Assembly (NCBI GenBank): GCA_016290885.1
Contig: JAEEVN010000011.1
Coordinates: 1 to 34,752, forward strand
DNA length: 34,752 nt
Source of the DNA: Caryophanales bacterium
GTDB taxonomy: Bacteria > Bacillota_I > Bacilli_A > RF39 > UBA660
Direction of reading: 5' to 3'
A program made the position numbers and the translations under genes. Position 1 is the first letter of the stretch. Every line of letters begins with the position of its first letter. The notes under the pieces are model-generated. The model was not told where the DNA came from. It made no database searches and was given only the letters and a program-made list of their open reading frames with translations. Below are positions 1 to 34,752 of the stretch, piece by piece.

Positions 1-87
1 TGAACCAATTAATATCTTGTTATTATTTCTTTTTAGTTTTTTATTTATTTCATTTGCTACTGCTAAATGTATAACTGATGATGCCAT
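1..87 (-). CDS. Start of an unidentified protein, cut by the window edge
   Basis: An open frame starts with ATG at 87-85 and runs off the left edge without a stop; it begins MASSVIHLAVANEINKKL. It starts one base after the stop codon of the NIF3-domain gene, and a GAGGAGG sequence lies about 12 bases upstream of its ATG, so it looks like the last visible gene of the comEA-comEC unit. The opening, small residues followed by a His-Leu and then an alanine-rich helix, recalls the N-terminus of zinc-dependent phospholipase C-like or HD-like hydrolases of Firmicutes, but 29 residues are too few to assign a function. Seen: open frame, start and ribosome site. Inferred: hydrolase class. Confidence 0.55.
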   Translation of the reverse strand, partial: MASSVIHLAVANEINKKLKRNNNKILIGS

Positions 88-88
88 A

Positions 89-427
89 TTATAAACTATC
101 CTCCTCGATTAATGGGATAATATCTATTGCAGGTTCTTCATATGGATGAGCCTTTCTAAGTTCAGAAATAACATATTTAGCCTTTTCTATATCACATATT
201 ACTTCTAATCTATCCTCATTTACTACTTCTAATTTATTTTTTTCTCCTATATAAGGATTTGCTTTTTCATTTGGTATAAATGTACCTACTTGTTTAATAG
301 CATTAGTGCAATAACTATAATTTCCTATTATGCCTGCACCTGCTTTGCACATTGCATCTCTTACTTCATCAGTATTCTCTACTGGTACAGTTACTACTAT
401 TTTTACTTTCTTTATATTTATATTCAT
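89..427 (-). CDS. Stand-alone NIF3/YqfO insertion-domain protein (CutA/PII-like fold)
   Basis: This 112-residue protein matches the small domain that interrupts YqfO-type NIF3 proteins and also occurs alone. Visible marks are the N-terminal beta strand VKIVVTVPVE, the GAGIIGNYSYC loop, a VGTFIP strand and the C-terminal HPYEEPAIDIIPL motif (about residues 93-105), a signature of this family. There is no NIF3 metal-binding barrel in the same frame, so it is a stand-alone version. The fold is related to CutA and PII-type trimeric proteins; its ligand is unknown. AGGAGA lies about 6 bases before the ATG. It follows comEC by 30 bases and probably shares its transcript, though no link with DNA uptake is established. 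Family assignment is firm, function is not. Confidence 0.8.
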   Translation of the reverse strand: MNINIKKVKIVVTVPVENTDEVRDAMCKAGAGIIGNYSYCTNAIKQVGTFIPNEKANPYIGEKNKLEVVNEDRLEVICDIEKAKYVISELRKAHPYEEPAIDIIPLIEEDSL

Positions 428-457
428 ATCTTATCTCCTATAATAATTATATCATGA

Positions 458-2380
458 TTATGGGCCACATGTTTCAATTTTTAATTTATTCTTTTTTAAT
501 TTAAACATAATACTACCATCTTCATCAGTTCTATATATTTTTGAATCTTCTAAATTATTTAATACTTCTTTATTTGGATGGCCATATCTATTATTTTTGC
601 CAACACTAATAATGGAATACTTTGGATTAATTTCATTTATAAACTCAATACTTGAACTTGTCTTACTTCCATGATGTCCTACTTTTAATACATCGATATT
701 AGATAAATTATATTTATTTAGTATTTCTTTTTCTGTAGTAGTCGATGCATCTCCCATAAACATAAATCTATAACCATCAATTTCTGTATAAATAACATTT
801 GAATTATCATTTTCATTATCATATTCTTTTGTTTGTAAGAAATATAAATTATCTATTTCGTTAATGCAAGCATCATATTCTATTTTCTTTTTATCTAATA
901 CTTTAATTAAATCTTTTTCTAAATCATTGTAGTCACCGCAATTGAATATTACCTTCTCTACTTTAAAATTATTAACTAAATTAATAGTTTCTCCCATATG
1001 GTCAAAATCTCCATGTGTGATAATTAAATAATCTATTTTCTTGACTCCAATTGATTTAAAGAACAATATACTATCTTTATATATTTCTTTATTATATCTA
1101 CCACCAGTATCTATTAATATATTTTTATTTTTATATCTTATAAGGGCACTATCTCCTTGATTAACATCAATAAAATATACTCTAGGATATATCATATATA
1201 TACCAATAAAATAGAATATTATAATCATAAATATATTTATAAAAAACTTATATTTAATCCTAGAAAACAATATTAAATAATAAATAATTATTAGTAATAA
1301 TGGTATCTTAGAAAAAGAAAAAGTAAATACTTTTATTTGTTCTAATATAGAACATAATTTTTCAAATAAATTAACAATATTAAATAATATATTATCTATT
1401 GGTAATATCATAGAAATTATTGTTAATGGATAAATAATAAAACTTACTATAGGTATTAAAACTATATTATAAATAATAGATAAAAAATTAATACTAAAGT
1501 TATTATTTATTACTAAAGGTAATGATGTAATAAATGTTATTAATGATATTTTAATAATATTATTACATTCAAATTTAATAATAGAATATGATATTAGAAA
1601 TGAAAATATATATCCTAGATCATATATATAATATGGATTAATTATCAAAAATAAACATGCTAGTATTATTAATCTATCTAAAGAAGATATATCTAATTTA
1701 TATTTATTATTTATATTTAGAAACAAAAAACTTAAACTTGCTCTTAATGTAGATACATTAAAATTAGTTAAAAATAAAAAGAATAATAAAAATAAATATA
1801 TAATTATATTTTTACATTTTATCTTTTTTAATAAAAACACTATTAAACTTATATGAAGCCCTGATAGGCTAAATATATGTATAATCCCTAGTTTATTAAA
1901 TATATCTTTATCTAAATCTGATTTATCTCCTAAGATAAATATTTTTAGATATTTTTTTGATTTATAATTACTTATTTTTTTATAAATATTATTCTTAATT
2001 TTATAAAATATATTATTATTCTTTTTAATAATAGTAATACTATTAGCTTTCATTAATAGATATATCTTTTTATTATTTAAATATTCTTTATAATTAAATA
2101 AATTAAATATAGTATTCTTTTTTGGATAATATAGATTCCCTTTTATTAATACATAGTCATTTAATTCTACATTAGGATTATCTATATATACTATTACTTT
2201 TTCTTTAGATTTAATTTCTAATTTATTATTTTCTATTTTTCTTACATAACCATATATTTCTTTTTGATTAATATCTATCTTTATATTATGTTTATATATT
2301 TTAATAAAAATTAAAGATAATATAATTATTAGTAATAATATTAATTTATTATATTTCAATATTATCTTTAATTTTTTCAT
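458..2380 (-). CDS. comEC: ComEC/Rec2-family DNA uptake channel
   Basis: A 640-residue polytopic membrane protein that would carry single-stranded DNA across the membrane during natural transformation. It has two N-terminal hydrophobic segments, a small soluble domain, the competence core with many hydrophobic segments (the IHIFSLSGLHISLIVFLL stretch near residue 166 is a family signature), then a C-terminal metallo-beta-lactamase-like domain from about residue 400, with DVNQGDSALI, HGDFDHMGE and VGHHGSKTSSS motifs. The last domain is thought to degrade the non-transported strand. Length is slightly below the usual 700-780. Its start overlaps the end of comEA by 32 bases, with AGGAG inside comEA about 9 bases before the ATG, so the two are translationally linked. 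Codon use is extremely AT-rich. Confidence 0.95.
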   Translation of the reverse strand: MKKLKIILKYNKLILLLIIILSLIFIKIYKHNIKIDINQKEIYGYVRKIENNKLEIKSKEKVIVYIDNPNVELNDYVLIKGNLYYPKKNTIFNLFNYKEYLNNKKIYLLMKANSITIIKKNNNIFYKIKNNIYKKISNYKSKKYLKIFILGDKSDLDKDIFNKLGIIHIFSLSGLHISLIVFLLKKIKCKNIIIYLFLLFFLFLTNFNVSTLRASLSFLFLNINNKYKLDISSLDRLIILACLFLIINPYYIYDLGYIFSFLISYSIIKFECNNIIKISLITFITSLPLVINNNFSINFLSIIYNIVLIPIVSFIIYPLTIISMILPIDNILFNIVNLFEKLCSILEQIKVFTFSFSKIPLLLIIIYYLILFSRIKYKFFINIFMIIIFYFIGIYMIYPRVYFIDVNQGDSALIRYKNKNILIDTGGRYNKEIYKDSILFFKSIGVKKIDYLIITHGDFDHMGETINLVNNFKVEKVIFNCGDYNDLEKDLIKVLDKKKIEYDACINEIDNLYFLQTKEYDNENDNSNVIYTEIDGYRFMFMGDASTTTEKEILNKYNLSNIDVLKVGHHGSKTSSSIEFINEINPKYSIISVGKNNRYGHPNKEVLNNLEDSKIYRTDEDGSIMFKLKKNKLKIETCGP

Positions 2381-2981
2381 ATAGAGAATCTCCTATCCCA
2401 TTCACTTTTTTTATGTCTTCGATAGATTCAAATTTATTTTTTTCTCTATATTCAATTATATTATTTGCTTTAGCTTCTCCAATACTAGGTAATGATTCTA
2501 ATTCTTCTTTAGTAGCAGTATTAATATTTATTTTACCAGTAATATTAGATGTACTATTATTTAGACAAGCATCATTGTCTTCATCAGGACATACTATTTT
2601 CTTTTCTATTTCTTTTACTATAGTTTTCTTTGGTACTAGTTTTTCTTTATATGAATTCATTTCTTCTTTTGTATAAACAATAATATACATTTCATCTTCA
2701 ACCTTTTTACTTAAATTTATAATACTAGTATCTGCTTCTTCAGTTAAATCTCCAGCTTCTTTAATAACATCAATTATTCTTGAATTACTACTAACTTCAT
2801 ATACTCCAGGATTATTTACTGCACCTTTTATATCTATAAATACTGTTTTATCTTCATCCTTTACTATACTTGTTTTAGTAGATGCAGATACAGATGTACC
2901 TTCGAAAATACAATAAACAGATATTCCAAATAGAATAAATACTACTGCGAAAGTAAATATATTTAGAACTTTTTTATGCAT
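2349..2981 (-). CDS. comEA: ComEA-type competence DNA receptor
   Basis: A 210-residue protein with one N-terminal membrane anchor (about residues 7-26), an SLBB domain (about 48-105, containing IDIKGAVNNPGVYEV) and a C-terminal pair of helix-hairpin-helix motifs (about 150-210: ININTATKEELESLPSIG and VNGIGDSLYEKIK). This is the standard order for Gram-positive ComEA, which binds double-stranded DNA at the cell surface and hands it to ComEC. A linker with two cysteines (CPDEDNDAC) separates the domains. It overlaps comEC. AGGAGG stands about 10 bases upstream of its ATG, and an unusual promoter-like motif lies immediately before that. First gene of a unit comEA-comEC-NIF3 domain. Confidence 0.95.
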   Translation of the reverse strand: MHKKVLNIFTFAVVFILFGISVYCIFEGTSVSASTKTSIVKDEDKTVFIDIKGAVNNPGVYEVSSNSRIIDVIKEAGDLTEEADTSIINLSKKVEDEMYIIVYTKEEMNSYKEKLVPKKTIVKEIEKKIVCPDEDNDACLNNSTSNITGKININTATKEELESLPSIGEAKANNIIEYREKNKFESIEDIKKVNGIGDSLYEKIKDNIEI

Positions 2982-3000
2982 AAAAAAACACCTCCTAAAT

Positions 3001-3032
3001 ATATTATTCGCAATTCAGAAAGTGTTTTCCCC
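3001..3032 (-). promoter_or_regulatory. Candidate alternative-sigma promoter of comEA
   Basis: On the minus strand GGGGAA (3032-3027) is followed after 14 bases by TGCGAATAATATAT (ending near 3000), directly upstream of the comEA ribosome site. The same two blocks with 13 bases between them precede the ABC transporter gene at 15934-15964 and I saw them nowhere else in the window. The TGCGAATA block resembles the TACGAATA cin-box read by streptococcal ComX/SigX and the GAAT -10 of Bacillus SigH, whose -35 is also G-rich. No good TTGACA/TATAAT pair is seen here. The motif is seen; its recognition by a competence sigma factor is inferred. Confidence 0.6.
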
Positions 3033-3038
3033 TATTTT

Positions 3039-4181
3039 TTAATTATTTAATATCTTTTTTTGTGCTTCGTTATAAGTTTCTATAGATATTCTTTGAATAA
3101 TAGCAAGTGAAATAGCTAAAGTAAGTGCAAATGATCCACCATAAGATAAGAATGGTAAAGGTACTCCTGTTAATGGAAGTAATCCAAGTACTCCTACTAA
3201 GTTAATAACAACATGTAAGAATATATATGTTGCTACTCCATAACATATCAATGCATTACCTATATTAGTACTTCTTCTTGCTTGATATAATATCCTATAG
3301 ATTATTATCATATATATCAGTATTACCAGTATACCTGGTATTAAACCAAATTCCTCTACTATTATTGGAAATATAAAGTCTGTATAAGCTTCTGGTAAAT
3401 ATAGATATTTTTGCATAGAATTACCTGGAGATATACTTATTAATTTACCATTATTAATTGCTATATAACCATTACATACTTGGAATCCGGTAGATTCTTG
3501 ATATCTTGTACATGGTTCTAAGAAATTAAATCTATCTAACTGAGTTGGTGTTAATATATTAAGACCAAATACTTTTAATAATAATATTAATACTATTATT
3601 CCTATCCCTAGAATAATTACAGCAATTTTATTTTTTCTTGGTACTGGTGATATAAAGAATAATACCATTGTAATAAGAAATAGTATTAATCCTGTTCCAC
3701 CATCCGGTTGAACAAAAGTTAATAATGTTATTATTGCTCCTGCTACTAAAGGAATTATTGAAGGTATAATACCATTTAATAATTTTTGATTTGCTTTATA
3801 ATAAACCGCAGTAAATATAATAATAACCAATTTTGCTATTTCACTAGGTTGTAATCCAAAAGGTCCAATATATAACCAACTCTTTGCACCATTACTATAT
3901 TCTCCAAAGAAACATAGGTATATAAGAAGTGCTACTACAAATATATATCCAGGAATAATCCATTTTTTATATTTTTTTGTAGGAACGAATATAGCAAATA
4001 CAGATGCAAAAAAACTAATTATTAATATAATTAATTGTTTAAAGAAGAATCTATTATTAGTACCATAGTCTATAAATGATCTCATACTAGAAGCATCTAG
4101 TATCATAAATAAACCAAATACAAACATAATAATAGATAATATTAATAAAGTTTTATCCATCTTATTAAATAATCTACTCAT
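3039..4181 (-). CDS. SEDS-family peptidoglycan glycosyltransferase (FtsW/RodA)
   Basis: A 380-residue integral membrane protein of the SEDS family, which polymerises lipid II into glycan strands together with a class B penicillin-binding protein. About ten hydrophobic segments are visible. Family motifs include GPFGLQPSEIAKL (near residue 105), QPDGGTGLILFL (near 158), SPGNSMQKYLYLPEAYTDFIF (near 250) and the C-terminal GLLPLTGVPLPFLSYGGS. FtsW and RodA cannot be separated safely by eye; the SPGNSMQKY and LPEAYTDF region leans to FtsW. An extracytoplasmic loop holds two cysteines (EPCTRYQ and QVCNGY). The start has AAGGATG five bases upstream. It stands alone, divergent from def, and implies a cell wall. 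Confidence 0.93.
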   Translation of the reverse strand: MSRLFNKMDKTLLILSIIMFVFGLFMILDASSMRSFIDYGTNNRFFFKQLIILIISFFASVFAIFVPTKKYKKWIIPGYIFVVALLIYLCFFGEYSNGAKSWLYIGPFGLQPSEIAKLVIIIFTAVYYKANQKLLNGIIPSIIPLVAGAIITLLTFVQPDGGTGLILFLITMVLFFISPVPRKNKIAVIILGIGIIVLILLLKVFGLNILTPTQLDRFNFLEPCTRYQESTGFQVCNGYIAINNGKLISISPGNSMQKYLYLPEAYTDFIFPIIVEEFGLIPGILVILIYMIIIYRILYQARRSTNIGNALICYGVATYIFLHVVINLVGVLGLLPLTGVPLPFLSYGGSFALTLAISLAIIQRISIETYNEAQKKILNN

Positions 4182-4267
4182 ATTTTCATCCTTACTAAAA
4201 TAATATTAACATAAAATAAATATATAAACTATATATTGATATTTAAGATAACACTTTATTTACAAAG

Positions 4268-4296
4268 TTGCCAAAATATAGATTTTATGCTAAAAT
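4268..4296 (+). promoter_or_regulatory. Promoter of def
   Basis: TTGCCA (4268-4273), a 17-base spacer ending in TGC, then TAAAAT (4291-4296), 25 bases before the def ATG at 4322. Spacing and extended -10 fit a vegetative sigma factor. The reading frame is open through this stretch, but the promoter and the ribosome site at 4305-4311 argue that it is not coding. Confidence 0.75.
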
Positions 4297-4321
4297 ACCT
4301 TGCGTAGGTGGTGAAAAAGGA

Positions 4322-4870
4322 ATGATTAGGAGTAAAGATATTATCGACGAATATGATAAAAGAATAAGATTAATTAGTAAAGAAGTTACATTCCCACTAG
4401 ATAAAAAAACATTAAAAACTATCGAAGATATCAAAATAATGCTTAAAAACAGTCAAATAGAAGAATTATCTAAAAAGTATGATTTAAGACCTGGTATGGG
4501 TCTTAGTGCAATCCAATTAGGTATTGCAAAAAGATATTTCGTAGTAGTTTATGAATATGAAGAAGGAAAATTTGAAAACTATGTAGTTATCAATCCTAAA
4601 ATCCTTAGTGAATCTGAAGAAAAGATTTATGTAGAAGAAGGAGAAGGATGTCTTAGTATAAATAGACCTATTGAAGGTATAGTTCCAAGAAGTGCTAGAA
4701 TTAAAGTTGAATTCTATAATGAAAAAGGAGAAAAACAAATATTAAGATTAAGAGAAGAACTAGCAATAGTATTCCAACATGAAATAGATCATTTAAATGG
4801 TATATTATTCTATGATAGAATAGATAAAAAAGATCCATTTAAAAATGCAAATAAATATAGAGCAATATAA
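4322..4870 (+). CDS. def: Peptide deformylase
   Basis: Removes the N-formyl group from nascent proteins; a metal-dependent cytoplasmic hydrolase. All three active-site motifs are visible: GMGLSAIQLG (GxGLAAxQ), EGCLS with the metal-binding Cys, and QHEIDHLNG with the two His ligands and the catalytic Glu. The insert between the first two motifs is that of the longer type 2 enzyme of Gram-positives. I chose the ATG at 4322 (182 residues) rather than the TTG 54 bases upstream: AGGTGG precedes it by about 10 bases, the N-terminus then matches family length, and the upstream stretch is the promoter. It converges on the sigma-like gene, sharing a terminator hairpin. Confidence 0.95.
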   Translation: MIRSKDIIDEYDKRIRLISKEVTFPLDKKTLKTIEDIKIMLKNSQIEELSKKYDLRPGMGLSAIQLGIAKRYFVVVYEYEEGKFENYVVINPKILSESEEKIYVEEGEGCLSINRPIEGIVPRSARIKVEFYNEKGEKQILRLREELAIVFQHEIDHLNGILFYDRIDKKDPFKNANKYRAI

Positions 4871-4896
4871 AAGATAGTCATTATTGACTATCTTTT
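4869..4896. terminator. Bidirectional terminator between def and the sigma-like gene
   Basis: Perfect 12-base-pair hairpin, AAAAGATAGTCA / TGACTATCTTTT, with a TTAT loop. It directly follows the def stop on the plus strand. On the minus strand the 5' arm encodes the last residues (KDSQ) of the sigma-like protein and the loop holds its TAA. The same hairpin recurs at 7027-7058. Confidence 0.8.
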
Positions 4897-6968
4897 ATAT
4901 TGTCTTCTCTAGGTATTAACTTCTTTTTATAAGGACCACGTACATATTTATTTGGAATAGGTTTTACAGTTATAGTTATTTCATATCTAGCCTTATCAGT
5001 TTTTACATTTATTGTGGATTTGCCTGTCTTTAAAGGAGTTATATTTCCATTCTCATCTAATTCAATATTATCATTTGTTTTAACTGTCATCTCAAAACCA
5101 GGATCAAGAGAATTAAAATCAGACATTTTATATATATTCATCGAATCATCAAGATGTATAGAATGAGAAATTTTAATAATAGGACTGGTATTTTCAATAA
5201 ACGGTCTAACTTCATCTCCTACTTTTTCCACTATTTGTCTTATCCTTTCTCTAGTTAAATCAAAAAGTTTACCTGTATCATCAAGTGTTAATACTAATCT
5301 AGTATCACTCTTACTTTCTGGGAATAAAACACCATTATAGTTTCTTCTATTTAAAAATCTTTCTGCAGTTAAATATACATTTTCTTTTAGTATGCCATAA
5401 GATAAGCCTGTCCTATAAGCATATACTAAAGCTTTTCTTTCTCCAGAAGAAATAGATATTTCTTTCTTACCTTCAAATGTATATTCTGGAGTAAAACCAT
5501 ATCTATCTAAGAATTCTTGGAATCTCTTTCTCTTTTCATCTCTAGAAAGTTTTTTATCTACTAATGCATCATATTCTTTATCACTAATAAGAATAATGTG
5601 TTTCTTCTTTTTTGGATCACCAAAAGTTAATTGAACATATTTATTAACTACATTTTTTTCTTTTTCTACATAGTTATCAAGTATTTTTTTAATACCCTCT
5701 ATCATTGAAGTTCTTTCTGCATAATCTTCAGTCTTTTCATCTTTTTCAGATGTTAAGAATTCTATTAAAGGTGAATCTTCATCTTCACCTACAGTTTTAT
5801 CTATAGAAGTTGGATTACTAATTTGTTTTGCACTTAATGCAGCTTTTATTTGGTCTTTATTATATGGTAATCCATTTTCTTGACATTTTTCATATATAAG
5901 ATCAACACCTGGTTCTTCAATTCCATATTCTGATTCTAGTTGTGCAATTATTCTTTTAATTTTATATATTCTTATATTCATGTTAGCAGGTATTCTAATT
6001 GTACTTCCTGTTTTTTCTAATGCTCTAATAACAGCTTGTCTTATCCATGGAACTGCCATAGTACTAAACTTTTTACCATTTGGTTCAAATTTGTTAATTG
6101 CTTTTAATAAACCCATTCTTCCTTCTTGCTCTAAATCATCTAATGACACACCAAGATTAAGATATCTACATGCCACTTTTATTACTAACCTATAATTATT
6201 AAGTGCAATGTCATCACGGATCATTTTCATAGCTTCAATTATCTCAGCTATTTCTGGATCATTTTGAACAGCTACAACAACTGGATCATCTGTTTCCCTA
6301 AATAATTCTCCCATTGCTTTAACAATGAACTTATCCTTATTCTTACCTCTACTTCTTTGTTCCATTTCATCATTATCATATAATTTTTCAATATGTTCTC
6401 TAAATGCTATAAATTCAGGTTTCTTTTTTCGATAAGAAAGATATCCTTCTAATCTTACTTTTAACCAGTCATATTTAGAGAAAACTAAATATTCTTTTAA
6501 ATCAGTAGGATATATTGGATATTTTTTAGCATCACGATAAGCTGCCTTTACTATTTTAAATGTATCATCTTTTTTTAGTTCTTCTGCTTCAGATTTAGGC
6601 ATATCATCTATTTCCATATCGTATATATTAGTTGTATCTTCCTCTTCTAAATCTTCCTCTTCAAATTCAGCAGCACTTTTTTTAAGCAGTTTAATTAATT
6701 TATTTGTATCTTCACTAGCTAGTGCATATTCTTTTAAATCATCATCATTTATTAATTCATCTGCAAGGTCTTTATTAATAGGAAATTTCGCACTAGTTAA
6801 TACTTCACATAACATATTAATAGCAGTTTCTACATCATATTTTTCTTTTAATTGATCATAGATATTTGACGCTCTATCTATAGTAATTTTCCCTAAATAT
6901 TCTTTAACTTCCTCTTCATCATCAAAAGAAAAAATGTCCTTTATTATTTCAACACTCTTATTTTTCAT
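4881..6968 (-). CDS. Divergent sigma-70 family protein with an Ig-like C-terminal domain
   Basis: A 695-residue protein, about twice the length of SigA. Residues 1-100 form a helical domain with no known match, followed by an acidic linker (about 100-130). Residues about 240-400 are a clear sigma region 2-3: LNNYRLVIKVACRYLNLG, DDLEQEGRMGLLKAINKFEP, KKFSTMAVPWIRQAVIRAL and TIRIPANM. Region 4.2 is present near 566-583 (LFDLTRERIRQIVEKVGDEV), but region 4.1 is replaced by an insert of about 110 residues. The tail (about 590-680) looks like a bacterial Ig-like (BIG2) domain: DENGNITPLKTGKSTINV then ITITVKP. In region 2.3/2.4 the usual YATWWIRQAIT reads MAVPWIRQAVI, so aromatic residues used in promoter melting are changed. 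AGGGGTG lies 5 bases before the ATG. Sigma relationship is firm; promoter preference unknown. Confidence 0.85.
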   Translation of the reverse strand: MKNKSVEIIKDIFSFDDEEEVKEYLGKITIDRASNIYDQLKEKYDVETAINMLCEVLTSAKFPINKDLADELINDDDLKEYALASEDTNKLIKLLKKSAAEFEEEDLEEEDTTNIYDMEIDDMPKSEAEELKKDDTFKIVKAAYRDAKKYPIYPTDLKEYLVFSKYDWLKVRLEGYLSYRKKKPEFIAFREHIEKLYDNDEMEQRSRGKNKDKFIVKAMGELFRETDDPVVVAVQNDPEIAEIIEAMKMIRDDIALNNYRLVIKVACRYLNLGVSLDDLEQEGRMGLLKAINKFEPNGKKFSTMAVPWIRQAVIRALEKTGSTIRIPANMNIRIYKIKRIIAQLESEYGIEEPGVDLIYEKCQENGLPYNKDQIKAALSAKQISNPTSIDKTVGEDEDSPLIEFLTSEKDEKTEDYAERTSMIEGIKKILDNYVEKEKNVVNKYVQLTFGDPKKKKHIILISDKEYDALVDKKLSRDEKRKRFQEFLDRYGFTPEYTFEGKKEISISSGERKALVYAYRTGLSYGILKENVYLTAERFLNRRNYNGVLFPESKSDTRLVLTLDDTGKLFDLTRERIRQIVEKVGDEVRPFIENTSPIIKISHSIHLDDSMNIYKMSDFNSLDPGFEMTVKTNDNIELDENGNITPLKTGKSTINVKTDKARYEITITVKPIPNKYVRGPYKKKLIPREDNIKDSQ

Positions 6969-6995
6969 AAGATCACCCCTAAAAACTTGGTTTAT

Positions 6996-7023
6996 ATTAT
7001 AACATAATAATTAAAAATATCAA
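6996..7023 (-). promoter_or_regulatory. Promoter of the sigma-like gene
   Basis: Minus strand TTGATA (7023-7018), 16-base spacer ending in TGT, then TATAAT (7001-6996), some 27 bases before the start codon. The spacer and -10 are almost the same as at the paralogue's promoter (8190-8217). Confidence 0.8.
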
Positions 7024-7026
7024 ATC

Positions 7027-7058
7027 AAAAAAGATAGTCATTATTGACTATCTTTTTT
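7027..7058 (-). terminator. Terminator of the core-less sigma paralogue
   Basis: A 14-base-pair stem, AAAAAAGATAGTCA and its complement, around a four-base loop. The 5' arm encodes the final KDSQ residues and the loop holds the TAA. It is identical in core sequence to the hairpin at 4869-4896. Confidence 0.8.
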
Positions 7059-8162
7059 ATCCTCCTGTGGCATTAATTTCATTTTCTTTTTATGTAGGTA
7101 TGCATGTAATGATTGCTTTTGAGATGGACCAACCGAAAGAGTTATTTTTCTAACAACATTATTAGTTAAACTTCTAACACACATTTCTACGTTTCCCTCT
7201 TTAAGAGGTATTAATGTACTAGTTGAAGGGTCATATGCAACATATTCATTTGCTGGAAGATCAACAACATAGCAACTTAAATCTCTTATATTAAATACGC
7301 TAAATAAGCTTTCATTTTGTCCCATAAACATCTTTTGTGTCCCTAAGTCTCTTATCTCTATTTCATTATCACTATTGAAATCTATATTTAACGTTATTGG
7401 TTGTTCCTCATTTTTTTCTCTTCTTAATGAGCCCTCAGGCATATTAAATAACTTTTCAAGATGAGCAGCAGTTATCCCTGATAATATTTCTGTTTTTGGA
7501 ATAAGAGCATAATTACAATTTCTTCCCTCAAGGAATCTATGTTCTTTTACTCCTAAAATCCCATGTCTAATATTAAGAATCATTTCTTCTCTTTCTTTAG
7601 CAGTTATTGTCCATGGGTGTACTCTAGTTTCTTTAATGCTCATTGGAGATACTTTATATTCCCTAAAGATCTTAGCTACCTTGTCTCTACGTCCATTTTC
7701 CGCTAAAGATGTCATTTCCCCATATTCTTCATCAGAAAAAAGTATTTTAACTATATTGTCATATGTTGTTTTTATTGTAAATTCATAATATGTAAATTTG
7801 GTCTTTTCTGTTTTTTTAAGAACTACAGCTTTTTGTTGAGCAGGTGTAGTTTTATAATCTCTTAATATTCTAACAAGTTCCCCTTTTTTTACTCTTTTAT
7901 CATTTAAGAATTTAACTAAATGTTTATCTGTTAATAATGCATTTGCTACTTCTTCACTAATAGTAAATCCTGTTAATTGAAGTATTGTATCTATACATTT
8001 AGAAGTTTCAGGTGCACTTAATCTTTCTCTTAGTTTTTGATAAATATTAACGAATCCTTGATCATTCATATCTCTGAATTTCGCTTCAAGAGAAGTATAG
8101 TCTCCTTCTATACCTAATGTATTTGCAACAATAGCTACATCTTTATAATCAATTACTGCCAT
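7041..8162 (-). CDS. Core-less paralogue of the neighbouring sigma-like protein
   Basis: A 373-residue protein related to the downstream 695-residue sigma-like protein along both ends but lacking the whole region 2-3 core. Shared parts: an N-terminal helical domain with an IYQKL / IYDQL motif; a middle block (FSDEEYGEM against ISDKEYDAL, then TAKEREEMILNIRHGILGV against SSGERKALVYAYRTGLSYG); a degenerate region 4.2-like helix pair (GITAAHLEKLFNMPEGSLRR against TLDDTGKLFDLTRERIRQ); an Ig-like tail (TLIPLKEGNVEMCV) and a KKKMKLMPQEDKKDSQ end. The second ATG, at 8162, is preferred because AGGGGATG sits directly upstream at the same spacing as in the paralogue; an ATG at 8168 is too close to that site. 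A partner, competitor or regulator of the sigma-like protein is possible but inferred. Confidence 0.75.
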   Translation of the reverse strand: MAVIDYKDVAIVANTLGIEGDYTSLEAKFRDMNDQGFVNIYQKLRERLSAPETSKCIDTILQLTGFTISEEVANALLTDKHLVKFLNDKRVKKGELVRILRDYKTTPAQQKAVVLKKTEKTKFTYYEFTIKTTYDNIVKILFSDEEYGEMTSLAENGRRDKVAKIFREYKVSPMSIKETRVHPWTITAKEREEMILNIRHGILGVKEHRFLEGRNCNYALIPKTEILSGITAAHLEKLFNMPEGSLRREKNEEQPITLNIDFNSDNEIEIRDLGTQKMFMGQNESLFSVFNIRDLSCYVVDLPANEYVAYDPSTSTLIPLKEGNVEMCVRSLTNNVVRKITLSVGPSQKQSLHAYLHKKKMKLMPQEDKKDSQ

Positions 8163-8189
8163 AAACATCCCCTCTTTAAGAATGCATAT

Positions 8190-8217
8190 ATTATAACATA
8201 ATTAAAAAAATTAGCAA
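8190..8217 (-). promoter_or_regulatory. Promoter of the core-less sigma paralogue
   Basis: Minus strand TTGCTA (8217-8212), 16-base spacer ending in TGT, then TATAAT (8195-8190). Its -35 lies in the 3' arm of the murC terminator. Spacer and -10 resemble those of the sigma-like gene. Confidence 0.75.
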
Positions 8218-8234
8218 ATTTTATAATTTGCTAA
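8204..8234 (-). terminator. Terminator of murC
   Basis: Minus strand TTAGCAAATT, loop ATAA, AATTTGCTAA, then a run of seven T. The murC TAA stop (8223-8221) lies in the loop, and the 5' arm encodes its last residues. Confidence 0.8.
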
Positions 8235-9522
8235 TTAAATCTTCTTTTAAATGAGATATACTTGCACAACTCATAAATACAAATACATTATCTTTATGAG
8301 TTAATAAATCAGATATATCACTTTCTAATAATAATTTACCCTTTTTAGAATTATCTAAAATCATATTAGAAGTTACACCAGGATAATCTTCTTGTTTTTC
8401 TCTATTACTATCAATATTAGTTACATATACATAATCTGCTATGTCTAGAGCATTTGCAAAATCTAAATAGAAGTCTTTTGTTCTAGAATAAGTATTAGGT
8501 TTAAATATTGCAATTATATCTTTATCTTTAAACTTTGCTTTAGCAGCTTCTAAAGTAACTTTTATTTCTGTTGGATGATGTGCATAATCATCAATTATAA
8601 TTGAGTTACCTACTTTTTCTTCCTGGAATCTTCTTTCTGCATTTTTAAAATCTTTTAATAAAGATTTAATAGTATCAAGTTCTATTCCTAGATTTAAACA
8701 AACGATAGTACATGCAGTAGCATTAAGTGCCATATGTCTTCCAAATACTGGAACCATTAGACTAACTAATAAATTATCATCTTTATATATATCAAAATAA
8801 GTTCCATCTTCTTTTACATCTATATTTTTAACTATATAATCATTATTATCATTTTCTCCATAATAAATAACATCTTTATCAAATTTAATTGATCTAATGT
8901 TTTCATTGTCTCCACAAACTACTGCATATTCTTTAGAATGATTTAAGAATTTGGAAAAACTATTAACTATATCAGGTAGTCCATCATAACATTCAGTATG
9001 TTCTAGTTCTATGTTAGTACATACTGATATAGATGGATGATATGCTAAGAAATGTTTATTATATTCATCTGATTCAATTACAAATAATTCATTTTCTTGA
9101 TTAGCATGTCCTCTTCCATCTCCTATGAAATAGTTGCATCCTAAAGTATTATTAACTACATGACTAATCATTGAAGAAGTAGTTGTTTTACCATGTGTTC
9201 CACATACTGATATAGTTCTAAATTTAGAAGTTAAATCTCCAATTATTTCATTATATGGAGTTATATTAAATCCTAATTCTTTAATTCTTTTTATTTCTTT
9301 ATGATCTTCACTAAATGCTTTAGAAGCAGTAATAATAGTATCACTATCTAATTCTTTAGTACCATCATAATATATTTTAATACCTCTTTGATCTAGTCCT
9401 TTTTCTGTAAATTTAAAATCTCTTACATCATCATAACCAGATACTTCATATCCAAGGTCACTTAGTAAACAAGCAAGTGTTGCCATACCAGAACCTTTAA
9501 CACCTATACAATAATATTTCAT
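8221..9522 (-). CDS. murC: UDP-N-acetylmuramate--L-alanine ligase
   Basis: A 433-residue cytoplasmic Mur ligase that adds L-alanine to UDP-MurNAc with ATP, the first step of peptidoglycan stem-peptide assembly. The N-terminal Rossmann-like domain starts GVKGSGMATLACLL; the ATP site is VCGTHGKTTTSSMI (about residue 108); the central domain has ELEHTECYD; the C-terminal domain contains DDYAHHPTEIK, typical of MurC. The DYAHHPTEI and short N-terminal domain separate it from MurD/E/F. It is a stand-alone unit with its own terminator and a TATAAT box upstream (9539-9544). AGGTG precedes the ATG by 5 bases. Length is normal to slightly short. Confidence 0.95.
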   Translation of the reverse strand: MKYYCIGVKGSGMATLACLLSDLGYEVSGYDDVRDFKFTEKGLDQRGIKIYYDGTKELDSDTIITASKAFSEDHKEIKRIKELGFNITPYNEIIGDLTSKFRTISVCGTHGKTTTSSMISHVVNNTLGCNYFIGDGRGHANQENELFVIESDEYNKHFLAYHPSISVCTNIELEHTECYDGLPDIVNSFSKFLNHSKEYAVVCGDNENIRSIKFDKDVIYYGENDNNDYIVKNIDVKEDGTYFDIYKDDNLLVSLMVPVFGRHMALNATACTIVCLNLGIELDTIKSLLKDFKNAERRFQEEKVGNSIIIDDYAHHPTEIKVTLEAAKAKFKDKDIIAIFKPNTYSRTKDFYLDFANALDIADYVYVTNIDSNREKQEDYPGVTSNMILDNSKKGKLLLESDISDLLTHKDNVFVFMSCASISHLKEDLISKL

Positions 9523-9538
9523 AAAATCACCTATTTAA

Positions 9539-9544
9539 ATTATA
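9539..9544 (-). promoter_or_regulatory. -10 box of murC
   Basis: TATAAT on the minus strand about 17 bases before the murC start, in the 46-base gap after the previous terminator. No convincing -35 is visible, because the spacing falls in the T-rich tail of that terminator. Confidence 0.45.
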
Positions 9545-9554
9545 TAATAAATTC

Positions 9555-9587
9555 AAAATAAAAACTACTTATTTCTTAGTAGTTTTT
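9555..9587 (-). terminator. Terminator of the 82-residue membrane protein gene
   Basis: Minus strand AAAACTACT / AGTAGTTTT with an eight-base loop containing the TAA stop, followed by TATTTTG. The 5' arm encodes the final Lys/Thr codons. Confidence 0.7.
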
Positions 9588-9817
9588 TTTGCTTTTTTAG
9601 TTGTTTTCTTCTTTGTAGTAGTAGCAGTTGATGTCTTCTTAGGAGAAGTTACTCTTTTATCATTAGCTGTTAATAATCCAATTACTAATCCTAGTACTGC
9701 TCCTAATACAGTAAATGATACAAATTTACTAAATGCTACACCAAGTGCAACACCAGCAGCAGTACCTATTACTATACTAAATAGTACATAGAATGCAATG
9801 TTTTCCCTTCTTCTCAT
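9569..9817 (-). CDS. Small two-helix membrane protein with a Lys/Thr-rich tail
   Basis: An 82-residue protein with no family I recognise. Residues about 7-29 and 32-50 are two hydrophobic, glycine- and alanine-rich membrane segments. The last 25 residues are nearly all Lys, Thr and Ala (TTTKKKTTKKAKKTTKK), a strongly basic, disordered, histone-H1-like tail that should face the cytoplasm under the positive-inside rule. AAAGGAGGT lies 7 bases before the ATG, an unusually strong ribosome site for this window. It follows cvpA by 22 bases and is probably in the same transcript. The tail could bind nucleic acid or acidic lipids; both are guesses. Confidence 0.7.
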   Translation of the reverse strand: MRRRENIAFYVLFSIVIGTAAGVALGVAFSKFVSFTVLGAVLGLVIGLLTANDKRVTSPKKTSTATTTKKKTTKKAKKTTKK

Positions 9818-9839
9818 ATATATACCTCCTTTTCTTTCT

Positions 9840-10529
9840 TTATTTACATTTATCTATTTTTTTATTCTTTTCTAAATATTTTATTGATTCTTCACTAATA
9901 ATTTTATTCTTTTTAAATACTTCAATTGTTTTACAATTAAATTCTTCTTTACCTATATTACTTTGTATTTCTATTTTACCAACAGATTCTATTGTATTTA
10001 CTAATGGTTCTGCTAAATTAGATATTAAGAATGTATTATTTAATATTTGATTAGCTAATTTAGATTTATATGTATAATGTCTAAATTTAACACTTAATAT
10101 TGGTAATGAGAATACTAATAATATTATAAATATTGCTACATAAGATTCTACTGTTCCTAGTATTCCTCCAAGTATTTTTAATGGTATTTTAAATACTGTA
10201 GATTCTTCAAATAGATCTTCTAGTTTTCCACTTAGTTTTATAATTATTTTTAATATAATACTTAGTAATATAAATATTATAAAGAATGCTATTAATTCAT
10301 ATAATAATATATTTAAAGAAGAATAATTTTTAAGTAAACCCACTGTAAAGAATGGACACTTTTCATACAAAATAATAGATAAATTATTCTTTAACATGAA
10401 TGCTAAAACTACCGATATAATTAATCCTACTGTAGATACAACTTGCTTTATAAAACCTTTTTTGTAGCCTGTTATAAAGCCAGATATCAATAATAAAACT
10501 ATAATAATATCTATACCATTGATTCTCAT
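9840..10529 (-). CDS. CvpA family membrane protein
   Basis: A 229-residue protein with four hydrophobic segments in the first 150 residues (about 7-25, 28-47, 77-100 and 120-147) and a charged C-terminal part. The start, INGIDIIIVLLLISGFITGYKKGF, is the typical CvpA opening (colicin V production protein family). In Firmicutes such proteins sit near mutS2 or in cell-envelope loci and their molecular role is unclear. GAGGTG precedes the ATG by 5 bases. It is divergent from rnhC, with an 83-base shared upstream region, and leads the 82-residue membrane protein gene. Confidence 0.8.
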   Translation of the reverse strand: MRINGIDIIIVLLLISGFITGYKKGFIKQVVSTVGLIISVVLAFMLKNNLSIILYEKCPFFTVGLLKNYSSLNILLYELIAFFIIFILLSIILKIIIKLSGKLEDLFEESTVFKIPLKILGGILGTVESYVAIFIILLVFSLPILSVKFRHYTYKSKLANQILNNTFLISNLAEPLVNTIESVGKIEIQSNIGKEEFNCKTIEVFKKNKIISEESIKYLEKNKKIDKCK

Positions 10530-10584
10530 TTTAACACCTCTATTATAAATTATATTATATTTTTAGAAAAAAATAAAGATTATA

Positions 10585-10593
10585 TGATAAAAT
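10585..10593 (+). promoter_or_regulatory. Extended -10 of rnhC
   Basis: TGATAAAAT (TGN plus TAAAAT at 10588-10593), 20 bases before the rnhC ATG. No good -35 at 16-18 bases. The opposite strand of the same gap has several overlapping TATAAT-like words that could serve cvpA. Confidence 0.45.
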
Positions 10594-10612
10594 ATACTTG
10601 TAGGTGATTATT

Positions 10613-11545
10613 ATGACAATATCATTTAAAGTTAGTGAAAAAACTAAGCAAGAAATGATTGAACATTTTAAAGATTTAAGAAGAGATAAAACTCCTCAAT
10701 ATGCTATATTTCAAGCAGATGAAGAAGATACTGTAGTTACTCTTTATGAATCAGGTAAAGTTGTATTTCAAGGAGTATCTGCAGATATAGATGCTAACTT
10801 TTGGAAAGAAACAGAAAAAATATTAACAGGTAAAATGCCTGAAGATAATACAAAGAAAAAAGAAAAAGAAGAAGATATAGATACAACTGATTATTATAAT
10901 ATTTCTTCTATTGGTTCTGATGAAGTTGGTACTGGTGATTATTTTGGTCCTATTGTAGTTACTGCATCTTATGTATCTAAAGATAAAATATCTTATCTTG
11001 AAGATCTAGGTGTTAGAGATTCTAAAAAGATAACTGATGATAAGATTATGAAAATAGCACCTGAACTAATAAAGAATATTCCTCATCAAACTATTATACT
11101 TTCTAATGAAGAATATAATGAATGGCAATCTAAAGGATATAATATGAATAAGATTAAAACTATTCTTCATAATAGAGTTATTCTTTCATTATTAAAACAA
11201 GATAATTATATGATAGATATGGTTGTAATAGATCAATTTACTTCTCCTAGAAGTTATTATGGTTATCTTAAAGATATGAATGAAAATGTTTATAGAAAAA
11301 TAACTTTTACTACTAAAGCAGAAGATAAATGTTTATCAGTTGGTTGTTCTTCTATTATAAGTAGATATATATTCTTAAATGAAATGGATAAACTATCTAA
11401 ATCAATTAATAAAGTATTACCTCTTGGAGCATCAACAGTAGTTGATGAAGCTGGTAAAGATATTATTAATAAACATGGTAAAGATATATTAAATAAAATA
11501 GCTAAAACTAATTTTAAGAACACAGAAAAAATCCTAAATAATTAG
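10613..11545 (+). CDS. rnhC: Ribonuclease HIII
   Basis: A 310-residue enzyme that cuts the RNA strand of RNA-DNA hybrids. The N-terminal part (about 1-90) is the TBP-like substrate-binding domain that distinguishes HIII from HII, with YAIFQADEEDTVVTLYESGK; an acidic linker KKKEKEEDIDTTD follows. The catalytic domain opens with SIGSDEVGTGDYFGPIVV, holding the Asp-Glu metal ligands, with further acidic sites in VVIDQF and STVVDEAGK. The ATG at 10613 is chosen over a GTG nine bases upstream because AGGTGA lies about 5 bases before it; the GTG is part of that site. Single gene on the plus strand, ending in a hairpin shared with the rhomboid gene. Confidence 0.95.
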   Translation: MTISFKVSEKTKQEMIEHFKDLRRDKTPQYAIFQADEEDTVVTLYESGKVVFQGVSADIDANFWKETEKILTGKMPEDNTKKKEKEEDIDTTDYYNISSIGSDEVGTGDYFGPIVVTASYVSKDKISYLEDLGVRDSKKITDDKIMKIAPELIKNIPHQTIILSNEEYNEWQSKGYNMNKIKTILHNRVILSLLKQDNYMIDMVVIDQFTSPRSYYGYLKDMNENVYRKITFTTKAEDKCLSVGCSSIISRYIFLNEMDKLSKSINKVLPLGASTVVDEAGKDIINKHGKDILNKIAKTNFKNTEKILNN

Positions 11546-11553
11546 GATTTTTT
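11526..11553. terminator. Bidirectional terminator between rnhC and the rhomboid gene
   Basis: Perfect 12-base-pair stem AAAAAATCCTAA / TTAGGATTTTTT with an ATAA loop. A-run and T-run on either side let it work in both directions. The rnhC TAG lies in the 3' arm. Confidence 0.8.
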
Positions 11554-11555
11554 TA

Positions 11556-12704
11556 TTATCTAAAGAATGCTAAATAAACCATAAATACTGTTAATACAAT
11601 TGTTAATATAGTACCAGTTATTCTATTTTTATTATCACTCTTATCATTTATACCAAGCATATATGATACACATATACCACCGATTAAACCGCCTATATGA
11701 GCTGCATTACTAATTCCTGGTGCAATAAATCCAATAACTAAGTTAATAACAATTACTGGTATTATTTGTCCTATTACTTGATTGCCAAGATATCCTCTAT
11801 AGTAATATCCAAAGTAAAGTAATGCACCAAGAAGTCCAAATATTGCACCAGAAGCTCCTGCAGATATACTATAATCATTTTGGAATACCATTACAAATAA
11901 TGATGCAATTATCATACTATAGAAATATATTAATATATATTTAAATTTACCATAGAAATGTTCTATATTTGGTCCTAGTACCAATAATGAATACATATTA
12001 CATAATATATGAATTATTCCTATATGAAGGAATCCTGATGCTATTAATCTATAATATTCCCCTCCTCTTATTAAAGCAGGAATATTAGCACCAAAACCTA
12101 TTAATGTATTTGTATCTTCACTACCCTTACCTATAATATACATAAGTGCAAATACTATTACATTTATTAATATAATTATACCAGTTACTATTGGTGTCTT
12201 TTGTTTATACATAGTATTAAACCTCTCATTCTCTTCTATATTCTTTTTAGTTATATCACTTGTTATCTTAGTTAATAATTCTACTCCTTCTTCTTTATAA
12301 TCTATATCATTAGATATATTCTTATAATACTTATTTATTAATTCATTATTTTCTAAATCTTTTTCATCATTAACTATTATATTTTTATAATTTCTTTCAT
12401 CAGTTACAATTTCATTAATATCTTCATCTAGATTTAAATATATAGATAATACTGACATAAATGGATTAAATGTTTTTCTTTTTATTTGTCTTGCTATATC
12501 TTTTGTTTTATCTATATCAAATCTATACTGTTCTTCATTAATTATTTTTCTAGTTACTAATCTAATTATTCTATATTCACTATGCTTATTTTCAAGCCAT
12601 ACTTCATCTTCTATTCCATGTATTATTACAGGAACAAAATTCTCTTTAGTAATAAAATAATGAACTAGTTTTAATTCTAATAATGTTTTCTTATCTATAT
12701 TCAT
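11556..12704 (-). CDS. Rhomboid-family intramembrane serine protease
   Basis: A 382-residue protein with a soluble N-terminal region (about 1-170) and a six- or seven-helix rhomboid domain. Catalytic signs are GASGAIFGLLGALL (nucleophilic Ser, near residue 280) and SNAAHIGGLIGG (catalytic His). The conserved HILCNMYSLLVLGPNIEHFYG stretch lies in the expected place. The layout, soluble domain then rhomboid core, is like Bacillus YqgP/GluP. Substrates cannot be told from sequence. The ATG at 12704 is preferred because GAGGAAA, within the end of rluD, lies about 8 bases before it and the gap to the rluD stop is one base; an ATG at 12719 is also in frame. Last gene of lspA-rluD-rhomboid. Confidence 0.92.
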   Translation of the reverse strand: MNIDKKTLLELKLVHYFITKENFVPVIIHGIEDEVWLENKHSEYRIIRLVTRKIINEEQYRFDIDKTKDIARQIKRKTFNPFMSVLSIYLNLDEDINEIVTDERNYKNIIVNDEKDLENNELINKYYKNISNDIDYKEEGVELLTKITSDITKKNIEENERFNTMYKQKTPIVTGIIILINVIVFALMYIIGKGSEDTNTLIGFGANIPALIRGGEYYRLIASGFLHIGIIHILCNMYSLLVLGPNIEHFYGKFKYILIYFYSMIIASLFVMVFQNDYSISAGASGAIFGLLGALLYFGYYYRGYLGNQVIGQIIPVIVINLVIGFIAPGISNAAHIGGLIGGICVSYMLGINDKSDNKNRITGTILTIVLTVFMVYLAFFR

Positions 12705-12705
12705 A

Positions 12706-13599
12706 TTACTTTTCCTCATATATCTTCATTATCTCATTAAACTTATTATCAGGTTCACTAGTAAATGTCATTTTTTCTTTAGTAGTAGGATGAATAAAAG
12801 TTATTTCCCTAGCATGTAATAATTGTCCATAATTATCTATATTCTTATTATTTGAATATACTGGATCATTACATACTGGATGTCCTATATATTTTAAATG
12901 TACTCTTATTTGATGTGTTCTACCTGTTTCAAGTTTTAATTCGAGAAGTGTAACATTTTTAAATCTTTCTAATACTTTAAAATTAGTCACTGCTTCTTTA
13001 GAATTCTTAGATGTTACTTCCATTTTCTTTCTATCTGATGTACTTCTTCCTATTGGAGCATCTATTTTACCTGTATCATGATTAATAACACCATTTACAA
13101 GTGCTATATATGTTCTAACTATATTATGTTCTTTTAATTCATTTTCTAAAAATAAATGTGCTTTATCATTTTTAGCAATAATTAATAAACCACTAGTATC
13201 TTTATCTATTCTATGAACTATTCCTGGTCTAAATTCACCATTTCTTTTACTTAATTTACTATAATTAATTAATGCATTAACTAAAGTGTGTTCTTTATTA
13301 CCAGGAGCTGGGTGAACTACCATACCACTAGGTTTATTAATTACTAAGATATCATCATCTTCATAGACAACATCTAATTTAATATCTTCTCCTTCTAACT
13401 TAGTTTCTTCCTTGACTACATTAATTTCTATATTATCATCAAGATTTATTTTATAACTTTCTTTTACTTCTTTACCATTAACAGTAATATTACCTGTCTT
13501 AATTAATTTTTGTATTTTAGCGCGTGTTAAATCTATACTATCAAGTTCTGATAGATACTTATCTATTCTTATATTTTCTTTATCAGATATTATATTCAT
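12706..13599 (-). CDS. RluD-family 23S rRNA pseudouridine synthase
   Basis: A 297-residue RluA/RluD-type enzyme converting uridine to pseudouridine in rRNA. An N-terminal S4 RNA-binding domain (about 1-70, RIDKYLSELDSIDLTRAKIQ) precedes the catalytic domain, with HRIDKDTSGLLIIAK holding the catalytic Asp, VHPAPGNKEHTLVNAL, and GRTHQIRVHLKYIGHPV. This is the YlyB type that follows lspA in many Firmicutes, as here (27 bases downstream of lspA). The target position is not assignable by eye. The ATG at 13599 is chosen because AAAGGAG lies 8 bases upstream; a TTG further upstream is part of that site. Confidence 0.93.
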   Translation of the reverse strand: MNIISDKENIRIDKYLSELDSIDLTRAKIQKLIKTGNITVNGKEVKESYKINLDDNIEINVVKEETKLEGEDIKLDVVYEDDDILVINKPSGMVVHPAPGNKEHTLVNALINYSKLSKRNGEFRPGIVHRIDKDTSGLLIIAKNDKAHLFLENELKEHNIVRTYIALVNGVINHDTGKIDAPIGRSTSDRKKMEVTSKNSKEAVTNFKVLERFKNVTLLELKLETGRTHQIRVHLKYIGHPVCNDPVYSNNKNIDNYGQLLHAREITFIHPTTKEKMTFTSEPDNKFNEIMKIYEEK

Positions 13600-13626
13600 A
13601 TCTATCACTCCTTTCAATATTATACA

Positions 13627-14055
13627 TTATTTCTCTGCTTTTTCAAAGATAACGAATATTGCTCCTATTACTATAAATATATCTGCTATATTAAATATTG
13701 GATATTGATTACCAAATAATTCTATTCCTATAAAATCTACTACATATCCTAAAAATATTCTATCTATTAAATTACCTAATATTCCTCCTACTAAAAAGAA
13801 ATATCCTATTTGTTTCTTATTATGTTTAGTTATGTAATATATTAATGCAAAAAGTGCTATTATACCTAATATTGCAAGGAATAATACTTTATTCTCAAAT
13901 ATAGAAAAAGCTGCACCATCATTTCTAACACATGTAAGATAAAAGAATTTTTTTATTATAACTAGAACTTTACCATCCAAAAACTTTTCTACTAATATTT
14001 TAGTAATTCTATCTATTATAACTACTAATAGAGAAATAATATACATTTTCTTCAT
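13627..14055 (-). CDS. lspA: Signal peptidase II (prolipoprotein signal peptidase)
   Basis: A 142-residue inner-membrane aspartyl protease with four hydrophobic segments that removes the signal peptide of lipoproteins. Conserved motifs are present: RNDGAAFSIF, GGILGNLIDRIFLGYVVDFI with the first catalytic Asp, and FNIADIFIVIGA with the second. The ATG at 14055 is chosen because AAGGT lies about 8 bases upstream; earlier ATGs at 14070 and 14061 are badly placed for it. Followed by rluD, the classic Firmicutes pair, then by a rhomboid gene. Confidence 0.95.
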   Translation of the reverse strand: MKKMYIISLLVVIIDRITKILVEKFLDGKVLVIIKKFFYLTCVRNDGAAFSIFENKVLFLAILGIIALFALIYYITKHNKKQIGYFFLVGGILGNLIDRIFLGYVVDFIGIELFGNQYPIFNIADIFIVIGAIFVIFEKAEK

Positions 14056-14075
14056 AAACATTACCTTCATTTATT

Positions 14076-14084
14076 ATTATATCA
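14076..14084 (-). promoter_or_regulatory. Extended -10 for the lspA unit
   Basis: Minus strand TGATATAAT in the gap after the ABC gene stop, about 20 bases before the lspA start. No -35 match at 17 bases. It could give the lspA-rluD-rhomboid unit independence from the ABC gene. Confidence 0.4.
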
Positions 14085-14086
14085 TA

Positions 14087-15919
14087 TTATTCACTTCTAA
14101 GAGCATTAATTGGGTCTAAATTAGATGCTTTTTTCGATGGTATTAAACTTGATATATAAGTAACAAATAAACTAATAAATAATGATATTAAATAATATTT
14201 AGTATTATCTGAAATAATCTCTATATCAAATTTATCTTTAACTATATATTTAACAAATTTAATCATAAAACTAGATATATAAATACTAAATAACCATATA
14301 CATATTCCAAGAGATAAACTTTCACTCTTAAATATATTCTTAACATCTTTTTTACTATAGCCAATACTTCTAAGAAGTCCTATTTCCTTTACTCTCTCAA
14401 GAACAGTAATATTAATTATTATACTAATCATAATAGTACTTACTATAAGTGAAGATAAAGAAAATACACTTAATATAAAACTTGCTATATCTAAATATTT
14501 TTTTAATTCATTATAATAATCTTCATTTGTTTTAGGAGTTAATTTTAACTCTTTTAATTTTTTCTTAATATACTCTATATTATCTTTGGAATCTATTTTA
14601 ATACTAATATTATTAGGTTTAATTTCTAATTTATAATCATCATATACTTTTTTTAAATTAGAATAACTAATCATAGAAATATATCCTTCATCAATTAAAG
14701 ATATACCTGTATCAGAAATTATTCCTGTTACTTTTATAGTCCTATTAAACACGTGATAATCATCAATAAAAGTAAGTTTTACTATATCTCCTATATTTAT
14801 CTTTTTAGATAAAGATTTATTAATTAATAGACCACTTGAATCTCCCTTTTCTACTTTTATTTTTTCTATAGAGTCTAAATAAGTTAAATCATATTTAGAT
14901 TCTTTATAAGTAATACTAGATATACTAATATTTAATTCTTTATTAACTTTATCTATATGTTTAATATTATTTATTTTATTTATTAATTCTTCATCATAAT
15001 ACTTATATTTACTTTCTATAGTATATAAATTTGGATCACTTTTACTTACTATTAAATCATTAATATAATTCTTTACCCCATCCCCAAGAAATAAACTAAG
15101 TATTACTCCTATTATTCCTATGGAAGATGCTAGTGTAATAAATAGATTTCTTCTTTTATTATTTTTTAAATTCATAAAAGCATGTTTAATTAAATATAAA
15201 TATTTATTTTCCCTAGATTCTACTGTATCTAGATAAGTTTCTTTTACTCTTTTTAGTTTTTGGTCTTTATAGATTTTTCCATCTTTTATTTCTATTAATC
15301 TAGTAGAATAATCTATTACTTTTTTAGAGTGAGTAACTACTATTACTAATTTACCTTCTTTATTTATTTCTTTTAATATCTCTAATATATTCTTAGAATT
15401 CTCTTCGTCTAAAGCTCCCGTAGGTTCATCTGCTAATATTATTTTGGGATTATTAATTAATCCTCTTGCAATTGCTACTCTTTGTTTTTGTCCTCCAGAT
15501 AATTCATTTATCTTTTTGTTTTTTAAAGTATAAATATTTAATTTTCTAAGTAAATTAATAGCCATTTTCTTTTTCTTTTTATAAGATATATTATCTCTTT
15601 CAATAGGAAGAATAATATTATCTATTACTGATAAACTATTTATTAAATTAAAACTTTGAAATATAAATCCTATATTATTTTTTCTATATTCATCTTGATT
15701 AATATATTTAATATTCATATTATCTATATTAATAGAGCCCTCATAGTCATTATCTAGTCCTCCCATTATATTAAGAAGAGAACTTTTACCAGAGCCTGAT
15801 TCTCCAAGTATACATACAAATTCATTACTCTTAAAACTTATAGATATATTATCTAATACTTTTTGATAAGAATTATTTTTACCATATTCTTTTGTTAAAT
15901 TATCTATTCTAAAAATCAT
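14087..15919 (-). CDS. ABC transporter with fused ATPase and FtsX/MacB-type permease
   Basis: A 610-residue single-chain half-transporter. The N-terminal ATPase (about 1-225) has Walker A GESGSGKSS, Q-loop FIFQSFNL, signature LSGGQKQRVAIARGL and Walker B ILADEPTGALDEE, closest to the MacB/LolD class. A membrane segment near residue 265 is followed by an extracytoplasmic domain (about 290-470) and three C-terminal segments, the FtsX layout, including ERVKEIGLLRSIGYSKKDV. Such fusions usually export or sense peptides rather than import. The ATG at 15919 is taken because GGGGGAT lies directly upstream; an ATG at 15931 is part of the leader. It is preceded by the same unusual promoter motif as comEA. 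No lantibiotic or two-component genes adjoin. Confidence 0.92.
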   Translation of the reverse strand: MIFRIDNLTKEYGKNNSYQKVLDNISISFKSNEFVCILGESGSGKSSLLNIMGGLDNDYEGSINIDNMNIKYINQDEYRKNNIGFIFQSFNLINSLSVIDNIILPIERDNISYKKKKKMAINLLRKLNIYTLKNKKINELSGGQKQRVAIARGLINNPKIILADEPTGALDEENSKNILEILKEINKEGKLVIVVTHSKKVIDYSTRLIEIKDGKIYKDQKLKRVKETYLDTVESRENKYLYLIKHAFMNLKNNKRRNLFITLASSIGIIGVILSLFLGDGVKNYINDLIVSKSDPNLYTIESKYKYYDEELINKINNIKHIDKVNKELNISISSITYKESKYDLTYLDSIEKIKVEKGDSSGLLINKSLSKKINIGDIVKLTFIDDYHVFNRTIKVTGIISDTGISLIDEGYISMISYSNLKKVYDDYKLEIKPNNISIKIDSKDNIEYIKKKLKELKLTPKTNEDYYNELKKYLDIASFILSVFSLSSLIVSTIMISIIINITVLERVKEIGLLRSIGYSKKDVKNIFKSESLSLGICIWLFSIYISSFMIKFVKYIVKDKFDIEIISDNTKYYLISLFISLFVTYISSLIPSKKASNLDPINALRSE

Positions 15920-15933
15920 AATATCCCCCATAT

Positions 15934-15964
15934 ATATTATTCGCAGTAAAAATAAAAATTCCCC
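15934..15964 (-). promoter_or_regulatory. Candidate alternative-sigma promoter of the ABC transporter gene
   Basis: Minus strand GGGGAA (15964-15959), 13 bases, then TGCGAATAATATAT (ending near 15932). It matches the comEA upstream motif in both blocks, while the bases between differ. The leader to the start codon would be very short. The -35-like block abuts the T-run of the rsmD terminator. Confidence 0.6.
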
Positions 15965-15996
15965 ATAAAAAAAGTTATATTTTTTTAAATATAACT
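15965..15996 (-). terminator. Terminator of rsmD
   Basis: Minus strand AGTTATAT / ATATAACT stem with an eight-base loop carrying the rsmD stop, followed by seven T. The 5' arm is the end of the coding sequence. Confidence 0.75.
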
Positions 15997-16514
15997 ATTT
16001 TTTTATAACCAAATTTCTTTTCTTTCTTTATCTTTAATTCTTTATAATCAAGATTAATATTATTTTCAAATTCAGAAACTATTATAGCATTATCATTTAA
16101 TAGATTATTATCTAATAAATATTTAATAGAATAATCTATATAATCATCTTTATATGGAGGATCTAAAAATACTAAATCAAATTTAATATTATTAGATTTA
16201 AAATACTCTAAAGCATCCTTAAAATCTTTATTAAGTACATTAGAGGTAATACCTATCTTAGATAAATTATTATTTATTACTTTAATAGCTTCTTTATTAT
16301 TATCTACAAAATAGCATTCTTTAGCTCCATTACTAAGTGCTTCTATTCCAAGATTACCTGATCCACTAAATAAATCAAGCACTATAGAATCTTCTAAATA
16401 ATCTTGTATAGATCCAAATAAAGATTCTTTAACTCTATCTTGAGTAGGTCTTGTACCATCTATATCAAAACCATCAATTATTCTACCTTTATATAAACCA
16501 CTTATTACTCTCAT
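15975..16514 (-). CDS. rsmD: 16S rRNA (guanine(966)-N(2))-methyltransferase
   Basis: A 179-residue Rossmann-fold methyltransferase, the normal length for RsmD/YlbH. MRVISGLYKGRI is the family opening; GTRPTQDRVKESLF follows; the SAM site is VLDLFSGSGNLGIEAL (near residue 45); the catalytic motif is FLDPPYKDDY (near 117), the D/NPPY of N-methyltransferases. It uses SAM to methylate a guanine of 16S rRNA during 30S assembly. It starts 5 bases after the xerC-like gene stop with AGGTATT before its ATG, so the two are cotranscribed. The usual Firmicutes neighbour coaD is not in view. Confidence 0.93.
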   Translation of the reverse strand: MRVISGLYKGRIIDGFDIDGTRPTQDRVKESLFGSIQDYLEDSIVLDLFSGSGNLGIEALSNGAKECYFVDNNKEAIKVINNNLSKIGITSNVLNKDFKDALEYFKSNNIKFDLVFLDPPYKDDYIDYSIKYLLDNNLLNDNAIIVSEFENNINLDYKELKIKKEKKFGYKKIVIFKKI

Positions 16515-16519
16515 AATAC

Positions 16520-17410
16520 CTACTTTCTATTTCTTGGATGACATTTATAATATACTTCTCTTAAATGTTCATTTGATACATGTGTATATATTTCTGTACT
16601 AGATAATGATTCATGTCCAAGTAATTCTTGTACTGCGATCAAATCACATCCATTATCAAGTAAATGTGTCGCAAATGTATGTCTAAACATATGTGGAGTT
16701 ATATTCATCTTAATACTTGTTTTCTTTATTAATTTATCTATTATTTGTTCTATTCTTCTTGTAGTTAAATTAGTCTCGTTTTTACCTACAATTAAATATT
16801 CGGATGTTTTACCATCAAGATATTTATCTCTAGCATCATCCATATACATATTAATTGCATCAAGTGCATAATCACCAAAAGGGACTATTCTTTCTTTATT
16901 GCCTTTACCAAATATAAGAATAGTTTTATTAGAAAAATCTATATCTTTTATCTTTATATTAACAAGTTCAGATACTCTTATGCCAGAACCATATAATATC
17001 TCTAATATTACTTTTTCTCTTTGACCTTCAATAGTATTTAAATCTGGTATATTAAATATTTCTTCAATACCTTGATAATTAATAAATCTAGGTATTTTCT
17101 TTTCTTTTTTAGGAGATGATATTAATAGAAATGGATTATTATCAGAATAATTATTAAGTACTAAAAACTTATAAAAAGTTCTAAGAGAGCTTAATTTTCT
17201 AGATATAGAATTCCTTTTATATTTCTTTTCATCTAGATAAATAAGATAATTCATACACTTCTTATAATCTATATTTTTATAATCATAATTTTTATTATTT
17301 AAAAATTCAAAGTATTCCTCTAGATCTTTTTGATAATTAATTCTAGTGAATTCAGAATAATTCTTTTGAACTTTTAAATACTCAATAAATTTATCAATAT
17401 ATATTTCCAT
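16520..17410 (-). CDS. XerC/XerD-type tyrosine recombinase
   Basis: A 296-residue site-specific recombinase. The N-terminal SAM-like DNA-binding domain (about 1-90) includes FIEYLKVQKNYSEFTRINY; the catalytic domain has all active residues: Arg in GSGIRVSELVNI, Lys in GKGNKERIVPFG, HMFRHTFATHLL, LGHESLSSTEIYTHV with the nucleophilic Tyr. Length and motifs are those of chromosome-dimer-resolving XerC/D, with no phage or element genes nearby. XerC and XerD cannot be told apart by eye. The ATG at 17410 is chosen with AGGTG 6 bases upstream, over a GTG that is part of that site. A hairpin stands between it and the upstream gene. Confidence 0.9.
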   Translation of the reverse strand: MEIYIDKFIEYLKVQKNYSEFTRINYQKDLEEYFEFLNNKNYDYKNIDYKKCMNYLIYLDEKKYKRNSISRKLSSLRTFYKFLVLNNYSDNNPFLLISSPKKEKKIPRFINYQGIEEIFNIPDLNTIEGQREKVILEILYGSGIRVSELVNIKIKDIDFSNKTILIFGKGNKERIVPFGDYALDAINMYMDDARDKYLDGKTSEYLIVGKNETNLTTRRIEQIIDKLIKKTSIKMNITPHMFRHTFATHLLDNGCDLIAVQELLGHESLSSTEIYTHVSNEHLREVYYKCHPRNRK

Positions 17411-17421
17411 ATTTATCACCT

Positions 17422-17443
17422 AAAAAAGGGAATTAATCCCTTT
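17422..17443 (-). terminator. Terminator or attenuating hairpin upstream of the xer gene
   Basis: Minus strand AAAGGGA, loop TTAAT, TCCCTTT followed by a short T-run, right at the stop codon of the 270-residue gene and 12 bases before the xer start. The T-run runs into the xer ribosome site, so readthrough may feed xer-rsmD. Confidence 0.6.
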
Positions 17444-18254
17444 ATAAAACTATCTTTTTGTTATTATTATCTTCTTCACCAATATATGGTAATTCATCTA
17501 TTTTATCTCCTGCTATATCATAAATTGGTGTTACTATCACTTCTCTATCATTAGTCATTTCATCAAGTTTTTTATTTCTACTTAGACTAAGATTTTCTAT
17601 AAAAGGAAGTTTTAATTCTTCAATAACTTTCTTTCTTCTTTCAATATCAAGTTGTGGAATTTTTACTAATGGTTCATTAAAAGTATAATGATAATTAGAA
17701 GCTAGTTTCATAATGAACTTTCTCATATAATAGTAATCAAATTTATTATCTTTCCTTAGATAATCTTTCATATCCTTTACTATTATTTCTCTATAAAATC
17801 TAAATGGTCCTTGATCTCTTTCAATTATACCTAGATTATTGTCTATATTTGTAGTCAAATCATATAGTCTTTTTCCTTCAGGGTTTTGTACATCATTTAT
17901 ACTAGCAGGATTTTCTCCATTAGTAAAATCTAATTTTCTATCTTTAAAGAATGATATTAATTTAGTTCTATTATGTCTATTTGAACATGCAGATAAATAT
18001 ACCCAATTAGTAAATTCATCGCCTCTTCTTTGAGAATAATATGCATGCGCTGCTCTTATTGCATCAAAATTGAATGGAGATACATTATCGTTTTTATCCA
18101 ATATGTATATAGTATCTATTTCAGGATCACATCCTAAGCTTTTCACCATATCTTCTTTTGATGTAAAGCATAACATGTCGCTGTCTAAATCATAATAGCT
18201 ATTATACTCTTTAATAAGGATTTCTTCTCCTCTATACCCCATCATTACTCTCAT
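17442..18254 (-). CDS. Protein of unknown function, 270 residues
   Basis: I do not recognise a family. The protein looks soluble: no signal peptide or membrane segment, mixed charge, many Asp, Asn and Lys. Notable stretches are YRGEEILIKEYNSYYD at the start, an FNFDAIRAAHAYYSQRRGDEF helix near residue 62, LSACSNRHNRTKLISFFKDR near 88 and RDQGPFRFYREIIVKDMKDYL near 145. The C-terminal 60 residues are charged and probably flexible. It follows the 388-residue membrane-anchored protein by 8 bases, with AGGTGA five bases before its ATG, so the two are probably made together. Real gene by start site, length and packing; function unknown. Confidence 0.75.
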   Translation of the reverse strand: MRVMMGYRGEEILIKEYNSYYDLDSDMLCFTSKEDMVKSLGCDPEIDTIYILDKNDNVSPFNFDAIRAAHAYYSQRRGDEFTNWVYLSACSNRHNRTKLISFFKDRKLDFTNGENPASINDVQNPEGKRLYDLTTNIDNNLGIIERDQGPFRFYREIIVKDMKDYLRKDNKFDYYYMRKFIMKLASNYHYTFNEPLVKIPQLDIERRKKVIEELKLPFIENLSLSRNKKLDEMTNDREVIVTPIYDIAGDKIDELPYIGEEDNNNKKIVL

Positions 18255-18262
18255 TTATTCAC

Positions 18263-19429
18263 CTATCTAATAATATAAGGATCTGTTGCTGTTCCTGTTC
18301 CAGATGAATAAATTGTTTTATTATTTATATATATAACTGGATATAATTGCCTTGAATTATTTGTCTTAGTTAATTCAACACTTAAGTTATAAACTCTATA
18401 ATATTGATATGTATTATCTGCACTTGCTGTTAATGTTACATATGAGTATGAACGTTTCTTGTATAAAGTATTAAAGTAATTATAGTTAGCACATGATTTA
18501 TCATATATACCTACGCAGTTAGTATCAATACTTGCTCTTGAATATTCATTTAAACTAATTAAACCTGTGCTTAATTCAATTGTTTCTTTACATTCTGCGC
18601 CTGAATAAATATTATTGTCTTCAAGGCTTCTCTTTCCTATACAATATTCGTGAGGAATAATATAAGATCTTTCTGTATCTGTAAAATAAATTTCTCCAGC
18701 CTTCTTAGATGTATTATTATATAGTAAAACTAAAGTATCATGTAATCTACTTTTTACAAAATCATTTATTCCATCAGAATTGTCTATACTTTTTCTATTT
18801 ATATTATATCTATCATCCCAAACATAACTATCAGCTGTTCCAATAGTAGATATTAATTGTAATGATCCATTTTCATCAATTTTTATAATTCTATATAAAT
18901 TTTCATCTAACATGATATAGTTATTTGGATTTTCTCCTCTAAAAATATATTCGTTATTAGATTTATATAATCCTGCATCAGCAGTTCTTTCAAATGTACC
19001 ATTTTTAGTTTCTGCATCAATAATATATTTACTTATAGTCTTTGTAGAATAATATTCTCCACAATTAATATATGGTGTATATCTATATTCATTCTTATCA
19101 TCACTCAATTTAGTTATTTCTACATAACCAGAACATTTTGTTTTCTTATCTTCTACTGCTACCATTTTTCCTATATAATTATTACTTATTAATGTGCTTA
19201 AAGTAATCTTTGATGTATTCTCTGTAGATGTAGGTAATAATTTCTTATGTTTTTCAACATAATTAACTGCAGCACTTTGAAGTTTTGTTTCTAATTCTCC
19301 ATATTTTGTGCCACTAACTATTTCTTCTTTTTGTTTAGGTTTTGATACAATTGCAATTATTACAAATACAACTACTGTAACTCCTAAAATAATTAAAATT
19401 TTTGCTATGTTATCTCTTAACCAATTCAT
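18263..19429 (-). CDS. Membrane-anchored, cysteine-containing surface protein of unknown function
   Basis: A 388-residue protein with one N-terminal membrane helix (about 9-30) and a large extracytoplasmic part. Residues about 45-140 (LQSAAVNYVEKHKKLLPT, then TLSTLISNNYIGKM, KCSGYVEI and YINCGEYY) resemble the pilin-like domain of some Gram-positive surface proteins. A second domain (from about 165) has NNYIMLDENLYRIIKIDENGSL and ends in GTGTATDPYIIR, a pattern I associate with abundant, poorly described exported proteins of uncultured gut Bacilli. At least six cysteines suggest disulphides. The tail end recalls the surface of a jelly-roll or lectin-like fold, but no ligand can be named. GAGGTG precedes the ATG by 5 bases; an extended -10 lies just upstream. 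Confidence 0.75.
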   Translation of the reverse strand: MNWLRDNIAKILIILGVTVVVFVIIAIVSKPKQKEEIVSGTKYGELETKLQSAAVNYVEKHKKLLPTSTENTSKITLSTLISNNYIGKMVAVEDKKTKCSGYVEITKLSDDKNEYRYTPYINCGEYYSTKTISKYIIDAETKNGTFERTADAGLYKSNNEYIFRGENPNNYIMLDENLYRIIKIDENGSLQLISTIGTADSYVWDDRYNINRKSIDNSDGINDFVKSRLHDTLVLLYNNTSKKAGEIYFTDTERSYIIPHEYCIGKRSLEDNNIYSGAECKETIELSTGLISLNEYSRASIDTNCVGIYDKSCANYNYFNTLYKKRSYSYVTLTASADNTYQYYRVYNLSVELTKTNNSRQLYPVIYINNKTIYSSGTGTATDPYIIR

Positions 19430-19446
19430 ATAAACACCTCATAGAT

Positions 19447-19455
19447 ATTATATCA
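19447..19455 (-). promoter_or_regulatory. Extended -10 of the surface protein gene
   Basis: Minus strand TGATATAAT about 18 bases before the start codon; no clear -35. It follows the terminator of the preceding unit, supporting a separate start. Confidence 0.5.
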
Positions 19456-19496
19456 TATTTTTATATATAGTTATATCTTTTTATATTTATTTACAT

Positions 19497-19521
19497 AAAA
19501 AAATAGACCATTGGTCTATTT
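19497..19521 (-). terminator. Terminator of the 139-residue gene
   Basis: AAATAGACC / GGTCTATTT stem with a three-base loop, then T-run on the minus strand. The gene's TAG stop lies in the 5' arm. Confidence 0.75.
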
Positions 19522-19935
19522 ATTTAACATATTTAATAAATTTATTTTAAACATATCTTTTTCAGCATTTTCTTTACTTATCATAACGCCTTTATATGCT
19601 CCAAGTTCTGTATTATGTCCTTCTATTAAAAGGTCTTCAGGAGTTATAGTCTTAAGTAAGATAATGTTTTTATTAGTATATACATCATAATGAAGTACTA
19701 TTTCACCATGTACTTTAACAAATAATTCATCTGTAGGAAGAGTTAATTCATAAGATACAGTATTCTTTTCTTTATCTTCTGATACCTTATTTCCTAAGAA
19801 ATTACCATTTTTCATTTCAGGGTAAAAATCGAATATAAGTTTCTTATACGCGAACATATTATACTTTTTTACAGAACGTTCTCTTTTCTTGAATTCTGAT
19901 TCATTTAAGTATTCAAAAATATAAACATCTCTCAT
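19516..19935 (-). CDS. Protein of unknown function, 139 residues
   Basis: No family recognised. A small, soluble-looking, lysine-rich protein with alternating strands: DVYIFEYLNESEF, KKLIFDFYPEM, VSYELTLPTDELFVKVHGEIVLHYDVY and NIILLKTITPEDLLIEG. The strand-rich middle suggests a compact beta domain. It has the best-formed promoter in the window (TTGACT, 17 bases, TATAAT), a strong ribosome site (GGAAGGTGAG before ATG) and its own terminator, so it is a single-gene unit and probably well expressed. The base composition is like its neighbours. Real gene; role unknown. Confidence 0.75.
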   Translation of the reverse strand: MRDVYIFEYLNESEFKKRERSVKKYNMFAYKKLIFDFYPEMKNGNFLGNKVSEDKEKNTVSYELTLPTDELFVKVHGEIVLHYDVYTNKNIILLKTITPEDLLIEGHNTELGAYKGVMISKENAEKDMFKINLLNMLNK

Positions 19936-19973
19936 ATTCTCACCTTCCCCTGACTTTTAACTTTGGTTTACCA

Positions 19974-20002
19974 ATTATATAATAAAATAAAGTAAAAGTC
20001 AA
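19974..20002 (-). promoter_or_regulatory. Strong vegetative promoter of the 139-residue gene
   Basis: Minus strand TTGACT (20002-19997), 17-base spacer, TATAAT (19979-19974), some 38 bases before the start codon. Confidence 0.85.
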
Positions 20003-20053
20003 ATATTTTCAAGGAATTATACCTTCCCTATGATTAAATTATATCATTAAAAA

Positions 20054-20094
20054 TAATAAAAAATGCATGTAAGAAATCATATTTACATGCATTT
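20054..20094 (-). terminator. Terminator of polA
   Basis: Minus strand AAAATGCATGTAA / TTACATGCATTTT, a 13-base-pair stem with a nine-base loop, followed by TT and an AT-rich run, directly after the polA stop. Confidence 0.8.
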
Positions 20095-20099
20095 TGACA

Positions 20100-22676
20100 T
20101 TACTTAGCGTCGTACCAATTCTTTCCTTCTTCTATATCTACTTCAAGTGGAACACTTAATTTATAAGCATTTTCCATCTTATCTTTAATAATTTTTCTAA
20201 CTATTTCTTCTTCATCATTATAAACATTAAAGATAAGTTCATCGTGTATTTGAAGAATCATTTTACTCTTTAAATTCTTCTTATTAAATTCTTCAAAAAT
20301 ATTAATCATAGCAATCTTAATTATATCTGCAGCAGTACCTTGTACTGGTGTATTAAGAGCTATTCTTTCTCCTTGAGATCTAATAATATAATTAGTATTA
20401 TTTAATTCTTCTATTTTTCTTTTTCTATTAAATAAAGTAGTTACATATCCATTTTTATAAGCATCCATAACTAATTTATCTTGATATTCTTTTATCTTAG
20501 GGAATACTTCTAAATATCTATCCATAAACACTTTAGCATCTTTAACACTAATGCCAATATCTTCAGATAATCCAAAATTACTTATTCCATATAAAATACC
20601 AAAGTTAACTGCTTTAGCTTGTCTTCTCATATTCTTAGTTATATCTTCTTTAGGTTTATTAAATATTTCCATAGCAGTCTTAGTATGAATATCTAGTCCC
20701 TGTTTAAAAGCCTCTATCATACTTTCTTCATTAGCCATAGATGCAAATACTCTAAGTTCTATTTGTGAATAATCTGAAGATATAAAAGTACAATCTTCTT
20801 CTGGAATAAATGCTTTTCTAATTAATTTACCCTCTTCATATCTAATAGGTATATTTTGAAGATTTGGTTCTATTGAACTAAGTCTTCCTGTTCTTGTTAG
20901 AGTTTGAGTATATATAGTATGCAATTTATTATCTTCTTTAATAGCATTCTTAATACCTATAATATAAGTATTATATAATTTAGTTAATGTTCTATACTCA
21001 ATTAATTTATCTATTATAGGATTAATACCTACTAATTTATCAAGTATTTCTCTTGATGTAGAATAACTTTTAGCATTCTTTTTAGGATAAGGAATACCCA
21101 TCTTAACAAATAATATATCACTTAATTGTTTTGGAGATTGAATATTAAATTCTTCACCAGATAAAGAATATATTTCTTTAGTTAATTCCTCTATTCTTTT
21201 ATTAAGTACTTCTCCTCTTTTATCAAGTTCATTTAGATCTACTCTAACACCCTCTATTTCCATTGAAGCAAGTACATAAGATAATTTCATTTCTATATCA
21301 TTAAATAAATCTAATGACTTTTCTTCTTCCATTTCTTTATATAATCTATCTCTTGTTTCATATATAAATTTAGCTTTTAATGCTCCTATAGTAGCTATCT
21401 TTTCTTCATTTAATTCTTTATCTTTAAGCATTATATTATAATCAACTACATCATAACCAAATTCATTAGCTATATAAGATATATCTTCTTTTAAATTATA
21501 ATTTAATATATAGCAAGCAAGAGCAGTATCAAATAAACATTTATTTACTTTAATATTTATTTTATTTAAAGATACTATTAATTTTTTTAAATCATAAGTA
21601 TATATATCAAAGAAACTTAAGAATTTAGGATTCTTTTCTAATACATCTTTTGGAATATAATAACTATTTTCTCCATCATAAACAGATAATCCAAATATAT
21701 TACCATCATGATAATTTTCATTATCTATTTCTAAATATACAGAAATTGGACTCTTTACTTTAACTTCATTTATATCTTTAACTATATTAGCATCTACACT
21801 AGAATCTACTTTAGTATTAACTTTTACTTCTTTTAAGAAACTATAGAATTCTAATTCATTATACATATCTTTTAATTCTTCAGTTGGTCCAGTATAAGTT
21901 AATTCTTCTAAAGAATAAGTAACTGGTACTTCTTTATATATAGTTGCTATTTTTTTAGACATAAATGCAGATTCTTTACCTTCTGCTAATTTATCTTTAG
22001 TAGATCCTGTTATATCTTCTATATTTTCATATATGCCTTCTATAGAATCATATTTTTGTAATAGTTTTAGAGCAGTTTTTTCTCCTATTCCTTTAACACC
22101 TGGGATATTATCTGATGAATCTCCCATAAGACCTTTTAAATCAATCATTTTATCAGGAGTAATTCCATATTCTTTAAAGAATTCTTTTTCATCCATCATA
22201 ATATAATCTTTACTCTTAAGTAATTTAACAGTATTTTCTTTATTAATTAATTGAAGTAGATCTTTATCACTACTTACTATTAATCCATCAAAATCTTCAT
22301 TTTCCGATGCTAATCTAGAATAAGTGCCAATAATATCATCAGCTTCATAATTTTCTACTTCAAGACATTTAATGCCCATTAGAGGTATTAACTCTTTAGC
22401 TACTACAAATTGTTTAGCTAAATCATCAGGCATCTTTATTCTACCTTCTTTATATTCTTTATATTCTTCATGTCTAAAAGTTTTACCTTTATCAAATGCT
22501 ACTAACATATATTTAGGATTTTCTTCTTTAATAATCTTATTAAGCATATTAACAAGACCATATAATCCATTAGTAGGAAAACCTTTAGAATTATTCATAA
22601 AATTCCCAGAATATGCAGTAGCATAATAACTTCTAAATAATAAATTATTACCATCTACTAAAACTATTTTGTTCAT
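20100..22676 (-). CDS. polA: DNA polymerase I
   Basis: An 858-residue family A polymerase for gap filling and Okazaki-primer removal. Domain order: 5' nuclease (about 1-290: VDGNNLLFRSYYA, DNIPGVKGIGEKTALKLL), a 3'-5' exonuclease-like domain (about 300-460) and polymerase (about 480-858) with motif A SDYSQIELR (near 632), O-helix RRQAKAVNFGILYGIS and motif C QIHDELIFNV. In the exonuclease domain the usual FDTET metal site reads YLEID and other ligands are not clear, so proofreading is probably lost, as in Bacillus. The ATG at 22676 has AGGTGA 5 bases upstream; the earlier GTG lies in that site. Separate unit with own extended -10 and terminator. Confidence 0.96.
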   Translation of the reverse strand: MNKIVLVDGNNLLFRSYYATAYSGNFMNNSKGFPTNGLYGLVNMLNKIIKEENPKYMLVAFDKGKTFRHEEYKEYKEGRIKMPDDLAKQFVVAKELIPLMGIKCLEVENYEADDIIGTYSRLASENEDFDGLIVSSDKDLLQLINKENTVKLLKSKDYIMMDEKEFFKEYGITPDKMIDLKGLMGDSSDNIPGVKGIGEKTALKLLQKYDSIEGIYENIEDITGSTKDKLAEGKESAFMSKKIATIYKEVPVTYSLEELTYTGPTEELKDMYNELEFYSFLKEVKVNTKVDSSVDANIVKDINEVKVKSPISVYLEIDNENYHDGNIFGLSVYDGENSYYIPKDVLEKNPKFLSFFDIYTYDLKKLIVSLNKINIKVNKCLFDTALACYILNYNLKEDISYIANEFGYDVVDYNIMLKDKELNEEKIATIGALKAKFIYETRDRLYKEMEEEKSLDLFNDIEMKLSYVLASMEIEGVRVDLNELDKRGEVLNKRIEELTKEIYSLSGEEFNIQSPKQLSDILFVKMGIPYPKKNAKSYSTSREILDKLVGINPIIDKLIEYRTLTKLYNTYIIGIKNAIKEDNKLHTIYTQTLTRTGRLSSIEPNLQNIPIRYEEGKLIRKAFIPEEDCTFISSDYSQIELRVFASMANEESMIEAFKQGLDIHTKTAMEIFNKPKEDITKNMRRQAKAVNFGILYGISNFGLSEDIGISVKDAKVFMDRYLEVFPKIKEYQDKLVMDAYKNGYVTTLFNRKRKIEELNNTNYIIRSQGERIALNTPVQGTAADIIKIAMINIFEEFNKKNLKSKMILQIHDELIFNVYNDEEEIVRKIIKDKMENAYKLSVPLEVDIEEGKNWYDAK

Positions 22677-22693
22677 TCTTATCACCTATATAA

Positions 22694-22702
22694 ATTATAA
22701 CA
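22694..22702 (-). promoter_or_regulatory. Extended -10 of polA
   Basis: Minus strand TGTTATAAT about 18 bases before the polA start, just after the leuS terminator. The same nine bases occur at the promoters at 6996 and 8190. The -35 is weak. Confidence 0.55.
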
Positions 22703-22731
22703 TAAAAAAAGAACGTTTAATACGTTCTTTT
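22703..22731 (-). terminator. Terminator of leuS
   Basis: Minus strand AAAAGAACG / CGTTCTTTT with a seven-base loop, then T-run. It begins at the leuS stop codon. Confidence 0.8.
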
Positions 22732-25552
22732 ATTTTATAACTATACTAACTAATTTCTTAGGTATATATATTTCTTTAACTATTTCTGCACCATCTAGAT
22801 ATTTCTTAACATTTTCTATTTCTCTAATCTTTACTTTAATATCTTCTTCTGTAATATCACTTGGTACTGTAACTTTACCTCTTACTTTACCATTTATTTG
22901 AACTACTACTTCGATATTTTCATCTATAGTCTTTGCTTCATCATACTTAGGCCAAGCACTGTAACATAGTTCATTGCCAAGGTTATATTTTTCATTTAAT
23001 TCTTCTGTTATATGTGGAGAGAAAGGATTAAGTAATTCTAATAAGATTCTATAATCTTTCTTAGAAAGTATTTTAGTATCATTAAATGAATTAACTAAAG
23101 TCATTAATGCTGAAATAGCAGTATTATATTTCATTTCTTCTAGATCTTCAGTTACTTTTTTAATAGTCTTATGAATCATCTTTTCATTTTCTTTAGATAT
23201 TTCATTACTATCATTTAATCTATCTCCAAGATTATATACTCTATCTAAGAATTTAGCACAACCTCTAAGAGCTTCCTCAGACCAAGCTGCATCTTTAGAA
23301 TAATCTCCAATAAACATTTCATAAAGTCTAAGTGCATCAGCACCATATTCATTAATCATATCAGTTGGATTAACTACATTACCTTTTGATTTACTCATTT
23401 TACTTTCATCAGATGCAAGTATCATACCATGAGCAATTCTTCTTTTAAATGGTTCACTATATGGTACTAAACCTTGTTCATGAAGGAATATATTCCAGAA
23501 TCTAGCATATAATAAGTGTCTTGTGGCATGTTCCATACCACCATCATATAAATCTACTTGTCCCCAATACTTTAAAGCATCCATATTAGCTATTCCAGTA
23601 TCACATTTAGGATCCATATATCTTAACCAATACCAACTTGATCCTGCCCAGTTAGGCATAGTATCTGTTTCTCTTTTAGCATCTTTTCCACATTTTGGAC
23701 ATTTACAATTTACAAACTCTGGCATTTTAGCAAGTGGACTTTCTCCATCAGTACCAACTTCAAAGTTTTCAACAGGTGGTAAACGAAGTGGTAATTCTTC
23801 ATAAGGAACACCAACATCTCCACAATGAGGGCAATGTATAATTGGAATTGGTTCACCCCAATATCTTTGTCTATTAAATGCCCAATCTTTCATTTTATAT
23901 TGAACAGCTTTTTCACCTATTTTTTTCTTCTCTAAGAATTTGATTACTGTTTCAATAGCTTCACTCTTATTTAAACCATCTAATATTTCAGAATTAATAT
24001 GAGTTCCATCGCCAATCATAGCACCTGGATTATTTAAATATGTAAAACATTTAGCATGAAGTTCATCTTTAATATCATTTTCAACTTCTTTTTTGCTAAC
24101 CCATTCAACTACAAATTTTTCATCATCATCTAATTCTTGTTCATCTCTCTTATCACTATTTAATTTAAATAAAATAGGAGTTGCTTCTATATTAAAATAT
24201 TTATCTTTATTAAAAGCATAATAATGATGATTAATTTTAAATCCTTCTCTAACAAGAGATATATCTGTATATCCTGTTTCTTCTTTTATTTCACGAATAG
24301 CACATTCTACTGGCGTTTCTCCATCTTTAATAGTTCCACCAATAAATAATCTACCACCTAATTTATTCCAATTAAGAGTTAAATATTTATTATTCTTTTC
24401 ATCATAAACTACAGCTACTATTGAATTCTTTTTAGATTCATCTTTATTTTGTGTACCTGTAACTTCTTCAAGAACTTGAATAATTGGAATATTAAATCTC
24501 ATAGCAAAATCATAATCTCTTTGGTCATGTGCTGGTACAGCCATAATAGCACCAGTACCATAACCCATCATTACATAGTCTGCTACAAAAACAGGAATTT
24601 CAGCATCATTAACTGGATCAATAGCTTTAATACCTTTAATTTCAACACCAGTTTTATCTTTTTGTAATTCTACTCTTTCAAACTCAGTTTTCTTTTTAGC
24701 TTCTTCTTTATATGCGATTATTTCATCATAGTTTTCAATCTTTTTCTTTAATTTTTCAACAAGAGGATGTTCTGGTGCAATAACCATGAATGTAGCACCA
24801 TATAATGTATCAGGTCTTGTTGTATAAACTTTTAATGATTCTTTTGTATCTTTAATTTTAAAAGTAACAAATGCTCCTGTTGATTTACCTATCCAATTTT
24901 CTTGTTGAGTTTTAATATTTGGTAAATAATCAACATCTTTTAATCCTTCTAATAATTTATCAGCATATTCAGTTATTCTTAAATACCAAACATCTTTCTC
25001 TCTTTGAACTACTTCATTATGACAAACATCACATTTACCACCTTGTGAATCTTCATTAGAAAGAACTACTCTACATGATGGACAATAATTAACTAATGTT
25101 TTATCTCTAAAAACAAGTCCATTATCAAACATCTTTAAGAAAATCCATTGAGTCCATTTATAATATTTTTCATCTGTTGTATCTACACATCTATCATAAT
25201 CAAATGAAAAACCAATTTGTTTTAATTGCTTAGTAAATACTTCTATATTTCTATCTGTTACTTTTCTTGGATGTGTTTTAGTTTTAATAGCATAGTTTTC
25301 TGTAGGAAGTCCAAATGCATCAAAACCTATTGGAAATAATACATTATAACCTTCCATTCTTCTTTTTCTAGATATTACTTCTAAACCAGAATAAGCTTTA
25401 ACATGTCCAATGTGCATACCAGCACCACTTGGATATGGAAATTCTACTAATCCATAGAATTTCTTTTTAGATTTATCTGTTCCTGTTTTAAAAGTTTTAT
25501 CTTTTTCCCATTTATCTTGCCATTTCTTTTCTATTTTTTTAAAATCATACAT
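22730..25552 (-). CDS. leuS: Leucyl-tRNA synthetase with an inserted Nudix domain
   Basis: A 940-residue class I synthetase, about 135 longer than the usual 805. It charges tRNA-Leu. Visible: FPYPSGAGMHIGHVKAY (HIGH, near 45), zinc-type Cys pairs (CPSC, CDVC), CP1 editing domain with TTRPDTLYGATF and MAVPAHDQRDYDFA, tRNA-side WAGSSWYWLRYMDP, KMSKSKGNVV near 718, and C-terminal VVVQINGKVRGKV. The extra length is one block (about 370-505) inside the editing domain, between FNIPIIQVLEE and GDGTHINSEILDGL. It holds a perfect Nudix box, GTIKDGETPVECAIREIKEETGY (G-x5-E-x7-REUxEExGU; near 402-426), with normal flanking strands. The start overlaps the upstream gene by 8 bases; GAAGG lies 8 bases before ATG. 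Controlled by a T-box further upstream. Confidence 0.96.
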   Translation of the reverse strand: MYDFKKIEKKWQDKWEKDKTFKTGTDKSKKKFYGLVEFPYPSGAGMHIGHVKAYSGLEVISRKRRMEGYNVLFPIGFDAFGLPTENYAIKTKTHPRKVTDRNIEVFTKQLKQIGFSFDYDRCVDTTDEKYYKWTQWIFLKMFDNGLVFRDKTLVNYCPSCRVVLSNEDSQGGKCDVCHNEVVQREKDVWYLRITEYADKLLEGLKDVDYLPNIKTQQENWIGKSTGAFVTFKIKDTKESLKVYTTRPDTLYGATFMVIAPEHPLVEKLKKKIENYDEIIAYKEEAKKKTEFERVELQKDKTGVEIKGIKAIDPVNDAEIPVFVADYVMMGYGTGAIMAVPAHDQRDYDFAMRFNIPIIQVLEEVTGTQNKDESKKNSIVAVVYDEKNNKYLTLNWNKLGGRLFIGGTIKDGETPVECAIREIKEETGYTDISLVREGFKINHHYYAFNKDKYFNIEATPILFKLNSDKRDEQELDDDEKFVVEWVSKKEVENDIKDELHAKCFTYLNNPGAMIGDGTHINSEILDGLNKSEAIETVIKFLEKKKIGEKAVQYKMKDWAFNRQRYWGEPIPIIHCPHCGDVGVPYEELPLRLPPVENFEVGTDGESPLAKMPEFVNCKCPKCGKDAKRETDTMPNWAGSSWYWLRYMDPKCDTGIANMDALKYWGQVDLYDGGMEHATRHLLYARFWNIFLHEQGLVPYSEPFKRRIAHGMILASDESKMSKSKGNVVNPTDMINEYGADALRLYEMFIGDYSKDAAWSEEALRGCAKFLDRVYNLGDRLNDSNEISKENEKMIHKTIKKVTEDLEEMKYNTAISALMTLVNSFNDTKILSKKDYRILLELLNPFSPHITEELNEKYNLGNELCYSAWPKYDEAKTIDENIEVVVQINGKVRGKVTVPSDITEEDIKVKIREIENVKKYLDGAEIVKEIYIPKKLVSIVIK

Positions 25553-25985
25553 TCTTTTTGCCTTCTTTCTTTTTAGTCTTCTTTTTCTTTTTAGTTTCTT
25601 TTATTACTTCTTCTATTTTATCTTCTACATATATTTCTTTTTCATGGTTTTTAAAATATCTTCCTGCGATTGGAAATAGTGACATTAATAATGCCATAAC
25701 TATTAATAAACAAACAATAATTGTCCATATAAAACTATCTATTCTTACAATTATTGTTGCTGTAAAAGCGATTATAAATGAATTAATTAATGCTAAAACA
25801 TTTAATAATTTTTTATAATCTATTTTTCTTACATCTAAATCATATCTCAGCACAAATAATCGTACTTCATCATTTTGTTTTAATAATTCAAAATTTTCTT
25901 TTCTTCTATATACCAGTCTATAAATAATATAAACAAATATAAATAAGCAAACAAATTCAATTAATGATTTCAATACTTCATTCAT
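25545..25985 (-). CDS. Small membrane protein co-regulated with leuS
   Basis: A 146-residue protein of unknown family. Three hydrophobic segments are visible (about 8-25, 60-80 and 85-107), with a charged cytoplasmic loop between the first two (RRKENFELLKQNDEVRLF) and an unusually Lys/Glu-rich end (KKKKKTKKKEGKK). It lies between the T-box and leuS, overlaps leuS by 8 bases, and has AGGAAG before its ATG, so it should be made in step with LeuRS when charged tRNA-Leu is scarce. It ends in TGA, the only gene here with that stop; without it the frame would end at a TAA two codons on. Function unknown; transport or membrane tethering are guesses. Confidence 0.75.
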   Translation of the reverse strand: MNEVLKSLIEFVCLFIFVYIIYRLVYRRKENFELLKQNDEVRLFVLRYDLDVRKIDYKKLLNVLALINSFIIAFTATIIVRIDSFIWTIIVCLLIVMALLMSLFPIAGRYFKNHEKEIYVEDKIEEVIKETKKKKKTKKKEGKKNV

Positions 25986-25994
25986 TTTAATCTT

Positions 25995-26205
25995 CCTTTC
26001 AAAAATAAAAACTTTATAACTTAAGGATGAGATTTACCCACGGTACCACCTTAATTCATAAAGTTTATTATGCAGCTCTATTCTTTAACGCAGAAATACG
26101 TTGTCTCTAGAAGAACAAGTTCAATATTCTTTTATATTAGTTTTCACCGACCACTAACTCTCTAAAATAATCAAATATTTACTACTTTCCCCATCACTGA
26201 AACAT
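25995..26205 (-). promoter_or_regulatory. T-box leader (leucine type) upstream of leuS
   Basis: Untranslated leader on the minus strand with the T-box signature AAGGTGGTACCGTGG (around 26053-26039). Upstream, in order, are a TGATGGGGAAAGTAG stem I base with K-turn-like bases (near 26195-26180), the AGAGAG distal bulge (26163-26158), and a GGTCGGTG loop. The 3' side of stem I reads GAACTTGTTC (26122-26113), where the triplet right after GAA is CTT and one base on is TTG, both leucine codons; either fits the downstream leuS. Uncharged tRNA would stabilise the antiterminator. Which triplet is the specifier is not settled by eye. Confidence 0.92.
26001..26064 (-). terminator. T-box regulated terminator
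   Basis: Minus strand ACTTTAT...TTAAGG paired with CCTTAA...ATAAAGT, then TTTTTATTTTT. The 5' arm overlaps the T-box bulge sequence, giving mutually exclusive terminator and antiterminator. Confidence 0.85.
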
Positions 26206-26211
26206 GAGTAA

Positions 26212-26240
26212 ATTATATAATACTTTTTCTATTTTTACAA
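26212..26240 (-). promoter_or_regulatory. Promoter of the T-box/leuS unit
   Basis: Minus strand TTGTAA (26240-26235), 17-base spacer, TATAAT (26217-26212), just before the T-box. Predicted start near 26205. Confidence 0.85.
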
Positions 26241-26252
26241 GTATTTATTATT

Positions 26253-27323
26253 CTATGGTCTAGGATTTGAAGATGATACATATTTTAATGGATCAACTCT
26301 TTTTCCATTTATTTCAATTTGGAAATGTAAATGTGGTCCAGTTGAACATCCTGAACTTCCAGATAAACCTATTACTTGACCTTGTTCTACATGATCTCCT
26401 GCTCTTACTGTAATAGTATTTTTATATAGATGTTTATAAGTTGTTTTTATTCCATTACCATGATCTATAATTACATAATTTCCAACTAATCCACTACAAT
26501 TATATTTACCATTTGAATCAGGTCTAATTGCTTGTTCTGCATAATCTATTCTAGCACCTTTTGTTGGATATGTTACTGTACCTGATTTAGAGGCAATAAC
26601 ATTACTTCCTCTAGAAGCTCCAATATCAATAGCCCCATGTCCTCCACCAAGTCCCTGATGAACACTATCATTACCACCAAAATAAGCTGTTATTGAAGTT
26701 GCTGATGGCTTTCCAGTAGCAAATGATAATCCGTTTACTGTCGTTGTTTCTTTGCTTCCTACTGGCCACCACCATCCTGTGTTAGAACCTACTATTCCTT
26801 CTGTAACATCCTCTTCTAACTTTTGTCTTTTCTCTTCTTCTTTCTTTTTTATTTTTCCTTCAACATTCTTAAATCTTTTAGCTAATTCATTATAAGTTTC
26901 TACATCATCTACATTACTAATAGCAACTCTAGCATTATATAAATCTGATCTATGAAGTGTGTTTTCAACAACTTCTAATGCTTCCACTGCTTGATTAGCA
27001 GCCATTTTATTTATACTTTCAGTTGTTGCATTCCTAATACAATTAAATGGTTCCATATATTCAACATAACTAAGTTTAGATATTAATCCTACCATTGTTG
27101 GAACAAAGAATATAATTGCCGCTGCAACCATTTTTCTTAACCATTCTTTTGCCATTTTACTTGTTAATTCTTTGTCATTAGAAATCTCTGCTTTAACAGC
27201 AGATATAGCACAACTAACTATTAATAAAATAGGAACTATAATTTTAATAATTGTAATAACAATTCTAACTATTCTAATAGCTTTTAAAGCATCAATATTA
27301 TCACATATACCTAGTATTAGCAT
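26253..27323 (-). CDS. Membrane-anchored M23 (LytM-type) metallopeptidase
   Basis: A 356-residue protein. Two N-terminal hydrophobic segments (about 18-43 and 67-85) are separated by a short charged loop (KAEISNDKELTSKMAKEWLRK). A coiled-coil-like Lys/Glu-rich linker (about 110-185) follows, then an M23 zinc peptidase (about 190-350) with ligands in GGHGAIDIGA (His and Asp) and GPHLHFQI (His-x-His). It also has the GNYVIIDHGNGIKTTYKHL strand and GQVIGLSGSSG. Such enzymes trim peptidoglycan cross-links or activate amidases. The paired N-terminal helices look like those of small pilin-like (VirB2/TrbC) membrane proteins, but this is weak. GAGGG precedes the ATG. Single-gene unit. Confidence 0.88.
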   Translation of the reverse strand: MLILGICDNIDALKAIRIVRIVITIIKIIVPILLIVSCAISAVKAEISNDKELTSKMAKEWLRKMVAAAIIFFVPTMVGLISKLSYVEYMEPFNCIRNATTESINKMAANQAVEALEVVENTLHRSDLYNARVAISNVDDVETYNELAKRFKNVEGKIKKKEEEKRQKLEEDVTEGIVGSNTGWWWPVGSKETTTVNGLSFATGKPSATSITAYFGGNDSVHQGLGGGHGAIDIGASRGSNVIASKSGTVTYPTKGARIDYAEQAIRPDSNGKYNCSGLVGNYVIIDHGNGIKTTYKHLYKNTITVRAGDHVEQGQVIGLSGSSGCSTGPHLHFQIEINGKRVDPLKYVSSSNPRP

Positions 27324-27342
27324 ATTAATCCCTCACAATAAA

Positions 27343-27348
27343 ATTATA
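27343..27348 (-). promoter_or_regulatory. -10 of the M23 gene
   Basis: Minus strand TATAAT preceded by TTG, 20 bases before the start codon; the -35 region falls in the upstream terminator and is poor. Confidence 0.4.
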
Positions 27349-27350
27349 CA

Positions 27351-27385
27351 ATTAAAAACATAATAAATCTAGATTTATTATGTTT
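27351..27385 (-). terminator. Terminator of the GH31 gene
   Basis: Perfect 30-base palindrome (AAACATAATAAATCT and its complement) followed by TTAAT on the minus strand, starting 2 bases after the GH31 stop. Confidence 0.75.
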
Positions 27386-27386
27386 A

Positions 27387-29795
27387 TTATAACTCAGCCA
27401 TGTATTCAAATAATTGCATGAACATATTAACAAATATTTTAGGAAGACCCTCTCTTCTAAGTTTTCTAATTAAGATTCTCTTCTCTCTAATAGTTTTTTG
27501 AGGATCAAATATGATTGAATCTATTTGTTCTTTTAATTCAGTTGGTATTGATAAATCATTAATGATTCCTTCTAAATCTTCATTTATAACACGTGCTGCA
27601 TCTATTTCAATATCTTGTCCTTTACAATATACAAGTATTTTAGATTGAACAGGTATTTCATCAAATTCAATTACAAAATCTGTTTCATCTGTATATCTTC
27701 TAAATGGTACATTTACTTCATTAGCAAATACTTGTACACCATCAGTAAATTTAGTATTTCTAAATCTAATAATATAATTTCTCTTAGGTGGTACTACTGC
27801 TGTTGTACCAGCTATTGGTGCTATTGAAACTGAAAAATCATTAGTTTTATAATAATAATTTATTTCAGTAGTTAAACTTTCACCAGTTTTATATTTAGAT
27901 GAGAATCCATCATCTTCATATAATTTATATGTATTACTTCTACCTGGAAATACATGTATTTCTAATGTCTTAGGAGAAGATACATCATTTAGATTATTTG
28001 GATCTAGTTTTGCCATTGGAATAATAGCTCCTGTTTTTGCAAATACTGGATAATCTTCATCTTTATAGAAAGTAACATATCTCTTACCACCAATAAACTT
28101 TTTACCTGTTTTAAATTCATACCAAACACCATTAGGTAAGAATAATCTGTGAACAGATCTGTTCATTACTGAGTCTTTTGGATAAACAATTGGTGAAATA
28201 AATAATTCACTTCCAAAATAATACTCTGTTTTATATAATGGTTCATCATATGTCTCTGGATATTTATAATATAGTGGTTGTAATAAAGGTACTCCATTAG
28301 TTGAGTATTTCTTTGCTTCACTATATAAATATGGTATCAATCTATGTCTTAATACTAGATATTCTTTAACAATATTATATGTTTCTGCATTCCATCTCCA
28401 TGGTTCACGTTTATAATACTTTCCACCTTCACTAGCAAGTCTTAATATCGGACTATAGACACCTAATTGAACATATCTCATATATAATTCTGCATCTTCA
28501 GTACCACTATCAAAACCTCCTATATCATGACTCCACCATGATACTCCTATATTAGCAGCAGTAGAATTAAAGAATGGTAATAATTTTAATATTTTCCAAC
28601 TTATTAATGTTCTACCTGAATATAATATAGAATATTTATGAGGTGCTATACCAAAGTTTCTACTTAAAACCATATTTCTTTTTTGAACATTGCCAGTCAT
28701 ATTATTATATAAATAATAATTCATAGCATAGTCTCTTAATTTGTTCTCTACATTGTAATCATCAACCCATAAGAAGTCTACTCCACTATTCATATATGGT
28801 GTGATGATTCCTTTTAAAAATCCATCCATTAATTTAGAATTATAAACATTTAATGGAATATTTTTATCTGTATCTAAATCATATATTTTAATAAAATCAG
28901 CATGATGTTCTTCTTCAATACTAAGTATTCCATCAGTAATAACATTTGTACCTAAAAATATATTATTAGCATGTAAATAATTAGCTAATGCTGGTGGATT
29001 AGGAAATATACTTTTATTAAATGAGAAACTAATATTTGAATATTTATTCTTAGTTCTTGCATATTCTCCTAATAACAATACACTTAGTGGTATTCCGCTT
29101 TTCTTAAATTTATTTACTAATATTTGAACATCACTTTCTGTATAAGGTTCATTTTTAGCCCACCATACTCCAAGAGCATATCTAGGAATTAGTGGTGGTA
29201 AACCAGTTAAATTGAAATAATCTCTAAGTCCATAACCAAAATCATTATTATATACAAATAAATATGTATCTGTATTTTTATAATTTGGAGTAATAATATT
29301 TCCATTTTGATCTAATATAGGAGTTCTAGAATCATCAAATGATGCAAAACCATCTATTGAAAACAAACCTTTATCAAAAGTAACTTTACCAACAGATTCA
29401 TCTAAACTATAACATGTTCCTCCAAAGTTTTTAGCTTCTGGATGACTAAAATGCCATGTTTTATCTGTATCTTTTATAGTTACTTTTAAGTTTTGATCAG
29501 GAGAATGCTTACCACTTACAAATGGTTTTTCTTTTTGATATTCAAGAACAAATTTTTCTCCTTTAATAATTAAAATATTATTATCTTCTTCTACAGAAGT
29601 TTTGGGATTAGCAAAATTTCTATTTGTAGCAAAAAAAGTAGGATAATCATTGAATGATCCAGTTTCACTATATTCGAATCTAATTAATGAATCAGATAAA
29701 ATACTAATTCTATATTTATTACCTCGATATACATGTGCACTAGGAGTTTTACTTTTTTTGATATCTACTCTAAAGTTCATTCCTAAATCATACAT
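27387..29795 (-). CDS. Glycoside hydrolase family 31 protein lacking the usual acid/base Asp
   Basis: An 802-residue GH31 protein, normally acting on alpha-linked sugars. N-terminal beta domain (about 1-190, YRISILSDSLIRFEYSETG), TIM barrel (about 200-560), C-terminal beta domains (to about 720), then a helical tail (IDAARVINEDLEGII onward). The nucleophile is kept: VDFLWVDDYN, Asp345. The acid/base Asp normally in a W-G/S-G-D motif is Arg395 here (ILYSGRTLISW; codon AGA). Downstream NIGVSWWSHDIGGF, LGVYSPILRLASEGG and REPWRW are intact, so this looks like a subfamily trait, not decay. Substrate unknown. No signal peptide, so cytoplasmic. The ATG has GGGAGG 6 bases upstream. It follows the HerA-like gene by 38 bases. 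Confidence 0.88.
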   Translation of the reverse strand: MYDLGMNFRVDIKKSKTPSAHVYRGNKYRISILSDSLIRFEYSETGSFNDYPTFFATNRNFANPKTSVEEDNNILIIKGEKFVLEYQKEKPFVSGKHSPDQNLKVTIKDTDKTWHFSHPEAKNFGGTCYSLDESVGKVTFDKGLFSIDGFASFDDSRTPILDQNGNIITPNYKNTDTYLFVYNNDFGYGLRDYFNLTGLPPLIPRYALGVWWAKNEPYTESDVQILVNKFKKSGIPLSVLLLGEYARTKNKYSNISFSFNKSIFPNPPALANYLHANNIFLGTNVITDGILSIEEEHHADFIKIYDLDTDKNIPLNVYNSKLMDGFLKGIITPYMNSGVDFLWVDDYNVENKLRDYAMNYYLYNNMTGNVQKRNMVLSRNFGIAPHKYSILYSGRTLISWKILKLLPFFNSTAANIGVSWWSHDIGGFDSGTEDAELYMRYVQLGVYSPILRLASEGGKYYKREPWRWNAETYNIVKEYLVLRHRLIPYLYSEAKKYSTNGVPLLQPLYYKYPETYDEPLYKTEYYFGSELFISPIVYPKDSVMNRSVHRLFLPNGVWYEFKTGKKFIGGKRYVTFYKDEDYPVFAKTGAIIPMAKLDPNNLNDVSSPKTLEIHVFPGRSNTYKLYEDDGFSSKYKTGESLTTEINYYYKTNDFSVSIAPIAGTTAVVPPKRNYIIRFRNTKFTDGVQVFANEVNVPFRRYTDETDFVIEFDEIPVQSKILVYCKGQDIEIDAARVINEDLEGIINDLSIPTELKEQIDSIIFDPQKTIREKRILIRKLRREGLPKIFVNMFMQLFEYMAEL

Positions 29796-29833
29796 GACTA
29801 TCCTCCCTTTCTATAATTTTTTCTTTTTTCTCT

Positions 29834-32038
29834 TTATCCTTGTTGTTGAGCCATCATTGCCGCGATTGGATCTTGAACAACAGGTGCTGGTTCTTGAGCA
29901 ACAGGTGCTGGTCCTTGTAATGGTACTTGAACATCTACTACTGGTTGTGGTTGTTCATTTAGTACTGGAGTTTGATCTAACATTGGTTGTTCAAGAGGAT
30001 TACTTAATTGTTCATTAACAACTGGTCCTGGATCTAATACCATAGGATTTTCAAGTTGAACATTTTGTTCATTTGGAACTTCATTTGTAACAACTTGAGT
30101 TGGATCTATTGGCATTGGTTCTGGAGTTACAGCAGCATCTTGTACAGGCATTGCTGGTTGTTCAGCTATAGTTTGCTCTATTGGCATAACTGGTTCATTA
30201 ACAACAGGTGTTTCTTCAACTGAAGCTGCTTCCTCTACAGGAGTTTCTACTGGTGTAGGATCTACTCCACCTTCTCCACCATCTTTTAATTTTACCATCC
30301 AATTTCCAAATATATCGCAGTTTGAACTTGTTGGTGGTGGATCAGCCTTTTGCATCTTAACAATCATAGGTATTTTAAATATTCTACCAAAGGCAACACA
30401 AGTACCTGATTGTAATGTTTTTTGTTTTTCAACTATATCTTCACTCATGTTAGGTACACTCTTTGAAATATACTCTAAATCAGCTGGGTGATTAATTTTA
30501 AATATTAAGAAGTTAGCACATTGGGATATAACGTTTTCATTTATATCTGTAGGTCTTTGTGTAATAAGTGTCATTAAGAAACCATATTTTCTACCTTCTT
30601 TAGCAATTCTTTCAAATATGTTATAACCAAATAATTTCTTATCATCACCATCTATAACATATCTGTGTGCTTCTTCTAAAATCATATGTATTGGGAAAGT
30701 TGCTCTATCAGTTAAAGCTCTAGTAAATTTCATAAACATACGTCCATAAATTTTAACTATTGTACGAGCAAATCTATCATCTACATCTTCTAAATTGAAG
30801 TTAACAATTTGACATTTTTTATTATCTTTAATTTGAATCTTTCTAATATAATCATCTAAAGTTATATATTCATCAGAAGTAAAGAATTCTCTATATTGTC
30901 TTGAAGCTAAATCATGTAATTTAACTTTTAAACTCATAGCTGAGTCATACATTGCTTCATTTAATAAGTATCTTTCACTATATAAAGTGAAGTTTAATGC
31001 TACTTCTAAATCATGTAATGAATAAGTAACTCCTGCTGCTTCAAAATTCCATTGTCTTTCTTCATCAATAAATTGTTTAATATAGTCAGATATAATCTTA
31101 TGTTCTGCAAATCTACCTTCGCTATCTATATCAAAACAATTTCTAAAGCTTCTTGTAAATCCAATACCAGGAACTTCAGCATTTAAATTCATTTCATTAG
31201 TATTAGTTTCATTTAATATTTCAAAAATTTGATCTCTAATTCTTGTAGCAGTTTGATTAGTATACATTATATTAATAACTGCTTTTGATAATATATGATT
31301 TTTAAAATCAATTGCTTCTTGATCTTGTCTAGCAAACATCTTAGCATAAGTAAGTGCTGTTTCTACCATTGATATTTGTGAGAATTGAGTTGCTTCTAAT
31401 AAATTTAAAATATCTTCTAATTCTAATAAGCATACTGGAATATTTAATTTTTCATATTCTTTCTTTTCACTTGTAGTAATTACTTTAAAGTTATAATAAG
31501 GATTATTCTTACTTAAATCTTTAAATGCATTCATATATTCACCATATGAATCAAATATAAATAGATTTGATTTATATGGGATTATTTGTGAATTAGGGAA
31601 AATATTTTGAATTATTCTACATATACCATATGTTTTACCACTACCAGTATTACCAAATATAGCAGTATGGTTAGAAAACATATCATCTAAATCAACTGTT
31701 AATTCTGTATCATTGTATAATGGAGAAACACCTAATGTTAAACATTTACTTCTAGGACCAGTTAATATTTTTAATTCTTCATCATTTATTAATCTAACAT
31801 CAGCATCCATACTAGGTTTTTTAATTAAACCACCTACAAAATCATTTTCAGTTAATTCACCTAAAAAATTTACTTTGATAGTATCTTCTAAAATAGAATC
31901 AACTTCTCCAAGTATCTTTTTATTTGGATCTTCAAAAACAATATGTACATTAATTAAATCACTAGCCTTTGATTTTGTATCGTCATTTAACTTTACCACA
32001 CAACTATTTTTATTAATTGTATATATTTTTCCTAACAT
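29834..32038 (-). CDS. HerA/DUF87-family P-loop ATPase with a Pro/Gln/Val-rich tail
   Basis: A 734-residue ATPase of the HerA-FtsK superfamily. An N-terminal beta (HAS-barrel-like) domain covers about 1-100; Walker A is AIFGNTGSGKTYG (129-136); Walker B is HMILEEAHRYV (near 454); sensor-type TLITQRPTDI and the arginine-rich ERIAKEGRKYGF follow. HerA proteins form hexameric DNA-translocating rings, often with NurA nuclease, but no NurA or other nuclease adjoins. The last 140 residues (about 593-734) are a low-complexity tail rich in Pro, Val, Glu and Gln (PVVNEP, APVAQEPAPVVQD), ending IAAMMAQQQG. The tail may bind partners. Followed by the GH31 gene. Cellular role unknown. Confidence 0.85.
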   Translation of the reverse strand: MLGKIYTINKNSCVVKLNDDTKSKASDLINVHIVFEDPNKKILGEVDSILEDTIKVNFLGELTENDFVGGLIKKPSMDADVRLINDEELKILTGPRSKCLTLGVSPLYNDTELTVDLDDMFSNHTAIFGNTGSGKTYGICRIIQNIFPNSQIIPYKSNLFIFDSYGEYMNAFKDLSKNNPYYNFKVITTSEKKEYEKLNIPVCLLELEDILNLLEATQFSQISMVETALTYAKMFARQDQEAIDFKNHILSKAVINIMYTNQTATRIRDQIFEILNETNTNEMNLNAEVPGIGFTRSFRNCFDIDSEGRFAEHKIISDYIKQFIDEERQWNFEAAGVTYSLHDLEVALNFTLYSERYLLNEAMYDSAMSLKVKLHDLASRQYREFFTSDEYITLDDYIRKIQIKDNKKCQIVNFNLEDVDDRFARTIVKIYGRMFMKFTRALTDRATFPIHMILEEAHRYVIDGDDKKLFGYNIFERIAKEGRKYGFLMTLITQRPTDINENVISQCANFLIFKINHPADLEYISKSVPNMSEDIVEKQKTLQSGTCVAFGRIFKIPMIVKMQKADPPPTSSNCDIFGNWMVKLKDGGEGGVDPTPVETPVEEAASVEETPVVNEPVMPIEQTIAEQPAMPVQDAAVTPEPMPIDPTQVVTNEVPNEQNVQLENPMVLDPGPVVNEQLSNPLEQPMLDQTPVLNEQPQPVVDVQVPLQGPAPVAQEPAPVVQDPIAAMMAQQQG

Positions 32039-32070
32039 ACTAAAACAACACCCTTCTACTATATAAAATT

Positions 32071-32079
32071 ATTGTATCA
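32071..32079 (-). promoter_or_regulatory. Extended -10 of the HerA-like gene
   Basis: Minus strand TGATACAAT, 33 bases before the start, between the nifJ terminator and the HerA-like gene. The -35 is poor. Confidence 0.4.
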
Positions 32080-32087
32080 AAAAACAG

Positions 32088-32118
32088 ATTAAAAATAAAG
32101 AGTTATTACTCTTTATTT
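32088..32118 (-). terminator. Terminator of nifJ
   Basis: Minus strand AAATAAAGAGT / ACTCTTTATTT with a four-base loop, then TTAATC. The nifJ TAA stop sits at the loop and the 5' arm encodes its last residues. Confidence 0.8.
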
Positions 32119-32798
32119 TCTAATTTTTTATAGTATTCATATCTTCTCTTAGCATAGTTCATATTTTCATCATATAGTTTTTGATATTCTTCTTCATTCT
32201 TAGTTTCTAAGTTTTTATATCTCATTTCTTTAGAGAATAATGAATCAAAGATTTCAAATTCAGGTTCTTTAGAATCAACTGTTAATTTATCTTCTTCTGG
32301 ATTATATCTCATTAATAGATTATAACCTATTTCAGATAAGAATTTTTGTTCTTCTATTTGTCCTGTCATACCACCTACTATACCTTGTTCAATACATGGA
32401 CAATATGCAATTATTAATGATGGTCCATTATGTTCTTTTGCTTCTTTAAATGCTTTTATTGTTTGCTGCATATTAGCTCCCATTGAGATTGAAGCTACAT
32501 AAACATTTGGTATAGACATAGCTATTTTGAATAAATCTTTTTTGCTTTCAAGTTTTCCACTTGAAGCAAATTCTGCTATACTACCTGTTCTAGTTGATTT
32601 AGATTTTTGACCACCAGTATTAGAATATACTTCAGTGTCAAGTACTAGTATATTTACATTTTCATTACTATGTAAAACATGATCTAATCCACCATATCCA
32701 ATATCATATGCCCATCCATCTCCACCAATAATCCATGTACTTCTAGATGGAATATAATCAATTAATTTCTTTATTTCTTCAGGAATATCTTCATTCAT
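32106..32798 (-). CDS. nifJ: Pyruvate:ferredoxin oxidoreductase, C-terminal part after an in-frame TGA
   Basis: 230 residues from the first ATG after the interrupting TGA. It holds the TPP-binding half of domain VI: WIIGGDGWAYDIGYGGLDHVL and LDTEVYSNTGGQKSKSTRTG, then SMGANMQQTIKAFKEAKEHNGPSL and AYCPCIEQGI with a conserved Cys. It is in the same frame as the upstream part; the codons between the TGA and this ATG read TYTIKNQL without another stop. No ribosome site lies before this ATG, so it is more likely the end of one original protein than a separate subunit. It may be joined by readthrough or recoding, broken by a point mutation, or split by a sequencing error. The last part of the gene is intact to the stop. 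Confidence 0.8.
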   Translation of the reverse strand: MNEDIPEEIKKLIDYIPSRSTWIIGGDGWAYDIGYGGLDHVLHSNENVNILVLDTEVYSNTGGQKSKSTRTGSIAEFASSGKLESKKDLFKIAMSIPNVYVASISMGANMQQTIKAFKEAKEHNGPSLIIAYCPCIEQGIVGGMTGQIEEQKFLSEIGYNLLMRYNPEEDKLTVDSKEPEFEIFDSLFSKEMRYKNLETKNEEEYQKLYDENMNYAKRRYEYYKKLENKE

Positions 32799-32822
32799 TA
32801 ATTGATTTTTAATTGTATATGT

Positions 32823-32825
32823 TCA
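32823..32825 (-). other. In-frame TGA interrupting nifJ
   Basis: Single TGA codon after NIEDGE. The same frame continues with TYTIKNQLMNEDIPEEI and the TPP half of the enzyme. Normal family members are continuous here, in a poorly conserved linker. Trp is TGG at every conserved site I inspected, so a mycoplasma-type TGA=Trp code is not evident. Confidence 0.85.
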
Positions 32826-34752
32826 TTCACCATCCTCTATATTATCTATCCATTCTTTGAATATTGCTTTTATTTCAGGTCTAACTTTATCTTTATATTC
32901 ATACATTAACTTTTTAAGTCTTTCTCTCATATTCTTATAGGATACTGCTATACCATAACCAAATTCAGCATTATCTTCAAATAATGAATTCATCCATGGA
33001 ATTGTATACGGTGTTAGAGGAAGACTACCTCCATATATTGAAGAACATCCAGTAGCGTTAGCTATAACCATATTTCTTCCATATAATTCTGTTAATAATT
33101 TTATATAAGCTGCTTCTCCACATCCAGCACAAGCTCCACTAAATTCAAATCCAGGTTTTTCAAATGAAATACCTTTTACTGTAAATTTATTAAATGGAAC
33201 TACATTCTTATGTTCATTAAATAGATATTCACTTGTTCTAATCTTTCTATCATCTATTTTACCTAATGATAATGCTTTTTCTCCATTCTTTCCAGGACAT
33301 ACACTTTCACATAATCCACATCCTGTACAATTAGCTTCATCTATAGCCATATAGAAGTTCTTTTCTTGCTCACCTACACTTGGTATTACTTCATCTTTAT
33401 CAAGATGAGCATCTATTAAATCTCTATCATCAAGTGAGAAAGGTCTTATAGCTGCATGAGGACATACAAATGCACATTGATTACATTCAATACAATTTTC
33501 TTTACACCATTTAGGTACTGATGGAGCAATCTTTCTTTTATCTGAAGATGCTGTTCCTCCTTCAAAAGTACCATCTTTATATTTAAGAAAATCTGATACT
33601 TTTAAATCATTTCCTCTTAATGATAATATTTCATTAGTAAAGTTTTTATCTTTATTTTGTTCATTATTTAATACAAATATTTTATTATCTACTTCTTCTA
33701 AATATCTTGGACCTTCAGAAATAGCTCCTAGGTTATTATTAACTACTTCTTCACCTTTTCTAGAATATGTTTTAACAACAAGTTTCTTAAATTCATCTAA
33801 TTCATTATTACCATATCCACTTAGTTTAAGCATATACATACATACTATATTATTTATCTTTCCACCAAGTTTATATTTAGTATTTAATTCATCTAAATTA
33901 GCTATATATACTTTAATATTCTTAGAAAGAATCTCTCTCTTATTATCATTATTTAATAATGAATTTAATTCATTATCATTCTTATTAGATATTATTAATA
34001 ATATTCCATCTTTTTTAATATCTTTTAAACAATAATATTTATCTAAATAAATATCTTTTGATACTATTATGAAATCTGGATTAGTTAAGAAATATGGAGC
34101 ATTTATTTTATGAGGACCACATCTTAAGTGAGATATAGTTACTCCTCCACTCTTCTTACTATCATATTCAAAATATCCTTGTACATAGTTACCTTGTATA
34201 TCACCTAATACTTTCATAAAGTTTTTAGATGCTCCGACCATACCATCTGATCCAAAACCATATACTTTTATTTCTTTATAATCTGCATCTATATTTATAT
34301 GTACAGGTTTTAAACTTAAATTAGTTACATCATCATCTATTCCAATAGTAAACTTCTCTTTACCATTATGAAACATATTATCAAATACAGAATTAATATC
34401 ATCAAGTGGTACATTTTTAGATGATAAACCATATCTACCAGAATATATTTTAATATTTTTATTTTTTAATACTTCTACTACATCTAAATATAATGGTTCA
34501 CCACTAGAACCTGCTTCTTTTGTTCTATCTAAAACAGATATAGTTTTAACTGTTTGTGGTAATACACTTAGTAAATGTTTAGCACTAAATGGTCTATATA
34601 AATGTACTTCAATAAGACCAACTTTTTTATTGTTCTTATTTAATTCTTTTACTACAGTTTTAACAGTATCACATACACTACCCATAGCAATAATAACATA
34701 TTCCGCATTTTTATCACCATAATAATTAAATGGTTTATAATTTGTACCAGCT
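32823..34752 (-). CDS. nifJ: Pyruvate:ferredoxin oxidoreductase, main part, 5' end beyond the window
   Basis: Catalyses pyruvate + CoA to acetyl-CoA + CO2 with reduced ferredoxin, an anaerobic key step. The open frame continues to the right edge (AGTNYKPFNYYG upstream of VIIAMGSVCDTV), so the first domain is missing. Visible: domain II (VIIAMGSVCDTV, IEVHLYRPF), domain III (KEIKVYGFGSDGMVGASKN), ferredoxin-like domain with CKENCIECNQCAFVCPHA and CTGCGLCESVCPG [4Fe-4S] motifs (near 390-470 of the visible part), and the start of the TPP domain with SGACAGCGE, ATGCSSIYGG and TPYTIPW. It ends at TGA (32825-32823) within domain VI, before the GDG TPP motif. Alone it would lack TPP binding. Confidence 0.85.
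   Translation of the reverse strand, partial: AGTNYKPFNYYGDKNAEYVIIAMGSVCDTVKTVVKELNKNNKKVGLIEVHLYRPFSAKHLLSVLPQTVKTISVLDRTKEAGSSGEPLYLDVVEVLKNKNIKIYSGRYGLSSKNVPLDDINSVFDNMFHNGKEKFTIGIDDDVTNLSLKPVHINIDADYKEIKVYGFGSDGMVGASKNFMKVLGDIQGNYVQGYFEYDSKKSGGVTISHLRCGPHKINAPYFLTNPDFIIVSKDIYLDKYYCLKDIKKDGILLIISNKNDNELNSLLNNDNKREILSKNIKVYIANLDELNTKYKLGGKINNIVCMYMLKLSGYGNNELDEFKKLVVKTYSRKGEEVVNNNLGAISEGPRYLEEVDNKIFVLNNEQNKDKNFTNEILSLRGNDLKVSDFLKYKDGTFEGGTASSDKRKIAPSVPKWCKENCIECNQCAFVCPHAAIRPFSLDDRDLIDAHLDKDEVIPSVGEQEKNFYMAIDEANCTGCGLCESVCPGKNGEKALSLGKIDDRKIRTSEYLFNEHKNVVPFNKFTVKGISFEKPGFEFSGACAGCGEAAYIKLLTELYGRNMVIANATGCSSIYGGSLPLTPYTIPWMNSLFEDNAEFGYGIAVSYKNMRERLKKLMYEYKDKVRPEIKAIFKEWIDNIEDGE

Follow-up and report, generated by a model that had tools for sequence, protein, structure and literature searches.

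A duplicated sigma factor has turned into a core-less companion, and the duplication of its promoter and terminator is still legible in the DNA. Sequence comparison confirms that a 373-amino-acid protein encoded in the window (the whole stretch of 34,752 nt that was analysed, which is one contig of an AT-rich MAG of 1.11 Mb) is truly paralogous to the 695-amino-acid sigma protein encoded beside it, across the N-terminal domain and again over the part that runs from the insert before region 4 to the C-terminus. Judged by the matching signals at either end, the whole transcription unit of a secondary RpoD-like sigma (promoter, gene, and terminator) is shown to have undergone tandem duplication in the interval between murC and def. 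The murC-side copy then lost the linker and regions 2-3 (~330 codons), together with the region-4.2 recognition helix. By its reading frame the shortened gene is intact and not a decaying relic.

Tandem duplication of a sigma transcription unit

Both sigma-derived genes are on the minus strand and sit between murC (8221-9522, minus strand) and def (4268-4870, plus strand; the def ORF opens at TTG and the aligned start is at 4322). The core-less paralogue was identified from its ORF, its RBS, and homology tests, and it occupies 7041..8162 on the minus strand (373 codons plus stop), exactly as the preliminary description had placed it. The ATG at 8162 is the preferred start because an RBS, GAGGGG (8174-8169), sits 6 nt upstream; an in-frame ATG at 8168 has no comparable RBS spacing. 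The paralogue that keeps the core, a secondary RpoD-like sigma protein of 695 amino acids, is encoded at 4881..6968 (minus strand). The housekeeping RpoD is encoded elsewhere in the genome (C30), and the 695-residue protein is therefore an additional sigma. The source genome, G000, which appears to come from a lineage of the uncultured RF39/RFN20-type Bacilli, was compared with other members of its genus and its family. Further along the window, positions 22730-25552 encode a leucyl-tRNA synthetase in which an entire NUDIX domain is inserted beside the editing domain (NUDIX E 1.1e-12).

The predicted promoter of the 373-residue gene (8190..8217, minus strand; 10/12) reads TTGCTA-16-TATAAT with an extended -10 TG and lies where the murC terminator ends. 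That of the sigma gene (6996..7023, minus strand; 11/12) reads TTGATA-16-TATAAT and also has an extended -10. The two sites are near-copies of each other, are the two strongest promoter-like sites across a 3.6-kb stretch, and give the only two matches to this promoter in the window. The intrinsic terminator of the 373-residue gene (7026..7059, minus strand) overlaps the stop codon and encodes KKDSQ-stop, and the terminator of the sigma gene (4863..4902, minus strand) overlaps its stop codon too. The hairpin, AAAGATAGTCA-ATAA-TGACTATCTTT, includes the stop codon and is identical for both genes; its 26 bases occur exactly twice genome-wide, at the end of the 373-residue gene and at 4870-4895. 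A tandem duplication of the entire unit follows because the promoters match and the terminator hairpin is exclusive to these two genes.

A relative in the same genus, G009, has a single-copy sigma gene that can be compared with the pair. The G009 gene has a promoter that matches the murC-side one, and the DNA past the terminator of the second gene, that of the 695-residue sigma, matches the DNA past the G009 gene. The hairpin recurs at the end of the G009 homologue, altered by paired changes of G to A and C to T. On this evidence it is the RNA structure of the hairpin that fixes the last residues of both proteins. The common C-terminal KDSQ was considered as a sign of protein function and rejected, because the hairpin codes for these residues. 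Each gene is a separate transcription unit with its own promoter and terminator; they do not form a strict operon, and the separate promoters leave no operon-level argument for a joint function of the pair.

Has the shortened copy remained a gene? Its codon usage fits the genes of the window. In a neutral simulation, an ORF of this composition gained ~4 stops at 0.05 and ~13 at 0.2 substitutions per site, and none of the 2000 simulated copies stayed open at 0.2; the simulation assumes simple neutral substitution without indels and is thus conservative. Against both homologues the 373-residue gene shows dN of about 0.8-0.9 and dS of about 0.7-1.1, yet its reading frame is open. It is because the frame is open at a divergence beyond that survived by the simulated copies that decay is discounted.

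Domains kept and lost

Homology was tested with profiles built from two sigma proteins only, the 695-residue protein and its G009 homologue, so that the tests are not circular; a profile comparison that was circular (A6 against A5) was set aside. Ranked with 999 shuffled copies, the 373-residue protein came first of 1000 with the N-terminal-domain profile (E 3.8e-5), and its part from residue 114 to the end came first of 1000 at E 8.8e-11 with the profile that covers the insert, region 4, and tail. The sigma-core profile gave no match to the protein against 999 shuffled copies (E 26). An hhalign comparison of the single protein with the two-sigma profile reached E 1.8e-7 across residues 118-375. 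In pairwise shuffle tests the N-terminus, insert, region 4, and tail were each significant with one or both of the homologues. The weakest segment is the Ig-like tail alone without KDSQ (profile E 0.063, rank 2 of 1000; pairwise shuffles ~1e-4). Identity to the homologues is 20-28%, and the N-terminal domain, the insert, and the combined C-terminal stretch all score higher against the G009 homologue than against the neighbour.

These results uphold the anatomy given in the preliminary description, which had aligned the two proteins in the N-terminal domain, region-4 insert, degenerate 4.2-like helix, and tail; the tail by itself is weak, and the similarity is significant outside the shared C-terminal end. 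The absence of regions 2-3, also claimed there, is borne out by the core profile, by the lack of any Pfam match to region 2, and by the lack of core similarity to the paralogues. The region-4.2 helix was rightly called degenerate, being replaced and shortened and giving no Sigma70_r4 match.

Reading from the N-terminus (all on the minus strand), the protein begins with an all-helical domain common to the sigma protein (7854..8162), assigned by homology and modelled with pLDDT ~60-85. Kinship of this domain with the N-termini of other secondary sigmas or of RpoD was looked for and none was detected. A beta-beta-alpha-alpha-beta insert, again common to the sigma protein and seen by homology and in both models, directly precedes region 4.1 (7602..7805). 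It is followed by the retained region-4.1-like helix, ITAKEREEMILNIRHGI (7566..7601), and by an RFLxxRNxN motif in the insert between 4.1 and 4.2 (7512..7538), which is among the best conserved elements in the three proteins. The degenerate region 4.2 (7413..7472) has PEGSLRRE in place of TRERIRQI, the -35 recognition helix of the sigma, and then a deletion that shortens the helix. A Big_2/Ig-like tail, modelled with low confidence and weak alone, ends the protein (7044..7382). The domain order of the sigma is thus preserved, including the 4.1 motif and RFLxxRNxN. Separate structure predictions of the two proteins show the same all-helical N-terminal domain and the same insert running into the 4.1 helix; the models have low overall confidence (pTM 0.27 for the full sigma and 0.31), and that of the full sigma was read for secondary structure only. 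The tail resembles Big_2 domains with a Foldseek probability of 0.98-0.99 but an E of about 0.2. Its profile matches a Big_2 repeat protein in G023 (E 4e-7), and Pfam Big_2 matches are sub-threshold and found in the sigma proteins only.

A Pfam search of the 373-residue protein found no Sigma70_r4, no region 2 match, and no receiver domain; the region 2 and the region-4.2 helix-turn-helix that define membership of the sigma-70 family are both missing from it. The 695-residue neighbour has regions 2, 3, and 4, with both region 2 and the region-4 recognition helix recognisable. The Sigma70_r2 model (E 2.8e-14) and models of RpoD both match it, and its TRERIRQI helix is intact, with RpoD chains matched at E 1e-5 (A2 profile); its Pfam region 4 scores under the cut-off because of the insert. 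Like group 2 and other RpoD-like secondary sigmas, it groups with RpoD-like proteins. It differs from them in its extras (added sequence at the N-terminus, one insert ahead of region 4 and a second separating 4.1 from 4.2, and the Ig-like tail), in evolving far faster than RpoD, and in the loss of two region-2.3 melting aromatics. The Y430 position is M and the W433 position is P, while in the G009 homologue (L037:7008-8951) they are C and W; the Y430 position is conserved in almost every other sequence used for the tree. In sigma70, Y430 is key to the flipping of -11A. Both aromatics matter for promoter melting in E. coli sigma70 (PMC4496690).

Distribution and rates of change in the genus

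This sigma is present in only two of the 12 genomes of the genus (G000 and G009), and the pair in G000 only, a single MAG. In G009 the order is murC, a single sigma of 647 amino acids, and def, directly adjoining; in G002, G005, and G010 a different, long surface-type gene comes next after murC. No second pair was found among 60 mixed relatives, the 12 genus genomes, or a draw of 386 genomes from the family, and the family draw held no orthologue of the tail or of the N-terminal domain. Weak matches in G002, G006, G010, and G030 were discarded, as they fall in unrelated housekeeping or long ORFs. The preliminary description had treated the pair as a candidate regulatory system and had proposed a survey of related genomes for co-occurrence; none of the 11 congeners searched has the pair, nor does the family draw, an absence which that description had itself named as refuting its reading, so that a conserved two-protein system is unsupported. 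Scans of genome contigs (P0001; sigma alignment) and of viral contigs found no relative except generic sigma cores, and phage records contained no relative of the 373-residue protein; a phage origin of the pair was considered and is unsupported by these scans, which gave no specific relative.

Few parts of the gene-control machinery normally change as slowly as sigma factors. Between G000 and G009, the sigma at this locus is 38% identical (dN 0.58, dS 0.74, dN/dS ~0.8), compared with 71-93% for ten neighbouring genes (dN 0.04-0.18, dS 0.5-1.0, dN/dS 0.07-0.2) and 96% for RpoD. The fast change spans all domains and is least in region 2 (dN 0.42). A second RpoD-like sigma was observed between mnmE and mnmG in G008, G003, and G004 (L075:4242-5453, L076:4318-5523, L077:4643-5815); its identity is 38-45%, against mostly 73-93% for its neighbours, and its dN/dS values are 0.84 and 0.92. 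By comparison, a sporulation-type sigma in these genomes evolves at an ordinary rate (72-77% identity, dN/dS about 0.2). All these rates are NG86 estimates from few species, with AT-rich, partly saturated third positions and, for the fast genes, alignments at 38-45% identity.

Beside murC, G002, G005, and G010 carry region-4-only proteins of ~100 amino acids (L086:4029-4322, L087:6554-6868, L088:3515-3838), with Sigma70_r4 above the cut-off in both of the two tested. They are 42-49% identical, against 95-98% for murC. Like the 373-residue protein they are sigma-derived, core-less, near murC, and fast changing; they differ from it in length, in lying on the opposite side of murC, in their genuine Sigma70_r4 matches, and in having neither the shared N-terminal domain nor the tail. 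Between G010 and G002 the dS of the region-4-only gene is 0.69, against 0.17 for murC and 0.07 for the next gene (4 to 10 times its neighbours). Because this dS is so far above that of the neighbours, it suggests that divergent alleles of the gene have been exchanged or replaced. Very long RpoD-like proteins (700-1200 amino acids) also occur in the family (L069:1714-8111, L070:3635-6478, L067:4166-6298). Their C-terminal repeats resemble degenerate sigma region-4 units and two of them adjoin in G018; beside other long RpoD-like proteins in the fetched loci, no core-less copies were found.

The gene of the 373-residue protein would be one of a larger group of RpoD-derived genes that change fast in the genus, and their rate of change is a more surprising result than the pair itself. 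A narrow literature search found no paper on rapidly evolving RpoD paralogues or Ig-tailed sigma factors. What could drive such change? One conjecture, which is improbable as it stands, is that at housekeeping loci the extra sigmas and their core-less derivatives make up a system that diversifies. Its alleles would change through selection, and maybe also through exchange, under pressure from an antagonist, for example phage proteins that capture the sigma or its flap site; the 373-residue protein would then be a decoy that protects or tunes transcription.

Possible functions of the core-less paralogue

What could a sigma protein without its core do? The reading tentatively preferred here is that the 373-residue protein is a regulator or decoy of sigma descent, intact but non-initiating, which would compete for the partner of the sigma and in that way modulate the sigma or its holoenzyme. 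The product would be unable to initiate transcription. The partner-facing surfaces (N-terminal domain, insert, region-4.1 helix, and tail) are kept and would still bind what the sigma binds. In other sigmas the region 4.1 half packs on the beta-flap. If the 4.1-like helix binds the flap, as is assumed, the protein may act as a non-DNA-binding sigma mimic; it may compete for the RNAP flap or for a ligand of the shared domains, and so modulate the full sigma or the holoenzyme. A decoy or competitor is plausible as the most natural use of the remaining domains.

Known systems offer partial parallels. T4 gp33 is a region-4 mimic on the beta-flap that ignores the -35 element and represses basal transcription when fused to gp55 (PMC2988020). 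A sigma-derived protein could act in the same way, since gp33 shows that a flap-binding, DNA-blind mimic of region 4 can. Neither is a full sigma, and flap binding by the 373-residue protein, with its 4.1-like helix only, would be by analogy; gp33 is without sequence similarity to sigma, whereas the 373-residue protein descends from one and has extra domains. PhyR likewise has a sigma-derived domain that no longer initiates and acts by taking the partner of a real sigma. In PhyR, however, the domain is ECF-type, has a receiver domain attached, and captures NepR, an anti-sigma; Pfam found no receiver domain in the 373-residue protein, and no anti-sigma was noticed on reading the neighbouring ORFs. 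In SigO/RsoA of Bacillus subtilis, sigma regions are also spread unevenly over adjacent genes (PMC8103513). There, regions 2 and 4 are on separate proteins, whereas here the neighbour has all of them, and the pair is not a split sigma.

A two-protein polymerase accessory of that kind, which the preliminary description had entertained, is therefore unlikely, as the neighbour keeps regions 2, 3, and 4. More broadly, the 373-residue protein might pair with its neighbour or with the housekeeping sigma in a joint initiation complex, on the model of gp55/gp33 or SigO/RsoA. A protein that has accessory and region-4-like domains but no region 2 is what split sigmas would lead one to expect (PMC8103513, PMC2988020), and a neighbour deprived of two melting aromatics (Y430 to M, W433 to P) might need help; but the intact TRERIRQI helix beside the complete set of regions, and a G009 homologue that works or persists without such a partner, make this co-subunit role improbable. 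Of greater weight, if still doubtful, is an unrelated role in which the copy uses the shared domains detached from transcription, for example as a ligand- or nucleic-acid-binding adaptor. The strong divergence, the missing DNA-binding helix, and the separate promoter and terminator would all suit such a role, as would a Big_2-like tail and a private N-terminal domain that are atypical for sigmas. The retention of the 4.1 motif, RFLxxRNxN, and the sigma domain order, in a gene that still adjoins the sigma, argues against it.

It might also be supposed that the gene is a duplicate heading for loss and open by chance: it is found in one genome only, it has lost its core and DNA-binding helix, and the whole locus evolves fast. 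Its divergence is far past what an unselected ORF survives, and its RBS, promoter, terminator, and codon usage are good, so that this ranks just behind the co-subunit role among the improbable readings. Chance resemblance, or a common low-complexity tail, could at most be argued from last residues that are identical only through the terminator and from a tail that is weak alone. It is refuted by the segment shuffle tests, hhalign, the profile tests, and the hairpin confined to these two genes, since independent segments are significant without the tail, the genes are collinear and adjacent, and promoter and terminator are duplicated; its probability is close to nil.

The genus context gives the preferred reading, a sigma-derived regulator or decoy, its wider interest. 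Three kinds of RpoD-derived gene change there with almost no amino-acid constraint while their neighbours are conserved. Should the 373-residue protein bind RNAP or sigma, it would be a case of cellular sigma mimicry made directly from a sigma. Were such binding true, the fast change would point to conflict or to specialised sigma use in uncultured gut Bacilli.
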